A DNA stretch of 63,031 nt, from contig CAMCSA010000007.1 of assembly GCA_945877405.1 (NCBI GenBank), forward strand, positions 1-63,031. Direction: 5' to 3'. The position numbers and the translations under genes were made by a program. The notes under the pieces were generated by a model. That model made no database searches. It was not told where the DNA came from and saw nothing but the letters and a program-made list of their open reading frames with translations. Position 1 is the stretch's first letter, and each line of letters starts with the position of its first letter. The DNA is from an uncultured Erysipelotrichaceae bacterium. GTDB lineage: Bacteria > Bacillota_I > Bacilli_A > Erysipelotrichales > Erysipelotrichaceae. Positions 1-63,031 of this stretch are shown here, one piece after another.

Positions 1-1083
1 AATCTGATTTCAAAACTGTTCTCGGGTGTATTCGGTACATTCAATGGTTTCTATCATTGGGTACATGGTATCTATCGGTCAGTTCGCGAATCCTCTTCCT
101 GGTGGCTTGGGTTTGTTGCTGCGGCATATGGACTTGGCATTTTCACAGAAATTGTCTTTCTGGGTCGTACGGGTATCTGGGGTCTGGTGTCCCTTGTCAT
201 AACTGTAATCGGTGGTTATGCAGTACTGCAGTGTGGAAGAGATTTCAAAGTTCTTTCAGAAGCTGTAGATAATCTTTCTGAAGGAAGACTGGATTATCGC
301 ATTGATGAAATGAAACTGAATGATATGAAAGGACCGTTCTATCGGATGGGAAAATCCTTTGATGAAATCGGCAATGCGATGGAAACAGCTGTCAATGAAA
401 AGATGAAGTCGGAAAGAATGAAGACGGAGCTGATCACCAATGTATCCCATGATCTGAAAACACCTCTGACATCCATCATCAACTATGTGGATCTGCTGAA
501 AAAGGAACATACAGAAGAACAGGAAAAGGAATATCTGGATGTACTGGACAGACAGAGTCAAAGACTCAAGAGGCTGACAGAAGATGTTGTTGAGGCATCC
601 AAGGCAAGTACAGGCAACATTCAGGTTGATCTGCAACCGATCGGAATTCGTGAAATCCTTGATCAGGCAACTGCGGAATATGAAGATAAGCTGACAGCGG
701 CAGACCTGCATAGCATCCGTACCATGTCAGATGAACAGCTCCATGCTCTAGCGGATGGTCGACTGTTATGGCGGGTTGTCAGAAATCTGCTTTCCAATAT
801 ATGCAAGTATGCATTACCAGGAACAAGAGTCTATATCGATGTTCTGCATAAGGCAGGTAATGTTGTGATCGTCTTCAAAAATACATCACGGGATGAACTG
901 AATATCTCGGCGGATGAACTGAAGGAAAGGTTTGTGCGAGGAGACAGTTCACGACATGTGGAAGGCAGTGGACTTGGATTATCCATTGTGGAATCCTTAA
1001 TGAAAGTTATGAATGGAACATGTGAGCTGATTGTGGATGGTGATCTGTTCAAAGTTAAACTCACACTTCCAAAAGCAGAATAA
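1..1083 (+). CDS. Sensor histidine kinase, 3' part (N terminus outside window)
   Basis: The frame is open from the first base, so the gene begins to the left; 360 residues are visible. It starts in membrane-like hydrophobic segments (about residues 28-75), followed by a short HAMP-like linker, a HisKA dimerisation domain with the phospho-acceptor motif NVSHDLKTPL, and a HATPase domain with the N box (LLSNICKYA) and G box (GSGLGLSIVE). It is expected to sit in the membrane, autophosphorylate on histidine and pass the phosphate to a response regulator. No regulator gene is visible here; it probably lies upstream. It ends at a strong hairpin. The architecture resembles VanS/PhoR-type kinases; the signal cannot be deduced. 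Confidence 0.9.
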   Translation, partial: NLISKLFSGVFGTFNGFYHWVHGIYRSVRESSSWWLGFVAAAYGLGIFTEIVFLGRTGIWGLVSLVITVIGGYAVLQCGRDFKVLSEAVDNLSEGRLDYRIDEMKLNDMKGPFYRMGKSFDEIGNAMETAVNEKMKSERMKTELITNVSHDLKTPLTSIINYVDLLKKEHTEEQEKEYLDVLDRQSQRLKRLTEDVVEASKASTGNIQVDLQPIGIREILDQATAEYEDKLTAADLHSIRTMSDEQLHALADGRLLWRVVRNLLSNICKYALPGTRVYIDVLHKAGNVVIVFKNTSRDELNISADELKERFVRGDSSRHVEGSGLGLSIVESLMKVMNGTCELIVDGDLFKVKLTLPKAE

Positions 1084-1087
1084 TACA

Positions 1088-1118
1088 GAAAAAGCCGGTC
1101 GGATGATCGGCTTTGTTA
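1088..1118. terminator. Bidirectional intrinsic terminator
   Basis: The inverted repeat AAAGCCG...CGGCTTT (1091-1114) follows the kinase stop codon. It is flanked by an A run on the left, which reads as a T run on the minus strand, so it can also end transcription of the leftward GNAT/phosphatase-fragment unit. Confidence 0.75.
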
Positions 1119-1191
1119 TGTTGTCTGATCGACAACAGCAAGTACTTTCTGGATGTTTTCTTTTTGCGGAAGAATGATATTGATATCCACT

Positions 1192-1455
1192 TCAGGACGG
1201 ATTCTGACATAGGAAGTCAAAAACCATGAGATTGTCTTTGGATTCCAGGATACATGGATGAAGCAGATTTTCTTCTTTTCCCCACAGGTCGATAACCGTA
1301 GTGATGTTTTTCTGGATAAGCCACTGTATTTGTGATGATATCAGATTACCTGGGTAATCACTTCTGATGTATCGTAAGTCCCTGGCTGGTAATGCTCTGG
1401 TATTCAGGGCAGTTTCAGCAAAGAACTCATTGTTTCTTCGATTTTGCACAATCAC
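1192..1455 (-). pseudogene. Truncated tyrosine-protein phosphatase-like fragment
   Basis: The 87-residue product looks like the N terminus of the Firmicutes tyrosine/serine phosphatase family: NTRALPARDLRYIRSDYP, then TTVIDLWGKEE where intact members have a TxIDLR..E motif. Intact members are about 240 residues and carry a later HCxxGxxR active-site loop, which is absent here. The reading frame stops early. A second minus-strand frame stays open from about 1290 down to a stop at 1116, just before the terminator, and may be the scrambled 3' end of the same gene, although I do not recognise that tail. The start lies 9 bases after the GNAT stop codon, suggesting a former operon. I read this as a decaying gene. 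Confidence 0.55.
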
Positions 1456-1464
1456 GACATGTAC

Positions 1465-1908
1465 TCATACATTCATTGACATTTCGATTTCGTCTTCATC
1501 CATATTGCCTGTAGGAACAAATCCCATGGATGCATACAAATGATATGCTGTGTGGTTATCCTTGTGGCAGGTTAATGTAACTTTATCGGATGAACCGAAT
1601 GGCTTTGATGAAATATAATCCAGTACACACTGCAATGCCTGTTTTCCATAGCCTCTGTTCTGATAGTTTCTATCCATCTGCATATGCCAGATATCATATT
1701 CAGGAATGTCATAATCATAGATGACCATAACATAACCGACCATGGTTTTATCGTTGTATATGCCAAATGGCTGGCACTGATTGCGGTAAACATAAGCCTG
1801 GGCAAGGGAACGGATGGGGTTTGAAACAAACTGTTTCTGATTTTCTGTTACTTCCAGGGCGAATGCCTGCAGGAAATTGGATTCATTGATTGGCTGCAAA
1901 GATATCAT
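1465..1908 (-). CDS. GNAT family N-acetyltransferase
   Basis: This 147-residue protein has the GNAT fold signature. Central strands (GYVMVIYDYDIPEYDIWHM) are followed by the acetyl-CoA loop motif RNYQNRGYGKQAL and the C-terminal YHLYASMGFVPTG. It resembles the diamine/spermidine acetyltransferase branch (BltD/PaiA-like), but the substrate cannot be read from sequence. The frame is open further upstream into the tRNA gene. I chose ATG 1908 because GGAGG lies 6 bases before it and because the longer version would translate antisense tRNA. It is followed closely by the broken phosphatase fragment. Confidence 0.85.
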   Translation of the reverse strand: MISLQPINESNFLQAFALEVTENQKQFVSNPIRSLAQAYVYRNQCQPFGIYNDKTMVGYVMVIYDYDIPEYDIWHMQMDRNYQNRGYGKQALQCVLDYISSKPFGSSDKVTLTCHKDNHTAYHLYASMGFVPTGNMDEDEIEMSMNV

Positions 1909-1920
1909 AAGTTCCTCCAA

Positions 1921-1949
1921 AGTAAAGAAAAACCGCAGGTTACTGCGGT
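1921..1949 (-). terminator. Terminator after tRNA-Pro
   Basis: On the minus strand ACCGCAG-taac-CTGCGGT is followed by TTTTCTTT. It sits 10 bases beyond the tRNA-Pro CCA end and upstream of the GNAT start, so the tRNA is probably a separate transcript with some readthrough. Confidence 0.8.
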
Positions 1950-1958
1950 AATCTTGCA

Positions 1959-2035
1959 TGGTCGGGATGACGGGATTCGAACCCACGACCTCACCGTCCC
2001 GAACGGTACGCTCTACCAAACTGAGCCACATCCCG
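1959..2035 (-). tRNA. tRNA-Pro (anticodon CGG)
   Basis: A 77-nt cloverleaf folds fully. The acceptor is CGGGATG/CATCCCG, the D arm GCTC/GAGC, the anticodon loop TTCGGGA (positions 34-36 = CGG, reading CCG), and the T arm GTGGG-TTCGAAT-CCCGT. The CCA end is encoded. A C34 proline isoacceptor is dispensable in many low-GC Bacillota, because the UGG isoacceptor can read CCG. Confidence 0.95.
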
Positions 2036-2047
2036 AATTGCCTGTAT

Positions 2048-2053
2048 ATTATA
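2048..2053 (-). promoter_or_regulatory. -10 element of tRNA-Pro promoter
   Basis: A perfect TATAAT on the minus strand lies 12 bases before the mature tRNA 5' end. No good -35 is visible at the usual distance. Confidence 0.5.
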
Positions 2054-2143
2054 GCACGTTTTGAAAGACAGGGAAGAGAGAAAAGGTGATTTATTGATGG
2101 AAAAGATGGGAAGCTGTGCTATCATTTCATCGAGGTAAAAACT

Positions 2144-3325
2144 ATGAATATGCGTAAAAATGGAAATGTTACTGTGAAGTCGTTGCTTGCTTTGATGCTT
2201 GGATTCTGCAGTGGTTGCGGAACTACGGCTGCGGTCCAGTCTGCATCTGAAAAACAGAATTCTGTGATTGAAGAGCCGGTTGTAGAAGAAAAGGAACCGG
2301 TTGTTTCTGAAGCAACTTTGTTTATGATGGGAGATGCGCTTTTGCATGATCCGATTGAATATGATGCCATGGTAAGTGGCGGAGGTTTTGATTTTACACT
2401 GCTGGATCGCATTGGCGAAATAGCATCTTCCTATGACCTGCGTTACTACAACCAGGAAACCATTCTTGGTGGAGATGAATTCGGGATCCATGGATACCCA
2501 TGTTTCAATGGTGTACAGGCATGGGGTGATTACATGGTGAATGACCTTGGGTTTAATCTGGTATCTTTAGCCAATAATCACTGTCTGGATATGGGAATAG
2601 AAGGATTACAGAATTCCATGGCGTATTGGGCAGCTCATCCGGAAGTATATTCCACTGGCACCTTCCTTTCCCAGGAAGACTATGATGCGATTGAAGTCAG
2701 AGAAATCAATGGAATCAGCTATGCCATGATTTCCTATACATATGGAATGAATGGGCTGTATCCACCAGAAGGTATGGAATATGCAGTAGCATGTTATGAA
2801 GGCAGAATTGAAGAACTGCTGAATAAGGTCTCAAAGGCATCGGAAATGGCAGATGTTGTGATCACTGCCATTCACTGGGGTGATGAATATCACATGTATC
2901 CAAACGAATTCCAGCAGACACTGGCACAACAGTTATCGGATGCGGGATGCGATATCATTATTGGAAACCATCCTCATGCGATTCAGCCTGTGCAGTGGAT
3001 AAACGGAAAGAAAACAATCTGTTTCTATGCATTAGGAAATGCGGTTGCGGCACAGTATGATGAATCATGTATTCAGATGATGGGTGGACTGACAATCCGG
3101 AAAACAGAGATGCCGGATGGAGAAGTGACTGTAGAAATCGATGATGTGCATGCGGATCTGACCTATCTGTATTTTAATAACACTTATCTGAATGATTTCA
3201 TTGTAGTACCGTTTGCGGAAATGACAGATGATACATATGTCAATGACCATGAAGGTGTTTATAACCAGTATAAGGAAGTCATTACATGCATGGATCCTTC
3301 CATTACAGTAGGAGGATTTGAGTGA
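2144..3325 (+). CDS. CapA family lipoprotein (PGA_cap metallophosphatase fold)
   Basis: The 393-residue product has a short basic N terminus, a hydrophobic stretch and a lipobox-like CSGC around residue 25, so it is probably anchored outside the cell. The body is a CapA/PGA_cap domain of the calcineurin-like phosphoesterase superfamily: MMGDALLHD near the start, NQETILGG, SLANNHCLDMG, then AIHWGDEY and GNHPHAIQP with metal-binding His/Asp residues. Relatives take part in poly-gamma-glutamate or capsule handling, but there is no capB/capC here, so a capsule role is unproven. The last bases overlap the trmD start, giving translational coupling to a tRNA methyltransferase, which is an unusual pairing. 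Confidence 0.85.
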   Translation: MNMRKNGNVTVKSLLALMLGFCSGCGTTAAVQSASEKQNSVIEEPVVEEKEPVVSEATLFMMGDALLHDPIEYDAMVSGGGFDFTLLDRIGEIASSYDLRYYNQETILGGDEFGIHGYPCFNGVQAWGDYMVNDLGFNLVSLANNHCLDMGIEGLQNSMAYWAAHPEVYSTGTFLSQEDYDAIEVREINGISYAMISYTYGMNGLYPPEGMEYAVACYEGRIEELLNKVSKASEMADVVITAIHWGDEYHMYPNEFQQTLAQQLSDAGCDIIIGNHPHAIQPVQWINGKKTICFYALGNAVAAQYDESCIQMMGGLTIRKTEMPDGEVTVEIDDVHADLTYLYFNNTYLNDFIVVPFAEMTDDTYVNDHEGVYNQYKEVITCMDPSITVGGFE

Positions 3326-3996
3326 AAATCACAATTCTGAGTGTTGTACCGGAAATGCTTTCTTCCCTGCAGGCTTCACCAATTGTCACCCATGCAATGC
3401 AGAAGGGAATTCTGGAATTAGAAATTGTGGATATCAAAGCCTATGCCGATGGCAGTTTCCGCCACATTGATGACTCTCCATTTGGTGGTGGGGCAGGGAT
3501 GATCCTGCGTTGTGAACCTGTATATAAAGCATATCGTGCAGTATGTACAGAAGGTTGCCATACGATTATTCCAACCCCAGTCGGGATTCCATATACCCAG
3601 AAAAAGGCACATGAATTATGTTCCTATGAGCATCTTGTTCTGATTGCCGGACATTATGAAGGGTTGGATGAAAGAATCTTTGATCTTGCGGATGAGCGCA
3701 TCTGCATGGGAGATTATATTGTTTCCGGTGGGGAATATGCCTGTATGAACATTACGGATTCCATTGTCCGCTTACTGCCTGGTGTCATCCGTAAGGAAAG
3801 TATAGAAGAAGAATCTTTTGAAAACGGTCTGCTGGAATACAGCCAGTATACAAAACCTGTGGAATTTGAAGGAAAACGGGTACCGGATGTATTACGCAGT
3901 GGCAATCACAAAGCTATTGCCAGGTTCCGTTATGAAGATGCATTAAAAAAGACGGCAATGTACCGCCCGGATTTGCTGGAAAACTACAAAGACTGA
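3322..3996 (+). CDS. trmD: tRNA (guanine-N1)-methyltransferase TrmD
   Basis: TrmD makes m1G37 in tRNAs from S-adenosylmethionine and prevents frameshifting. It shows the SPOUT trefoil-knot motifs: HIDDSPFGGGAGM, the SAM loop LIAGHYEGLDERI and YIVSGGEYACM...DSIVRLLPGVI. At 224 residues it is slightly shorter than typical TrmD (about 240), lacking part of the C-terminal extension. The start is GTG 3322, set by AGGAGG six bases upstream; it overlaps the CapA stop codon by four bases. The usual neighbours rpsP, rimM and rplS are absent. The gene converges on the lysR gene with a 13-bp overlap. Confidence 0.95.
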   Translation: MKITILSVVPEMLSSLQASPIVTHAMQKGILELEIVDIKAYADGSFRHIDDSPFGGGAGMILRCEPVYKAYRAVCTEGCHTIIPTPVGIPYTQKKAHELCSYEHLVLIAGHYEGLDERIFDLADERICMGDYIVSGGEYACMNITDSIVRLLPGVIRKESIEEESFENGLLEYSQYTKPVEFEGKRVPDVLRSGNHKAIARFRYEDALKKTAMYRPDLLENYKD

Positions 3997-4871
3997 TGTG
4001 TGATGGATGAAACATAATCCATTACACATTTTTTTAATTGAATCAGGGGTTCCCTTTCATCTTCTTTGAGGCGTACACCTGCTCCGATCTGTCTGCATTC
4101 CTGCGGGTATAATGGCAGTATCTTTACACCTTCATGGCTTCCACGGATCATCATTTCTGACATGATCGTGACCCCCATTCCTTTGGCAACCATGCGGATC
4201 AGCGTTTCATCATCCACATGCATCTCCTTTTCCTTTACAGAAATACCATATCGGTTGAAGATGGAGTGAACATCTAGATCAAATCTTCCATAAGGCATCA
4301 GAAATATCTGATCCTGCATCTTTTCAATCGGATAGACATCAGACTTCATGTCTTCTGACTCAGGAATCACCGCATACATCTTTTCCTTATATAATGGTGT
4401 CCACTCACAATGCGATGCATGATGATACGAAGCAAAGATCACATCTGTTTTTCCTTCTTTGAGCAGTTCAAATGGTTGCAGTGCATCATCCACCATTCTC
4501 AGACTCACTTCCACATTTGGGCAGATGCGGGCAAACCGATACAGGATTTCCGGCATCCATTTCATCGCGATGGAGGCATAAGCTGCAATACGAATCGTCT
4601 GCTTTGCCCCTTTGCGGATTTCTTCGGTTTTAGCCTGCAACTGCTGGTTCGCATCTAGAAAGGCGTGGATATATGGTAATAACTGTTTGCCTTCTTCTGT
4701 TAATGTAATGCCCATGTGATCACGATGGACAATTGGAAAACCAAGTTCTTTTTCCAGGCTGTTGACAAGATGGGTCAGCCCGGATTGTGTATACCCTACC
4801 GATTCAGCAGCTTTGGAAAAGCTGCCCAGATCAATGGCTGTCATGATGGCGTTGAGTTTTCGAGCGTCCAT
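3984..4871 (-). CDS. LysR family transcriptional regulator
   Basis: The 295-residue protein has an N-terminal winged helix-turn-helix (residues 1-60: LNAIMTAIDLGSFSKAAESVGYTQSGLTHLVNSLEKELGF, split here as AIDLGSFSKAAE and SGLTHLVNSLE) and a C-terminal periplasmic-binding-like effector domain from about residue 90. The start at 4871 follows TAGGAGGT. It is divergent from brnQ with a 110-base intergenic region that contains its own promoter and two palindromes, so control of brnQ and of itself is the natural guess. No effector can be assigned. Confidence 0.9.
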   Translation of the reverse strand: MDARKLNAIMTAIDLGSFSKAAESVGYTQSGLTHLVNSLEKELGFPIVHRDHMGITLTEEGKQLLPYIHAFLDANQQLQAKTEEIRKGAKQTIRIAAYASIAMKWMPEILYRFARICPNVEVSLRMVDDALQPFELLKEGKTDVIFASYHHASHCEWTPLYKEKMYAVIPESEDMKSDVYPIEKMQDQIFLMPYGRFDLDVHSIFNRYGISVKEKEMHVDDETLIRMVAKGMGVTIMSEMMIRGSHEGVKILPLYPQECRQIGAGVRLKEDEREPLIQLKKCVMDYVSSITHQSL

Positions 4872-4887
4872 GGGTACCTCCTATGGT

Positions 4888-4937
4888 ATGACAGAATGTC
4901 ATGGATGTATTATAACCTTGCGTTTCCATTTCGACAA
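4888..4937 (-). promoter_or_regulatory. lysR promoter with operator-like palindromes
   Basis: Read on the minus strand, TTGTCG (4932-4937) and TATAAT (4909-4914) are separated by 17 bases. The palindrome ATTT-CGAC-AAAT overlaps the -35. ATGACA-GAA-TGTCAT (4888-4902) lies at the expected transcription start. Both are the right size and place for a LysR-type autoregulatory site that could also act on the divergent brnQ. Confidence 0.6.
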
Positions 4938-4981
4938 ATCTCTTTTTACAATGGGGTACATAACAGAAAAGGAATTTGATT

Positions 4982-6307
4982 ATGAAACTGACATATCAAC
5001 AGCGACTTCTGGTCGCAATGACATTATTCGGGATGTTTTTTGGAGCAGGGAATCTGATTTTCCCGGTTCATCTTGGACAGCTGGCTGGTAGAAATGCGTG
5101 GCTTGCGATGATTGGATTTATTATCACTGCCGTTACAATACCAGTACTTGCAGTTGCGGCAATCGGCTTCACGCACAGTGATGGCCTGCAGAAACTGGCA
5201 GATAAAGTCGGAAAGAAGTATTCTCTGTTTTTCACATGTCTGCTGTATCTGACAATCGGTCCGCTGTTTGCGATTCCACGTTGTGCAACGGTTTCCTTTA
5301 CGACAGGAATTGCCCCATTATGGGATCACCCGTATGCATTACTCATCTTTTCTTCCATCTTCTTTCTGCTTGCAGGGGTTCTGTCTTTAAAACCTGGAAA
5401 AATCACACTGTATATCGGAAGAATCATCAATCCATTATTTCTTGTATTCTATGCCGTTCTTCTGATCAGTGCACTGATGAACCCTTCCACATCGATATCT
5501 TCCGTTTCACCGGAACCATCTTATGTAAACGGAAGTCTGTTTTCAGGTCTTGTGGAAGGTTATGGAACAATGGATGCCATTGCAGGACTGGCATTTGGTA
5601 TCGTTGTAGTCGATGTCATTCGTAAAATGGGTGTGGAAAAGAAAGAAGATATCGCAAAGGAAGTACTGTCATCCGGTGTGATTGCAGGAGCTTTGATGGC
5701 ATTGATTTACATGTTTTCCATTATTATGGGTGCACAAAGCAGAGGCTTATTTGAACTGAGTGAAAATGGGGGAATTGCTTTGGCACAGATCTCTTCTCAT
5801 TATCTTGGGAAAGCCGGAACACTGATTCTTGCGGTGACAATTACGTCTGCATGTCTGAAGACAACGATAGGTTTGATTACAAGCTGCTCAGACACGTTTG
5901 AGGTCATGAGTCATGGCAGAATTCCATATCGTACATGGGCAATCGGATTTACAATAGTTTCCTTTCTGATCGCCAACTTCGGATTATCCGCAATCATATC
6001 ATGGTCCATACCGGTATTGATGCTGATCTATCCACCGGCTATCACGCTTGTGACTCTTGCGCTGAGTGGAAAAATGCATGGTCATGATATACATGTGTAC
6101 AGATGGACACTTGCCTTTGTATGGCCTGCCGCTTTCCTGGATTTCTGGAAAGCATTGCCATATGATCTGCTTCCATCTCTGAAAGAAATGGTAACTTCCA
6201 TTTCCGGTGTGCTTCCATTCAGTGATATTTCTCTTGGCTGGCTGTTACCGGCATTGGTTGGAATGTGTATTGGGATGCTGATGAAAAGAAGGAAATGTGT
6301 GAAATAA
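4982..6307 (+). CDS. brnQ: Branched-chain amino acid transporter BrnQ (LIVCS family)
   Basis: A 441-residue, very hydrophobic protein with about 12 membrane segments and the family's N-terminal signature FGMFFGAGNLIFPVHLG. BrnQ carriers import Leu, Ile and Val, coupled to Na+ or H+. A TTG codon at 4976 is in frame, but the AAAAGGA ribosome site is only about 4 bases from it. It is 9 bases from ATG 4982, which I therefore use. The divergent LysR gene is the likely regulator. A second branched-chain system, azlCD (exporter type), lies 1.6 kb downstream. Confidence 0.93.
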   Translation: MKLTYQQRLLVAMTLFGMFFGAGNLIFPVHLGQLAGRNAWLAMIGFIITAVTIPVLAVAAIGFTHSDGLQKLADKVGKKYSLFFTCLLYLTIGPLFAIPRCATVSFTTGIAPLWDHPYALLIFSSIFFLLAGVLSLKPGKITLYIGRIINPLFLVFYAVLLISALMNPSTSISSVSPEPSYVNGSLFSGLVEGYGTMDAIAGLAFGIVVVDVIRKMGVEKKEDIAKEVLSSGVIAGALMALIYMFSIIMGAQSRGLFELSENGGIALAQISSHYLGKAGTLILAVTITSACLKTTIGLITSCSDTFEVMSHGRIPYRTWAIGFTIVSFLIANFGLSAIISWSIPVLMLIYPPAITLVTLALSGKMHGHDIHVYRWTLAFVWPAAFLDFWKALPYDLLPSLKEMVTSISGVLPFSDISLGWLLPALVGMCIGMLMKRRKCVK

Positions 6308-6360
6308 ACACTGCATGATAAGTCGCAGAAGCAGTTTGAAAAGGCGTATTTACGAGATTT

Positions 6361-6383
6361 TCTGAATGGTCTGCTGATTCAGA
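6361..6383 (+). repeat. Hairpin downstream of brnQ
   Basis: TCTGAAT...ATTCAGA form a 7-bp stem with a 9-base loop between brnQ and the Fic fragment. There is no T run, so it may be a weak or factor-dependent end of the brnQ transcript. Confidence 0.35.
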
Positions 6384-6459
6384 TACTGTGATCTTATTGT
6401 TTTGCGAAATTGTTACGATATATTGATTCATGTACAATTTGGAACGAGGTGGTGTTTTC

Positions 6460-6681
6460 ATGGACTATCATACACTTTTTGAAAAAAAAGAACGAGTTAT
6501 CAGAATTTGTGAGAGGATTCCACGGGAAGTCATGGCAGGATTTGATAAAAGATTCGATGTAGAATATGCACACAACTCAACAGCGATCGAAGGAAATACG
6601 CTGACACTGATTCAGACAAAGGCGATTGTGGAAACATGTTTTCTGTTTTTCTTTATTCACATTCTGGTTACAGGAGTATAA
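6460..6681 (+). pseudogene. Truncated Fic family protein (N-terminal fragment)
   Basis: Only the N terminus of a Fic/DOC protein is present: residues 35-54 carry the family's YAHNSTAIEGNTLTLIQTKA segment, whose (S/T)xxIEGN motif precedes the Fic core. The HPFxxGNGRxxR AMPylation motif is missing. The frame then runs into unrelated hydrophobic sequence and stops 9 bases before tRNA-Val. The GAGGTGG ribosome site points to ATG 6460 rather than the in-frame ATG at 6430. A gene cut off exactly at a tRNA 5' flank suggests an old recombination or deletion. Confidence 0.7.
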
Positions 6682-6682
6682 T
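6653..6682 (+). promoter_or_regulatory. tRNA-Val(CAC) promoter
   Basis: A perfect TATAAT (6677-6682) lies 8 bases before the tRNA. A poor -35 (TTATTC, 18-base spacer) precedes it, inside the 3' end of the broken Fic frame. Confidence 0.5.
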
Positions 6683-6689
6683 AACAGGT

Positions 6690-6761
6690 GGAGAATTAGC
6701 TCAGCGGGAGAGCAGCCGCTTCACGTGCGGCGAGTCATCGGTTCGATCCCGATATTCTCCA
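6690..6761 (+). tRNA. tRNA-Val (anticodon CAC)
   Basis: The acceptor GGAGAAT/ATTCTCC, D arm GCTC/GAGC, anticodon stem GCCGC/GCGGC with loop TTCACGT, and T arm ATCGG-TTCGATC-CCGAT all pair. The discriminator is A; the next bases are CCT, so CCA is not fully encoded. A C34 valine tRNA is a luxury isoacceptor, since the UAC form normally reads GTG. Confidence 0.92.
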
Positions 6762-6768
6762 CCTGATG

Positions 6769-6789
6769 ATGCCCTTGATGGGCTTTTTT
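6769..6789 (+). terminator. Terminator after tRNA-Val(CAC)
   Basis: GCCC-ttgat-GGGC followed by TTTTTT, 9 bases after the tRNA. Confidence 0.8.
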
Positions 6790-6871
6790 ACATTGATTTG
6801 GAACACTCTACGTTTCGTTTGTATCCATATTGTCATAAGTATGTATGATAAGGATGGATGGAGGTACTCAT

Positions 6872-7567
6872 ATGAATCAGAAACAGATTGGTAAATTCAT
6901 ATCAATAATGCGCAGACAGAAGGGGATGACACAGGCTCAGCTTGCACAGCTTCTGCATGTCAGTGATCGAGCCATCAGCAAATGGGAAAATGGAAGGGGA
7001 TTACCGGATCCATCCAATATGATGATGCTGGCGCAGGCTCTTGGCATTACAGTAAATGAGCTGTTATCAGCAGGTGTCATTCATGATGATATGGAATTCA
7101 GAAAAAAAGCAGAAGAAAACATTCTATCGGTGATGGTATCAGCATCGGCGATGGAAACCATGTCACTGATCAGTCTTCTTGTGATGATTACGTGTATTAT
7201 TCCGGTTGTTTATATCTCAGCATATGGCTTTTCAACTTCCGGATGGATCATTGGATTTTCAGGATTAGCAGTTGTGATTCTTTCAGCTGTTCAGTATGAT
7301 CTGACCCGCAGATCCATACCAAAACCAAAACTTCTGCAGAACATATTCATCAGACTGACTGATGAAACGCAAATACCCGTCAGCATTCTGAATCAGGCAG
7401 GTAACTTTGAGCAATATGGATCTCATGGGTATCGAGGTTTTTCATCCAGATCATGTGCTGAAATCAAAGAACTGATCGTTGCAAACTGTGGTATTGAAGA
7501 AGAAAATATTGAAGTATTCTTATCGCCAGCCATCTGGAATCATAGTGATATTACGCATTCCGGGTAA
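6872..7567 (+). CDS. XRE family regulator with membrane domain
   Basis: The 231-residue protein has a Cro/C1-type helix-turn-helix at residues 4-60 (MTQAQLAQLLHVSDRAISKWENG) and a linker. Two membrane segments lie around 95-145, followed by a soluble C-terminal domain that I do not recognise. The start is ATG 6872 with GGAGG 8 bases upstream; an in-frame ATG at 6845 lacks a ribosome site. This layout is common for small membrane-tethered regulators in Bacillota. A second protein of similar plan is at 56378-57163. It is convergent with azlD. Confidence 0.85.
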   Translation: MNQKQIGKFISIMRRQKGMTQAQLAQLLHVSDRAISKWENGRGLPDPSNMMMLAQALGITVNELLSAGVIHDDMEFRKKAEENILSVMVSASAMETMSLISLLVMITCIIPVVYISAYGFSTSGWIIGFSGLAVVILSAVQYDLTRRSIPKPKLLQNIFIRLTDETQIPVSILNQAGNFEQYGSHGYRGFSSRSCAEIKELIVANCGIEEENIEVFLSPAIWNHSDITHSG

Positions 7568-7610
7568 TATACAGATCACAGACACATCTGAATCATATGG
7601 TCTGTGTGGA

Positions 7611-7642
7611 TGAGAAAGAAAAGAATCCTTTTACAAGGATTC
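7611..7642 (-). terminator. Terminator of azlCD
   Basis: Perfect 8-bp stem GAATCCTT-ttac-AAGGATTC (7623-7642), followed on the minus strand by TTTTCTTTC. The stem overlaps the azlD stop codon. Confidence 0.8.
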
Positions 7643-7949
7643 AGGCTAAAATGAGTTCAAGAAGGAAGACTGTAACGCAGCAGGCAGAAGCTACTGCAGG
7701 CAGTCCTTTTTCTTTCCAAGCAAGAACACTTCCGACAAGTAAAGCAGCCAGACCTGAGAAGACGTTATCTGTTGCCAGCATGATGGCAGGAAATGTCATG
7801 ACTGCCAGTGTTGCATAGGGTACATAATACAGGAAGGAGCGGATAAATGTATTTGTGATCGGTTTGCGGATCAGCGTCAATGGAAGCACACGGATGATAT
7901 AGGATACAAGTCCTGAAACAAGAATATAGATCCAGATATTGCCTTTCAT
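7641..7949 (-). CDS. azlD: AzlD family branched-chain amino acid export subunit
   Basis: The 102-residue product has about four membrane helices, with the AzlD-type start LVSGLVSYIIRVLPL and FLYYVPYATLAVMTFPAI. AzlD is the small partner of AzlC; the pair exports branched-chain amino acids and analogues such as azaleucine. It overlaps the azlC stop by 4 bases, consistent with co-translation of a two-subunit carrier. Confidence 0.9.
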   Translation of the reverse strand: MKGNIWIYILVSGLVSYIIRVLPLTLIRKPITNTFIRSFLYYVPYATLAVMTFPAIMLATDNVFSGLAALLVGSVLAWKEKGLPAVASACCVTVFLLELILA

Positions 7950-8662
7950 GCATGTTCCTCCTTTACCGGTTTTGCAATTGCTGCAATGGAAGCAATCACA
8001 ACAGTCAGCAGAATGATTCTGTTACCGGATGAAATGGATGAAAACCATGGAGTAATTTCCAGAATCCAGCTGGAAAGAAAACCTGCAACCACAACAGCCA
8101 TGACAGCCATATCCTTTCTGGCTGGTGGAATGATGATCGCAAGAAACATTCCATACAGGGCGACAGATAAAGCAGAAACGATTCTTGCAGGCAGGATGTT
8201 ACCCATCATGATGCCAAATGAAGTACCGATGCACCATGGTAAAGCACTTGCCGCAATGGCACCATAGCCATAAAACGGGCTTGTATATAAAGGACGGTTG
8301 ATTTCAATGCCGAAGATTTCATCTGTTACACCATAACCGATTGCCATACGATGGGCAGTGGAAGTGGATGGGTGAATATGTTGTGACAGAGAACAGCTCA
8401 TCAGAAGATATCTGGCATTGGCGACTAATGTCATCATTGCCATCTGCAGATAGGTTCCATTGGAAAGAATGACCTGCGTGCCAGCATATTCGCCTGCACT
8501 TGCCAGATTGAACAGGCTCATGAAAAAGCCCTGCAATGCGGTAAGACCCGCATTTTTCATTGCGATGCCGAGGGCAAAAGATACCGCAAAGTAACCAAGA
8601 CCGATCGGTATGCCATCCCGGAATCCTTCTTTGAATTCAACAGTCGATATCTTTTCTGCCAT
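7946..8662 (-). CDS. azlC: AzlC family branched-chain amino acid exporter
   Basis: The 238-residue membrane protein has the AzlC signature near the N terminus (FRDGIPIGLGYFAVSFALGIAM) followed by SLFNLASAGEYAGTQV and GYGVTDEIFGI. It forms the large subunit of the AzlCD exporter in the cytoplasmic membrane. The start is ATG 8662 after AGGAGGAACAGCT. It is divergent from the Pr6Pr-like gene. Confidence 0.92.
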   Translation of the reverse strand: MAEKISTVEFKEGFRDGIPIGLGYFAVSFALGIAMKNAGLTALQGFFMSLFNLASAGEYAGTQVILSNGTYLQMAMMTLVANARYLLMSCSLSQHIHPSTSTAHRMAIGYGVTDEIFGIEINRPLYTSPFYGYGAIAASALPWCIGTSFGIMMGNILPARIVSALSVALYGMFLAIIIPPARKDMAVMAVVVAGFLSSWILEITPWFSSISSGNRIILLTVVIASIAAIAKPVKEEHA

Positions 8663-8711
8663 AGCTGTTCCTCCTGTCTTTCATATGCGTAATAAAAAGG
8701 ATAAAAACATT

Positions 8712-8747
8712 GCACTCTTTTTGCAAGTGCCAGTTACGTGATAGAAT
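8712..8747. promoter_or_regulatory. Divergent promoter region azlC / Pr6Pr gene
   Basis: Rightward, an extended -10 (TGATAGAAT, ending 8747) lies 9 bases before ATG 8757. Leftward, TTGCAA and TATCCT are 17 bases apart. The inverted repeat GCACT...AGTGC (8712-8730) lies between them and could be an operator. Confidence 0.45.
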
Positions 8748-8756
8748 GGCTGTTGT

Positions 8757-9410
8757 ATGAAAAAGACTGTGAGAATACTTGATACGTTACTGCTGCTGGT
8801 AACCGGATGTGTGTTTTTGTATGGTGTATATGTTTCGCTGATGCAGGAAGGTGGGACACTGGATTATGCGGTGCTTTCGACCTTGGAATGCATTCTGATG
8901 CTGTATGGAGGGATCTTCTGTCTGCTGTCCTTTTTATATCAGAGGAAAAGAAAAACCGGAGTATGTATTCCTGTGTTGCGATGTTCGGTATATCTGAGTG
9001 TTACGGCATGGTGTCTGTATGGACTGATTTTTCTGAAAGGGCATTATGGACTGTATCCAACTTCACTTCAGGAAGGTGTAAAGATTTTCAGGCTTGGTAC
9101 GGTCTGTCTGTTGGTTGAATGGTTGCTCAGTGAAAAGGGTCATTTCTGGAAACAGTTTACATGGTCAGGTATGATTCTGTTTGTCATCTACTGCGTTGTT
9201 GCACTTGTGACAGGATATACGGGACATGGGATCGGTCTGAATGGACATGTATATCCATATCCGTTTCTGGATGTGGATATGCTTGGATGGCAGATTGTCA
9301 TTCCCAATATCATCCTTGTGCTGTTTGAAATATGGGTTTTTGACAGGCTGTGGATCTTTGTGGATCAGAGTCTGAGAAGAAGGGAGAAAAATCATGGAAA
9401 GAAAGTATGA
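8757..9410 (+). CDS. Pr6Pr family multi-pass membrane protein
   Basis: The 217-residue protein has six predicted membrane helices. The motif YPYPFLDVDMLGW near residue 165 is characteristic of the Pr6Pr / FAR-17a-AIG1-like family; no biochemical role is established in bacteria. There is no Shine-Dalgarno sequence before ATG 8757, and an extended -10 ends only 9 bases upstream, so the mRNA may be almost leaderless. It overlaps the HAD phosphatase start by 17 bases, implying one operon. Confidence 0.75.
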   Translation: MKKTVRILDTLLLLVTGCVFLYGVYVSLMQEGGTLDYAVLSTLECILMLYGGIFCLLSFLYQRKRKTGVCIPVLRCSVYLSVTAWCLYGLIFLKGHYGLYPTSLQEGVKIFRLGTVCLLVEWLLSEKGHFWKQFTWSGMILFVIYCVVALVTGYTGHGIGLNGHVYPYPFLDVDMLGWQIVIPNIILVLFEIWVFDRLWIFVDQSLRRREKNHGKKV

Positions 9411-10059
9411 ACTGGTGATCTTTGATATGGATGGGACAATCCTGTATACACTGGATGATATATGTGATGGGGTCAATACGGCACTTGAAAAACATGGTCT
9501 TCCTGTCAGAAGCAAAGATGAAATCAGAAGGCATATCGGTAATGGAATCCGCCATGAAATTGAAAGCAGTGTACCTCAAGGAACGGATGAATCCACCATC
9601 GATGCGGTATTCCATGATTTTCATGCCTGGTATCAGATTCACTGCAATGATGCAACCCGTCCATATGATGGGATTGTGGAACTGTTGCAGGAGCTCAGAA
9701 GTGCGGGGATTCATTGTGCGGTTGTATCCAATAAGGCTGATTATGCGGTAAAAGCACTCAATGATATTTATTTCAAAGGTCTTCTGGAAGCAGGTGTTGG
9801 AGAAAAGGACGGCATTGCCCGCAAACCTGCGCCGGATGAAGTGAATGAAGTTCTGCGATTACTGGACATTGATAAAAAGAAAGCTGTCTATATCGGTGAC
9901 AGCGAAGTGGATATTGAAACGGCAGCCAATGCACAGATGGACTGCATTGCAGTAGCCTGGGGTTATCGTGATCACAAATGGCTGCAGGAGTGTGGCGCTG
10001 AAGTAATTGTGGATGATGTGAATCAGTTGAAATCACTGCTTCTGAATGAATCACTCTAA
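9394..10059 (+). CDS. HAD family hydrolase, phosphoglycolate phosphatase-like
   Basis: The 221-residue protein has all HAD motifs: DMDGTIL (nucleophile Asp near residue 11), VSNKAD (motif II), a lysine before PAP (KPAPDEV), and GDSEVDIETAANA (motif IV). The helical cap between motifs I and II fits the Gph/PgmB/PpaX subfamily. The physiological substrate is uncertain: phosphoglycolate, pyrophosphate or sugar phosphate. GGGAG precedes ATG 9394. It is translationally coupled to the preceding membrane protein. Confidence 0.85.
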   Translation: MERKYELVIFDMDGTILYTLDDICDGVNTALEKHGLPVRSKDEIRRHIGNGIRHEIESSVPQGTDESTIDAVFHDFHAWYQIHCNDATRPYDGIVELLQELRSAGIHCAVVSNKADYAVKALNDIYFKGLLEAGVGEKDGIARKPAPDEVNEVLRLLDIDKKKAVYIGDSEVDIETAANAQMDCIAVAWGYRDHKWLQECGAEVIVDDVNQLKSLLLNESL

Positions 10060-10371
10060 CAGATATTATAGCAGTTAATAATTTGATAAAACAGACTGTT
10101 TTTATTTCAGATCTGCGGTATATTGTAACCATAAAGAAGGCACTTCCAAAAAAAAGGAAGGCTGAAAAGAGGCAGTCAGAGACTGCTGACAATGGAATCC
10201 AGGCATCAGCGGCGATCCAGCATGGGTACGGCTATCATGGTACACTGACGAGGGACGCAAAAAGGTGTCGGAAAAGAAGGAAGGTCCTGCATGAATTGCG
10301 GGATCTTTCGTTTTTGGAGTATAATGTGGAAGTGCATTCACATTTTTTTGTGATGCCTGAAAGAGATTATT
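10060..10371 (+). other. 312-base intergenic region, hairpins and operon promoter
   Basis: No convincing gene. A weak A/T-rich hairpin (AAAACA-gac-TGTTTT, about 10086-10100) follows the HAD gene. GCAGTC-aga-GACTGC lies at 10172-10186. A 9-bp G-U-containing hairpin (about 10283-10305) is followed by TTTCGTTTTT. The sequence GGGACGCAAA (10252-10261) recalls cyclic-di-GMP-I riboswitches, but their other conserved blocks are missing. A structured RNA is possible but unproven. A 128-codon frame crossing the region has no credible protein features. Confidence 0.4.
10296..10325 (+). promoter_or_regulatory. Promoter of the DUF2232-gdpP-rplI-dnaB operon
   Basis: TTGCGG (10296-10301) and a perfect TATAAT (10320-10325) are 18 bases apart. 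The -35 lies in the 3' arm of the preceding terminator-like hairpin. The leader has a second hairpin, GCAT-T-CACA / TGTG-ATGC (about 10334-10356), just before a weak ribosome site. Confidence 0.6.
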
Positions 10372-11322
10372 ATGAATCAGAATATCAGAAAAATCACGGA
10401 TGGAGCCATGATGGCTGCGATCGTCGGCGTTGTACTGGTAATCAACAGGCAGATGGCGGGACTTCTTGAAGATCTTCTGCTGTTTGTGTTTCCACTGCCG
10501 ATGGTGTTTTATGCGGCCAAATATGGAATGAAGCAGAGCTTTGTTCTGTATGCAGCGGTTGTGTTTCTGTCCTTTATATTATCCACGCCACAGACAATGT
10601 TCTATGTTTCTTCGGAAATGCTGATCGGCCTGTTTTATGGATCTGGAATCCATGAGAAAAAGCCGACGGGAAGGATCATTCTGGTTACCGTTGTTCTATC
10701 GGTGATTGTGACACTGATCACGATGATTGTTGCGGCGGAATTCTTCGGGTATGATGTAGCTGGAGAACTTGATCTGTACATGCAGGCGGTCAATCAGGCA
10801 ATGAGTTCAACCGGGACAACGCTGGCTGTAACAGATCTGAAGTCGTTCCTGATGAATATCATGATTGTCAGCACCCTTCTGACAGGGGTTATGCAGGGAT
10901 TTATTACGCATTTCCTGTCAAGGCTGATGCTGAAAAGACTGCGGATTTATATGGAACCGATGAAACCGTTAATTGAATATTTTCCACCAAAGTGGAGTGG
11001 GTATATCGGTATTGTATGTGTTGTGATGTATGGGGCATCCGTATACAGACCGCTTGAAAATGTATGGGCGAATAATGTCATGCAGGCAGTTGGTATTACG
11101 GGGATGCTGTATCTTGCATTCTTCGGCTATGTGGCGCTGACATTTGTACTCCGCTATATGGTCGGCATGTCAAAAGGAATAACGGTGCTTGTCAGCATCC
11201 TGTTATTCATGCTGATGTCATTGCCGATGGCAATCTTCGGATTTCTGTATATTACAACCGATTATCACAGACTTCTGATCCATGGGGATCAGAACATGAA
11301 AGGAGGAAACGACAATGCGTAA
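10372..11322 (+). CDS. DUF2232 (YybS-like) membrane protein
   Basis: The 316-residue protein has about eight membrane helices and the N-terminal plan of the DUF2232/YybS family (GAMMAAIVGVVLVINRQMAG, VFPLPMVFYAAKYG). Its position immediately before gdpP, rplI and dnaB matches the conserved yybS-gdpP-rplI-dnaC order of Bacillota. The function is unknown; the fold is distantly related to ECF-transporter S components. The stop overlaps the gdpP start by 8 bases. Confidence 0.85.
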   Translation: MNQNIRKITDGAMMAAIVGVVLVINRQMAGLLEDLLLFVFPLPMVFYAAKYGMKQSFVLYAAVVFLSFILSTPQTMFYVSSEMLIGLFYGSGIHEKKPTGRIILVTVVLSVIVTLITMIVAAEFFGYDVAGELDLYMQAVNQAMSSTGTTLAVTDLKSFLMNIMIVSTLLTGVMQGFITHFLSRLMLKRLRIYMEPMKPLIEYFPPKWSGYIGIVCVVMYGASVYRPLENVWANNVMQAVGITGMLYLAFFGYVALTFVLRYMVGMSKGITVLVSILLFMLMSLPMAIFGFLYITTDYHRLLIHGDQNMKGGNDNA

Positions 11323-13291
11323 AAGAATCAGTATGATCAGAAGGAATGTCATACTGGCAATCATCGGCCAGATTCTTCTGGTTGGTGCCGCCGGAATGTT
11401 TCTGAAAATGGAAGTACTTTTACCTGCTTTGATCATCGTCATGGAAGGCGTCATGGCGATTCTTCTTTTTGACCGGTTTGAATCCATCACTGAAGAGTCT
11501 TCCAGTGGTGTCCGTGGCATCCTTGGAACGGCTGCAGTTGAAGCCTATCAGCTTGGTGGCATCGGTATGCTGATCTATGATGATTCCTATGAAGTGACGT
11601 GGATGAGCGAACTGTTCCGGTTAAGGTCCATTGATAAGGTGGGTGAACGTCTTCTGACATGGATTCCGGAAGCGGATGATCTTGTCAGTGGCAAAACGGA
11701 TCGGGTACGTGTACAGCTGGATGATAGAATCTATGAAATCACACGTAAGGAAGATGCGCCGATGCTGTTTTTCAAGGATGTAACAGAGTTATACAATCTG
11801 TCAAAAGCATATGTTGAGGAAAAGACCGTACTTGGTATTGCCAGCTTTGATAACTATGAAGAATCCACACAGTATGAAGATGACGCAGATGCAGCTGCTA
11901 TTTCTGCTGCTGTGCGTACACCGTTAATTGAATACTGTACTGCACACCATATTCTGGCAAGAAGAATGGGAGAATCCCGTTATCTGCTGTTATGCAATGA
12001 GAAGGAACTCAATGAGCTGATTGCTGACCGTTTTTCGATTCTGGCGAAAGTCAGAAAAGCGGCGTCCAGGATGGATGTTTCCATTTCTCTTTCTCTTGCT
12101 CTGGCACATGGAACAACGGATTTTAATGAGCTGGATGACATGGCGCAGAATCTGCTGGACCTTGCGGAAACGCGTGGTGGTGACCAGGTTGCCATGCAGA
12201 AGGCAGGAGAAGATGTCAAATACTTTGGCGGCTCATCGGAAGCCGCAGAAAAAAGAAGCCGTGTACGTGTCAGAGTCATGGCACATGCTTTGAAGGATCT
12301 GATCGAAAGATCTTCCAATGTCATCATTGCCGGACACAAAATGGCTGACTTTGACTGTATCGGGTCGGCAATTGGTCTTGCAAGAGTGGCACAGGCGCTG
12401 AACAAGGAAGCCTTTGTCATTGCGACCACAGGTGGTATTGAAGAAAAGCTGAAGGCTGCAATGGAGCTGCATAAGGAAAAGCTGAAGAAGGAAGTCAGAC
12501 TTGTCAGTGAAAGTGAAGCACTCAATCACCTGAACAGTAATACGCTTGTCATCATGACAGACCATCATTCACTGCGTCAATCCAATGGGGCAAGAGTTCT
12601 GGAAGGCGCAAAGAAGATTGCTGTAGTAGACCATCACAGAAGAAGTACTGATATGGGGGTCAAACCGGTGCTTGTCTATATTGAAGCTGGAGCATCTTCA
12701 ACCTGTGAGCTTGTCACGGAAATGATTCCATACCTTTCCAATCGCGTGGATCTTTCTGAAGTGGATGGAGATCTGATGCTGACAGGTATGATCGTTGATA
12801 CGCAGAACTTCCGTGTCCGCACTGGAAGCCGCACATATGAAGCGGCAAGTGCACTGCGTGAATATGGGGCTGACCCACAAAGATGCTATGGCTATCTGAA
12901 GGATACATTTGAAGAGTTTACACTGAAGACTTCTGTTGCCACAAGAGCACAGAAACTGGACCATGGTGTTGTCATTGCTCCGGTTACGGATAAGGGTATG
13001 ACAAGATCGCTGATGTCCCAGGTGGCTGACAGTCTGTTAGGCATACAGGGTGTTGAGGCGGCTTTTGTCATCGCAAAGGATGATAGTGGCATGACATGCA
13101 TTTCGGCCCGTTCTGCAGGAAGAATCAATGTGCAGATCATCTGTGAAAAGATGGGTGGTGGCGGTCATATGACTGCAGCTGCAATGCAGAGGGCAAAAAC
13201 AAATATCCAGGATGTCAGAGAAGAACTGATACAGACCCTGGAACAGTATTGGAAAGAGGAGAATGACAATGAGAGTGATACTGAAGAGTGA
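11315..13291 (+). CDS. gdpP: Cyclic-di-AMP phosphodiesterase GdpP
   Basis: The 658-residue protein has two N-terminal membrane helices, a PAS-like domain (about 70-170), a degenerate GGDEF domain (about 175-300) and a DHH/DHHA1 phosphodiesterase module. Metal ligands are visible in GHKMADFDCIGSAIG (D345, D347), VIMTDHHS and VVDHHRRS; the DHHA1 end has GGGGHMTAAAMQ. GdpP hydrolyses c-di-AMP to pApA and so affects osmolyte and wall homeostasis. AGGAGG precedes ATG 11315. It overlaps the upstream gene by 8 bases and the rplI start by 23 bases. Confidence 0.95.
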   Translation: MRKRISMIRRNVILAIIGQILLVGAAGMFLKMEVLLPALIIVMEGVMAILLFDRFESITEESSSGVRGILGTAAVEAYQLGGIGMLIYDDSYEVTWMSELFRLRSIDKVGERLLTWIPEADDLVSGKTDRVRVQLDDRIYEITRKEDAPMLFFKDVTELYNLSKAYVEEKTVLGIASFDNYEESTQYEDDADAAAISAAVRTPLIEYCTAHHILARRMGESRYLLLCNEKELNELIADRFSILAKVRKAASRMDVSISLSLALAHGTTDFNELDDMAQNLLDLAETRGGDQVAMQKAGEDVKYFGGSSEAAEKRSRVRVRVMAHALKDLIERSSNVIIAGHKMADFDCIGSAIGLARVAQALNKEAFVIATTGGIEEKLKAAMELHKEKLKKEVRLVSESEALNHLNSNTLVIMTDHHSLRQSNGARVLEGAKKIAVVDHHRRSTDMGVKPVLVYIEAGASSTCELVTEMIPYLSNRVDLSEVDGDLMLTGMIVDTQNFRVRTGSRTYEAASALREYGADPQRCYGYLKDTFEEFTLKTSVATRAQKLDHGVVIAPVTDKGMTRSLMSQVADSLLGIQGVEAAFVIAKDDSGMTCISARSAGRINVQIICEKMGGGGHMTAAAMQRAKTNIQDVREELIQTLEQYWKEENDNESDTEE

Positions 13292-13718
13292 TGTAAAAAA
13301 AGTAGGAAAAAAGGGTGAAGTGGTTGAAGTATCGGATGGATACGGCAGAAATTTCCTGATCGCAAGAAACCTTGCGGTACCGGAAACAAAGCACAGCATG
13401 GAAATCCTTTCTGAACAGAAGGCAGAAGAAGCTGCACAGGAAGCAATGCGTGAAGCACAGGCCAGAGAGCTTGCCGCAAAGATGGAAAAGATGATTCTCA
13501 ACTTTACAGTAAAGACTGGTGTGGAAGGAAGAGTATTCGGCTCTGTTTCGACAAAGCAGATTACAGAAGCTCTGGCTAAACAGGGTGTCCGCATTGATAA
13601 AAGAAAAATTCTTGATACGGCACCAATTCAGACACTTGGTATCACAAATGTCAGAATTGAACTGCATAAGAATGTCATCGGCACGATCCGTGTCAAACTG
13701 TTCGGGAGCGAAAAATAA
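13269..13718 (+). CDS. rplI: 50S ribosomal protein L9
   Basis: The 149-residue L9 begins MRVILKSDVKKVGKKGEVVEVS and carries the family signature GYGRNFLIARNLAVP, a long central helix and the C-terminal RNA-binding domain (VKTGVEGRVFGSV). ATG 13269 is chosen over ATG 13263, because GAGGAG would be only 2-3 bases from the latter. It overlaps the end of gdpP and abuts dnaB by one base (taATG). Confidence 0.96.
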   Translation: MRVILKSDVKKVGKKGEVVEVSDGYGRNFLIARNLAVPETKHSMEILSEQKAEEAAQEAMREAQARELAAKMEKMILNFTVKTGVEGRVFGSVSTKQITEALAKQGVRIDKRKILDTAPIQTLGITNVRIELHKNVIGTIRVKLFGSEK

Positions 13719-15076
13719 TGCCTAGACAGATGCCATCCGCACCAGAGGCGGAAGCCAGCCTGCTTGGCACAATGATGGTCTACCACGATGCCGCCCGCAC
13801 CGCAATGGAGGAAGGCATCCGGGAAGATGATTTTTATACAGATGCCAACCGCAGGATCTTCAATGCGATGGTATCTCTTTATAACCAGGGCAGTCCGATT
13901 GATATGACGACTGTCTACACAAGACTGCAGGATATGAACCTGCTTGATCAGGTTGGTGGAATTGAATATCTGACCCGCATTTCAGATGCCGCTGTTACAA
14001 GTGCCAATACGAAAAGCTATGTCAAGATGATTCATAACAAATCCATCACCCGACAGATGATTACCGCAGCTGAATCCATTGTCAATGATGGATTTGAAGG
14101 TGGGGAAGATATTGATGCGTATCTGGATGCAAGTGAAAAGGCAATTCTGGATGTATCCCGTAACCGCAAGGCAGGGGAATTCAAAACACCACAGGAACTT
14201 GTGAATTCAGTTCTGGAAAATATCCGGCAGATGAGTGAAAATCACTCAGAAATTACCGGTCTGAAAACGGGTTTCCGTGATCTGGATAACACGCTGCATG
14301 GTCTGCAGAGAGGGGATATGATTGTTGTGGCAGCCCGTCCTTCCATGGGTAAGACGGCTGTCTCATTGAACCTTGCTTTGAATGTTGCTTTGTACAACAA
14401 ACCTGGTGCAGTTGCGATTTTCTCGCTTGAAATGGCTGCAGAACAGCTGGAAACAAGACTTCTTGGTGCACGCAGCCATGTGCATCTGGAATTTCTGAAA
14501 ACCGGCAGGCTGAGCAATGATCAGTGGAATGCAGTCAATGAGGCAGCAAGTGATCTGGCTCAATCAGAAATTTATATTGATGATACACCAGGCGTTAAGA
14601 TGGCTGAAATCTTTTCCAAATGCAGAAGACTGCAGGCGGATCGTGGCCTGAATCTTGTACTGATCGACTATATTCAGCTGATCAGTGGAAGCGGCGGGAA
14701 AAGTTCGGAAAGCAGACAGCAGGAAGTATCTGAGATTTCACGTAATCTCAAGGCACTTGCCCGTGAACTCAAGGTCCCAGTCATTGCGCTGTCACAGCTT
14801 TCCCGTACTGTTGAACAAAGAGAAAACAAACGTCCGATGCTTTCAGACCTGCGTGAATCCGGTGCGATTGAACAGGATGCCGATATTGTCATGATGCTGT
14901 ATCGTGAATCCTATTATGATGAAGCAGCCAAGGAAGAGGCGGATAAAACCGGTTCTGAAAGACTGGAAATCAATATTGCCAAACACAGAAACGGTGCTGT
15001 CAGAAAGGTATATCTTGCCTTTGAGGCACCAACCAATGCGCTGTATAACATACAGGTGAATGATCAGAATGGATAA
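13718..15076 (+). CDS. dnaB: Replicative DNA helicase DnaB/DnaC
   Basis: The 452-residue hexameric 5'-3' helicase has an N-terminal primase-interacting domain (PEAEASLLGTMM) and a RecA-like core. Walker A is ARPSMGKTAVSLNLA, followed by FSLEM, Walker B LVLIDYIQLISG and the arginine-finger region KHRNGAVRKV. The length is typical and there is no intein. The gene shares one base with the rplI stop codon, as in many Bacillota. Confidence 0.97.
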   Translation: MPRQMPSAPEAEASLLGTMMVYHDAARTAMEEGIREDDFYTDANRRIFNAMVSLYNQGSPIDMTTVYTRLQDMNLLDQVGGIEYLTRISDAAVTSANTKSYVKMIHNKSITRQMITAAESIVNDGFEGGEDIDAYLDASEKAILDVSRNRKAGEFKTPQELVNSVLENIRQMSENHSEITGLKTGFRDLDNTLHGLQRGDMIVVAARPSMGKTAVSLNLALNVALYNKPGAVAIFSLEMAAEQLETRLLGARSHVHLEFLKTGRLSNDQWNAVNEAASDLAQSEIYIDDTPGVKMAEIFSKCRRLQADRGLNLVLIDYIQLISGSGGKSSESRQQEVSEISRNLKALARELKVPVIALSQLSRTVEQRENKRPMLSDLRESGAIEQDADIVMMLYRESYYDEAAKEEADKTGSERLEINIAKHRNGAVRKVYLAFEAPTNALYNIQVNDQNG

Positions 15077-15093
15077 AAAGGAGGAATTTCAGG

Positions 15094-16632
15094 ATGGGAA
15101 AGCGGATACTGACACTTGCGGCATGTCTTGTCATCAGTGTATTGATTGTTGTTGGCATTCCGATCCTGATGAACCAGTTTGGCGGCGCCGTTGTACAGGA
15201 AGGTGAAACAGGAACTTCAGGGTTATTCCAGCAGCAGATTGTCTATGTCAATCCAAAGGAAAAAACCATTTCCCGCCTGTATGCTGATGGTGAGTTGATT
15301 GGAATAGTAAATGATGTCAACAGGCTGAACAGGCATATGGAAGAGTTGTATCAAAGCACATATGAACAGGAATATCCGAATTCCGCTTTAGGGCTTGGCA
15401 GAAATGTATACATCATGGAGGAGCTCAGCTGTTTTGAATTTGAAAACAGAGATGATGAAATCATCAGCTGGCTCGATGAGCATAATGCCTATTCTCTTCA
15501 GGCAGTTGAAATCACCTTCTCTGATCAGGAAACGGTAACAGGTCACATGTATGTTCTGGATAAGGATCTGTATATGGAAGCGTTAAATGATTACCTGTCA
15601 CTGTTTATTTCCAAAGAAGCAATGGCGGAAATATCACGTGGCAATGTTCTTTCTTCTGCCAGTAACTATGGAACAAAGGAAACTGGGGTTTCCATTGCCC
15701 AGACGATTTCCACAAATGACTGCTATGCGCCGATTGATGAAATCTGCACAACAAAGGAGCAGATTCTGGAATATCTGAAATACGGATCAGATACACAGAA
15801 AGAATACTATACTGTGGAAAAGTATGATACGGTTGCCGGTGTCGGCTCAAAAAACCATGGTCTTTCCGCAACCCAGGTCATGATGATCAACAGTGATCAG
15901 ATTTCTTCTGTGGACCAGGTTTTGCCCGAAGGCATGCAGTTATGTGTTACCTATTTTGAATCTCCGATTGATGTAACGGTATACAGACAGACACTGCGCA
16001 GTGAAACGGTATTCTTTGATACCGTCTATACAACGGATGAAACAATGCTGGCAGGCGAAAGTCTGGTCAGTCAGGAAGGCTCAAATGGATCGAGAAATGC
16101 ACTGTATTCCGAAAAATGGATCAATGGTGTTCTTGTCTCAGGTAAACTGGAATCTTCCAGTCAGACAAAGGCACCAGTCAGTGAGGTTGTTGTACAGGGA
16201 ACCAGGCAGCAGCCTGGTGTAGGTACAGGAAATTATGTCTATCCGGTTGAAAATCCTGGAATCTCATGTGTATGGGGCTGCTACTATGGTCATAAGGCAA
16301 ATGACTTTGTTGATGAATATAACAGATGGGGTGATGTATATGCCTCTGATAATGGAATTGTCATCGTCAATACATACGATTCGATTTCCGGCTGGTATGT
16401 CAAGATTGATCATCAGAACGGATATGTATCCTATTATGGACATATGATACAGCAGTCTCCTTTGTCAGTCGGTTCCATCGTCGAAAAAGGACAGGTCATC
16501 GGACAGATCGGCATGACTGGTCTTGCAACAGGTCCACATGTACATTTCTATGTAGCCTATGAAGGAAAAGAGCTGGATGTATGTAATGAACTGGATGGAT
16601 TCCCATCGTGTGAAGGGCTGGTGCGAGGATGA
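15094..16632 (+). CDS. Membrane-anchored M23 peptidase with LysM-like and G5 domains
   Basis: The 512-residue protein has an N-terminal anchor helix (residues 5-30). An unassigned region is followed by a LysM-like segment (YYTVEKYDTVAGV, about 230-285), a G5 domain (about 290-370) and a LytM/M23 endopeptidase domain. Zinc and catalytic residues are present: H400 and D404 (HKAND), then H482 and H484 (PHVHF). It should cleave peptidoglycan cross-bridges outside the membrane. It sits where walR, walK, walH and walI occur in other Bacillota, directly before walJ, so it is probably part of wall homeostasis. AGGAGG precedes ATG 15094. Confidence 0.9.
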   Translation: MGKRILTLAACLVISVLIVVGIPILMNQFGGAVVQEGETGTSGLFQQQIVYVNPKEKTISRLYADGELIGIVNDVNRLNRHMEELYQSTYEQEYPNSALGLGRNVYIMEELSCFEFENRDDEIISWLDEHNAYSLQAVEITFSDQETVTGHMYVLDKDLYMEALNDYLSLFISKEAMAEISRGNVLSSASNYGTKETGVSIAQTISTNDCYAPIDEICTTKEQILEYLKYGSDTQKEYYTVEKYDTVAGVGSKNHGLSATQVMMINSDQISSVDQVLPEGMQLCVTYFESPIDVTVYRQTLRSETVFFDTVYTTDETMLAGESLVSQEGSNGSRNALYSEKWINGVLVSGKLESSSQTKAPVSEVVVQGTRQQPGVGTGNYVYPVENPGISCVWGCYYGHKANDFVDEYNRWGDVYASDNGIVIVNTYDSISGWYVKIDHQNGYVSYYGHMIQQSPLSVGSIVEKGQVIGQIGMTGLATGPHVHFYVAYEGKELDVCNELDGFPSCEGLVRG

Positions 16633-17450
16633 GATTTGCGTTATTATGCTCAGGTTCCAAAGGAAACAGCTTTTATGTGGAACATGAGGGAACAAAGGTT
16701 CTGATCGATTGTGGCGGTACGAAAAAATATCTGTTTTCTGCTTTGGAAAAACTGAAAGTCGGAGTAGATCAGCTGAATGGGCTTGTTGTTACACATGATC
16801 ACAGTGATCATGTTTCTCAGATCCGCTTCTTTCAGAATATTCCGGTATATTCGCCGGTTACCTTACCGGATCTGGATGTTTTTGAAGTCAGGCCGATGCA
16901 GAAATTTACAATCGGATCGATGATCTTTACTCCGGTTCCCTTATCTCACGATGCCTACCACACAACAGGTTATGTGATTGAAACAGGACAGGAAAAGCTG
17001 GTGTATATCACGGATACCGGGTATCTGCCATCACGGTATCAGCCGTTGCTGGAAGGGGCAGACTATTATGTCCTTGAGTGCAACCACGATGTGGGAATGC
17101 TCATGCGTACAAGCCGTCCACAGTATCTGAAACAGAGAATCTGTTCGGATGAGGGACATCTGAATAATGAAGATTGTGCAGAAGCACTTGCACATTTTAT
17201 TGATCTCAATACGAAACTGGTCGTTCTGGCACATATTTCCCAGCAGGCAAATACAAGAGAACTGGCATTGCATACTGTTGTGGAACGGTTGCAGGAAGAA
17301 AAGGATCGCTGCAGGAAGGATCTGATGATCTGTGCGGCTGGTCAGTTTGAAATGATTATGAAAGGAGAAGACGATGAAGAAATGGATCCCGGTACTGTTA
17401 ACAGCCCTGTTCATCTGGAATATCGGACTGACAATTACGCTGATTTCTGA
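16629..17450 (+). CDS. walJ: MBL-fold hydrolase WalJ (YycJ)
   Basis: The 273-residue metallo-beta-lactamase-fold protein begins with LCSGSKGNSFYVE and has the metal motif THDHSDH (H56, H58, D60, H61) plus later metal ligands (PLSHDAYHT, ITDTG). WalJ links wall metabolism and DNA replication or repair in Bacillus and Streptococcus. It overlaps the M23 gene by 4 bases. Its last 25 codons lie in another frame of the following htrA-like gene: a 77-base overlap that adds an acidic tail (KGEDDEEMDPG) beyond the usual fold end. Confidence 0.92.
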   Translation: MRFALLCSGSKGNSFYVEHEGTKVLIDCGGTKKYLFSALEKLKVGVDQLNGLVVTHDHSDHVSQIRFFQNIPVYSPVTLPDLDVFEVRPMQKFTIGSMIFTPVPLSHDAYHTTGYVIETGQEKLVYITDTGYLPSRYQPLLEGADYYVLECNHDVGMLMRTSRPQYLKQRICSDEGHLNNEDCAEALAHFIDLNTKLVVLAHISQQANTRELALHTVVERLQEEKDRCRKDLMICAAGQFEMIMKGEDDEEMDPGTVNSPVHLEYRTDNYADF

Positions 17451-18429
17451 TAATACAGTGTCTTCTTCTGATGAAAACCAGACTGACTCACAAGACATCA
17501 ATGCAAGAAAGTATCTGACAGAAGTCACATCGATTGTCGATGCGGCAAAGATGAGTCTTGTCAGGGTCAATGCCTATACAGATGAACGCATGACCGTCGG
17601 AAATGGAATCATTTATTCCAATGTGGACAATATTGTCTACATCTTTGTCCCGTATAATCTTGTCCATGGCGCTTCTTACCAGACGGTGACGTTTGATTCC
17701 GGTGTCAGCTATGATGGATATCTGATTGGGGAAGATTTTACGAGCGGACTTGCACTTCTTGCATGTTATCCGCCGTTTTCTGTGAAAACAATGACATTGG
17801 GAAACAGTGATGCAGTGGTGGATGGACAGTATGTTGCGGCTGTTTCGGCAAGGCGACAGGAAAGCTCTGCAGCAATATCTGCCTTTGGCATCGTATCCTC
17901 TTCCGGGATGTACCGCACATCCATTCTTTCCAGAATCTATACAGATCTTCTGGCAGTGGATTTTTCAATTACGGAAGATATGTATGGTGGTGCATTGATG
18001 AATATCAAAGGAGAAGTGGTCGGCATTCTGACCTCACCTCCATTTCAGGGCATTACCGGTTGTGGCTATGCGGTAGGCATCAATGAAATCAAACTGATTT
18101 ATGATCAGCTGCTGTATAAAGGTTCAGTGACAAGAGGAAATCCCGGTATTGTATATCGCGAGGTATCCTATATGGAATCCTATGAGAAAAATCAGCTGGA
18201 TATTCCACTGGACCAGAGCACAGGGATGCTGGTTACATATGTATGGGACGAAGGTGCTTCCCAGCATACGCTCAAGGCAGGAGATGTCATCCTGAGTGCG
18301 GATGAAGAAGAACTGACGACCGCACAGGTATTCCGCAAAGTTCTGTATTCACATAATCCGGGAGATACGGTGGATCTTGTTTACCTGTCTGATGGGGAAA
18401 AGCATTCCATCTCGCTGATGCTGAAATGA
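17374..18429 (+). CDS. HtrA-like protein with degenerate catalytic triad (predicted pseudoprotease)
   Basis: The 351-residue protein has an N-terminal membrane anchor (residues 4-25), a trypsin-like domain and a C-terminal PDZ domain (about 265-350). Alignment by eye to DegP/HtrA shows all three catalytic positions replaced. The TNxHVV motif reads VPYNLV (His to Asn95), TDLAVL reads SGLALL (Asp to Gly125) and GNSGGPL reads MYGGAL (Ser to Tyr204). The structural GEVVGI segment and PDZ fold remain, so it is not a random pseudogene. A scaffold or sensor role is the best guess. The start with AAAGGAG lies 77 bases inside walJ. rlmH follows with a 4-base overlap, as in the classical wal operon. 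Confidence 0.88.
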   Translation: MKKWIPVLLTALFIWNIGLTITLISDNTVSSSDENQTDSQDINARKYLTEVTSIVDAAKMSLVRVNAYTDERMTVGNGIIYSNVDNIVYIFVPYNLVHGASYQTVTFDSGVSYDGYLIGEDFTSGLALLACYPPFSVKTMTLGNSDAVVDGQYVAAVSARRQESSAAISAFGIVSSSGMYRTSILSRIYTDLLAVDFSITEDMYGGALMNIKGEVVGILTSPPFQGITGCGYAVGINEIKLIYDQLLYKGSVTRGNPGIVYREVSYMESYEKNQLDIPLDQSTGMLVTYVWDEGASQHTLKAGDVILSADEEELTTAQVFRKVLYSHNPGDTVDLVYLSDGEKHSISLMLK

Positions 18430-18902
18430 TACGGATTGCAGCAGTTGGCAGGATCAAGGAAAAATGGATGCGGGAAGGGATTGCGGATTACCTGAAACGC
18501 ATTCAGCCATATGAGAAAACGGAAATTATCGAAGTAGATGATGAAAAAGCACCGGAGTCAAATTCGGCTGCTGAAAATGAAAAAGTGAAGCTGGCTGAAG
18601 GAACAAAGCTTCTCAGGCAGATCAAAGATACCGATTATGTTGTTCTGCTGGACCTGGCTGGAAAGGAAATGGATTCCGTATCTCTTTCAAAGCATATTGA
18701 ATCCGTGCATACAAGAGGTTATAACAGGATTGTTTTTGTGATCGGCGGTTCTCTTGGTGTCAGCTCACAGCTGATCGCAAGAGCTGATTTCAGATGGAAA
18801 CTTTCAGTCAATACCTTTCCTCATCAGCTGTGTAGAATCATTGTACTGGAGCAGATTTATCGGGCATTCCGTATTCTTCATAACGAACCTTATCATAAAT
18901 AG
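18426..18902 (+). CDS. rlmH: 23S rRNA (pseudouridine1915-N3)-methyltransferase RlmH
   Basis: The 158-residue SPOUT methyltransferase begins IRIAAVGRIKEKW and has the SAM-binding knot FVIGGSLGVS and the C-terminal NTFPHQLCRIIVLEQIYRA. It methylates pseudouridine 1915 in helix 69 of 23S rRNA. The ATG overlaps the previous stop (ATGA). This is the last gene of the operon that starts near 10320; only a short hairpin (CATAC-ca-GTATG) without a T run follows. Confidence 0.96.
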   Translation: MIRIAAVGRIKEKWMREGIADYLKRIQPYEKTEIIEVDDEKAPESNSAAENEKVKLAEGTKLLRQIKDTDYVVLLDLAGKEMDSVSLSKHIESVHTRGYNRIVFVIGGSLGVSSQLIARADFRWKLSVNTFPHQLCRIIVLEQIYRAFRILHNEPYHK

Positions 18903-19031
18903 TGTCATACCAGTATGAGATCTTTGAAGTGATATGCTTTTTGAAAATTTCATGAAATCATAGTTTGTGAAAATATGTAAATTATGCATAAATAAAGGAC
19001 TGATTTGTGCAATCTTGTTAAAAAGTGACAA

Positions 19032-19069
19032 TGTAACCGCTTGTAACATTCAACTTGTTGGTTTAAAAT
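19032..19069 (+). promoter_or_regulatory. ptsH promoter with cre-like site
   Basis: TTGTAA (19041-19046) and TAAAAT (19064-19069) are 17 bases apart. TGTAACCGCTTGTA (19032-19045) matches the cre consensus TGWAANCGNTNWCA at all but two positions and overlaps the -35. AGGAGG (19088-19093) precedes the start codon. Confidence 0.65.
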
Positions 19070-19103
19070 GATTCTTGTAAACAAATCAGGAGGATAGATC
19101 ACA

Positions 19104-19370
19104 ATGAAGCAGATCTCAGTTACAGTTATTGACCCAGTAGGATTACACGCACGTCCAGCTACTGTTGCAGTTAATGCAGCATCCAAGTTCAAGTGTGAAG
19201 TTAAGGTAGCTTACAAGGGCCGTACAGTAAATATGAAGTCCATCATGGGTGTTATGTCTTTAGGTATCCCAACACAGTCTGAAATTACAGTCTCCTGTGA
19301 AGGTGAAGACGAAGAAGTCGCTGTAAAGACAATCGAAGATGTACTTCGCACACAGAAAGTAATTGCTTAA
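19104..19370 (+). CDS. ptsH: Phosphocarrier protein HPr
   Basis: The 88-residue HPr has the active-site His15 in GLHARPA and the regulatory Ser46 in VNMKSIMGV. It receives phosphate from enzyme I at His15 for sugar uptake. Ser46 is the target of HPr kinase, and HPr-Ser-P is the corepressor of CcpA. Its presence supports the cre sites found before glgC and pgk. ptsI is not adjacent; the gene stands alone with its own promoter and terminator. Nearly all lysines are AAG, typical of highly expressed genes here. Confidence 0.97.
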   Translation: MKQISVTVIDPVGLHARPATVAVNAASKFKCEVKVAYKGRTVNMKSIMGVMSLGIPTQSEITVSCEGEDEEVAVKTIEDVLRTQKVIA

Positions 19371-19389
19371 GTTTGATTCTTTCACGGAA

Positions 19390-19417
19390 GGAAGAGCTGT
19401 GTGCTCTTCCTTTTTTT
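19390..19417 (+). terminator. Terminator of ptsH
   Basis: Perfect 8-bp stem GGAAGAGC-tgtgt-GCTCTTCC followed by seven T. Confidence 0.95.
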
Positions 19418-19452
19418 CCAAAAACACAGGTATAGAAAAGAGGATAATTGAA

Positions 19453-21135
19453 ATGTACCAGGATGATTACAGAAGATGGCTCGAGCACGATCTTGAAGAT
19501 GTCGATCTGAAGACAGAACTGATGAAGATCAGTGGCGACGACGATGCGATCAAGGAAAGATTCGCAGTAGCACTGAAGTTTGGTACCGCCGGGTTACGTG
19601 GTACACTTGGTGCCGGTACAAACAGAATGAACATCTGGGTAGTCCGGCAGGCTACACAGGGTGTTGCTGACTGGGTAAAGACACAGGGTGGCACACAGAC
19701 TGTTGCGATTGCGTATGACTCCCGTCTGAAGGGATGGAATTTCACAAGAGATGCAGCTGGTGTTCTTGCGGCAAATGGTATTCATGTACGTATCTATGAT
19801 GAACTGATGCCTGTTCCTGCATTAAGCTTTGCGACAAGATATTACAACTGTAATGCAGGTATCATGGTTACAGCATCTCATAACCCGGCTCAGTACAACG
19901 GTTATAAGGCATATGGACCGGATGGATGCCAGATGACGGATGATGCGGCAGCAGTTGTTTATGCTTCCATCCAGAATACGGATGTTCTGACTGGAGCAAA
20001 GTATATGAGCTTTGCGGAAGGCGTCAACAGCGGCATGATCGAATTTGTCGGTGATGACTGCAAGGCAGCTCTGTATGAAGCAATCGAAGCGCGTCAGGTC
20101 AGACCTGGATTATGTGCTACTGCCGGATTGAAGCTTGTCTATTCTCCATTAAACGGAACAGGTCTTGTTCCTGTTACCAAGGTTCTAAAGGATATTGGTA
20201 TTGATGATATTACAATTGTTCCGGAACAGGAATATCCAAACGGTTACTTCACAACATGTTCCTATCCGAATCCTGAAATCTATGCAGCTATGGAAAAGGG
20301 TGTTGAACTGGCAAAGGAAACAGGTGCAGATCTGATGCTGGCGACTGACCCGGATGCAGACAGAGTCGGTATCGCAATGAAGTGCCCGGATGGCAGCTAT
20401 GAGCTTGTCAGCGGTAATGAAATGGGTGTTCTGTTACTGGATTACATCTGTGCAGGACGTATTGAAAAGGGTACGATGCCGGCAAACCCTGTTGCGGTTG
20501 AATCCATCGTTTCCACACCTCTTGCTGAAAAGGTTGCTGAACATTATGGTGTTGAACTCCGCCATACACTGACAGGGTTCAAGTGGATTGGTGATCAGAT
20601 TGCAAAGCTTGAAGCTGCTGGCGAAGTTGACCGCTTCATCTTCGGTTTCGAAGAAAGCTATGGATACCTGGCTGGACCATATGTACGTGACAAGGACGCC
20701 GTAATCGGTTCCATGCTCATCTGTGAAATGGCAGCTTACTACAGATCCATCGGTTCTTCCATCAAGCAGAGACTCGAAGAAATCTATGCAGAATATGGCA
20801 GATATCTCAATAAGGTAGACTCCTATGAATTCCCGGGTCTTTCCGGTATGGATAAGATGGCTGGTATCATGGCTTCCTTAAGAGCAGATGCACCAAAGGA
20901 ATTTGCAGGTAAGGCAGTTGTCAAGGTTACTGACTACCAGGATACAGAGGCTACAGGTCTGCCAAAGGCTGATGTCCTCCGTTATGATCTGGAAGATGGT
21001 GCTGTTGTTATTGTCAGACCTTCTGGAACAGAACCGAAGATCAAGACATACTTCACAACAAAGGGTGCAGACCTGGCAGAAGCACAGGCTGAAAAGGATG
21101 CCCTGACAGAAGCAATCAAGCCTCTGTTTGCTTAA
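19453..21135 (+). CDS. pgcA: Phosphoglucomutase / phosphomannomutase (alpha-D-phosphohexomutase)
   Basis: The 560-residue enzyme has the four family signatures: GTAGLRG, the phosphoserine loop TASHNPAQYNG (Ser142), the metal loop DPDADRVGIA and the phosphate-binding RPSGTEPKIKTYF; FGFEESYGYL binds the sugar. It interconverts glucose-6-P and glucose-1-P and so feeds GlgC. The frame is open 30 codons further upstream, across the ptsH terminator; ATG 19453 with AGAGGA is the credible start. Lysine is mostly AAG, as in the glycolytic genes, which suggests high expression. A paralogue lies at 58605-60302. Confidence 0.95.
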   Translation: MYQDDYRRWLEHDLEDVDLKTELMKISGDDDAIKERFAVALKFGTAGLRGTLGAGTNRMNIWVVRQATQGVADWVKTQGGTQTVAIAYDSRLKGWNFTRDAAGVLAANGIHVRIYDELMPVPALSFATRYYNCNAGIMVTASHNPAQYNGYKAYGPDGCQMTDDAAAVVYASIQNTDVLTGAKYMSFAEGVNSGMIEFVGDDCKAALYEAIEARQVRPGLCATAGLKLVYSPLNGTGLVPVTKVLKDIGIDDITIVPEQEYPNGYFTTCSYPNPEIYAAMEKGVELAKETGADLMLATDPDADRVGIAMKCPDGSYELVSGNEMGVLLLDYICAGRIEKGTMPANPVAVESIVSTPLAEKVAEHYGVELRHTLTGFKWIGDQIAKLEAAGEVDRFIFGFEESYGYLAGPYVRDKDAVIGSMLICEMAAYYRSIGSSIKQRLEEIYAEYGRYLNKVDSYEFPGLSGMDKMAGIMASLRADAPKEFAGKAVVKVTDYQDTEATGLPKADVLRYDLEDGAVVIVRPSGTEPKIKTYFTTKGADLAEAQAEKDALTEAIKPLFA

Positions 21136-21147
21136 GATTTCCTACAA

Positions 21148-21179
21148 AGATGCAGTCAATACAGGCTGTGTCTTTTTTT
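21148..21179 (+). terminator. Terminator after pgcA
   Basis: AGATGCAG / CTGTGTCT form an 8-bp stem with two G-U pairs, followed by seven T. Confidence 0.75.
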
Positions 21180-21284
21180 ATTTTTTGTGCAGTTTTTATA
21201 CTTTGTATGATTTTTGAAAGACAGCTGTTTCTGCTTGAAGTATTGTCTGCTAAAATGAAACAACGAAAAATGGAGGAAAAGATC

Positions 21285-23111
21285 ATGGATGACAGACAAC
21301 GACTGCAGGCTTTCCATCAGGGACAATGTATTGATGCATACCGCCTGTTTGGAGCACACTTCTGCGTGGAAAATCATCGTAAGGGAGTACGTTTTACGGT
21401 TTATGCACCACATGCTGTGCGTGTATGGCTAGCCGGAAGCTTTACGGACTGGGATTTGAGGAAAATTGAAATGCACCGGAGTGAAGACAGCAGTGTCTGG
21501 CAGGTATTTGTACCGGATCTTGTGGAATGGGAAAGCTACCGTTATCTGATTGAGGATTTCCGTGGAAATATTCTGTATAAATCTGATCCATATGCCTTCT
21601 ACAGTGAAACAAGACCATCCTCAGCTTCCAAGCTGTTTGATATTGATCAGCTTAACTGGACGGATCTGTGGTGGATGCGGGAAAGAAATGAGAATTTTGA
21701 AGGACCGATGAATATCTACGAAGTTCATGCTGGGGGCTGGAAGAAAAACGGAAAGTATTTCTATACATATCCGGATCTGGAGCGTGAATTGATTCCGTAT
21801 GTCAAGGAGATGGGCTTTACACATATTGAACTGCTGCCACTCAATGAATATCCGTTTGATGGTTCGTGGGGATATCAGGCAAGCGGCTATTATTCTCTGA
21901 CATCCCGTTATGGTAATCCGAAGGAATTTGCATCTTTTGTCAATGCATGCCACAATGCAGGAATCGGTGTCATCATGGATATCGTACCGGTACATTTTGT
22001 TAAAGATGCATTCGGACTTCGTTACTTTGATGGAATGCCGCTTTATGAATATGCGGATCATGAAAACCAGGAAAGCCAGTGGGATACGATGAACTTCAAC
22101 CTGTGGAATGAAGAGGTCAGATGCTTTCTGATGAGTGCTGCTGCTTTCTGGCTGGATGTGTATCATATTGATGGGTTACGTGTGGATGCTGTATCCAATC
22201 TGATCTATTGGGGTGGAAACAAAGACAGAGGACAGAATGAAGGGTCTTTGAATTTTGTCAAACGTATGAATTATCTGCTGAAAACATCCTTCCCGGGCAT
22301 CATGATGATTGCGGAAGATTCCAGTGATTTCCCTAAGGTGACTGCATCCACATTGGATGGCGGTCTTGGGTTTGACTATAAATGGGACCTTGGCTGGATG
22401 AATGATACGCTGAAATATTATTCGACAGATCCGTTTTTCAGGCATTTCGACCATCATAAGATCACATTCTCCATGGCATATTTCCATTCAGAACGTTTCC
22501 TGCTGCCGTTTTCTCATGATGAAAACGTGCATGGAAAGAAAACCATCATTGATCGGATGTGGGGAAGCTATGAACAGAAGTTTTCTCAGGTCAGAAATCT
22601 GTATGCCTACATGTTTGCTCATCCTGGCAAGAAGCTGAACTTCATGGGAAATGAACTGGCAATGATCCGTGAGTTCGATGAAAAGAAGGAGCTTGACTGG
22701 TTTCTGCTGAAATATCCGATCCACGATGCGTTCCACCGTTTCTTCAAAGATCTGAACCATATCTATCTTTCTCATCCATGTCTGTATGAAAAAGACTATC
22801 AGGGATTTGAAGGATTTCAGTGGATGGATGCCGATAACTGGAAGGACAGTATTTATATATTTTATCGCCACGACGAAAAAGAGTGCATTGTGTGCGTTAT
22901 GAACTGCAGGGAAGTTGGGTATGAAAATTATGAAATTTCCGTCCCGTTTTCAGGAAAATATGAAGAAATTCTCAATACCGAAGACACAAAATACGCAGGA
23001 TGTGGTATTGTAAACAGCGGGACTGTCGAATCCTCGTGTAAAGAGGGCGTAGACAGACTCACGATACAAATCGCTCCATGGAGTGCAATGTATCTGCGAG
23101 TTTCAAAATAA
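21285..23111 (+). CDS. glgB: 1,4-alpha-glucan branching enzyme GlgB
   Basis: The 608-residue GH13 enzyme has an N-terminal CBM48 domain (FTVYAPHAVRVWLAGSFTDW), then a TIM barrel with nucleophile D301 (DGLRVDAV), acid/base E344 (IAEDSS) and D412 (FSHDEN), and a C-terminal beta domain. It introduces alpha-1,6 branches into glycogen. GGAGG 8 bases before ATG 21285 sets the start; 45 further codons upstream are open but have no domain. glgP follows at 20 bases, so they are probably co-transcribed. Codon use is less biased than in glgP. Confidence 0.95.
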   Translation: MDDRQRLQAFHQGQCIDAYRLFGAHFCVENHRKGVRFTVYAPHAVRVWLAGSFTDWDLRKIEMHRSEDSSVWQVFVPDLVEWESYRYLIEDFRGNILYKSDPYAFYSETRPSSASKLFDIDQLNWTDLWWMRERNENFEGPMNIYEVHAGGWKKNGKYFYTYPDLERELIPYVKEMGFTHIELLPLNEYPFDGSWGYQASGYYSLTSRYGNPKEFASFVNACHNAGIGVIMDIVPVHFVKDAFGLRYFDGMPLYEYADHENQESQWDTMNFNLWNEEVRCFLMSAAAFWLDVYHIDGLRVDAVSNLIYWGGNKDRGQNEGSLNFVKRMNYLLKTSFPGIMMIAEDSSDFPKVTASTLDGGLGFDYKWDLGWMNDTLKYYSTDPFFRHFDHHKITFSMAYFHSERFLLPFSHDENVHGKKTIIDRMWGSYEQKFSQVRNLYAYMFAHPGKKLNFMGNELAMIREFDEKKELDWFLLKYPIHDAFHRFFKDLNHIYLSHPCLYEKDYQGFEGFQWMDADNWKDSIYIFYRHDEKECIVCVMNCREVGYENYEISVPFSGKYEEILNTEDTKYAGCGIVNSGTVESSCKEGVDRLTIQIAPWSAMYLRVSK

Positions 23112-23131
23112 ATGAAAAAAGGGGTAAGAAA

Positions 23132-25531
23132 ATGTTTAAGAATAAGTCTGAATTCAAACGCGAGTACACCCGTCGTCTTGTAGAGGCGTATGGCTGTGCG
23201 GTTGAAGAAACTCATCCAACTGAGAAGTACATGGTTCTGGGCAACATGGTTCGTGACTATGCTTCCATCAACTGGAAGGACACGAAGGCTGCCGTCAAGT
23301 ACTTCAACGCAAAACAGGTTTACTATTTCTCCATCGAATTTCTGCTTGGCAAGATGCTGACAAGTAACCTCAAAAACCTTGGCATCTATGATATGGTTGT
23401 GGAAGGTCTCAAGGATCTTGACATCGACTATGAAGAAATTGCAAAGCTTGAACTGGATCCAGGTCTTGGAAACGGTGGTCTTGGCAGACTTGCTGCATGC
23501 TTCATGGATTCTGGCGCATCCCTGAATTATGCACTGAACGGAAACTGCATCCGTTACCGTTCCGGTCTTTTTGAACAGCGTATTAACGATGCTGGTGAAC
23601 AGGTCGAAATTCCTGACTTCTGGATGCGGTATGGTAACCCATGGGAAATCCGTAAGCCAAAGCATGCAGTAGAAGTCAAGTTCTACGGTCACATTGATAC
23701 ATATTATGACAATAATGGTGATATGCACTTCAACCATGTTGATGCAACAAAGGTTATGGCTGTTCCATATGACATGCCATTAATCGGTGCAGACACAACA
23801 ATGACAAATACACTCCGTTTATGGAGTGCTGAACCATCCGAATATCCATCCTACATGAATGAAAGAGACTATCTGAACCTTGTAGATGATATCTGCCTCA
23901 AGCTGTATCCGGATGATTCCACAGAAAAGGGTAAGTACCAGAGACTGATGCAGGAATACTTCTTCGTATCTGCCGGTATTCACTCCATTATCGAATCTCA
24001 TAAGAAGCAGTATGGTACACTGGACAACCTTGGTGAAAAGGTTGCAATCCAGATGAATGATACGCATCCTGTTCTTGCAATTCCGGAACTGATGAGAGTC
24101 CTGATGGATGACAACGGTTATTCCTGGGATCGCGCCTGGGCAATCACAAAAGAAACAATGGCATATACAAACCACACAGTCATGAGCGAAGCTCTTGAAA
24201 AGTGGCCTGTCAGCTATGTTTCCAACCTGTTGCCAAGACTGATGATGATCATCGAAGAAATCGACAGACGTGTTGTCAGAGAAGTTGCTGCTAGAAACAA
24301 CAATGACCATGCTCTTGCTGAAAGAGTACGTGTCATCCAGGGTGGTCAGGTTCATATGGCATTACTTGCAATCCATGGTTCCCATGCGATCAACGGTGTT
24401 GCCAAGATCCATTCTGAAATTCTGAAGGACGATCTGTTCAATGATTTCTATCGTATGGATCCGGATATGTTCCAGAACAAGACAAATGGTATTACACCAA
24501 GAAGATGGATGCTCCACTGCAATCCACAGCTCAAAAACATGCTGGATGAGCTGATCGGTACAGAATATCAGTCTGATTACACACACTTTGCAGATCTGAT
24601 GAAGTTTGTGGATGATCCTGCTGTTCAGGAAAGATTCCTTGCAGTCAAGCAGGAAAGAAAGAATATCCTTGCTGCATACATCAAGGAACTGACAGGCATT
24701 GAAGTGGATCCATATTCCATCTTTGATACACAGGCAAAGCGTCTGCATGCATATAAGCGTCAGCTGTTGAACATTCTGCAGGTCATCTACAGATATCAGA
24801 GAATCAAGTCTGATCCGAACTACAGAATGGTTCCACATACATATCTGTTTGGTGCAAAGGCTGCAGGCAGCTATGTATTTGCCAAGAAGGTCATCAAGCT
24901 GATCAACTGTGTTGCCAAGGTTGTCAACAATGACCCGGATGTCAAGGGAATGATCAAGGTTGTATTCCTTCCGAACTACTGTGTTTCTATGTCTGAAATC
25001 CTTGTGCCTGGTACAGATATCTCTGAACAGATTTCTACAGCAGGTAAGGAAGCTTCCGGTACAGGTAACATGAAGTTCATGATGAACGGTGCAATTACAC
25101 TGGGAACACTGGATGGTGCAAACGTTGAAATCGATGAACTCGTTGGCAGAGATAACGATGTTATCTTCGGTCATACAGTAGAAGAACTCAATGATCTGAA
25201 GTATCACTATAACTACAGAGACTACGTCAACAATGACTGGAGAATCAACAATGTTCTGCAGACACTGACGAACGGTATGTGGAATGGTGATCCAAATGAA
25301 TTCAGACTCATTCTCAATGAACTCACAACAAAGAATGACGAATTCTTCGTACTGGCTGACTTTGCTGCATATATCGATGCACAGGAAAGAATTGAACAGC
25401 TGTATCAGGACCGTTCCAGATGGGCAAGAATGTGCCTTGTTAACATCGCACAGTCTGGCTACTTCTCTTCCGACCGTACAATTGATGAGTATGCGAAGGA
25501 AATCTGGGGTCTTGAACCATTGAAATTCTGA
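23132..25531 (+). CDS. glgP: Glycogen/starch phosphorylase GlgP
   Basis: The 799-residue GT35 enzyme releases glucose-1-P from non-reducing ends of glycogen. The N-terminal half has YFSIEFLLGKML and LGNGGLGRLAACFMDS. The pyridoxal-phosphate site is EASGTGNMKFMMNGA, with K648 as the Schiff-base lysine. The AAAGGGG ribosome site is 8 bases before ATG 23132. Codon use is strongly biased (mostly AAG lysine). It ends at a strong terminator before pulA. Confidence 0.97.
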   Translation: MFKNKSEFKREYTRRLVEAYGCAVEETHPTEKYMVLGNMVRDYASINWKDTKAAVKYFNAKQVYYFSIEFLLGKMLTSNLKNLGIYDMVVEGLKDLDIDYEEIAKLELDPGLGNGGLGRLAACFMDSGASLNYALNGNCIRYRSGLFEQRINDAGEQVEIPDFWMRYGNPWEIRKPKHAVEVKFYGHIDTYYDNNGDMHFNHVDATKVMAVPYDMPLIGADTTMTNTLRLWSAEPSEYPSYMNERDYLNLVDDICLKLYPDDSTEKGKYQRLMQEYFFVSAGIHSIIESHKKQYGTLDNLGEKVAIQMNDTHPVLAIPELMRVLMDDNGYSWDRAWAITKETMAYTNHTVMSEALEKWPVSYVSNLLPRLMMIIEEIDRRVVREVAARNNNDHALAERVRVIQGGQVHMALLAIHGSHAINGVAKIHSEILKDDLFNDFYRMDPDMFQNKTNGITPRRWMLHCNPQLKNMLDELIGTEYQSDYTHFADLMKFVDDPAVQERFLAVKQERKNILAAYIKELTGIEVDPYSIFDTQAKRLHAYKRQLLNILQVIYRYQRIKSDPNYRMVPHTYLFGAKAAGSYVFAKKVIKLINCVAKVVNNDPDVKGMIKVVFLPNYCVSMSEILVPGTDISEQISTAGKEASGTGNMKFMMNGAITLGTLDGANVEIDELVGRDNDVIFGHTVEELNDLKYHYNYRDYVNNDWRINNVLQTLTNGMWNGDPNEFRLILNELTTKNDEFFVLADFAAYIDAQERIEQLYQDRSRWARMCLVNIAQSGYFSSDRTIDEYAKEIWGLEPLKF

Positions 25532-25540
25532 TCAATTTGT

Positions 25541-25570
25541 GGCACTCTAAGATATAAGAGTGCCTTTTTT
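25541..25570 (+). terminator. Terminator after glgP
   Basis: Perfect 8-bp stem GGCACTCT...AGAGTGCC followed by six T. Confidence 0.93.
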
Positions 25571-25594
25571 ATAAGCTTAGGGGGAGAATACATT

Positions 25595-27721
25595 ATGCCT
25601 GCAATGCGTGCATATCTGGATGATTTTGGAAGTATTACGATATGGATGGAAAAAAACTTCTATGGCGGGAAGAGTGACAGCTTTTTCCTTGTCGCAGAAG
25701 ATGGCTATATGAAGGAACTGGTTGTCAAAAAACTTGTGGAACACGATACACGTGTCAAATATGAGATGACCTGTCCAAGTGATCTGCCGTTTGGCAAAGA
25801 TTATAAAGTCAGAGAAATACATGGTCTGACGGTACCGCTTGAAATCCGCATGATTGTCAAGCGTCCGGAATTCAACCGGCTTTTTGAATATAAGGGAAAT
25901 GACCTTGGTGCAACCTATACACCAAAGCATACCGATTTTGCCTTATGGGCGCCAACAGCTGTGTCTGTTACCATTCAGATCACACTGTCAGGTAAAAAAT
26001 ATACATTCCCGATGGAACGTTCAGAACGAGGGGTATGGCGTCTTTCCATTAAGGGAAATCTGCGCCATGCACTGTATGTATACTTTGTGGAAAGAAACGG
26101 ACAGGTTGTCCGTACCATTGATCCATATGGTTTAAGCTCGGATGGAAATGCATATCACAGTGCAGTTATCGATCTTTCTCAGCTGGAAGCTGTGGAAAAG
26201 GTAAAGCCGGCAACGGAGTCATGTTGTGGAGTGGATGCAGTGATTTATGAAGCAAGTGTGCGTGATATGACATCACTGCCATCTTCCAATACAAAAGGAC
26301 ATAGCACGTTCAATGCACTTTGTGAAACTGGTACAACCTACGATGGTATTCCAACCGGATTTGATCATCTGTGTTCACTTGGTATTACACATGTACAGCT
26401 GATGCCTGTCCTTGATTTTGCAACAGTAGATGAATATCATCCTTCCAGAAATTACAACTGGGGTTATGATCCGGCGCAGTATATTACACTGGATGGTAGC
26501 TATTCTTCAGATCCGAGAGATCCATATGCAAGAATGATTGAATTCAGACGTCTTGTGTCAAAATTCCATGCCCAGGACATCAGAGTTAATCTCGATGTAG
26601 TCTATAACCATATGTATGATGTGGATTCTTCTCCTTTCCACAGAGTTCTTCCATATTATTATTTCCGTTATACCGATAACGGTAATCTTTCCAATGGCAG
26701 CTATTGTGGTAATGATTTTGCTTCCGATACATCGATGGGCAGAAGATATCTGATTCATGCGATTGAAACACTGATGAAGATCTATGATGTGGATGGTTTC
26801 CGTTTCGATCTGATGGGCGTTCTGGATGTCGATACGATGAATCTGATCCTCAAAAAAGCACGTTCCATCAAAAAGGATGCGATGATCTATGGGGAAGGAT
26901 GGGATCTGCCTACATCTCTGGATTTCAGACGCAAGGCAATGATTGTCAATCAGGATCTGATGCCGCATATCGGTCACTTCAATGATTTCTTCCGTGATGT
27001 CACAAAGGGAAAGACATCAGATGATGGTAAATATGACCGTGGCTATCTGACTGGGGATATCGGCATGAGTTTCTCCATCTTAAGTGCACTTGCAGGAAGT
27101 GTCATGACAACACCACTGTTCAAACGCTTTGAAGAACCGGATCAGTCCATCAATGGAGCTGAAACACATGATAATCTGACGGTCTGGGATAAGATGCACT
27201 ATTGCTGCAGCAATGATACTAGAGAAGTGCGTTATCAGAAGATGAAAATGATCATTCTCTCCATGTTTGTATCTCAGGGGATTCCATTCCTGCATGAAGG
27301 TATTGAATTTTGTGGAACAAAGAAAGATAATCCGAATTCCTATAACTCACCAGATCATATCAACGGCATGGACTGGCAAAGAGCAAGATTCAATCGTCAT
27401 ATGATTGAATATACAAGAAAGTGCATCGCTTTAAGAAAGAAGTATCCGGAATTCCGCTTGCATACAAGCAAGGAAATCTATGCACAGGTACTGTTATCCC
27501 ATCGTGATGATGGTACGGTATCCTATACAATACAGGCGGCTGATCCAACATGTGGATATAAGAAAGTACTTGTACTCATCAATCCGATGGATCGAGAGTT
27601 CAATTATTCCTGTGAAGAAGGATGGCAGCTTATCTTTGATACCGATGGCAACAGCCATGAGGAACACCTCCATAACATGCATCTTCCGGCAAGAAGCATG
27701 CTTGTATTCAGACAGAATTGA
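25595..27721 (+). CDS. pulA: Type I pullulanase (glycogen debranching)
   Basis: The 708-residue GH13 enzyme has N-terminal beta domains including a CBM48 (FALWAPTAVSV), the type I pullulanase motif YNWGYDP, nucleophile D405 (DGFRFDLMG), acid/base E434 (YGEGWDLP) and D526 (ETHDNLT). It hydrolyses alpha-1,6 bonds. There is no signal peptide, so it should act in the cytoplasm on phosphorylase-limit glycogen rather than on dietary pullulan. It lies 25 bases after the glgP terminator, with a GGGGGAG ribosome site. Confidence 0.95.
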   Translation: MPAMRAYLDDFGSITIWMEKNFYGGKSDSFFLVAEDGYMKELVVKKLVEHDTRVKYEMTCPSDLPFGKDYKVREIHGLTVPLEIRMIVKRPEFNRLFEYKGNDLGATYTPKHTDFALWAPTAVSVTIQITLSGKKYTFPMERSERGVWRLSIKGNLRHALYVYFVERNGQVVRTIDPYGLSSDGNAYHSAVIDLSQLEAVEKVKPATESCCGVDAVIYEASVRDMTSLPSSNTKGHSTFNALCETGTTYDGIPTGFDHLCSLGITHVQLMPVLDFATVDEYHPSRNYNWGYDPAQYITLDGSYSSDPRDPYARMIEFRRLVSKFHAQDIRVNLDVVYNHMYDVDSSPFHRVLPYYYFRYTDNGNLSNGSYCGNDFASDTSMGRRYLIHAIETLMKIYDVDGFRFDLMGVLDVDTMNLILKKARSIKKDAMIYGEGWDLPTSLDFRRKAMIVNQDLMPHIGHFNDFFRDVTKGKTSDDGKYDRGYLTGDIGMSFSILSALAGSVMTTPLFKRFEEPDQSINGAETHDNLTVWDKMHYCCSNDTREVRYQKMKMIILSMFVSQGIPFLHEGIEFCGTKKDNPNSYNSPDHINGMDWQRARFNRHMIEYTRKCIALRKKYPEFRLHTSKEIYAQVLLSHRDDGTVSYTIQAADPTCGYKKVLVLINPMDREFNYSCEEGWQLIFDTDGNSHEEHLHNMHLPARSMLVFRQN

Positions 27722-27736
27722 GGGCATTTTGAGAAA

Positions 27737-27770
27737 GACCACTGCTGAAAAGAGGCGGTGGTCCTGTTTG
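27737..27770 (+). terminator. Probable terminator after pulA
   Basis: GACCAC-t-GC ... GC-g-GTGGTC (27737-27763), one internal mismatch, followed by CTGTTTGTT. Confidence 0.55.
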
Positions 27771-27846
27771 TTGATAAGCATTTCGATGTATCTTTTGAAA
27801 GTGTCAGATGCAGGGAAGATGGTACAGAAGTGCGTTTTTATAAAAT

Positions 27847-27926
27847 GTCGCCTGTCAGGCGACCAACAGCATTGTAAAGCAGAATATAATTCCGAATGTA
27901 AGTAGGAAACGGATTAAGCAGTTTCC
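27847..27926 (+). promoter_or_regulatory. Leader with palindrome and hairpin before the unknown gene
   Basis: GTCGCCTGTCAGGCGAC (27847-27863) is an 8+1+8 palindrome that can also fold as a 6-bp hairpin. GGAAAC ... GTTTCC (27905-27926) forms a second hairpin just before the GGGAG ribosome site of the 27944 gene. They may be an operator plus an RNA leader. Confidence 0.4.
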
Positions 27927-27943
27927 GGACAGGGAGAATTCAA

Positions 27944-28333
27944 ATGAAACCAGGTGCGAAAGATATTCTGAAAGTCAGAATTACAAAGTCGGTATTCGAT
28001 GTTGATGCGCTATGTATTCACACACGTTACGTTTATGAAATATTACCAGATGGCGAAATTATATATTCGATCAAAGAGAAGGGGATAAGAAAAGCTGTAG
28101 AAAGATATTCGTATCATAATGCCACTATAAATGACTACACAGAACTGTGTAAACGGATTAATGCATGTATCGAAAAGGCAGATACGTTGAATGAGTACAC
28201 GAATGATACAGGTACAGAGGTCATACTGTACAGACCTTTCAGTCGGAAAGAAATAATGGATGGTGGATATGGAAGAGAAGACGAAGATCTGCGAAGAATT
28301 GTGTTTCACTATATTTACAGATTCTGCGGATAA
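27944..28333 (+). CDS. Hypothetical protein, 129 residues
   Basis: I do not recognise this protein. It is soluble, mixed alpha/beta by eye, with no signal peptide, membrane helix or metal motif. The start follows GGGAGAATTCAA. Its lysines are mostly AAA, unlike the flanking glg genes, and it is followed by about 440 bases without a clear gene. Those features are compatible with a late-acquired or fast-evolving gene. The C-terminal half is rich in charged residues (GREDEDLRR). Confidence 0.6.
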   Translation: MKPGAKDILKVRITKSVFDVDALCIHTRYVYEILPDGEIIYSIKEKGIRKAVERYSYHNATINDYTELCKRINACIEKADTLNEYTNDTGTEVILYRPFSRKEIMDGGYGREDEDLRRIVFHYIYRFCG

Positions 28334-28765
28334 AGTTTATAAAGGATGATGTGTTTCACACCATCATTCCACTGACACCAGTCACTGCTGGATAGGTTGG
28401 TCCCAATAACGCAATTGATGAAAAGACTCATGATAAAATTCTTGCGTTTTGTGTGATTCCTCATTCAAAAGCAGAAAACGCAGAATACTATAAAACACAA
28501 AGAGTTTTACGAACAGATATCTGTGTCGGTTGCTTGATGTACGAAACCTTCAAATGATACTCTCGGATAAACCTGGAAGCAAAAGTATATTACAGTTCAA
28601 TCTGAATAAATAAGGGCACAGGATATACAGTATAGCCAGTACAGGAAAGAAGACTGTATTCCGGAATAACGAATGATGATATAGGGATATCCATTCATCC
28701 AGATTGCATTCCTGTAATTGTTTCTGTTCACACTGTCACTGCACAACAAATGCAGTGACTTTTGT
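28334..28765 (+). other. Gene-poor region, possible remnants
   Basis: A hairpin ATGATG-TGT / ACA-C-CATCAT (28345-28368) may end the preceding gene, but has no T run. A short open frame at about 28398-28557 (53 codons, ending in CVGCLMYETFK) has no ribosome site and no recognisable relative, so it may be a decayed gene. Nothing else is supported. Confidence 0.4.
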
Positions 28766-28771
28766 TATAAT
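28763..28771 (+). promoter_or_regulatory. Extended -10 of the DUF885 gene
   Basis: TGTTATAAT is a perfect extended -10 ending at 28771. Transcription would begin at about 28778, giving a 21-base leader that contains AAGGAG before ATG 28799. No -35 is apparent, as is usual for extended -10 promoters. Confidence 0.6.
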
Positions 28772-28798
28772 GGGGATATGAATAAGGAGACCTGCTAT

Positions 28799-30652
28799 AT
28801 GCGTATACAATATAAGATCATGACAGCAGTCATATCTGCTTCTCTGTTATGTCCAATAATGAATGTACCTGTTGTGGCAGAGGAACAGGATTTTGATACA
28901 TTTCTGAATGAATGCTTTGTTCAGCTTGTTGATAAGGATTACCTGACGGTGCATTATTCCCTGAAAAATCCGGAGAACTATGGTGTGACTGTACCGGAGC
29001 CATCTTTGGGTGAAATATCCTGGGATGATTATGAACAGGACCGTGAAGAAGCGAAGGCAATGCTGGACAGGCTTCTTGGTTATGATAGAGATTCATTAAC
29101 GGAACAACAGAAAAATGAATATGATTCTCTGGAATCATATCTGAACGATATGATTACTCTGAATACATATCCATACTTTGACTTTGCTTTCTATGCCTCA
29201 GGTGGTGTGCTGGATGCCATTCAGACAAATCTTTCAGAATTCACATTTTATACAGAAGAGGATTTTGAAGATTATCTCGAAATTGTTGCGGATGTGGATG
29301 ACTATCTGGATGACTGTCTGGAACTGACACAGATCCAGGCGGAAGCCGGTTATTTTCTGAATGAAGGACAGTTGAATGAAACACTGGATGCGATTGATGC
29401 CTTTCTGGAAAAAACAGATGATAATGCGCTGATCATCAGTTTCAATGATGCTGTGGATGCGTATGAAGGACTGGATGAAGGGACGGTACAGTCACTCAAG
29501 GATCGTAATGCACAGTTAATCAAAGAGGAAGTCATTCCTGCCTATGAAGAAGTATCTTCCACATTGCGCTCACTTGCAGGCAGCCGAAAGGGTGGCGATG
29601 CTGTATGTGACTTGGAAGGTGGAAAGGAATACTATGAAGCCCTGGCTGTATCAAAGACAGGTAAGGATGCAGATGTACAGAGCCTTCTGGATACATGCAA
29701 CAGCTTTCTGAAACGTGCCATGCAGGATTATCTTGCGGTGATTCAGAAAGAAGACTATTCCTTTATGTATGAGACCATTGAAATGGAATCTGCTGAGGAA
29801 ATACTGGATTATCTGCATGAACAGATGAGGGATATTCCTGAGATGCCGGAAGCACAATGGAGCGTCAGTTATCTTGATCCAAGTATTGCTTCTGATTCCA
29901 TCAATGCATACTATGTCATTCCACCGGTGGATGATCGCAGCAGCAATGTTATGAAGATCAATGGCGATAATGTATATGATACAAACAGTCTGTATGAAAC
30001 ACTTGCACACGAAGGGTTCCCGGGACACATGTATCAGAATGTTATTTATTATGAAGACGGCCAGAGTGTGATGCGTTATCTGACTTCTCCGATTGGTTAT
30101 ACCGAAGGATGGGCAATGTATGCGGAAATGCTGGGATGGAGCTGGTCTCCGTTATCTGATGATGCCAATACATACAATGCCCTTTCCACAGCAATCAACT
30201 ATGTACTGGATGCGGCTGTGGATCTAGGCGTCAATGGTCTTGGCTGGAGCATAGAAGATGTAGAAAAATACCTGGAACAGCAGGGGTTCAATACTTCCAT
30301 TGCGGAAGCACTGTATGAGTTTGTAACATTACAGCCTGGTGTGATTCTTCCGTATGGTTATGGGCTTGCAGAAATGATGAATCTTCGCTATGAGGCACAG
30401 GACGTATTAAAGGATGATTTCAAAGCGGAAGACTATCATGAAGTGATTCTGAATGGTGGCGCAAGACCATTTGAAAAGGTGGAAGCAGATGTTCATACAT
30501 GGCTGTATGGAACAGACAGTCCTGCACCAGCTGTGGAAAAAAGCGGGATGTCACCTGTAATGATGGCGGTATTTGGTGGTGTGGCAGTATTTGCTGTAGT
30601 GATGATTGTTGTGGTGATCAATGGACGGAGGAAAAAGAAACATGGAGCATAA
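28799..30652 (+). CDS. DUF885 family zinc-peptidase-like protein, exported and C-terminally anchored
   Basis: The 617-residue protein has an N-terminal signal peptide (about 25 residues, ending near VVAEEQ). A large helical DUF885 domain carries the HExxxGH-type motif HEGFPGH (H404, E405, H410). The C terminus (about 583-606) is a membrane helix followed by the basic stop-transfer RRKKKHGA. It is predicted to be a cell-surface metallopeptidase; substrates are unknown. I use ATG 28799 because of AAGGAG 9 bases upstream; ATG 28778 is also in frame. ung begins inside its last codons. Confidence 0.85.
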   Translation: MRIQYKIMTAVISASLLCPIMNVPVVAEEQDFDTFLNECFVQLVDKDYLTVHYSLKNPENYGVTVPEPSLGEISWDDYEQDREEAKAMLDRLLGYDRDSLTEQQKNEYDSLESYLNDMITLNTYPYFDFAFYASGGVLDAIQTNLSEFTFYTEEDFEDYLEIVADVDDYLDDCLELTQIQAEAGYFLNEGQLNETLDAIDAFLEKTDDNALIISFNDAVDAYEGLDEGTVQSLKDRNAQLIKEEVIPAYEEVSSTLRSLAGSRKGGDAVCDLEGGKEYYEALAVSKTGKDADVQSLLDTCNSFLKRAMQDYLAVIQKEDYSFMYETIEMESAEEILDYLHEQMRDIPEMPEAQWSVSYLDPSIASDSINAYYVIPPVDDRSSNVMKINGDNVYDTNSLYETLAHEGFPGHMYQNVIYYEDGQSVMRYLTSPIGYTEGWAMYAEMLGWSWSPLSDDANTYNALSTAINYVLDAAVDLGVNGLGWSIEDVEKYLEQQGFNTSIAEALYEFVTLQPGVILPYGYGLAEMMNLRYEAQDVLKDDFKAEDYHEVILNGGARPFEKVEADVHTWLYGTDSPAPAVEKSGMSPVMMAVFGGVAVFAVVMIVVVINGRRKKKHGA

Positions 30653-31313
30653 TGATTGGTGGCCATGGCTGCAGGAAGAGTGGCAGCAACCATATTTCAG
30701 ACAGCTCTCTGCCTTTGTGCATGAACAGTACGAAAAACATGAAGTGTACCCGCCAAAACATCTTGTCTTTTCTGCTTTTGAAAGCTGTACATATAAAGAT
30801 ATCAGTGTTGTGATTTTGGGACAGGATCCATACCATGAACCAGGTCAGGCACATGGCATGTGTTTTTCCGTATGTCCAGGTGTTATGACGCCTCCTTCTT
30901 TACGGAACATCTATCAAGAACTGCAGCAGGAACTTGGCTGCAGGATTCCCAATAACGGATATCTGATGCCTTGGGCAAAGCAGGGGGTATTTCTTCTCAA
31001 TGCTGTGATGACAGTGGAAAGAGGAAAGGCAAACAGTCATGCCGGGAAAGGATGGGAAACCTTTACGGATCATGTCATTGCCCATATCAATGAGAAAACT
31101 GAACCTGTTGTCTTTCTGCTTTGGGGAAGAAATGCCAGAGCGAAAGCAAAGATGATTGATCATAACAGGCATCTTGTGCTGGAATGTGCGCATCCATCCC
31201 CATTGAGTGCTTATCATGGATTCTTCGGCTGTAATCATTTTGTGCAGGCAAATGCATTCCTGAAAGCCCATGGCAGAAATGAAATCAACTGGCAGATACC
31301 GGATCTTTTATGA
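30642..31313 (+). CDS. ung: Uracil-DNA glycosylase
   Basis: The 223-residue family-1 UDG has the water-activating loop GQDPYHEPGQAHG and the DNA-intercalation loop HPSPLSAYHGFFG. It removes uracil from DNA to start base-excision repair. ATG 30642 has GGAGG 9 bases upstream within the DUF885 gene and overlaps its end by 11 bases. folC follows with a 4-base overlap. Confidence 0.97.
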   Translation: MEHNDWWPWLQEEWQQPYFRQLSAFVHEQYEKHEVYPPKHLVFSAFESCTYKDISVVILGQDPYHEPGQAHGMCFSVCPGVMTPPSLRNIYQELQQELGCRIPNNGYLMPWAKQGVFLLNAVMTVERGKANSHAGKGWETFTDHVIAHINEKTEPVVFLLWGRNARAKAKMIDHNRHLVLECAHPSPLSAYHGFFGCNHFVQANAFLKAHGRNEINWQIPDLL

Positions 31314-32521
31314 ATGAAAAGAAATACGATGAAAACTGGGTCATGACAAGAAGAAATCCCAATCATGGCCTGCATCCGATCAAAGAAGCACTTGCTAGAC
31401 ACAGCAATCCACAGAATGATCTGAAATTCATTCATGTTGCCGGAACAAACGGGAAGGGATCGGTATGCTGCTATATCAGGGATGTGCTTGTGGCACATGG
31501 TTATCGGACTGGGATGTTCACTTCTCCCCATCTGGTACATCATTTCGACCGGATCACAGTCAATGGCACATGGATTTCCAAACAGGATTACCAGGAAATC
31601 CTTGATGCATGCATCGATGATATTCTGGAGTTGGATCTTGGCATGTTTGAGATCGCATTGCTGATTGGACTCATTCATTTCAAAAAGCAGAAAACAGATT
31701 ATGTTGTATTGGAGTGTGGACTAGGAGGAAGGTTGGATAATACCAATGTCATTCCTTCCCCTGTGATCAGTGTGATCACAACAATCGGTTCTGATCATGC
31801 CGCATTACTGGGAAACAGAGTGCAACAGGTGGCATTTGAAAAAGCAGGCATCATCCGGGAACATGTACCGGTATGTGTCGGGCTTGTTTCAAAGCAAGCA
31901 AGGCGTGTGATTGCTGCTGTGGCTGATCGAAAACATGCACCGATTACATTTACACCTGAAGTGCGGGTAATTGAAACGGATGAATTTGCGTATGAGCATG
32001 ATGTTTACGAACTTTCATCTGCTGCTTCCTATCAGAAAGAAAACGCACTGCTTGCATTAAGGGTTCTGAAATCCATTGGAATTGATATTCATGATGACGC
32101 AACGAAACAGGCACTGCACAAAAGCAGCTGGAAAGGCAGGTTTGAAAAAGTTGGAACACATCCGGATATCTATCTAGATGGTGCCCATAATAAAGAAGGA
32201 ATTGAAGCCCTTGTCAGAAACTATGACCGTCTGAGCAGACCTGTTATTACGGTGTTTTCAGCTTTGAAGGACAAACCGGGAAGGTGGATGGCATCAGAAC
32301 TGTCACAGGTCAGTGATGAACTGATTATCACAAGTATTAATAACGGAAGATTTGATTCCATGGATTCTCTTTCAGTAGGTGGTGCAATCATGGTTGCAGA
32401 TGAGAATCAGGCGGTAGATGAAGCAATCAGACTTGCAGGTGAAAACGGTACAGTTGTCATCTGCGGTTCTCTGTATTTTATTTCAGATATCCGCAGAAGA
32501 TGGAAAAAGGGACAGGATTGA
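31310..32521 (+). CDS. folC: Bifunctional folylpolyglutamate/dihydrofolate synthase
   Basis: The 403-residue Mur-ligase-family enzyme has the ATP loop GTNGKGSVC, the GLGGRLDNTNV segment, the HNKEG motif and a C-terminal domain starting near VFSALKDKPG. It adds glutamate to folates and may make dihydrofolate from dihydropteroate. No other folate gene is nearby. The start overlaps the ung stop (ATGA), and the gene ends inside a terminator stem. Confidence 0.94.
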   Translation: MNEKKYDENWVMTRRNPNHGLHPIKEALARHSNPQNDLKFIHVAGTNGKGSVCCYIRDVLVAHGYRTGMFTSPHLVHHFDRITVNGTWISKQDYQEILDACIDDILELDLGMFEIALLIGLIHFKKQKTDYVVLECGLGGRLDNTNVIPSPVISVITTIGSDHAALLGNRVQQVAFEKAGIIREHVPVCVGLVSKQARRVIAAVADRKHAPITFTPEVRVIETDEFAYEHDVYELSSAASYQKENALLALRVLKSIGIDIHDDATKQALHKSSWKGRFEKVGTHPDIYLDGAHNKEGIEALVRNYDRLSRPVITVFSALKDKPGRWMASELSQVSDELIITSINNGRFDSMDSLSVGGAIMVADENQAVDEAIRLAGENGTVVICGSLYFISDIRRRWKKGQD

Positions 32522-32545
32522 CGTGTTGTGCAATCCTGTTTTCAT
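32512..32545 (+). terminator. Terminator after folC
   Basis: Perfect 9-bp stem ACAGGATTG...CAATCCTGT with TTTTC, overlapping the folC stop codon. Confidence 0.85.
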
Positions 32546-32563
32546 GTGTTTTCTCAGAAAATG

Positions 32564-32577
32564 TGTAAACGCTATCA
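32564..32577 (+). promoter_or_regulatory. Catabolite-responsive element (cre) before glgC
   Basis: TGTAAACGCTATCA matches the cre consensus TGWAANCGNTNWCA at every defined position. Its centre lies about 60 bases before the expected transcription start, a position at which CcpA often activates rather than represses. Confidence 0.8.
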
Positions 32578-32618
32578 TTTTTTCACACAATTAACGTAAT
32601 CTTTGTGAAAAACGATGC

Positions 32619-32624
32619 TATAAT
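32619..32624 (+). promoter_or_regulatory. -10 element of the glgC-glgD-glgA promoter
   Basis: A perfect TATAAT. The -35 region at 17 bases (GTAATC) is poor, which is typical of promoters needing an activator. Confidence 0.6.
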
Positions 32625-32664
32625 TTAATCAGCTTAAATAAATGAATCATGGAGGCATATCATA

Positions 32665-33798
32665 ATGAGAGCAAACAACATGGCAGCAATGATACTCGCA
32701 GGTGGAAGAGGTAGCCGTCTTCACGACTTAACGAAAAAAGTTGCTAAGCCAGCCGTTCATTTTGGCGGCAAGTATCGTATTATCGATTTTCCATTAAGTA
32801 ACTGTGCAAACTCCGGCATTTCCAATGTTGGTGTTCTGACACAGTACGAATCCGTTCTTCTGAACGCTTACGTTGCTAAGGACCAGTTCTGGGGTCTTGA
32901 TACAAATGACGGTGGTGTCTATGTTCTGACACCTCGTGAAAGAGACCAAAAGGGCCTTGATGTTTATCGTGGTACAGCTGATGCCATCACACAGAACATT
33001 GACTTCCTGGATGAAATCAATCCGGAATATGTTCTGATTCTTTCTGGTGACCACATCTACAAGATGAACTATGAAAAGATGCTGGCTTATCACCAGATGA
33101 AGAATGCAGATGCAACAATCGCAGTATTACAGGTTCCTTTAAAAGAAGCATCCAGATTCGGTATCATGAACTGTGACGAAAACGACATGATCTACGAATT
33201 TGAAGAAAAGCCGGCACAGCCAAAGTCCAACCTGGCATCCATGGGTATCTATATCTTCTCCTACAAGACATTGAGAAAATATCTTGTTGCGGATGATAAG
33301 AATCCAAATTCCAATCACGACTTCGGTAAGGACATCATTCCTGCATATCTGAATGATGGACGTACACTGGCAGCTTACAGATTCAAGGGTTACTGGAAGG
33401 ATGTAGGAACTGTTGATTCTCTGTGGGAATCCAACATGGATCTGCTTAAGCCAGGTAACGAACTGGATCTTGGTGATACTTCCTGGAAGATCTATACAGA
33501 GGATGTCAACGCATTACCTCAGTATATCGGCGAAGAAGCTGTTGTTGAAAACGCATATATCACACAGGGTGCAGTTATCATGGGCGAAGTCAGAAACTCT
33601 GTCATCGGTACAGGATGTGAAGTCGGAAGAGGCGCAAAGGTTATTGATTCCGTCATTCAGCCAGGTGCTAAGATCGGCGAAGGCGCAAAGGTAACACGTT
33701 GCATCGTCGCAGACAATGTTGAAGTCGCACCAGGTGCAGTCTATGGCAGTGCTGACAGCGAGTCCATTGAACTTGTTGCCAAGAAGTATGCGGAATAA
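32665..33798 (+). CDS. glgC: Glucose-1-phosphate adenylyltransferase, catalytic subunit
   Basis: The 377-residue ADP-glucose pyrophosphorylase has the nucleotidyl-transferase loop [24 protein letters not shown], the Glc-1-P site [12 protein letters not shown] and a C-terminal left-handed beta-helix (VSSAEY-like hexapeptides). It makes ADP-glucose from glucose-1-P and ATP, the committed step of glycogen synthesis. GGAGG precedes ATG. It heads an operon with glgD (14-base gap) and glgA, behind a perfect cre. Lysine use is mainly AAG. Confidence 0.97.
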
Positions 33799-33812
33799 AG
33801 GAGTCGAATAAC

Positions 33813-34925
33813 ATGAGAGCATTAGGTATTATCAATTTTGAAAACAGTAATGTGAATATCGGTGGTCTGGATGATTACCGTCCTGCACCGGCGATTGCCT
33901 TCCTTGGCAGATATCGTATTATCGACTTTATCCTTTCCAACTACACAAATTCCGGAATTGATAACGTTCAGGTTTACTGCAAGGAAAAGCCAAGAAATCT
34001 GATTGAACACCTTGGATCCGGTTCCCACTATAATATCAACTCCAAGCGTGGAAAACTGAGAATTCTCTATGGTGAAAAGAGCTTCTCCTCTCCTGTATAT
34101 AACCACGATGTAGCCAACTACATGCTGAATATGCAGTACATTGAAGAAGACACAAATCCATATGTCATCATCGCACCAAGCTATTTCATCTACAGTCTAG
34201 ATTTCTCTACTGTATTACAGACACATATTGAATCACACGCAGACATTACAGCTCTTTATACAAGCACAAATGATGCAAAGGTTCAGTTCCTTGGCTGTGA
34301 TACACTGGAGATGGATAAGGACAAGAAGGTTACAGGCTTTGGTACAAACCGTGGGAAGAAGAAGGCAAATACAATTTCCATGGAAGCTTATGTCATGACA
34401 AAGAAGCTGTTCATCGACCTTGTCAAGAAGGCTGCAGAAACATCTTCTCTGTACTGGCTGAAGGATATCATTGTTGATTCTGTTGAAGAACTCGATATCC
34501 GTGGTTATCAGGTAAGAGGCTATGTTGCATGTGTCAACTCTGCTTCTGAATATTTCCGAATCAACATGGAACTCAGAGACCGCAATGTTGCCAAGGGTCT
34601 GTTCAAGCCAGGATGGCCAGTCTACACACAGACAAACGACTCTGCTCCAACAACATATGCAACCGGTTCCTGTGTCAAGGGAAGTGTAGTCGCTAATGGA
34701 TGCTCTATTGAAGGTGAAGTAACTGATTCTGTGATCAGTCGTAACGTCACAGTCCGCAAGGGAGCAATCGTTAAGGATTCCATTATTCTTCCAGGTGCTT
34801 ATATCGGTGAAAATGTCAAGCTTGATCATGTCATCGTTGACAAGTATGCAATCATCCACCATGTCAAGGCTCTGACAGGTACAGATGAAGAACCGGTATA
34901 CGTTAAGAGAAGAGACCGTATCTAA
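33813..34925 (+). CDS. glgD: ADP-glucose pyrophosphorylase regulatory subunit GlgD
   Basis: The 370-residue GlgC paralogue is of the GlgD type found in Bacillota. The N-terminal loop is degenerate, beginning LGIINFENSNVNIGGLDDYRP instead of a GGxGxRLxxLT loop, while the beta-helix end is kept. Known GlgD proteins have little activity alone and form hetero-tetramers with GlgC, changing its kinetics. AAAGGAG precedes ATG 33813. The stop is 13 bases before the glgA start. Confidence 0.95.
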   Translation: MRALGIINFENSNVNIGGLDDYRPAPAIAFLGRYRIIDFILSNYTNSGIDNVQVYCKEKPRNLIEHLGSGSHYNINSKRGKLRILYGEKSFSSPVYNHDVANYMLNMQYIEEDTNPYVIIAPSYFIYSLDFSTVLQTHIESHADITALYTSTNDAKVQFLGCDTLEMDKDKKVTGFGTNRGKKKANTISMEAYVMTKKLFIDLVKKAAETSSLYWLKDIIVDSVEELDIRGYQVRGYVACVNSASEYFRINMELRDRNVAKGLFKPGWPVYTQTNDSAPTTYATGSCVKGSVVANGCSIEGEVTDSVISRNVTVRKGAIVKDSIILPGAYIGENVKLDHVIVDKYAIIHHVKALTGTDEEPVYVKRRDRI

Positions 34926-34938
34926 GGGGTATAAATAC

Positions 34939-36384
34939 ATGGGAAGATCAATTTTATTCGTCGCCAGTGAAGCTCTGCCTTTTGTCAAGACTGGTGGTCT
35001 GGCTGACGTAGCAGGTGCTTTGCCAAAGGCTCTTGCCGCAAGAGGACACGATGTCAGAGTTGTTGTTCCTCTGTATTCCAAGGTTATTGAAAAGCACTAT
35101 GACAAGCTGAACAGAATCGGAACCATTCAGGTTCATTCCGGATGGATCGATCAGCCGGCAACCTATTACACAGCAACTGTTGATGGTGTTGTATATTACT
35201 TTATCGAACATCAGTTCTATTTCGAAAGACCTGCGTTGTATGGCTATGAAGATGATGGCGAACGTTTCGCATTCTTCCAGCGTGCAGTTCTGGATATGAT
35301 CTATTTCATCAACTGGTGGCCGAATATCATCCACTCCAATGACTGGCAGTGCGGTATGATTCCATTAATGTGCCATGCATGTTATGCAAGCGACTACCGT
35401 TATCAGATGATCAAGCATGTCTACACAATCCATAACCTTGCATTCCAGGGTAACTTTGGTGTTGATATGCTGCCAAGCTGCCTGGGTCTGCCATACATCT
35501 ACTTTGATGACGGTTCCATCCGTTTCGATACAGGTATCTCCTTCATGAAGGCAGGACTTGTCTATGCGGATAAGATCACGACAGTATCTCCAACATATGC
35601 AAACGAAATCCTGACTGCATCCTATGGTGAAAGAATGGATCAGGTTCTGCGTTACCGTAAGGGAGATCTGTGGGGTATTGTCAACGGTATCGATACTGTT
35701 GAATGGGATCCTAAGACAGATAAGAGACTGGTTGCCAACTATGATATCAATGACTGGAAGGAAGGCAAGGCAAAGAACAAGGAAGCTCTGCAGAAGGAAC
35801 TTGGTCTTGAAGTATGTCCTGACAAGCCTTTGATCGGTCTTGTATCCCGTCTGACAAACCAGAAAGGTATTTACATGATCACAGACCGTATCCGTGAAAT
35901 CATGGGTATGGATGTACAGTTTGCAGTGCTTGGTTCCGGTGAGGAAAATGCGGAAAATGCATTCAAGTGGATGGAAAATGCATATAAAGGAAAGGCAGTA
36001 TTCTACTGTGGCTACAATGAAGATCTGGCGCATAGAATCTATGCTTCTTCCGACCTGTTCCTGATGCCATCTCTGTATGAACCATGCGGAATCGGACAGC
36101 TGAATGCAATGCGTTACGGCACACTGCCGCTGGTACGTGAAACTGGTGGTCTGAAGGATACAGTACAGCCATATAACCAGTACACCGGCGAAGGCAACGG
36201 CTTCAGTTTCTGGGCTGCCAACGCAGATGACATGGTTTATACAATCCGCTGGGCTGTTGAACAGTACTATCACAACAGAGCAGGTTGGGAAGGACTTGTC
36301 AACAATGCCATGAATACAGATGTCAGTTGGGAAAAGAGTGCAGCTGTTTATGAACAGCTCTACTATCAGCTGTGCAACTGGTAA
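34939..36384 (+). CDS. glgA: Glycogen synthase GlgA
   Basis: The 481-residue GT5 enzyme uses ADP-glucose. The ADP-binding motif KTGGLADVAGALP is at the N terminus, HNLAFQG follows, and the C-terminal Rossmann domain has EPCGIGQLNAMRYGTLPLVRETGGL. The frame is open 18 codons upstream into glgD, but AAGGGGT 8 bases before ATG 34939 gives the start. It is the last gene of glgC-glgD-glgA, followed by a strong terminator. Confidence 0.97.
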   Translation: MGRSILFVASEALPFVKTGGLADVAGALPKALAARGHDVRVVVPLYSKVIEKHYDKLNRIGTIQVHSGWIDQPATYYTATVDGVVYYFIEHQFYFERPALYGYEDDGERFAFFQRAVLDMIYFINWWPNIIHSNDWQCGMIPLMCHACYASDYRYQMIKHVYTIHNLAFQGNFGVDMLPSCLGLPYIYFDDGSIRFDTGISFMKAGLVYADKITTVSPTYANEILTASYGERMDQVLRYRKGDLWGIVNGIDTVEWDPKTDKRLVANYDINDWKEGKAKNKEALQKELGLEVCPDKPLIGLVSRLTNQKGIYMITDRIREIMGMDVQFAVLGSGEENAENAFKWMENAYKGKAVFYCGYNEDLAHRIYASSDLFLMPSLYEPCGIGQLNAMRYGTLPLVRETGGLKDTVQPYNQYTGEGNGFSFWAANADDMVYTIRWAVEQYYHNRAGWEGLVNNAMNTDVSWEKSAAVYEQLYYQLCNW

Positions 36385-36401
36385 TTCTGCTGTAATTGCA
36401 A

Positions 36402-36427
36402 GGTCACCCGGGTGGGTGGCCTTTTGT
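36402..36427 (+). terminator. Terminator after glgA
   Basis: GGTCACCC-gggt-GGGTGGCC followed by TTTTGTT. Confidence 0.88.
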
Positions 36428-36505
36428 TAAAAAATCGGCTCAGGTGCCTGTTGTGGCAAACACAAGTCAGGTGTTGAATCCAGCCATATGATCTGGCAGA
36501 AATTG

Positions 36506-36521
36506 ATGTAATCGATTACAT
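36506..36521 (+). promoter_or_regulatory. Palindromic cre upstream of pgk
   Basis: ATGTAATCGATTACAT is a perfect 16-bp palindrome that contains TGTAATCGATTACA, an exact match to TGWAANCGNTNWCA. It lies about 107 bases before the expected pgk transcription start. Confidence 0.75.
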
Positions 36522-36585
36522 TGAAAACGGGCAGAATGGAAATGAAAAAATACCGGAAAACAGATCATTTTTGTCTGTGAAAACT

Positions 36586-36614
36586 TTGTCATGGATTATG
36601 TTGGGTGTTATAAT
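36586..36614 (+). promoter_or_regulatory. pgk promoter
   Basis: TTGTCA (36586-36591) and TATAAT (36609-36614) are separated by 17 bases: a near-consensus SigA promoter, fitting a glycolytic gene. Confidence 0.9.
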
Positions 36615-36646
36615 TACGTTGGCTTAATAAGGAGGCTATTGAAATA

Positions 36647-37834
36647 ATGTCTAAGATTACTGTTAAAGACCTGGACGTCAGAGGCAAGCATGTCATTGTA
36701 CGTGTAGACTTCAACGTTCCTCACAAGGGAAATGTCATCACAGATGACAACCGTGTCAGAGCGGCTCTCCCTACAATCAACTACTTAACTGAAAATGGAG
36801 CAAAGGTTCTTCTGCTTTCTCACCTTGGTAAGGTTAAGACAGAAGAAGACAAGGCAAAGAACGACATGTCCATCGTTGCTGAATGCCTTGCTAAGCTGCA
36901 GAGCGCTCCTGTAACATTCGTCAATGCTACAAGAGGTGAAGAACTCGAAAATGCTGTTAAGGCACAGGAAGATGGTTCTATCGTTCTGATGCAGAACACA
37001 CGTTATGAAAAGGGCGAATCCAAGAACGATCCTGAACTGGGCAAGTACTGGGCTTCCCTGGGTGACCTGTTTGTTGAAGATGCATTCGGTTCTGTTCATA
37101 GAGCACATGCTTCTACAGTAGGTATCCCAAGCAACCTTCCTGAAGGATGCGCAGCAGTCGGTTTCCTTGTTGAAAAGGAACTGAATGTACTTGGTGGTGC
37201 CTTAAATGATCCAAAGAGACCATTTGTTGCAATTCTTGGTGGTGCTAAGGTTTCTGATAAGATTGGTGTCATTGAAAACCTGCTGAAGATCGCTGACAAG
37301 GTCATCATCGGTGGCGGTATGTCCTATACATTCTCTGCAGCTGAAGGTGGCAAGATCGGTGATTCTCTGCTGGAAGCAGATAAGATTGATCTGGCTAAGG
37401 AATTCATGGCTAAGGGTGCTGGCAAGCTGTTCCTGCCTGTAGATACAGTTGAAGCAAACGCATTCGATAACGCTACAGAAATCAGAACAGTCAAGGCTGG
37501 TGCAGTTGATGATGGTTTCCAGGGTCTGGATATCGGTCCTGAATCTGTTGAACTGTTCAAAAAGGAACTCGAAGGCGCAAAGACAGTATTCTGGAATGGC
37601 CCAATGGGTGTATTCGAAAAGCCTGAATATGCTAAGGGCACAGTAGCTGTATGTGAAGCAATTGCTAACCTTGAAGGTGCAACAACAATCATCGGTGGTG
37701 GTGACTCCGCTTCTGCTGCTAAGAACCTCGGCTTTGCTGACAAATTCTCCCACATCTCCACAGGTGGCGGTGCATCTCTTGAATTCATGGAAGGAAAGGA
37801 ATTACCGGGTGTAGCAATCATTCCGGAAAAATAA
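36647..37834 (+). CDS. pgk: Phosphoglycerate kinase
   Basis: The 395-residue enzyme begins with VRVDFNVP and has [20 protein letters not shown] and the C-terminal nucleotide site [13 protein letters not shown]. It makes ATP from 1,3-bisphosphoglycerate. AAGGAGG precedes ATG. It leads pgk-tpiA-eno; gapA is absent from the window. Codon use is very biased: lysine almost only AAG. Confidence 0.98.
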
Positions 37835-37841
37835 GAATCTT

Positions 37842-38594
37842 ATGACAAGAAGACCAATTATTTTCGGTAACTGGAAAATGAACAAGACTCCAGCTGAAGC
37901 AAAGGCATTCTTTGACGGCATGGCTGGATATGTTACAGGCGAAGAAGCAGCTGAATACGGTGTCGGCGTACCATTTGTTGATCTGGATGTCGCTGTTAGA
38001 AACGCTGGAGCATTAAGCGTCGGTGCAGAAAACTGCAACGAACTGGATTCCGGTGCATATACAGGTGAAGTCTCCGTACCAATGCTCAAGGAAATTGGTA
38101 TCACATACTGCATCATCGGACATTCCGAAAGAAGAACATACTATAATGAAACATCTGCTCATTGCGCTGCAAAGGCAAAGAGACTGTTTGCTTCCGATAT
38201 CACACCAATTCTGTGCATCGGTGAAACAGAAGCTGAATATGATGCAGGCAAGACAGAAGAAGTTGTCAGAACTCAGCTGAAGGAATCCCTGGAAGGACTC
38301 ACAGCTGAAGAAGTAGGCAAGATCGTTCTTGCTTATGAACCAATCTGGGCAATCGGTACAGGTAAGTCCGCAGATGTCAACACAGCTGAAGCATGCTGCA
38401 AGCTGTGCCGTGATACAGTACGCGAACTGTATGGCGATGAAGCTGCTGAATCCGTACGTGTACAGTATGGTGGATCTGTCAAGCCAACAAACATCAAGGA
38501 ATATATGGCTTGTGCAGACATCGACGGTGCTCTGATCGGTGGCGCATCCCTGAAGGTTGACTCCTTCAAGGAACTGGTTGACGCTACAAAGTAA
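37842..38594 (+). CDS. tpiA: Triosephosphate isomerase
   Basis: The 250-residue TIM barrel has the catalytic Lys in GNWKMNKT, His in IIGHSERR and Glu in AYEPIWAIGTG. It interconverts dihydroxyacetone-P and glyceraldehyde-3-P. It starts 7 bases after pgk with a weak ribosome site, so translation is probably coupled. Confidence 0.98.
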   Translation: MTRRPIIFGNWKMNKTPAEAKAFFDGMAGYVTGEEAAEYGVGVPFVDLDVAVRNAGALSVGAENCNELDSGAYTGEVSVPMLKEIGITYCIIGHSERRTYYNETSAHCAAKAKRLFASDITPILCIGETEAEYDAGKTEEVVRTQLKESLEGLTAEEVGKIVLAYEPIWAIGTGKSADVNTAEACCKLCRDTVRELYGDEAAESVRVQYGGSVKPTNIKEYMACADIDGALIGGASLKVDSFKELVDATK

Positions 38595-38622
38595 GGTTTC
38601 AAAGAGAAAGCTCTTGAAATAA

Positions 38623-40005
<1,383 letters not shown>

Positions 40006-40027
40006 TTCAACTGGATCTCACAAATGA

Positions 40028-40056
40028 AGCAGAATATTTCGATATTCTGCTTTTTT
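40028..40056 (+). terminator. Terminator after eno
   Basis: Perfect 10-bp stem AGCAGAATAT-ttcg-ATATTCTGCT with a UUCG tetraloop and six T. Confidence 0.95.
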
Positions 40057-40057
40057 A

Positions 40058-40066
40058 TGTTATATT
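40058..40066 (+). promoter_or_regulatory. Extended -10 directly before the lipoprotein start
   Basis: TGTTATATT ends at 40066. Six bases later comes ATG 40073, so transcription should start on the A of the start codon. Confidence 0.5.
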
Positions 40067-40072
40067 CAGCAT

Positions 40073-40630
40073 ATGAAAATGGAGCAATTACTGATGACAA
40101 CATGCCTTGCAGGTATTGTTCTTGCAGGATGTACAACGGCAGGCAATTCAGATAAAGAACTGATAGATCCGTTAGCTGCTTATAAAAATCTGCCAGAAGA
40201 AAACAGATACAGGATACTGGGAGATGACAGTCTGGAAGCTATGGTCGAAAATGGAACTGGAGTCATCATCATGGCACAGAAGAATGAAGAAGACAGTCCA
40301 TATGCAGTATATGTGGTACATGATCTGCTGGAAACATATGATCTGAGTGCAGGGTATTATGAAGTGATGAATGAAGACAATCGAAACCTTGTATCTCTTG
40401 TGATAAACAATCTTTCATCAGGAAACGTTTATCTGGAAGATGATATTTCCTGTCCGCTCGTTCTGTTTGTACAGAAGGGTGAAATCGTCAGCCTGTTTGA
40501 TGATGATTACTTCGAGGATCATCCATCTTATGCTGTACCACAACTACAGCAGGCTATGGAATCCATACAGTCATATTTGGCGGATCAAAAGGTGGATGCC
40601 TGTGATGAGGGGTGTCAGCTTGGAGGTTGA
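40073..40630 (+). CDS. Lipoprotein of unknown function
   Basis: The 185-residue precursor has a signal peptide with lipobox VLAGC (Cys20), so the mature protein is predicted to be a lipoprotein outside the membrane. The body, with strands such as GVIIMAQKN and CPLVLFVQKGEIVSLF, recalls a thioredoxin-like fold, but there is no CxxC pair. That resemblance is only by eye. There is no Shine-Dalgarno site before the first ATG; the -10 spacing suggests a leaderless mRNA. It lies between the eno terminator and the secG promoter, so it is its own unit. Confidence 0.75.
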   Translation: MKMEQLLMTTCLAGIVLAGCTTAGNSDKELIDPLAAYKNLPEENRYRILGDDSLEAMVENGTGVIIMAQKNEEDSPYAVYVVHDLLETYDLSAGYYEVMNEDNRNLVSLVINNLSSGNVYLEDDISCPLVLFVQKGEIVSLFDDDYFEDHPSYAVPQLQQAMESIQSYLADQKVDACDEGCQLGG

Positions 40631-40641
40631 TCCTCTTTTTT
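40623..40641 (+). terminator. Terminator after the lipoprotein gene
   Basis: GAGG-ttgat-CCTC followed by six T; the stem overlaps the stop codon. Confidence 0.7.
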
Positions 40642-40674
40642 ACGTGAAAATCAAGGATCATCCGGAATGTTCGA

Positions 40675-40703
40675 TTGCAACCCAAAATCATGAATGCTAT
40701 AAT
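40675..40703 (+). promoter_or_regulatory. secG promoter
   Basis: TTGCAA (40675-40680), 17 bases, TATAAT (40698-40703). Confidence 0.88.
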
Positions 40704-40732
40704 AGCAAGGCACAGCGAAAGGAGCTTTTCAT

Positions 40733-40954
40733 ATGCTTGACGCGATTTTGATTATTGTATCTGCATTACTGATTATTCTGTCTTTACTGCAGAGTGGAAA
40801 AACTGATGGTATGTCAGGTGCATTCACCGGCAATGGTGGTCTGAACCTGTTTGCAAATGTGAAGGAAAGAGGTTCTGAGAAGATTATTTCCAATCTGACA
40901 CTTGTTCTTGGAATTGTATTCTTCGCACTTGTCATTATTATCCGTCTTGTATGA
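40733..40954 (+). CDS. secG: Preprotein translocase subunit SecG
   Basis: The 73-residue protein has two membrane helices (residues 3-20 and 53-72) linked by a Gly-rich loop (GMSGAFTGNGG). SecG assists SecYE during export. AAAGGAG precedes the ATG. The order secG-rnr-smpB-ssrA downstream of eno is conserved in Bacillota. Confidence 0.95.
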   Translation: MLDAILIIVSALLIILSLLQSGKTDGMSGAFTGNGGLNLFANVKERGSEKIISNLTLVLGIVFFALVIIIRLV

Positions 40955-40958
40955 TCAG

Positions 40959-40981
40959 AACCGGTGCATGCCGGTTTTTAT
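40959..40981 (+). terminator. Terminator after secG
   Basis: AACCGG-tgcatg-CCGGTT followed by TTTA; possibly partial readthrough to rnr. Confidence 0.75.
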
Positions 40982-41049
40982 TGTTTTCAAACGAATTTCC
41001 GTGTTTTTACAGAAAGCGTGTAATATGTATTTAGAAAGGGGCTGATTGT

Positions 41050-43266
41050 ATGAGTAATATGGAACTTGAAAATCAGATTCTAGCATGGCTGGAAAGCCAC
41101 CCGAAAAGAAACAGAAGAATTGAAGATATTGTTGAAGGGCTTGGTCAGGATGATCTTGCGGTAAGACAGGTTCTGGATCAGATGGAGCAGAATTATGAGG
41201 TGTTCCGTTCTGAAACCGGGCAATATCAGTCCAGGAAAATGGCAGGAGTTGTGGAAGGCAGAATTTCCATCAATCATGCCGGGCTTGGATTTATTGATCG
41301 TGAAGATGCAGAATCAATCCGCATCCGTGATAACGCACAGAAAACAGCACTTGATGGAGATACTGTACTTGTACAGTGTCAGCCATGGCAGGTATATGGC
41401 ACTGTCATTGCAGTATTAAAACGTGCACGTACTCATGTCATCGGTACATTTGAAGATTCCGGACGTGGATTACATCTTGTTCTGGATGATGAAAAGCTGC
41501 AGGAAAAGATCAAGCGTGTCAGGTATGACGATGATTTTACACCGATCAGTGGAATGAAGGTTCTCTGTGATATTGAATCTTATGGAATTCCGATGATCCT
41601 ACGTGTGCGTCAGGTCATCGGTTATAAGGATGATCCTGGAGTTGATATCACTTCCATTCTTCTTGATCATGATATTGAAGGGGAATTCAGTGCGGAAGTC
41701 ATGGAACAGGTACATTCCATTTCTCAATCTGTCAGTGAAGAAGAAATGAAGGGCAGAGTCAATCTGTGTGATGAAATTACTGTTACCATTGACGGTGATG
41801 ATTCCAAGGATTTTGATGATGCTGTAAGTGTAGTCAGAAATGGTAATGGATGGCTGCTTAAAGTATCGATTGCGGATGTCTCTCACTATGTAACGGAAGG
41901 ATCTCCTTTGGATCAGGAAGCCTTGAAAAGAGGGTGTTCCACATATGTGACGGATCGGGTCGTACCGATGCTGCCGCATGAATTATCCAATGGAATCTGC
42001 TCATTGAATCCACATGTGATCCGTCTGACACTGACATGTCAGATGCAGGTGGAAGAAGATGGAAGTATTTCTGATTACAGAATCTATCCTTCCTGTATAC
42101 GGTCAACGGAACGTATGACCTATAACAATGTTAATCGGATCCTGGATGGAGACCAGAAACTGAAAGCACAATATGAACATCTTGGTTCCCTGTTTACGGA
42201 TCTTGCGGATTGTGCGGATGCGATCCGCAGACATAGAACAGCAAAAGGCGCAATTGCGTTCAACAGCAGTGAATCTGAAATCAGATGCGATAAGAATGGA
42301 CATCCATATTACGTAGGACCACGACACAGTGGCCATGCGGAAGAGATGATTGAAGACTGCATGATTGCGGCAAATGTATGCGTGGCTAACTTCATGAAAT
42401 GGCAGGAAATCCCAGCCATTTACCGTATTCATGATGAACCTTCTTCAAAAAGGCTGAATGATTTTGTGCGGACTTCAGAATTGTTGGGACATAAACTGAT
42501 TCTTCCAAAGAATCAGATCCGCCCGACTGTCATTCAGAACTACCTGGAATCTGTACAGGACAGTGATGAATATCCTGTACTCAGTACATTGTTGTTAAGA
42601 TGTATGCAGAGGGCAAAATATGATAACCGATGCATCGGTCACTTTGGGCTTGGAGAAGAAGAGTATCTGCATTTTACATCTCCAATCCGTCGTTATCCTG
42701 ATCTGATTGTACATCGTATGCTGCGGAAGTATTCGTTTGAAGGATGCGTGGATGAAACCCAAAGAGCAATGGATGAACAGATGACTGCAGAGGCTGCAGA
42801 ACAATCCTCCATTCGGGAAAGGCTCAGCGCAGATGCAGAGTTTGCCTGTGCCGATATGAAAAAAGCGGAATACATGGAAGATCATATCGGAATGATCGCA
42901 GAAGGCATCATTACCGGTGTACAGTCTTATGGTATGTATGTACAGTTGCCAAGCACCATTGAAGGTCTTGTCAGAATCTCTGCTATGGGGGATGATTATT
43001 TCATCTATGATCAGGCAAGAATGCAGCTTGTCGCAAATGGATCACGAAAGAAATACCGTGTCGGCATGAAGGTTGTTGTCATGTGTATTGGAGCGGATAA
43101 AAAACAGGGAAATGTGGATTTTGCTCTTGTCGGTAAAAACGGAAGAGTATATGGAATCAACAGGGTTTCCCAGTTTGGAAAACGCAGAGAGTCTACACAT
43201 AGAAAAAAGAGTGAAAGGAAAGGCAATGGCAGAAAACAGAACCGGAGAAAAAACCGTAGCGTTTAA
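41050..43266 (+). CDS. rnr: Ribonuclease R
   Basis: The 738-residue 3'-5' exoribonuclease has an N-terminal winged helix, two cold-shock domains, the RNB catalytic domain (DGDDSKDFDDAV from D248, with D254, D256 and D257) and a C-terminal S1 domain (GIITGVQSYGMYVQL). A Lys/Arg-rich tail (KKSERKGNGRKQNRRK) follows. It degrades structured RNA and works with tmRNA on stalled messages, whose genes follow directly. The end overlaps the smpB start by 41 bases. Confidence 0.96.
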   Translation: MSNMELENQILAWLESHPKRNRRIEDIVEGLGQDDLAVRQVLDQMEQNYEVFRSETGQYQSRKMAGVVEGRISINHAGLGFIDREDAESIRIRDNAQKTALDGDTVLVQCQPWQVYGTVIAVLKRARTHVIGTFEDSGRGLHLVLDDEKLQEKIKRVRYDDDFTPISGMKVLCDIESYGIPMILRVRQVIGYKDDPGVDITSILLDHDIEGEFSAEVMEQVHSISQSVSEEEMKGRVNLCDEITVTIDGDDSKDFDDAVSVVRNGNGWLLKVSIADVSHYVTEGSPLDQEALKRGCSTYVTDRVVPMLPHELSNGICSLNPHVIRLTLTCQMQVEEDGSISDYRIYPSCIRSTERMTYNNVNRILDGDQKLKAQYEHLGSLFTDLADCADAIRRHRTAKGAIAFNSSESEIRCDKNGHPYYVGPRHSGHAEEMIEDCMIAANVCVANFMKWQEIPAIYRIHDEPSSKRLNDFVRTSELLGHKLILPKNQIRPTVIQNYLESVQDSDEYPVLSTLLLRCMQRAKYDNRCIGHFGLGEEEYLHFTSPIRRYPDLIVHRMLRKYSFEGCVDETQRAMDEQMTAEAAEQSSIRERLSADAEFACADMKKAEYMEDHIGMIAEGIITGVQSYGMYVQLPSTIEGLVRISAMGDDYFIYDQARMQLVANGSRKKYRVGMKVVVMCIGADKKQGNVDFALVGKNGRVYGINRVSQFGKRRESTHRKKSERKGNGRKQNRRKNRSV

Positions 43267-43693
43267 CCGCAGAGCATCCCATGATTATTTCCTTGAGGAA
43301 AAAGTTGAGGCAGGCATGGTTCTGACCGGGACGGAAATCAAATCGATCCGTCAGGGAAAAGTACAGTTCAAGGACAGTTATATTTCCATCTATAAGGGAG
43401 AGGCATGGATCAAAGGCATGCACATTTCCGCCTACAAGGAAGGAAATATCTTCAATGTAGATGAAGAAAGGGACAGAAAGCTTCTGTTACATAAAACAGA
43501 GATCACCAAACTCCTTAACAAGGTTAAACTGAAAGGATATACGCTGATACCAGTTCGTATGTATCTGAAAAACGGAAGGGCAAAGCTGGAAATTGCTTTG
43601 GCAAAAGGTAAGGATCTGTATGACAAACGTCAGACAGATAAGATCAGAGATGCTAAGCGTGAAATGCAGAAAGCTCTGAAGTATCATGGCTGA
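43226..43693 (+). CDS. smpB: SsrA-binding protein SmpB
   Basis: The 155-residue protein has the OB-fold motif EAGMVLTGTEIKSIRQGKVQ and the C-terminal basic tail KGKDLYDKRQTDKIRDAKRE. It delivers tmRNA to stalled ribosomes. ATG 43226 is preceded by AAAGGAAAGG; the longer in-frame extension would lie inside rnr and lacks homology. ssrA follows at 72 bases. Confidence 0.97.
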   Translation: MAENRTGEKTVAFNRRASHDYFLEEKVEAGMVLTGTEIKSIRQGKVQFKDSYISIYKGEAWIKGMHISAYKEGNIFNVDEERDRKLLLHKTEITKLLNKVKLKGYTLIPVRMYLKNGRAKLEIALAKGKDLYDKRQTDKIRDAKREMQKALKYHG

Positions 43694-43702
43694 TCAAGCC
43701 AA

Positions 43703-43731
43703 TTGAAACATTGGTGGATCCGTGTTATATT
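43703..43731 (+). promoter_or_regulatory. ssrA promoter
   Basis: TTGAAA (43703-43708), 17 bases, TATATT (43726-43731). Transcription would start about 28 bases before the mature tmRNA end. Confidence 0.8.
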
Positions 43732-43764
43732 ACAGACACAGGAAAGATTCTTGTGTCAACCTGT

Positions 43765-44131
43765 GGGGGTGTAATGGTTTCGACAGGTTAATGTCTGATT
43801 CAGACTGCAGTGGAGTGATGACCATATCATCAGTTAAATTTAAACGCAAACAACACAAACAGAAACTACGGTTTCGCTTTCGCTGCCTAATTGCACTCGT
43901 AAGTGCTGCAGCGCACCGGCTTTTGTCTTATTCCATTTGATGGAAGCTGCGTATTGAAAATGGATAAGGTGACCCTGATGCCTGTAAGGTGATCCCGACA
44001 AATCACAGGCACATTCAGTGACGGTATGTCTGATGGACATGTCACTGTCTTATCAACCATCGGACTAAACTGTAGATGTCTGAATGTGGGGCTTCTCTTG
44101 GACAGGGGTTCAATTCCCCTCATCTCCACCA
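43765..44131 (+). ncRNA. ssrA: Transfer-messenger RNA (tmRNA, one-piece)
   Basis: The 5' end GGGGGTGTAATGGTTTCGAC pairs with the 3' end CATCTCC-ACCA to form the acceptor. The T arm is GGGG-TTCAATT-CCCC and CCA is encoded. The tag frame begins at the GCA resume codon 43846. It lies 72 bases after smpB and rescues stalled ribosomes with SmpB. Confidence 0.96.
43846..43890 (+). other. tmRNA tag-peptide frame
   Basis: The frame reads ANNTNRNYGFAFAA followed by TAA. With the charged alanine the tag is A-ANNTNRNYGFAFAA. The end is AFAA where many bacteria have ALAA; the aromatic residue is still suited to ClpXP recognition. Confidence 0.9.
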
Positions 44132-44138
44132 TGAATGA

Positions 44139-44168
44139 AAACTCTGGCTGAACGGTCGGAGTTTTTTT
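44139..44168 (+). terminator. Terminator of ssrA
   Basis: AAACTC-TGGC ... GTCG-GAGTTT stem (10 bp with G-U pairs) followed by a T7 run. Confidence 0.85.
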
Positions 44169-44189
44169 GTGAGATTCAGGATAATCCGA

Positions 44190-44218
44190 TTGTATTATTC
44201 TTGCCTTTCGATGATAAT
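44190..44218 (+). promoter_or_regulatory. Promoter upstream of the frame-disrupted gene
   Basis: TTGTAT (44190-44195), 17 bases, GATAAT (44213-44218), about 45 bases before ATG 44263. Confidence 0.6.
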
Positions 44219-44262
44219 GTGGTGTCAATTAAAGTTTAACTTATTCTGTCATTGATGTATTT

Positions 44263-44439
44263 ATGGATTATTATGAAACAATGGAACGGGAGATCCGTTT
44301 ATTTAAGAACTTTTTCAAGAACGAATGTCCTTTATCTGCAGACGAGATTGTCGAATCGGAAAAGATGTCGAAGGATCAGATCCGTTATCTGATCCATATG
44401 AAAAAAAGAAATGTGGAAAAGGAAAATCGATCCTCGTAA
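44263..44439 (+). pseudogene. N-terminal piece of a frame-disrupted gene (58 codons)
   Basis: The first 46 codons encode a soluble, helical segment (YYETMEREIRLFKNFF ... LSADEIVESEKMSKDQIRYL) that looks like true coding sequence but has no Shine-Dalgarno site. The frame then passes a run of seven A (44401-44407) and soon stops. Removing one A joins it to the 44411 frame as one protein of about 357 residues. It is either a mutated gene or one whose expression depends on slippage at A7. Confidence 0.6.
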
Positions 44440-45337
44440 GACGATGGAAGGAGCAAGAAAGCACAGGATCTGGGGGATGTACTATCTGTTTGGCAGTGAA
44501 TTCAGCTATCGGAACAATGGAATGGTTGCAGAGATTGTCAGTCATCATGATGAAATCCCGAAAGATTGCTGTGTACCTTTTCTTCTGTCTGTGTGCATGT
44601 TGAATGATTTTGAGTATCCAAAGCTGAATGCGCTGCTTCTGGAAAAGCTGAAAACCCGGGAAAACAGAAATCTCAGCGAAGAAACACTCCAGCATGAATA
44701 TTTGACTGTTTATGCTTCAGCTGCATATGATCGCGGCCCAAAGTCGATGAAACATCATCTTGCATGGTTTGTGAATCTGGAAGATGCATTACATGAACAG
44801 CTGGATTACTATGATCGTGCAAAGAAACATAAAATGACCGCTTCAGAAATTCCGGTCAATATCATGGAGGCTCATATAGCAGTCAAGGATATTCCGTTGG
44901 AATCAAACTTCTGTTCTGATCCGGATGATGGGCAAAATGTCATCATTCAGGATGGATGTGTCAAGGATATTGGTATTGTTGCCAATCTGGACGAACTGCA
45001 GGAAGATCTGTTCTATGAGCAGATGCCAGGAAAAATACTCCCGGATGAAGATGAAGAAATGTACATGGTGCGCAGAATCGATGAAATGAGAAAAGCAGAA
45101 AAACAGGCAGGCATTCCCTTTACAAAGGTGAGTTTTGCTGACATCAATCTTCGTCTGACAAAAGTAGAGGATGTGAGGATCATTCTGCAGAGCGTACTGC
45201 GCATGAGCGATGGAGAAGCATTCAGGGTTACGCGTGAGCTGATCAAGGAGAATCCGAATAATGGATGGATGATGACGTTCATAAATAACTCAATCAAAGA
45301 TGGATATTATAAGGCTATCTGTTTGGATCATTTTTGA
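44411..45337 (+). CDS. Unrecognised protein, main part of the frame-disrupted gene
   Basis: The 308-residue frame has no known domain that I can recognise. It is soluble and helical in its first half, with an acidic middle (GKILPDEDEEMYMV) and a C-terminal region that looks alpha/beta. There is no signal peptide. ATG 44411 has no ribosome site; the promoter and the probable original start lie upstream in the 44263 frame. An A7 tract at the junction explains the shift. It ends 45 bases before a terminator hairpin. Confidence 0.6.
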   Translation: MWKRKIDPRKTMEGARKHRIWGMYYLFGSEFSYRNNGMVAEIVSHHDEIPKDCCVPFLLSVCMLNDFEYPKLNALLLEKLKTRENRNLSEETLQHEYLTVYASAAYDRGPKSMKHHLAWFVNLEDALHEQLDYYDRAKKHKMTASEIPVNIMEAHIAVKDIPLESNFCSDPDDGQNVIIQDGCVKDIGIVANLDELQEDLFYEQMPGKILPDEDEEMYMVRRIDEMRKAEKQAGIPFTKVSFADINLRLTKVEDVRIILQSVLRMSDGEAFRVTRELIKENPNNGWMMTFINNSIKDGYYKAICLDHF

Positions 45338-45382
45338 ATGTTCATTCTTTGTTGCATATGCCGCAAGAAGTTTTTTCTGAAG

Positions 45383-45409
45383 GAAAGACCAGATGTGATC
45401 TTTCTTTTT
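45383..45409 (+). terminator. Terminator after the 44411 gene
   Basis: GAAAGA ... TCTTTC with a 10-base loop, followed by TTTTT. Confidence 0.7.
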
Positions 45410-45479
45410 CGTGAAATGGAAAAAAATAGATACTTGAGATCATTTCCTGTAGGATACTGACATACTAAGGAGCAGGAAT

Positions 45480-46715
45480 ATGGAAAACAGAAGTTATAAA
45501 CACTGGCTTGTCGTAGCAATGATGTGCTGTCTGGCGGCTGGTGCAATCGGTATCTGCACAAATGCGACAGGTGTATTCTACACACCTGTCAGTGAAAGTC
45601 TTGGTGTATTACGAGGAAGCTTTGCAATGCACGCTACATTACAGTCACTTGCGATGGCAGTTGTAACACTGTATATACCAAAGATCAAGGATCGCATGAA
45701 TTACAGACGGGTACTGCTGGCGGGAGTGATCCTGTCTGTTGTGACTACAGCGCTGATGGGAATCAGCAGCTCATTATGGATGTTCTATTTGCTTGGCATC
45801 CTCAGGGGTATCGGTACTGGTGTATTTGGAATTGTTCCATTAACAATGATCATTTCCAACTGGTTTGATCAGAAACATGGTCTTGCGACAAGTATTGCGT
45901 TAAGCTTTTCCGGGCTGGCAGGAGAGGTTTTCTCACCACTGTTCTCTTCTTTGATCACTTCATTCGGATGGCAGAATGCCTATTTCATTCAGGCAGCGGC
46001 ATTGCTTGCAGTAACACTGCCTGCCCTTGTTGCCAGATGGACTGTACAGCCAAAGGACAGCAATCTGCTTCCTTATGGATATGAAGAAAAGAATCATGAG
46101 CAGATCCGAATCAACCGTTCCGGTTTTAATTTCATTACAGTCAGCTTTGTATGCATGTGCATCTTCTGCATTCTGCATACATCCATCACAGGTGTATCCC
46201 AGCATCTTTCCGGTTTTGCGACAAGTATCGGATTGAGTGCTGCTTTTGGAGCAACACTGATATCTTTAACTATGATCGGTAACATTTCCACCAAACTGCT
46301 GATCGGTATCATTTCAGACAGATTCGGTCCAATTCGTGCCTGTGTCATTATGATTGTGACAAACATGATTTCTCTTGTTCTGATGATGGCAGGGATGCCT
46401 TCTGCCAATGAACTGATTCTGACGATTGGGGCGTTTGTGTTCGGCTCCGTATATGCAGTAGGAGCAGTCGGGCTACCATTGCTGACACGATATTTCTTTG
46501 GACAGGAGAACTATTCCATCGCATATGCGAAGATCGGTTTTCTGACAAGTGTGGGAAGTTCCTCTTCATTGACTCTGATCGGTTATCTCTATGATTTTAC
46601 GGGTACATATCTGTACATGTTTGTCATTGCGATGGCATTTCATATCATTGACCTTTGCCTGCTTATGATCATTATGAAAAAAGTAAAAAATGAATACAAC
46701 AGATCATCGAAATGA
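45480..46715 (+). CDS. MFS transporter
   Basis: The 411-residue protein has 12 predicted membrane helices with the major facilitator layout. The loop after helix 2 is basic (PKIKDRMNYRR), a second MFS-type loop IISDRFGP follows helix 8, and a cytoplasmic loop separates the halves (residues 190-215). By eye it is closest to the monocarboxylate / oxalate-formate antiporter group, but the substrate is unknown. AAGGAG precedes ATG 45480. It is a single-gene unit between two terminators. Confidence 0.88.
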   Translation: MENRSYKHWLVVAMMCCLAAGAIGICTNATGVFYTPVSESLGVLRGSFAMHATLQSLAMAVVTLYIPKIKDRMNYRRVLLAGVILSVVTTALMGISSSLWMFYLLGILRGIGTGVFGIVPLTMIISNWFDQKHGLATSIALSFSGLAGEVFSPLFSSLITSFGWQNAYFIQAAALLAVTLPALVARWTVQPKDSNLLPYGYEEKNHEQIRINRSGFNFITVSFVCMCIFCILHTSITGVSQHLSGFATSIGLSAAFGATLISLTMIGNISTKLLIGIISDRFGPIRACVIMIVTNMISLVLMMAGMPSANELILTIGAFVFGSVYAVGAVGLPLLTRYFFGQENYSIAYAKIGFLTSVGSSSSLTLIGYLYDFTGTYLYMFVIAMAFHIIDLCLLMIIMKKVKNEYNRSSK

Positions 46716-46721
46716 AAAAAT

Positions 46722-46753
46722 ATGGAAGACTTTGAATCTTCCATGTTTGTTTT
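46722..46753 (+). terminator. Terminator after MFS gene
   Basis: Perfect 8-bp stem ATGGAAGA ... TCTTCCAT followed by GTTTGTTTT. Confidence 0.8.
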
Positions 46754-46762
46754 GTGAGTGAT

Positions 46763-46987
46763 TCAGAAATACTGTTGGACCTGAACATCAGTTCTTCTTT
46801 TTCTAAAGTATTTTTCTGCTGCTTTTTCTGCTCTGGCTTCCAGATCCTTAAAAACCACCAGTTCCTGCTCGGGTGTAAGATCTTTTCCGTTCACTTCTTT
46901 GTATCCCTGTCTGTATCCTTCCTTGTATCCTTGTATATAGCCTTCTTTATACCGATCTGCCATAATAGCTTCAAATGCTTCACACAT
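46763..46987 (-). CDS. Small charged protein resembling the C terminus of Rpn-type nucleases
   Basis: The 74-residue product carries a short periodic repeat, YKEGYIQGYKEGYRQGYKE, followed by a charged helix ending RKRR. Such G-Y/E-G repeats after a MCEAFEAIM-like segment are typical of the C-terminal tail of Rpn / PD-(D/E)XK recombination-promoting nucleases; the nuclease domain itself is absent. It has its own promoter and an AAGGAG site before ATG 46987, so it may be expressed as a stand-alone peptide. Otherwise it is a remnant of a mobile nuclease gene. Confidence 0.55.
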   Translation of the reverse strand: MCEAFEAIMADRYKEGYIQGYKEGYRQGYKEVNGKDLTPEQELVVFKDLEARAEKAAEKYFRKRRTDVQVQQYF

Positions 46988-47021
46988 GATTTCCTGTCTC
47001 CTTCTCATTTCTGTTTGCCTG

Positions 47022-47051
47022 AGTATAGCACGCACGTTGTTTTTGCTGCAA
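47022..47051 (-). promoter_or_regulatory. Promoter of the small Rpn-like gene
   Basis: On the minus strand TTGCAG (47046-47051) and TATACT (47022-47027) are 18 bases apart, 34 bases before ATG 46987. Confidence 0.65.
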
Positions 47052-47148
47052 TCCAGAATATGCAAAAAGATGTGCCGATTATGTTACATGTTTTTGTTCA
47101 TTGTATGCGCATTTATATAGTTCCAAAGAATGACACCGTGAGGGGCTG

Positions 47149-47976
47149 TTAGTCACCAGTAACGTTGTTGATATGCAAAAGAATATGCAGAGCCTGTACA
47201 ACGCCACCATGGCTGTTATCCTTGACAACAATATCTGCACGTTTCTTCAGTTCAGGATGTCCATTCCCCATTGCAAATTTCAGACCAGCATGATGGAACA
47301 TATGAATGTCATTTTCTCCATCACCAATACATGCAGACTCACTGCGATCAATGGAAAGCATGTTCTGCAGAAAAGCAAAAGCTTTTCCCTTTCCGGCATC
47401 TGCCGAGAAGATTTCAACATATCTTCGATCCAGTGGGGCATACACATGTGGAAAGGATAACAGGGCTTTTCCTGTTTTGAGTCTTGCCTGTTGATTCAGG
47501 AAGAAAAACTGCAGTTCTTCCACATCGGATGTCTGCTGCAGGATCATCTTGCGCAGATCCTTTACAACAACAGATTCACGCGTATCTTTACCATAGACAA
47601 GATTTCCAAGCATTTTCAGATGGAACCCCTGTACATAGTACTGGTGATTGATATGTGCTGCCGCAGCAAGGCCAGCGCACATGCTTTTTCGGATAATGGA
47701 TGAAGCGGTTGTTCTATCAAGAAGTGCATTGTAGATATCTTTCCCTGTTTCTGTATCTGTAATCACTGCGCCATTGGAAGAGATGATATAACGGTACAGA
47801 TCTGTTAATGGCAGCAGCTGGTGCGGCAGACAGGAAAGGCTTCTGCCTGTTGTTGGTACGATTTCGATGCCTGCCTGTTTTGCACGATACAGCATGATGA
47901 TCGTTTCGGGATCGATTCTGTTATTGGAATTGAGACATGTGCCATCCATGTCAACAGCAAAAATTCGAATTGTCAT
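47149..47976 (-). CDS. Cof-type HAD-IIB phosphatase
   Basis: The 275-residue protein has motif I DMDGTCLNSNN (nucleophile Asp9), motif II PTTGRS, a C2B cap between, a Lys near residue 195 (GKGKAFAF) and motif IV GDGENDIHMFHHAG. Cof/YidA-like enzymes dephosphorylate sugar phosphates or flavin and pyridoxal phosphates; the substrate is not predictable. The Shine-Dalgarno site is weak (ACAGG). Confidence 0.9.
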   Translation of the reverse strand: MTIRIFAVDMDGTCLNSNNRIDPETIIMLYRAKQAGIEIVPTTGRSLSCLPHQLLPLTDLYRYIISSNGAVITDTETGKDIYNALLDRTTASSIIRKSMCAGLAAAAHINHQYYVQGFHLKMLGNLVYGKDTRESVVVKDLRKMILQQTSDVEELQFFFLNQQARLKTGKALLSFPHVYAPLDRRYVEIFSADAGKGKAFAFLQNMLSIDRSESACIGDGENDIHMFHHAGLKFAMGNGHPELKKRADIVVKDNSHGGVVQALHILLHINNVTGD

Positions 47977-48102
47977 AGCCTGTTTCTGATTGGTGTCCTT
48001 ACAGTGGATACTTTAGGATGGAAACTGTATTTCCTCAATGGACATTCCTGTATGTTTGTCATGATTCTCAAGAATTCACACATTATTGCCGATATTGGAT
48101 GC

Positions 48103-48130
48103 TTTGGAATACGCAGGAAAAGTCTATAAT
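48103..48130 (+). promoter_or_regulatory. Promoter of the DUF4097 gene
   Basis: TTTGGA (48103-48108), 16 bases, TATAAT (48125-48130). Confidence 0.6.
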
Positions 48131-48153
48131 ATCAATACAGACGAGGGATGTTT

Positions 48154-48930
48154 ATGAAAGACAGAAGAAAATGGTTGTGGGTTGCAGTGATTGCGATTGC
48201 AGCATGGATCTGTGCCAAAGGGGCGAGAACCATCATGAAAGCAACAACTGGAAGAAGTACATCCTATGGTACCACCAGAAGTGTCATCGAACATCATGCT
48301 GAAAACCTGATTCTGGAAACAGGAGCAGCAGAAGTCAATATTGTTCAGGGTGGGATCAATGATGCATATCTGATTGAAACAAACATTCAGGATCTGGATA
48401 TCGATGATGACGAACGGATTCTCTCCATTCATGATGGATCATCCATGTTCATGGATGAAAAAGCATGGATCCGGATTACGATACCGGATGGACATGTATT
48501 CAATGATGTCGAGATTGATACTGGTGCAGGAACACTGGATATTGAGAAACTGACGACCGATTATCTGGACATGGACATCGGAGCAGGGGAAGTAACAATC
48601 AATCAGATCAGTGTGCCAAAGCAGGCTGGTATTTCTACTGGAGCGGGAAGGGTGTTTATCGGAAACTGTTTGATGATGAATGCTGACCTGGATCTTGGGA
48701 CTGGTGAGGTTACAGTGAATGGAGAACTGATGGGCGAAAGCAAAGTCAACTGCGGTATTGGCAAAGTGGACCTGGTTCTAACAGGGGATGACTACACCAT
48801 CGATTTTGATTCGGGGGTAGGAGAAGCAAATCTGAACGGACAGGTCATGCATGAAGGTACCTATGGAAATGGACGAAACATCATTGAAATTGATGGTGGA
48901 ATCGGTGAAATCAGCGTGCGTACAGAATAA
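48154..48930 (+). CDS. DUF4097-type membrane-anchored beta-repeat protein
   Basis: The 258-residue protein has an N-terminal membrane helix (residues 6-22). A series of short beta-strand repeats with Gly/Asp turns follows (ETGAAEVNIVQG, DTGAGTLDIEKL, DIGAGEVTINQI, GTGEVTVNGEL, DGGIGEISVR), as in the DUF4097 putative-adhesin family. These right-handed beta-helices face the outside and often accompany stress-response regulators; none is adjacent. ATG 48154 is 7 bases after GAGGG; ATG 48148 would be too close. Confidence 0.8.
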   Translation: MKDRRKWLWVAVIAIAAWICAKGARTIMKATTGRSTSYGTTRSVIEHHAENLILETGAAEVNIVQGGINDAYLIETNIQDLDIDDDERILSIHDGSSMFMDEKAWIRITIPDGHVFNDVEIDTGAGTLDIEKLTTDYLDMDIGAGEVTINQISVPKQAGISTGAGRVFIGNCLMMNADLDLGTGEVTVNGELMGESKVNCGIGKVDLVLTGDDYTIDFDSGVGEANLNGQVMHEGTYGNGRNIIEIDGGIGEISVRTE

Positions 48931-48934
48931 CATA

Positions 48935-48960
48935 AAAACCAGGGCGAGTGCTCTGGTTTT
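48935..48960. terminator. Bidirectional terminator between DUF4097 and GH1 genes
   Basis: AAAACCAG-g-GC-gagt-GC-t-CTGGTTTT: A-rich 5' arm and T-rich 3' arm, so it works in both directions for two convergent genes. Confidence 0.85.
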
Positions 48961-48967
48961 CAGATGT

Positions 48968-50380
48968 TCAGTCGAGATCAGCGCCGTTGCTTTCGCAGAC
49001 TTTCCTGAACCAGTAGAAGGAATCCTTTCTGATTCTCTTCATGTCTTTCAGATCAAATTCATCTCTGTTGACATAGATGAATCCATAACGTTTTGTAATA
49101 CCCTGATGTGTAGAAATCAGATCGAATGCTGACCATGGTGAATAACCGAACAGTTCAACACCATCTGTGATTGCTTCCTGGCATGCTTTGATGTGCTGGC
49201 GGAGGTAATCAATACGATAATCATCATGTACCTTTTCATCTTCTGTTAATGTATCCGGTACACCACAGCCGTTTTCTGTGATGATTAAAGGCAGGTGGTA
49301 TCTTTCCCATAACTGTCTTAATGTGACACGTAATCCGATCGGATCAATGCCCATACCATAGGATGTGTATACTGCATTAGCGTTTTTCACATTCATCGCA
49401 AGACCTGGATAAGTCATCAGACCGGTCATGAAATCCTTCTTTTCAACTGCTTCAGCCTTAAGTTTTTCGCCTTCTTCTGTGGATACATATCTGACACATC
49501 CTGCTCCATAATAGTTGAATGCGATGAAGTCTGGATGTCCGTTCTTCATGGCTTCCATATCACCATCAAGGATTTCCGGTGCAACGCCACGATCTTTAAA
49601 CCACTGCATCAGTGCTTCCGGGTATGTACCGAATACGGCTGTATCCAAAAACAGTCTGTTTCTGAACTGATCCATATCCATTGCGGCAAGGTTATCAGCA
49701 GGGGAGCTTGTTGCAGGATAGATAGCTGTAATGTTTGGCGCAGGACCGATCTTGGCATCTGTCATTTCATGACATAATGCCATGGCTTTTGCCTGAGCCA
49801 GAAGCATGTGGTGGTTTGCCTGCCAGATTGTCTTTTCATCGCCATAATCACGGTATCCCTGATAGATGACCATCATGTTCTGTTCGTTGATTGTCAGGAA
49901 GTACTTGACCTTGCTGCCGTATTCTTCAAAGCATACTCTGCAGTAATTGACAAAGGCGTCAATGCACTGACGGTCTGCCCATCCGCCATATCTGTCCTGC
50001 AGGCACTGTGGCAGGTCGAAATGATACAGTGTTACAACCGGTTCAATGCCATACTTGTGACATTCGTCAATGACATCGTGGTAGTGCTGTACACCAATCG
50101 GATTGATTTCACCATCGCCTGTCGGAATGATACGTGACCAGGAAATGGAGAAACGGAATTCCTTAAATCCCATTTCAGCCATCAGAGCAATATCTTCCTT
50201 GAATCTGTGATAATGGTCAATACCGACCTTGTAGTCTGTTGTTCCTTCTGGAATTTCCGCAGTATCGCATACGGCAGGTGTTCTGCCATCTTCATCCCAT
50301 GCACCTTCACACTGATAGGCACTGGATGATCCACCCCAAAGGAATCCTTCAGGGAATGGTTTCAGTGTTGTGTAATCCAT
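48968..50380 (-). CDS. GH1 beta-glucosidase, probably 6-phospho-beta-glucosidase
   Basis: The 470-residue GH1 enzyme begins FPEGFLWGGSSSAYQCEGAW. It has acid/base Glu166 in TINEQN and the nucleophile Glu in LIITENGCG (about residue 370). The C-terminal LISTHQGITKRYGFIYVNR resembles the phosphate-binding loop of 6-phospho-beta-glucosidases (Ser..Lys-Arg-Tyr), so PTS-imported beta-glucosides are likely substrates; no PTS gene is adjacent. Sixty open codons upstream of ATG 50380 carry no domain; AAAGGA sets the start. Confidence 0.9.
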   Translation of the reverse strand: MDYTTLKPFPEGFLWGGSSSAYQCEGAWDEDGRTPAVCDTAEIPEGTTDYKVGIDHYHRFKEDIALMAEMGFKEFRFSISWSRIIPTGDGEINPIGVQHYHDVIDECHKYGIEPVVTLYHFDLPQCLQDRYGGWADRQCIDAFVNYCRVCFEEYGSKVKYFLTINEQNMMVIYQGYRDYGDEKTIWQANHHMLLAQAKAMALCHEMTDAKIGPAPNITAIYPATSSPADNLAAMDMDQFRNRLFLDTAVFGTYPEALMQWFKDRGVAPEILDGDMEAMKNGHPDFIAFNYYGAGCVRYVSTEEGEKLKAEAVEKKDFMTGLMTYPGLAMNVKNANAVYTSYGMGIDPIGLRVTLRQLWERYHLPLIITENGCGVPDTLTEDEKVHDDYRIDYLRQHIKACQEAITDGVELFGYSPWSAFDLISTHQGITKRYGFIYVNRDEFDLKDMKRIRKDSFYWFRKVCESNGADLD

Positions 50381-50432
50381 ATATTCTGTTTTCCTTTCTT
50401 TGACTGTTAACTGTATTCTATCACTGCCAAAA

Positions 50433-50446
50433 GAGAAAACGCTTTC
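50433..50446 (-). promoter_or_regulatory. cre-like operator upstream of the GH1 gene
   Basis: On the minus strand CGAAAGCGTTTTCT differs from the cre consensus only at its two end bases. It lies upstream of a TAGAAT -10 for the GH1 gene; a LacI-family operator would look similar. Confidence 0.5.
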
Positions 50447-50559
50447 GTATTCAGGAACCGGATTCATGTGGAAAAACAGTATTCTGCAGTGGAGAACATG
50501 CATACCTGAACCATGTTTGCCCCAACATGATTTCAGATATGAAAAACAGAAATACTTCA

Positions 50560-50576
50560 CTGATACACTGTATCAG
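50560..50576 (+). promoter_or_regulatory. Palindrome at the prepilin peptidase ribosome site
   Basis: CTGATACACTGTATCAG (8+1+8) ends two bases before GGAGG of the downstream gene. It could be a protein operator, or a 7-bp hairpin that affects translation. Confidence 0.45.
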
Positions 50577-50590
50577 ATGGAGGTTTCTGT

Positions 50591-51346
50591 ATGTTGTTGT
50601 GTTATCTGTATGTATTCTGTATTGGAGCATGCTGTGGTTCATTTGCTCTGCTTGCGGCAGATCGTATTCCTGAAAAAAGAAGTATTGTGAAAGGCAGGAG
50701 TCGTTGCACGTACTGTCATCATGTGCTGAGCTGGTATGAGCTGATGCCGTTATTGGGTTATATATTATGCAAAGGCAGATGCCGTTACTGTGGCAGGAAA
50801 CTGTCCATAGTATATCCATGCATGGAATTGGTTGGAGGAATCCTTGCTTGGATCTGTTTTTTCAGATATGGCTTTAACATGCTGGCAGTTACTTCCTTTT
50901 TTGTGATTATGATTCTCACTGTTATCAGCGTTATTGATTTCCGTACACTGCAGATTCATGATGTGACGTTGTATATGCTGGTAATGGCAGGACTGGTACA
51001 CGATCTGGTCAAAGGAAATGTTCAGCTGTTATCCATGATACAATCGGTATTGACGGTCAGTGTGCCAATGTTTTTGATCAGCAGATTGATCAAAGATGCC
51101 TATGGAGAAGGGGATATTCAGCTGATGGCAATTACAGGACTGTTTCTTTCTCCTGCAGAAAACATCCTTGCCGGATTTCTTGGTACATTGTGTGCAGGTG
51201 TGTTCGTATTATCCTTGTTTGTGACAGGCAGGGCGCATAAAGGTGCTCATATTCCATTTGCACCATTCCTTTCCATAGGAATTGGTATGGCAATGCTGTA
51301 TGGGAATGACATCATCAGCTGGTATATCCTCACATTTTTTGGGTGA
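50591..51346 (+). CDS. Prepilin peptidase (A24 family)
   Basis: The 251-residue membrane protein has the full prepilin-peptidase plan. A short N-terminal helix precedes a zinc-finger methyltransferase-like loop with CTYC (C39, C42) and CRYC (C64, C67), then the catalytic aspartates D116 (IDFRTL) and D175 (GEGDIQL). It processes type IV pilin-like or competence pseudopilin leaders (ComC/PilD). No comG or pilin gene is in the window; the partners must be elsewhere. GGAGG precedes ATG 50591. Confidence 0.92.
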   Translation: MLLCYLYVFCIGACCGSFALLAADRIPEKRSIVKGRSRCTYCHHVLSWYELMPLLGYILCKGRCRYCGRKLSIVYPCMELVGGILAWICFFRYGFNMLAVTSFFVIMILTVISVIDFRTLQIHDVTLYMLVMAGLVHDLVKGNVQLLSMIQSVLTVSVPMFLISRLIKDAYGEGDIQLMAITGLFLSPAENILAGFLGTLCAGVFVLSLFVTGRAHKGAHIPFAPFLSIGIGMAMLYGNDIISWYILTFFG

Positions 51347-51361
51347 AGAAAAGCCATGAGG

Positions 51362-51838
51362 TCATGCCTTCATGGCTTCAAATGCTTTTTCAACATACAT
51401 CTTTTTTGTTAGTGCAATCGCAATGGCGGAAAGAAGTTCATCATCAGCAGACTGGCGGAATACGTTTTCTGATCTGGAAGTGGTGGATAGAAGAATGGAG
51501 CGAAACTGTTCATATACCGTTTCTGTTTCCATATTCTGCTGTTCCATTAACTGCAGAAAAGTACGGATGTGATCGATTGAGGTGACATTTTTAAACAGTA
51601 CCACCAGAATCAGTGTTGCGATCTGTTGTCTTGTATATGTTTTTTTATTGACCCTGGAAATCAGTTTCTGTTTGGCATAGTTGGAAATCATGGAAGGTGT
51701 GACCTTCATTTCTTCAAACTCAGCCAGAAATGAATTGATATATCTGGCAACCTGGTCAAGATATAATCCGATTTCAGGGATTTCCTGCCATGCAGGAATC
51801 ACGAATGTTTCAATTGAATGTGTGAATTCTTTGTTCAT
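51362..51838 (-). CDS. DUF1836 domain protein, predicted DNA-binding regulator
   Basis: The 158-residue protein matches the DUF1836 pattern: IPEIGLYLDQVARYIN, TPSMISNYAKQKLIS and TYTRQQIATLILVVLFKNV, a MerR-like winged helix with a helical tail. The family is predicted to regulate transcription, with no characterised member that I can name. It is divergent from the hemolysin III gene. Its own promoter (TTGACG, 17 bases, TACAAT) ends six bases before ATG 51838, so the mRNA should be leaderless; there is no Shine-Dalgarno site. Confidence 0.85.
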   Translation of the reverse strand: MNKEFTHSIETFVIPAWQEIPEIGLYLDQVARYINSFLAEFEEMKVTPSMISNYAKQKLISRVNKKTYTRQQIATLILVVLFKNVTSIDHIRTFLQLMEQQNMETETVYEQFRSILLSTTSRSENVFRQSADDELLSAIAIALTKKMYVEKAFEAMKA

Positions 51839-51844
51839 GACATC

Positions 51845-51922
51845 ATTGTAAATGGCATTTTAAAAACCGTCAATTGTATATTGTAACCTGTTGACAGGTT
51901 TTTTAAAAACCGATAGTATAAT
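51845..51922. promoter_or_regulatory. Divergent promoters with shared GGTTTTTAAAA element
   Basis: Leftward: TTGACG (51868-51873), 17 bases, TACAAT (51845-51850). Rightward: TTGACA (51891-51896), 20 bases, TATAAT (51917-51922). In both, the -35 runs straight into GGTTTTT(T)AAAA. In the rightward promoter this is a full palindrome GGTTTTTTAAAAACC (51897-51911) inside an over-long spacer, as in MerR-type promoters. A further AAAAACCGATA lies at 51940-51950, with an inverted ATCGG at 51929-51933. Confidence 0.75.
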
Positions 51923-51961
51923 ATTGTAATCGGATAATGAAAAACCGATAAGGAGGTAGAT

Positions 51962-52630
51962 ATGACTGTATATGAGCATACACAACAGTTTCATGTAAAG
52001 GATCCATTCAGTGCACTGACTCATTTTATCGGGTTCATACTTTCAATTGCGGCACTGGCGATACTGCTTGTAAAAGGTGGCGCAGATCGGATGCCTCTGA
52101 TCAATCTGATCGGTGTTTCTGTTTTTGCGATCAGTTCCATTCTTTTATATGGTGCCAGTACAACCTATCACACATTTGATGTCCGTCAGCCTTTTGAAAA
52201 GGCACTCAAGAAAGTGGATCATCTGAGTATCTTCATTCTGATTGCCGGTACATATACACCATATGCATTGCTTGCCTTAGATCAGAAAACAGGTCTATTT
52301 CTGCTTTTGGAAGTGTGGGGAATTGCATTACTTGGAATCATCTTCAAACTGTTCTGGGTAACATGTCCGAAGTGGGTGTCCAGCGTGATCTATATTGCGA
52401 TGGGTTGGGTATGCCTGACTGTATTTCCACAACTGGTGTCAGGATTATCTTCCGGTGCATTCCTTTGGACGCTTGCTGGAGGCATCATGTATACGGTCGG
52501 TGGAGTCCTGTATTCTGTTCCATGCAGGAAACTGGAAGGCAAACCGTTTGGTATGCATGAAATCTTTCATTGCTTTGTATTAGCCGGATCATTCTGTTTC
52601 TTTATGGTCATGCTTCTGTACTTTGTGTGA
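51962..52630 (+). CDS. Hemolysin III family (PAQR-like) membrane protein
   Basis: The 222-residue protein has seven membrane helices with the family's conserved Ser, His and Asp residues: DPFSALTHFIGFILS, ASTTYHTF, KVDHLSIFILIAGTYTP and HEIFHCFVLAGSFCF. PAQR/HlyIII proteins probably are zinc-dependent amidohydrolases acting on lipids. AAGGAGG precedes ATG 51962. Its unusual 20-base-spacer promoter and the divergent DUF1836 gene suggest dedicated regulation. Confidence 0.9.
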   Translation: MTVYEHTQQFHVKDPFSALTHFIGFILSIAALAILLVKGGADRMPLINLIGVSVFAISSILLYGASTTYHTFDVRQPFEKALKKVDHLSIFILIAGTYTPYALLALDQKTGLFLLLEVWGIALLGIIFKLFWVTCPKWVSSVIYIAMGWVCLTVFPQLVSGLSSGAFLWTLAGGIMYTVGGVLYSVPCRKLEGKPFGMHEIFHCFVLAGSFCFFMVMLLYFV

Positions 52631-52663
52631 AAAATGGGAAATTATGGTAATGGATGAAAGGGC

Positions 52664-52684
52664 ACACGCGGTTGTGTTCTTTTC
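52664..52684 (+). terminator. Possible weak terminator after hemolysin III gene
   Basis: CACA-cgcggt-TGTG followed by TTCTTTTC; only a 4-bp stem. Confidence 0.35.
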
Positions 52685-52714
52685 TGTATAATGGTGGGTA
52701 CGAAAGAAGGTGAG

Positions 52715-53809
52715 ATGGTGAAACTGATTCATTGTGCAGATGTTCATCTGCACTCCAGGCTGAATACACATTTCAGTGTACAGCAGGCAAAGGAAAGAAA
52801 CGGGGAACTGATTTCCTCGTTTGTCAATATGGTGGAATATGGAGATGCCCATGGTGTATCAGCTGTACTGATTGCTGGAGATCTTTTTGATGGAGCCTCC
52901 GTTCCACAATCATTACAGAATGTACTTGTACATGTCATGCAATCACATCCTGACATTGCTTTTTATTATCTGAAAGGAAACCATGATGAAAACAGTGTAC
53001 TGGATGGGAAATGGGAAGAGGTTCCAAATCTGTTCTGCTTCAGAAATGATCAGTGGACATCCTATACGGTTCCATTATTCTGCGGGAATCTAACGATTAC
53101 AGGAATGGAACTGAGTGAAAACAGCAGTTTTGATGATCTGAACCTGTCACAACAGGATATCAATATCGTCCTTCTGCATGGGCAGATCCGAAATGATGGA
53201 AAACCGGATGGTATGAATATCCCTTTAAAACAGCTGGAAGATCATCACATTGATTATCTTGCTCTGGGGCATATCCATCGTTGTGAAAAAGGAAAACTGG
53301 ATGAACGTGGGATATGGTGTTACAGCGGAAGTCTGGAAGGACGGGGGTTTGATGAACCTGGAGAACATGGTTTTGTCATGCTTGAAGTGGATGAAGAGTA
53401 TGGGCGAATCAGCTCTTCTTTCATACCGTTTGCGAAAAGGCACGTGCATCTTCTGCATGTGAATGTTTCTGACTGTTTTTCAACGATGGAAATGGTGGAA
53501 AGGGCCAAGAAACAGATTACAGAGAGTATGGACAATGATATGGTCCGTATCATTCTGGAAGGTAATGTGGATGAGACGTGTGAAAAAGACATCACCACAA
53601 TGGAAAAGCTGCTGGAAGATACATGCTGGTATGTGGAAGTCAAGGATGAAACACAGATGACTGTTGATTATGATCTGTATGCAAAAGATGCTTCTTTGAA
53701 AGGGGAATTCGTCCGTCTTGTGTATGGGAATAATGCCTATACTGCTTTGGAAAAGGCAGAGATCATCCGCTGTGGCATTGCAGCATTAAACGGGGAGGGG
53801 CAGGTATGA
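52715..53809 (+). CDS. yhaO: Metallophosphoesterase YhaO (SbcD/Mre11-like)
   Basis: The 364-residue protein begins KLIHCADVHLHS and shows the calcineurin-like metal motifs DVH, GDLFDG, GNHDEN, LLHGQI and GHIHRCEKG, with a C-terminal domain as in YhaO/SbcD. It is a predicted nuclease that pairs with the ATPase encoded next, which overlaps by 4 bases. ATG 52715 follows AGAAGGTGAG; the in-frame ATG at 52691 overlaps a TATAAT-like sequence. Confidence 0.9.
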   Translation: MVKLIHCADVHLHSRLNTHFSVQQAKERNGELISSFVNMVEYGDAHGVSAVLIAGDLFDGASVPQSLQNVLVHVMQSHPDIAFYYLKGNHDENSVLDGKWEEVPNLFCFRNDQWTSYTVPLFCGNLTITGMELSENSSFDDLNLSQQDINIVLLHGQIRNDGKPDGMNIPLKQLEDHHIDYLALGHIHRCEKGKLDERGIWCYSGSLEGRGFDEPGEHGFVMLEVDEEYGRISSSFIPFAKRHVHLLHVNVSDCFSTMEMVERAKKQITESMDNDMVRIILEGNVDETCEKDITTMEKLLEDTCWYVEVKDETQMTVDYDLYAKDASLKGEFVRLVYGNNAYTALEKAEIIRCGIAALNGEGQV

Positions 53810-56346
53810 AACTGATCCGATGTCATATCGAAAATTTCGGAATCCTCCATGACTTTGATTATGTATTTAATGCTGGAATCAATGTTATTCATGCCGAAAA
53901 CGGCTGGGGGAAAAGTACACTTGCATCTTTTATCCGTGTCATGTTTTATGGATTTGATAAAGAAACAAAAAAATCCATGGAGGAAAGAGAAAGAGTACAG
54001 AAGGCACCATGGCAGGGTGGTGTATATGGAGGCAGTCTTGTATTTGAAGCAGGTGGCAGGACATATCGGATCGTCCGTACATTCGATTCAAAAAAAGCTT
54101 CCAGAGATACATTTGAACTGTATGATGAAATCACCGGTTTACCAAGTCATGATTATTCACAGGCAATCGGGGAAGAACTGTTTGATATTGATCGTGAGTC
54201 GTATCAGAGAACAGTATACATTGCGCAGAATGACTGTATGACAAATACAACCGATCAGATCAATGCACGCATCGGTAATATTTCCCGGGAAACCGCAGAC
54301 ATGGGCAACTATGAGCACGCACTTGCTTCCATCAATCATCAGATCAACGGTCTCAGCGATACACGAGCTACAGGCATGTGTTATAAACTGAAACAGCAGA
54401 TTGCAACGCTTCAGGCAAAAACAAGCCAGAAACCATATCAGATCAGACAGTCTGCATCCCTTCTTTCCCAGATGGAATCCTGTCATGAAAAACTGCAGGA
54501 AATACAGAATCAGCAGAAAATCTGTCATGAACATCTGAAACAGGCTGCTGAAATCAGTTCAACTCTAGCAGAATTAAAAGTATATGAAAGCATGAAGGAA
54601 GAACTTCAGCAGAAACAAAAAAATGTGGAGGAAGCGGAAGATTGGTTTGTTGGTGGGATTCCATCATTACAGGAAACAGAGCAGATGCTGGGACTTACAA
54701 GAAAGATGGAATCACAGCTGGCACGCTGTGAAAGCCTTGCTCTGACTTCCAGAGAAAAGCTGACATTGGATCAGTTTGATCATGTATTTTCTGCAGGTGT
54801 TCCAGGAACTGATCTGCTTTCCATCATCAGTGGGAATGTAGCGGAATATGAACTGATCCATAAAAGAGTTTCAGACAGCAGGCTTTCCGAAAATGAGATG
54901 GCACAGCTGTCAGTTGGAAGGAAACGTTTTGAAAACAACAAGGTGGATGAAAAGATGCTGACTTCCATGCCTGTGATCTGGCAGAACATGGAAAAACAGA
55001 ATACAGTTCTGGAACAGATGCGCAAAGAAAATGAAACAGCTGTCAGGAAAAGAAAGAAGATGGTACTTCTTGGATGTGCAGTGATTGCGGTGGGAATCCT
55101 GTCTTTATTATGCAGGCAATGGATTCCATCCTTACTGGCAGTTATCGTTGGAATCGGTCTTTGGATATATGCAGGTAACAGAAAGAATGATCTGAGTGAA
55201 ATGGAACATCTGCAAAGACAGACAGATGATCTTCAGAAACAGATCGATGCATTCCTGAAGGAATATGATCTGACAGCAAATGACTGCCCTGACTGTTTCT
55301 ATACGCTTCTGCATGATTACAGGCAATGGAAAGAACTGAATGAAAGATATCGGGCTTCACTGGACGAAGATGTTTCAAGAAAGGAAAAGAGGCTGTATAC
55401 AAGGCTACAGGATTTCTTCTTTCCATTATACGGGAAAACGGACGATTTCCGAGGACGACTGGAAAAGCTGCACAATGATATCAGTGAATATGATGCACTG
55501 ATGGAAAAACGGGACCGGTTTGTTGAGCAACGGCAACAATTGCGCAATAACCTGACAGCCTGTCAGTCATTCTGCAGAAAATATGGCTTTGTTCCTTCAA
55601 CTGATCTGCATACACAGATCTCAACAATTCGGGATCATGTCCTGTCATTACAACAGGCACAATACAACCTGCATCACCATCAGGAAAGCCTGGAAGAATA
55701 TGAGCACACTCACAATCTGTGTGATAGCATGAATGAGACTTCTTTACCGGATCTGGCTCTTGTGCAACAGCAGCAGATGGAGCTGCAGAAAACAAAAGAA
55801 GATCTTCAAAATCAGCTACATTCGCTACTCAGACAGAAGCAAAAAGTGGATGAAACTGTTGCGCAGATGGAACAGATGGAAATGGAAGCAGGGCAGTACA
55901 GAGAACAATATGATGCTTTGCGTCATCAGCTTCAGATTCTGATTCGAACTGGCGATGCTTTGAAACAGGCGCGGAATGCCTTTACCGCAAGGTATATGAA
56001 ACCGATCCGGGAATCCTTTGACAGATGGTATTCTATCCTGACTTCTGATGATCAGAAACAGTATGAGCTGGATGCGGATCTGAATATCAAAATGGTTGCC
56101 TATGGAAGAAGCAGACACAGCAATACGTTTTCACAAGGGTATAAAGACCTGATTGGTTTATGCCGGCGCATGGCAATGATCGATGCAATGTATGAAAAGG
56201 AAAAACCGTTTATCATTCTGGATGACCCATTCATCAATCTGGATGATGAAAAGCTGGCATGTGCACAGCAGTTTGTAAATGCAATCGCAGAACATTGCCA
56301 GGTGATTTATCTGACATGTCATAACAGCAGAGTCATTGCGTTATAA
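53806..56346 (+). CDS. yhaN: SMC/Rad50-like ATPase YhaN
   Basis: The 846-residue protein has an N-terminal Walker A (ENGWGKSTLASF, Lys36), long coiled coils and a membrane hairpin in the middle (about residues 418-457). A second coiled coil leads to a C-terminal ABC signature region and Walker B FIILDDPF (Asp806, Asp807). This is the YhaN form of the SbcC/Rad50 family. With YhaO it should make a membrane-associated DNA-end-processing complex. It starts on the yhaO stop (ATGA) and ends at a terminator. Confidence 0.9.
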   Translation: MKLIRCHIENFGILHDFDYVFNAGINVIHAENGWGKSTLASFIRVMFYGFDKETKKSMEERERVQKAPWQGGVYGGSLVFEAGGRTYRIVRTFDSKKASRDTFELYDEITGLPSHDYSQAIGEELFDIDRESYQRTVYIAQNDCMTNTTDQINARIGNISRETADMGNYEHALASINHQINGLSDTRATGMCYKLKQQIATLQAKTSQKPYQIRQSASLLSQMESCHEKLQEIQNQQKICHEHLKQAAEISSTLAELKVYESMKEELQQKQKNVEEAEDWFVGGIPSLQETEQMLGLTRKMESQLARCESLALTSREKLTLDQFDHVFSAGVPGTDLLSIISGNVAEYELIHKRVSDSRLSENEMAQLSVGRKRFENNKVDEKMLTSMPVIWQNMEKQNTVLEQMRKENETAVRKRKKMVLLGCAVIAVGILSLLCRQWIPSLLAVIVGIGLWIYAGNRKNDLSEMEHLQRQTDDLQKQIDAFLKEYDLTANDCPDCFYTLLHDYRQWKELNERYRASLDEDVSRKEKRLYTRLQDFFFPLYGKTDDFRGRLEKLHNDISEYDALMEKRDRFVEQRQQLRNNLTACQSFCRKYGFVPSTDLHTQISTIRDHVLSLQQAQYNLHHHQESLEEYEHTHNLCDSMNETSLPDLALVQQQQMELQKTKEDLQNQLHSLLRQKQKVDETVAQMEQMEMEAGQYREQYDALRHQLQILIRTGDALKQARNAFTARYMKPIRESFDRWYSILTSDDQKQYELDADLNIKMVAYGRSRHSNTFSQGYKDLIGLCRRMAMIDAMYEKEKPFIILDDPFINLDDEKLACAQQFVNAIAEHCQVIYLTCHNSRVIAL

Positions 56347-56351
56347 AAACA

Positions 56352-56378
56352 GGTCATACCATTGCGGTATGGCCTTTT
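56352..56378. terminator. Bidirectional terminator yhaN / XRE gene
   Basis: GGTCATACC-attgc-GGTATGGCC, 9-bp stem with one G-U pair; TTTT on the right and TGTTTTTAT on the minus strand. Confidence 0.88.
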
Positions 56379-57163
56379 CAGGATGTCTGCTTTCTTCTGC
56401 GCAATATGGTAAGGGTCTGAAAAAGAAAGAGAAGGTGAATCATGATTGTACATAAGCAGGAAAGTGTGTGGAGTGAAGAGTACAGATGATCTGCATGGAA
56501 TAACAGATTGAATACCAGATAGATCTGAAAAAAACAGCCGAAAATACAGGAAAGGATCATACAAGATGGATAATAGTGGGACAGGTTATTTTTGGTCATG
56601 TATTCCCAGCATGAAAATGCACCGGACAGATAACAGATCACCGGAAGCAGAGATACAGGGTTTTCTGTGATCACAAGTGATCGTTGCATTGCTTCAAGCA
56701 GAAAGTAAAGGCTATAGATGATTCCGGTCTTTCCAGGTGTCATGTCATTCCTGATGCACTGTATCATTCCATAAAACAGAACGATGCATTCACTGAATAC
56801 TAGTGGAATGCGAATGACTGTTCCAAAGTCAAAGGAAAAGGATGGAATGCCTTCGAGAAGCAGAAGCATCATGGAAAAAAGGATCATGCTGTAAAGGGTA
56901 ATGGCTATGTTGTTTGATAGACTGGAGTGATTGACTGAACTGATTTCTGCAGCCTGACGCATGTTATGACCATCCAACAGCTGATCAATGGTTGTATCCA
57001 GTACTTCTGCAAGTTTCTGCAGGGTGAAAAGGTCCGGTGTACGTTCTCCTGTTTCATATCTGGACACAGCCTGTCTTGTGACAAATATCTTTTCAGCAAG
57101 CTGCTGCTGGGTCAGTCCTTTCCCGATTCGTTTTTCTCTGATGTGATCTGGCAGACGGTTCAT
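56378..57163 (-). CDS. XRE family regulator with multi-pass membrane domain
   Basis: The 261-residue protein has a Cro/C1-type helix-turn-helix (residues 5-60: LTQQQLAEKIFVTRQAVSRYETGERTPD, split as TQQQLAEKIF and RQAVSRYETGE) followed by about six membrane helices. ATG 57163 is preceded by AGGAGGAG; an in-frame ATG at 57193 has no ribosome site. Its plan resembles the protein at 6872-7567 but with a larger membrane part. Target and signal are unknown. Confidence 0.85.
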   Translation of the reverse strand: MNRLPDHIREKRIGKGLTQQQLAEKIFVTRQAVSRYETGERTPDLFTLQKLAEVLDTTIDQLLDGHNMRQAAEISSVNHSSLSNNIAITLYSMILFSMMLLLLEGIPSFSFDFGTVIRIPLVFSECIVLFYGMIQCIRNDMTPGKTGIIYSLYFLLEAMQRSLVITENPVSLLPVICYLSGAFSCWEYMTKNNLSHYYPSCMILSCIFGCFFQIYLVFNLLFHADHLYSSLHTLSCLCTIMIHLLFLFQTLTILRRRKQTS

Positions 57164-57377
57164 ATATTTCTCCTCCTGCCAGAATCTTTGCATGAGATGA
57201 GAAAAATGACAAGCACCATGGTGGTGCAGTATTGGAAATTGGAATGTTACCGGATGTAGGGCAGATCTTTATGTGGGAAAACCGTATTATTTTCTTTCCA
57301 TTCAGAATATAATGATACATAGAAACTGCATTGATTCCTATGCTTAGATATTATGATACTGAAAGGGGGAACAGAAT

Positions 57378-57623
57378 ATGGAATTCTTCACACAGACAGC
57401 TTTTGTACTTGGAGTGATCGGTTTTATTTTCAGTATCAAAGATCGCAGGAAAAAACGGAATATCGTCCTGTTTGTTCTTTCGATCATCCTTGTGATGGCT
57501 TATACGGTGGCTTATCTATATCTGCTTTTCAAAGGAGAACTCAAGTGGATGAAAACAGTAGCACTGATCGCTGTGATCTGTTTTTCCATCATCTCCATCA
57601 GGTACTTTTCAACTGGGAAATGA
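57378..57623 (+). CDS. Small membrane protein, 81 residues
   Basis: Three hydrophobic helices (about residues 7-21, 28-52 and 58-74) are separated by the basic loop KDRRKKRN. I recognise no family. AAAGGGGG before ATG 57378 is a good ribosome site, so translation is likely. It lies between the leftward XRE gene and the leftward tRNA; the 214 bases before it hold no other gene and only a doubtful promoter (TTGATT near 57330). Confidence 0.65.
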   Translation: MEFFTQTAFVLGVIGFIFSIKDRRKKRNIVLFVLSIILVMAYTVAYLYLLFKGELKWMKTVALIAVICFSIISIRYFSTGK

Positions 57624-57740
57624 TTGGATTTGTGTCGCTTTGATGATTCTGAATCAGAAGAAACCCGGATTTTTTATTGCTACCTTCGCAATCATTACAT
57701 AATGATGTCACGGCGATATTTGTTCCAAAATGATTATAAA

Positions 57741-57770
57741 CAAAAGAAAACCGCATATTATTGCGGTTTT
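57741..57770 (-). terminator. Terminator after tRNA-Val(GAC)
   Basis: On the minus strand AAAACCGCA-ataata-TGCGGTTTT followed by CTTTTG. The arms are also usable rightward for the small membrane protein gene. Confidence 0.85.
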
Positions 57771-57777
57771 TCAACAG

Positions 57778-57850
57778 TGAGCGCTAAGGGACTCGAACCC
57801 ATGACCCCTTCCACGTCAAGGAAGTGCTCTCCCAACTGAGCTAAGCACTC
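57778..57850 (-). tRNA. tRNA-Val (anticodon GAC)
   Basis: The acceptor GAGTGCT/AGCGCTC, D arm GCTC/GAGC, and anticodon stem CTTCC/GGAAG with loop TTGACGT give anticodon GAC. The T arm ATGGG-TTCGAGT-CCCTT has one U-U mismatch. The discriminator is A and CCA is not encoded. Together with tRNA-Val(CAC) at 6690 it is the second valine isoacceptor in the window. Confidence 0.92.
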
Positions 57851-57862
57851 ATGTGCTTTAAT

Positions 57863-57891
57863 AGAATACCACAGCTGTGACGGATTGCCAA
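57863..57891 (-). promoter_or_regulatory. tRNA-Val(GAC) promoter
   Basis: On the minus strand TTGGCA (57886-57891), 17 bases, TATTCT (57863-57868). The spacer contains the palindrome CACAGCTGTG. Confidence 0.65.
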
Positions 57892-57951
57892 CAGTTTTTT
57901 TCTTCGATTTGAGTAGTCATGAGACATTGCTTCTGCGATAATATGGAACAT

Positions 57952-58545
57952 ATGAAAATACTGATGATTAACGGAGAAGCGGAAACGGGAGGAATCATAG
58001 AACAGGCGATGCAAGTCATCGCATGCTGCCTCAAAGAAAATGCAATATCCTATGATGAAATTGTAGTAGATCATTACCATGATCAGCCATGTATTGCCTG
58101 TGGAAAATGCTATCGGAAAAGAAGATGCCAACAGCCTGGAATCAATGAGATTCTGGAACATCTGGATGAATATGATGGTCTTGTTGTAGGTGGGAAGGTG
58201 CAGTATGGAAAACTGAATCGTAAAACCATATCATTTCTGCAAAGACTGATGCGCTGTGGCAATGATCATATTGCATATATTCCAACTTTACCACTTGTGA
58301 CCATGCGGAAAAAGGCAGAAAGCGATGCATGGCAGAAATTCATGCAGCTGTTATCGTACAATCAGAGCTTCATCGTAAATGACGAAGATCATTTTGTGTT
58401 ATCCGGAAAACTGGGTGATTTGCAGGAAGAGGAAAAAAACATGTTGATCCGACTGATGGAGCTGATGGTGGAACGGATGAAACAGGGACGGCAGCCATCA
58501 GACCCTTTCAATCCGGTTGAAAAGCTGATGGATTACGTGCGGTAG
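57952..58545 (+). CDS. Flavodoxin-like / NADPH-dependent FMN reductase family protein
   Basis: The 197-residue protein begins with a flavodoxin-like first strand and loop (KILMINGEAETGGI). A cysteine-rich CIACGKCYRKRRCQ near residue 50 is typical of iron-sulfur-flavoprotein relatives, and DEYDGLVVGGKVQYGKLNR is the second FMN-contact region. An oxidoreductase role is likely; the partner is unknown. The frame is open to ATG 57919; ATG 57952 matches the family start but has only a poor ribosome site. Confidence 0.75.
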   Translation: MKILMINGEAETGGIIEQAMQVIACCLKENAISYDEIVVDHYHDQPCIACGKCYRKRRCQQPGINEILEHLDEYDGLVVGGKVQYGKLNRKTISFLQRLMRCGNDHIAYIPTLPLVTMRKKAESDAWQKFMQLLSYNQSFIVNDEDHFVLSGKLGDLQEEEKNMLIRLMELMVERMKQGRQPSDPFNPVEKLMDYVR

Positions 58546-58604
58546 GCATGTTTGTGGTAGAATGATAACAGTATAAAAGACTTTGATCTGCGGAGGACAA
58601 TGAT

Positions 58605-60302
58605 ATGCTGAATGCACAGGAAAGATACAGAGACTGGCTTCTTCATCTTGAAGAAGATGATCCATTACGCAAAGAACTTATTGCGATTGAAAATGATGAA
58701 AATGAAATCGAAGAACGTTTTTATCAGAATCTTGCTTTTGGAACAGCAGGACTCAGAGGAAAAACAGGCGCGGGCACAAACCGCATGAATATGTATACAG
58801 TCGGTAAGGCTACGCAGGGAATTGCAGATTATATCTGTAGTTTTGGACAGAGGGCAATGGATGCAGGTGTTGTGATTGCACATGATCCACGTTATTTTTC
58901 AAAGGAATTCTGTCAGCTTGCATGTTCCATCTATGCAGCAAATGGAATTCATGTCTATACATTCCCTGATTTAAGACCGACTCCACAGCTTGCTTATATG
59001 GTGCGTTATCTGCATACAACAGCAGGCATCAACATTACTGCTTCTCATAATCCGAAAGAATACAATGGTTATAAGGCATATTGGGAAGATGGATGTCAGG
59101 TTTCTTCAACTGTTGCGGATGGAATGACGGAATGTATTGAAAAGGTGGATCTGTGGAATGATATCCGTTATTCCGACTTTGATGAAATGGTAAAGGCCGG
59201 CATGATTACGATTCTGGATGAAGGCTATGACAGGCTGTATCTGGATGAAATTGAGGGAATGGCAATCCATTCCGGTGATGAAATTGACCTGTCCATTCCG
59301 CTTGTATACACGCCATTAAACGGATGTGGTTCCATTCCGTTTCGGCAGATGCTGAATGACAGAGGATTCAATAACTGGAAAATCGTTGAGGAACAGGAAA
59401 TGCCTGATCCTGAGTTTACGACTGTCGGTTATCCGAATCCGGAAGATCCGAAGGCATTCAGGCTGGCGGAAGAGTATGGCAGACAGTTCGGAGCGGAACT
59501 GCTTATGGCTACTGATCCGGATGCGGACAGATTTGCGATCGAAATCAGAAATGATGATGGTGAATATGTACCATTAAACGGAAATCAGACGGGATATCTG
59601 CTTGTAAAATATGTCCTGGAAGGGCATCGTACAGCAGGGACACTTCCTGAAAAAGGAGCAATGGTCAAATCCATTGTTACTTCTACTCTTTCTACAAAGA
59701 TCTGTGAATCCTATGGTGTGAAGATGTTTGAATCTCTGACCGGATTCAAGAATATCTGTGGCAGAATTCCATTCCTGCATGAAAACGGATATACATATCT
59801 GTTTGGATATGAAGAATCCGTCGGTTATGCTGTGGATGAAAACATCCGTGATAAGGATGGTATTTCTGCAGGTATGCTTGTAACAGAGGCTGCGGCTTAC
59901 TATCGCAAACAGGGAAAAACATTATGGAATGTGCTGCAGGATATTTATGCAGAATATGGCTATGTATCAGAAATCGGTACCAATCTGGTGCTGGAAGGTA
60001 TTGCCGGTTCAAAAAGAATCGCAAGAATGATGGACTGGATCCATGGCAATCAGCCATGTGAAGTCGGTGGTATTCCGGTTGTAAAGGTCATTGACTATAC
60101 GGATGGTTATGAGGACATTCCACCACAGAATGCAATGCGGTTCTTCCTGGAAGACGGATCATGGTTTGCAATCCGCCCATCCGGTACAGAACCGAAAATC
60201 AAGTTTTATTTCTATGCGTGCGGTACTTCTATGGAACATGCAAAGAAGGTGGCAGAAGCAATCCAAGATGATATCCTGGGAAAGATCAACAGTGTTGAAT
60301 AG
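58605..60302 (+). CDS. Second phosphoglucomutase / phosphomannomutase paralogue
   Basis: The 565-residue enzyme has GTAGLRG, the phosphoserine loop TASHNPKEYNG (Ser147), DPDADRFAIE, FGYEESVGYAV and RPSGTEPKIKFYF. It is clearly homologous to the enzyme at 19453-21135 over its whole length. Lysine codons are mixed AAA/AAG here but mostly AAG there, so this copy is probably less expressed or has a different sugar preference. GGAGG precedes ATG 58605; the next gene starts 3 bases after the stop. Confidence 0.94.
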   Translation: MLNAQERYRDWLLHLEEDDPLRKELIAIENDENEIEERFYQNLAFGTAGLRGKTGAGTNRMNMYTVGKATQGIADYICSFGQRAMDAGVVIAHDPRYFSKEFCQLACSIYAANGIHVYTFPDLRPTPQLAYMVRYLHTTAGINITASHNPKEYNGYKAYWEDGCQVSSTVADGMTECIEKVDLWNDIRYSDFDEMVKAGMITILDEGYDRLYLDEIEGMAIHSGDEIDLSIPLVYTPLNGCGSIPFRQMLNDRGFNNWKIVEEQEMPDPEFTTVGYPNPEDPKAFRLAEEYGRQFGAELLMATDPDADRFAIEIRNDDGEYVPLNGNQTGYLLVKYVLEGHRTAGTLPEKGAMVKSIVTSTLSTKICESYGVKMFESLTGFKNICGRIPFLHENGYTYLFGYEESVGYAVDENIRDKDGISAGMLVTEAAAYYRKQGKTLWNVLQDIYAEYGYVSEIGTNLVLEGIAGSKRIARMMDWIHGNQPCEVGGIPVVKVIDYTDGYEDIPPQNAMRFFLEDGSWFAIRPSGTEPKIKFYFYACGTSMEHAKKVAEAIQDDILGKINSVE

Positions 60303-60305
60303 GCT

Positions 60306-61064
60306 ATGTACATACTGAAAAACTGGTATTTTGAAAAGCATAAGGATACATACCGTATCTGGGGAAATGCATATGGGAATGACAGGTTTCCAGAGGGACA
60401 GTGGATTCATACATCTGCAATCAAAGCACTGCATGCGGAAAGAGGAACGCTGATTGTAGAAACGGAAAACAGCAGTTATTCTGCACGTTTCAACGCGCAT
60501 CAGTCCATTGACCAAAGAATTCTTCGGCAGGCTCTGCGGGACTTCATGTGGCCGGAAGATCGGGATATTTACGAAAAGATATCAGCGGCACAGAAAAGAA
60601 AAGAAGCAAAAGAAACGGTGGAATTTACCCCGGATGATTTTGATTCCTATGCCATCCTGACTTTTTCCGCGGATATATTTAATGGATTTGTATCTTTGGA
60701 TCTGAAAAGAAAGAGAAAAAGATATCGTACGATTTCCTATAATCTGCATAAAGGCATGTTTCAGGATTATATTGAGATTGCTGATTATGAACTTGATTAC
60801 AATTTCCGTTTCTTCTGCTTTTCACAGAATGCATTTCAGTTTGATCCATGGTCTGTCCACCTCAATCCGGTATTCATGAAGAACATCGGCAAGGAAGTGA
60901 TTTATGTTTCAACTGTGTATGGCGACTTTGAAGTGCCGTCAGGGGAAACGGTACTTCTGAGTACGGAAAACCGGAAGGAAAGGGTATATGATGTGAAAAA
61001 CGATCAGCAGTTTGAACAGACGACGGTCATTTCACACGAGTCCATGAAACTGAAAAGAAAATGA
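60306..61064 (+). CDS. Hypothetical protein, 252 residues
   Basis: I recognise no family. The protein is soluble and rich in aromatic residues. A Lys/Glu-rich helical patch (AAQKRKEAKETVEF, about residues 96-109) is flanked by beta-rich halves, and the C terminus is basic (SMKLKRK). There is no signal peptide or cysteine pair. It begins 3 bases after the phosphoglucomutase stop, so it is translated from the same message and may relate to sugar-phosphate metabolism by context only. Confidence 0.65.
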   Translation: MYILKNWYFEKHKDTYRIWGNAYGNDRFPEGQWIHTSAIKALHAERGTLIVETENSSYSARFNAHQSIDQRILRQALRDFMWPEDRDIYEKISAAQKRKEAKETVEFTPDDFDSYAILTFSADIFNGFVSLDLKRKRKRYRTISYNLHKGMFQDYIEIADYELDYNFRFFCFSQNAFQFDPWSVHLNPVFMKNIGKEVIYVSTVYGDFEVPSGETVLLSTENRKERVYDVKNDQQFEQTTVISHESMKLKRK

Positions 61065-61116
61065 TATACAGATGAATGTCTCTGTCTTTCAGATGGGGTG
61101 CAAAGATCTGTATAAT
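61065..61116 (+). promoter_or_regulatory. Promoter and long-loop inverted repeat before DUF975-CmpB gene
   Basis: TATACAGAT (61065-61073) and ATCTGTATA (61106-61114) are exact 9-base inverted repeats 32 bases apart. The right arm overlaps the TATAAT -10 (61111-61116). It could be an operator pair for a looping repressor or a weak transcript end of the preceding gene. Confidence 0.45.
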
Positions 61117-61143
61117 AAGTGAGATAAAAAGGAATGAAATGCT

Positions 61144-62955
61144 ATGAATCGTAAACAAATCAAAGCAGACGCAAAGAAGGTTGTGAAAAAACACTATCTT
61201 CTCAGTGTTGCGATCTGTCTGATGGCGATGCTGTTTTCTTCTGTATTCATCAATCAGATGGAGAACAATTTTGTTGTCGACAGTATCAATGAAGTTATGG
61301 GGGAAGATACGGTCGGAATGAACCGTTTCTCCATTTCAGATGAGTCCTATTGGACGGTTCTGGAAGATATCCATGAAAACAACATTGATCAGGCACAGAG
61401 TGATGTCAATACTGCACTCAAAGCGTACCAGGAAGAACAGACGGATACCCTTGGCAGAAGCCAGGGAGTGATTGCCTCTTTGATCAATACCGTCTGTTCT
61501 GGAGAAATACTTGTGCTTGCCTATGATTCCATCACATCCATGATGGGTGGGGCAAATATCGGAGGATTCATCCTGATCCTGTTGGCAGTTGGATTCCAGC
61601 TTGCGCTGATCATCTTTGTAAAAAACATGATTCATCTGATCATGAATCGTATCTTTCTGGAGGAAAGCACATATGATCATGTGCCAATCCAGCATGTATT
61701 CTATTTCGATGCTGTGAACCGCTGGGTGAAATCAGCTCTTGCCTATCTGCGGTATAACATTCAACTGTCACTGTGGTATCTGACGATCGTAGGTGGTTTC
61801 ATCAAGGAATACTCTTATGCCATGGTGCCATATATCCTTGCGGAGAATCCGGATATCAGCGGTAAGGATGCAATTGCATTATCACGTAAGATGATGGATG
61901 GGCATAAGCTTGAACTGTTCAAGCTTGATCTTTCCATGCTTGGCTGGTTTGTTCTAGATTATTTTACAATCGGTATTTCCGGTATCTTCTGGTCAAATCC
62001 ATACTATACAGCAGTGCTGACGCAGTATTACCGCAACCGTCGCAGTGCATGCATCGAAGCAAAGATGGAAGGCGTTGAAATACTCAATGATACGTATCTG
62101 TATGAACTTCCACAGGATGAAGCGCTCAACAGAGCGTATCGTGATGTCCGTATGGATCAGATGTATATTGCGGATAACCAGGTTGAGCTGCATGGCGTAC
62201 AGAAATTCTTTGTGGAAAATCTGTCGATCTGGGTAGGCTCAACAAAAAACAAACGTACATGGCAGGCGATTGAATCCATCAAAGCACAGATTGCCAATGA
62301 TGAGATGGTTCTGGAAAAGAAGGCATATCCGTCCCGTCTTTCTCCATTGTATGTCCGTGCAAGAAAACACTTCAATGGACAAAGAGATTTCATGCGTGCC
62401 TATACTGTACAGAATCTTGTTCTGATGTTCTTCATCTTTGCGATCGGTGGCTGGTTATGGGAAACTGGACTCTGCCTCGTACAGTCAGGAGAATATGCAA
62501 ACCGTGGTACATTGCTTGGACCATGGCTGCCGATTTATGGTGTTGGAGCAATACTGGCATTAATTGTTCTGACAAAGCTGAGAAAACATCCGCTTGGTAC
62601 CTTCGCAGGAGCGTTTGTACTGTCTGGTGTCATTGAATATGGCACAGCTGCTGCACTTGAAACAATGTATGGGCTGAAATGGTGGGATTATTCAGGTTAT
62701 TTCCTGAATCTGAACGGCAGAATCTGTCTGGAAGGTCTGATTCTGTTTGCCTTTGGCTGTATGGCAGTGATTTATGCGATTGCACCGGAACTGGATAATC
62801 TGCTGGAAAAGGCAGATGCAAGAATTCTGAGTGTTGTTTCCATTGTCCTTGCGGTTGTGTTTGGTATGGATGCAGTGACATCGTTCAAAAATCCGAATAC
62901 AGGAAAGAATATCACTTCTCCTGTCACTGAAGTACAGACTTCACAAACTGAATGA
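61144..62955 (+). CDS. DUF975 - CmpB (putative ABC-transporter type IV) fusion membrane protein
   Basis: The 603-residue protein joins two families. Residues 1 to about 320 are a DUF975-type membrane protein (MNRKQIKADAKKVVKKHYLL, GGFIKEYSYAMVPYILAE). Residues about 420-560 are a CmpB / PF06541-type domain (GGWLWETGLC, YANRGTLLGPWLPIYG, EYGTAAALETMYGLKWWDYS, NLNGRICLEG). A soluble linker lies between. Both are usually separate proteins of unknown role in Bacillota envelopes. AAAAAGGA precedes ATG 61144. Confidence 0.82.
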   Translation: MNRKQIKADAKKVVKKHYLLSVAICLMAMLFSSVFINQMENNFVVDSINEVMGEDTVGMNRFSISDESYWTVLEDIHENNIDQAQSDVNTALKAYQEEQTDTLGRSQGVIASLINTVCSGEILVLAYDSITSMMGGANIGGFILILLAVGFQLALIIFVKNMIHLIMNRIFLEESTYDHVPIQHVFYFDAVNRWVKSALAYLRYNIQLSLWYLTIVGGFIKEYSYAMVPYILAENPDISGKDAIALSRKMMDGHKLELFKLDLSMLGWFVLDYFTIGISGIFWSNPYYTAVLTQYYRNRRSACIEAKMEGVEILNDTYLYELPQDEALNRAYRDVRMDQMYIADNQVELHGVQKFFVENLSIWVGSTKNKRTWQAIESIKAQIANDEMVLEKKAYPSRLSPLYVRARKHFNGQRDFMRAYTVQNLVLMFFIFAIGGWLWETGLCLVQSGEYANRGTLLGPWLPIYGVGAILALIVLTKLRKHPLGTFAGAFVLSGVIEYGTAAALETMYGLKWWDYSGYFLNLNGRICLEGLILFAFGCMAVIYAIAPELDNLLEKADARILSVVSIVLAVVFGMDAVTSFKNPNTGKNITSPVTEVQTSQTE

Positions 62956-62971
62956 ATGCAGTCTCCAAGGG

Positions 62972-63010
62972 AAACCGACGCTTTAAAACTATATATGGTT
63001 AGCGGTTTTT
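62972..63010 (+). terminator. Possible terminator after the last gene
   Basis: AACC-gac-GCT ... AGC-GGTT followed by TTT: a bulged stem with a long loop close to the window edge. Confidence 0.3.
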
Positions 63011-63031
63011 GCCGATCCCAATAACATATGG

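Follow-up and report, generated by a model that had tools for sequence, protein, structure and literature searches.

The locus examined here raises two questions: whether the palindromic DNA between a DUF1836 gene and its divergently transcribed hlyIII neighbor is the operator of the DUF1836 protein, and, if so, whether that protein activates or represses hlyIII. The two genes lie in a 63,031-nucleotide stretch from an uncultured Erysipelotrichaceae bacterium (the window) and are separated by positions 51839 to 51961 (Table 1). Both family assignments are secure; the DUF1836 protein matches PF08876 with 97.9 bits against a curated cut-off of 27, and the neighboring protein scores above the cut-off of both PF03006 and the NCBIfam TrhA/hlyIII model, which identifies it as a member of the PAQR family. 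A sequence-only reading of this DNA had proposed a self-contained module of regulator, operator, and target in which the same element is fused to the −35 boxes of both divergent promoters and a MerR-like protein untwists a 20-bp spacer. The module proved right in kind, and the letters on which it was built (TTGACA, the palindrome, and TATAAT at 20 bp) are correct; the layout and the mechanism fared differently, as described below.

Table 1. Positions of the genes, promoter elements, and operators of the DUF1836–hlyIII locus in the window
Feature	Position	Strand	Evidence
DUF1836 (PF08876) regulator gene, 158 aa	51362..51838	−	Pfam E 4.5e-28; AF2 model pLDDT 91.8, MerR-family matches
DUF1836 promoter: −35 TTGACG (51873-51868), 17-bp spacer, −10 TACAAT (51850-51845)	51845..51873	−	
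GGTTTTTAAAAT adjoining the DUF1836 −35	51857..51868	−	15/21 to operator; AAAAACCGTCAA in 1/38 loci
hlyIII promoter −35 TTGACA	51891..51896	+	
Operator O1 (ACAGGTTTTTTAAAAACCGAT, 19/21), overlapping the −35 and filling the spacer	51894..51914		In register in 38/38 genus pairs
−10 TAGTAT, 17-bp spacing (conserved TA...T)	51914..51919	+	TA...T at 17 bp in 34/38
Alternative −10 TATAAT, 20-bp spacing (choice of the sequence-only reading)	51917..51922	+	TA...T at 20 bp in 15/38
Operator O2 (ATCGGATAATGAAAAACCGAT, 19/21), center ~+14, between start site and ribosome-binding site	51929..51949		36/38 pairs
hlyIII Shine-Dalgarno AAGGAGG	51950..51956	+	
hlyIII/trhA (PAQR-family membrane protein), divergent neighbor	51962..52630	+	PF03006 E 2.1e-47; NCBIfam TrhA E 3.4e-61

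Two candidate operators at the hlyIII promoter

Inspection of the sequence reveals a perfect 15-bp palindrome, GGTTTTTTAAAAACC, at 51897 to 51911. Such a palindrome is not unusual in this DNA, since the window contains 11 perfect 7-1-7 palindromes against a mean of 5.3 in shuffled versions, and conservation must therefore decide. We surveyed 60 genomes of the same genus, 43 of which harbor a relative of the window DUF1836 protein, and compared the 38 divergent DUF1836/hlyIII pairs among the retrieved loci (window included), across which DUF1836 identity is roughly 40 to 57%. The hlyIII promoters of these 38 pairs yield an operator consensus of ATCGGTTATT-N-AATAACCGAT. The first operator, O1, starts exactly three bases after the start of the hlyIII −35 in every one of the 38 pairs, and a second, O2, is found in 36 of them, with a center-to-center distance from O1 of 29 to 38 bp, mostly 35 to 36. 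In the window, O1 and O2 each match the family consensus at 19 of 21 positions and lie 35 bp apart; a score of 19 was reached in none of 20 shuffled windows. The sequence-only reading had staked its module on finding the palindrome near the DUF1836 genes of relatives, where it indeed recurs. That reading had also pointed to a further downstream copy, AAAAACCGATA, which is present at 51940 to 51950 but is the right half of O2 and not a separate copy; the full O2 and the −10 at 17 bp had both escaped it.

The proposed sharing of one element by both promoters does not hold. On the minus strand, TTGACGGTTTTTAAAAT has its −35 at 51873 to 51868, and the copy on this side matches the operator at only 15 of 21 positions, a score with ≈4.5 hits in a shuffled window; one of the 38 relatives has it. 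The GGTTTTTAAAA at the DUF1836 −35 is thus probably a chance occurrence or a very weak site, and the promoter of the regulator gene itself is without a conserved operator. At two further loci of the genus (L010 and L013), DUF1836 has no hlyIII neighbor, and a lone half-site, GAATAACCGAT, resembling a decayed operator, lies upstream near the old position.

An exact scan for AWCGGTTATTNAAWAACCGAT across 84,980 genomes, carried out blind to gene content, returned 40 stretches; a DUF1836 or HlyIII gene is present in 29, nearly always within ~150 bp of the site, three more adjoin a DegV gene, and the remainder look like chance. Exact sites in the 60 genus genomes number 21, 14 of which are at the DUF1836/hlyIII locus, and the other seven all fall within reading frames, which speaks for local regulation of a single target. 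When the genome of the window was scanned with the consensus, allowing up to three mismatches, 11 places were found, of which only O1 and O2 have a convincing setting. In Oscillospiraceae, Lachnospiraceae, other Clostridia, and Lactobacillus jensenii, the divergent target of DUF1836 genes with the same operator is not HlyIII but DegV (PF02645), of the FakB-type fatty-acid-binding family. Judged by this comparative pattern, the short palindromes are very probably binding sites of the DUF1836 protein.

A wider survey of 174 nonidentical DUF1836 domains shows that most other DUF1836 genes are preceded by a second operator dialect, B (AT-N-TAGTWTT-N-AAWACTA-N-AT), which is likewise found at both hlyIII and degV genes. 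Dialect B and the dialect of the window branch (A) have a common frame of 10-bp half-sites around one base.

Promoter geometry, protein fold, and the likely mode of action

The DUF1836 protein was modeled with AlphaFold2 from 24 sequences (pLDDT 91.8). Plain Foldseek gave weak matches with this model; when it was aligned to solved structures with VIA-align, the top 15 rows all belong to one superfamily and MerR-family chains rank first, the best being HiNmlR (5e01) with a Z of 8.4 over 101 residues, where a Z near 8 is middling. CadR, CueR, MtaN, MerR, and SoxR also appear in this ranking. Searching the PDB by sequence turned up no DUF1836 relative of solved structure. The predicted model therefore favors a MerR-like winged helix-turn-helix protein with a dimerization helix, in agreement with the fold proposed by the sequence-only reading. 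In common with HiNmlR, CueR, MtaN, and CadR, the DUF1836 protein would combine a winged helix-turn-helix with a C-terminal dimer-type helix and a palindrome in the promoter spacer; unlike that family, it gives no Pfam MerR match at an E of 0.001 (the scan returned DUF1836 only), its target promoter conserves a 17-bp spacing, and a second operator lies downstream of the start. MerR-fold proteins can repress from the spacer as well as activate, and the fold alone thus cannot settle the choice between activator and repressor.

The strongest competitor to repression is that a dimer on O1 acts as a MerR-type activator or dual regulator, which by untwisting the 20-bp spacer would bring TTGACA and TATAAT into use. 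The MerR-like fold and the position of O1 within the spacer are consistent with this, and for the window and 10 relatives the −10 with the highest score does lie at 20 bp, as in a MerR promoter. Over all 38 hlyIII promoters, however, TA...T is more often found at 17 than at 20 bp (Table 1); in the four promoters without a match at 17 bp, an adequate −10 occurs at 18 bp, and close relatives of loci with the 20-bp TATAAT often lack that box while keeping the one at 17 bp (L005 and L007 beside L008, L014 beside L012, and L015 beside L016). The lengthened spacer of 19 to 20 bp that marks the MerR family is thus not what these promoters conserve, and at other loci the operator is downstream of the −10 altogether. 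Most degV promoters of Clostridia and most hlyIII promoters of class B have a site only there; class A operators at degV are centered at +8 to +16 of the predicted start and class B operators at hlyIII mostly at +3 to +19, and a downstream O2 such as that of most genus pairs would be a roadblock. We consider untwisting unlikely.

Since the operators mostly occupy blocking positions near predicted starts, repression is the best reading. We judge it probable that DUF1836 acts locally, as a dimer of MerR-like fold that represses the divergent hlyIII (trhA), binds the O1 and O2 palindromes, and is released by a presumed membrane or lipid signal; the operators, their positions, the linkage, and the fold come from comparison and prediction, from which we infer dimer binding, repression, and the signal. 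Each dimer would bind one 21-bp palindrome via the recognition helix SMISNY. A dimer at O1 would cover the −35 and the spacer and so block binding of RNA polymerase, and one at O2 would block start-up or early elongation, until the signal releases the protein. One group of loci counts against repression: in 11 of 12 class B loci with a divergent degV, the operator is at −49 of the predicted degV start, upstream of the −35. A role as degV repressor is less obvious there, and this placement could reflect activation or a shared operator. Operators centered exactly at −49 sit between the two divergent −35 boxes at L001, L046, L098, L099, L105, L121, L131, L135, L137, L139, and L141.

The regulator itself would be made from a leaderless mRNA. 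On the minus strand of the window, positions 51836 to 51873 read TTGACG-N17-TACAAT-GATGTC-ATG, and the first ATG of DUF1836 is exactly 6 nt after the −10 in 33 of the 38 genus loci; in the window and in L023, an ATG also occurs at 6 nt and is preceded by an earlier one. With this spacing, transcription would begin at the AUG, and no Shine-Dalgarno sequence was found before DUF1836 in the genus loci. Among 51 long reading frames of the window, a promoter of this type at the ATG is unique to DUF1836 (score of 13.4 versus 6.4 for the next best). The DUF1836 mRNA is accordingly predicted from its promoter sequence to be leaderless, a class already known, which comprises ~9% of mRNAs in streptococci (PMC6431027).

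Two operator dialects and a candidate specificity residue

On a tree of 170 of the surveyed domains, the dialect changes once, as opposed to five changes of target between hly and degV; the operator thus follows the regulator and not the regulated gene. This pattern bears on a very unlikely alternative, namely that another protein binds the palindromes and DUF1836 is merely a neighbor. Binding by DUF1836 is itself a prediction, which leaves this alternative some room, but an operator type that tracks DUF1836 phylogeny across Erysipelotrichales, Lactobacillales, and Clostridia and at two unrelated targets argues against it. Least probable of all is that O2 is an RNA hairpin of the hlyIII leader; O2 is transcribed and palindromic, yet its sequence recurs as O1 ahead of the start site, on which ground this reading was rejected, and the class B degV sites at −49 also speak against it.

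The predicted recognition helix of the window protein (residues 48–56) is SMISNYAKQ, and its Ser52 is the residue that differs between the dialects. All 85 class B proteins with an assigned dialect have Asn in this position, and class A proteins have Ser (57), Thr (1), or Ala (1), with one unparsed. When we masked that column and searched the tree for an independent Ser/Asn switch, only the one change was found. A residue that changes once offers a hypothesis for a specificity switch and not a proof, as linked residues could be responsible. Within the genome of the window, a second DUF1836 gene (G000:C8:41693-41998; L001, L047) lies beside degV; its promoter is likewise of the leaderless type, and a weak site resembling dialect B (17/21) is found at −49.

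In a broader reading, which we hold somewhat less likely than not, DUF1836 proteins may form a widespread family of MerR-fold repressors acting on membrane and lipid genes (hlyIII/trhA, degV/fakB, htpX, and CNNM). A Ser/Asn exchange in the recognition helix would then select one of two dialects that exclude each other (with GGT or TAG at half-site positions 4–6), and the regulator mRNA would be leaderless in Solobacterium and close kin.

Relation to known regulators

Linkage of DUF1836 to hlyIII was noted in 2011, when DUF1836 was proposed to be a helix-turn-helix regulator of hemolysin III (CREST paper, PMC3146951). The gene pair is the same as ours; the DUF1836 passages of that paper do not describe an operator, promoter layout, or mechanism. 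YkrK of Bacillus subtilis, as the title of Lin, Huang and Shaw (2012; ref. 69 in PMC11790237) states, is an htpX repressor with a "redefined" operator. Bacillus-like DUF1836 proteins (PF08876 E 2.2e-14) are encoded divergently from an HtpX-like M48 peptidase, and B. subtilis, among our control genomes, has a DUF1836 match; YkrK is on these grounds almost certainly a divergent DUF1836 protein. On the strength of that title, DUF1836 proteins are already known as repressors, and, for the family as a whole, the sequence-only reading erred in stating that no operator is known. The YkrK–htpX pair resembles the window in that a DUF1836-type repressor with a defined operator is divergent from a membrane-protein gene. 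YkrK-like proteins differ in being very distant (E about 1e-12 to 1e-15), with a recognition helix of TAVQNWVK, and in having an M48 protease as target where the window has HlyIII; their intergenic repeat is AAGTTC..GAACTT versus CGGTTNTTNAANAACCG in the window branch, the published YkrK operator being known to us by title alone. Other YkrK-like DUF1836 genes (L207:133-1482 and L210:2503-3876) are divergent from CNNM/CBS/CorC_HlyC membrane proteins, neighbors that suggest a membrane theme common to the whole family. The hlyIII/trhA promoter of Escherichia coli is likewise acted on by a repressor, FabR (PMC9017321); FabR is nonetheless another regulator, whose further targets are fabA and fabB.

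In the literature we searched, neither the branch operator nor its occurrence in two copies at hlyIII is reported, and nor are the dialects or their link to one helix residue; the operator of the window branch, the dialects, and the predicted leaderless DUF1836 mRNA thus appear to be new. A common, nearly unstudied regulator family thereby gains an explicit predicted binding site, a target set (hlyIII/TrhA and DegV/FakB), and a likely mechanism, as well as a one-residue hypothesis for its specificity. Control of the PAQR proteins of bacteria, a group of still debated role, is placed beside that of the fatty-acid-binding DegV proteins.
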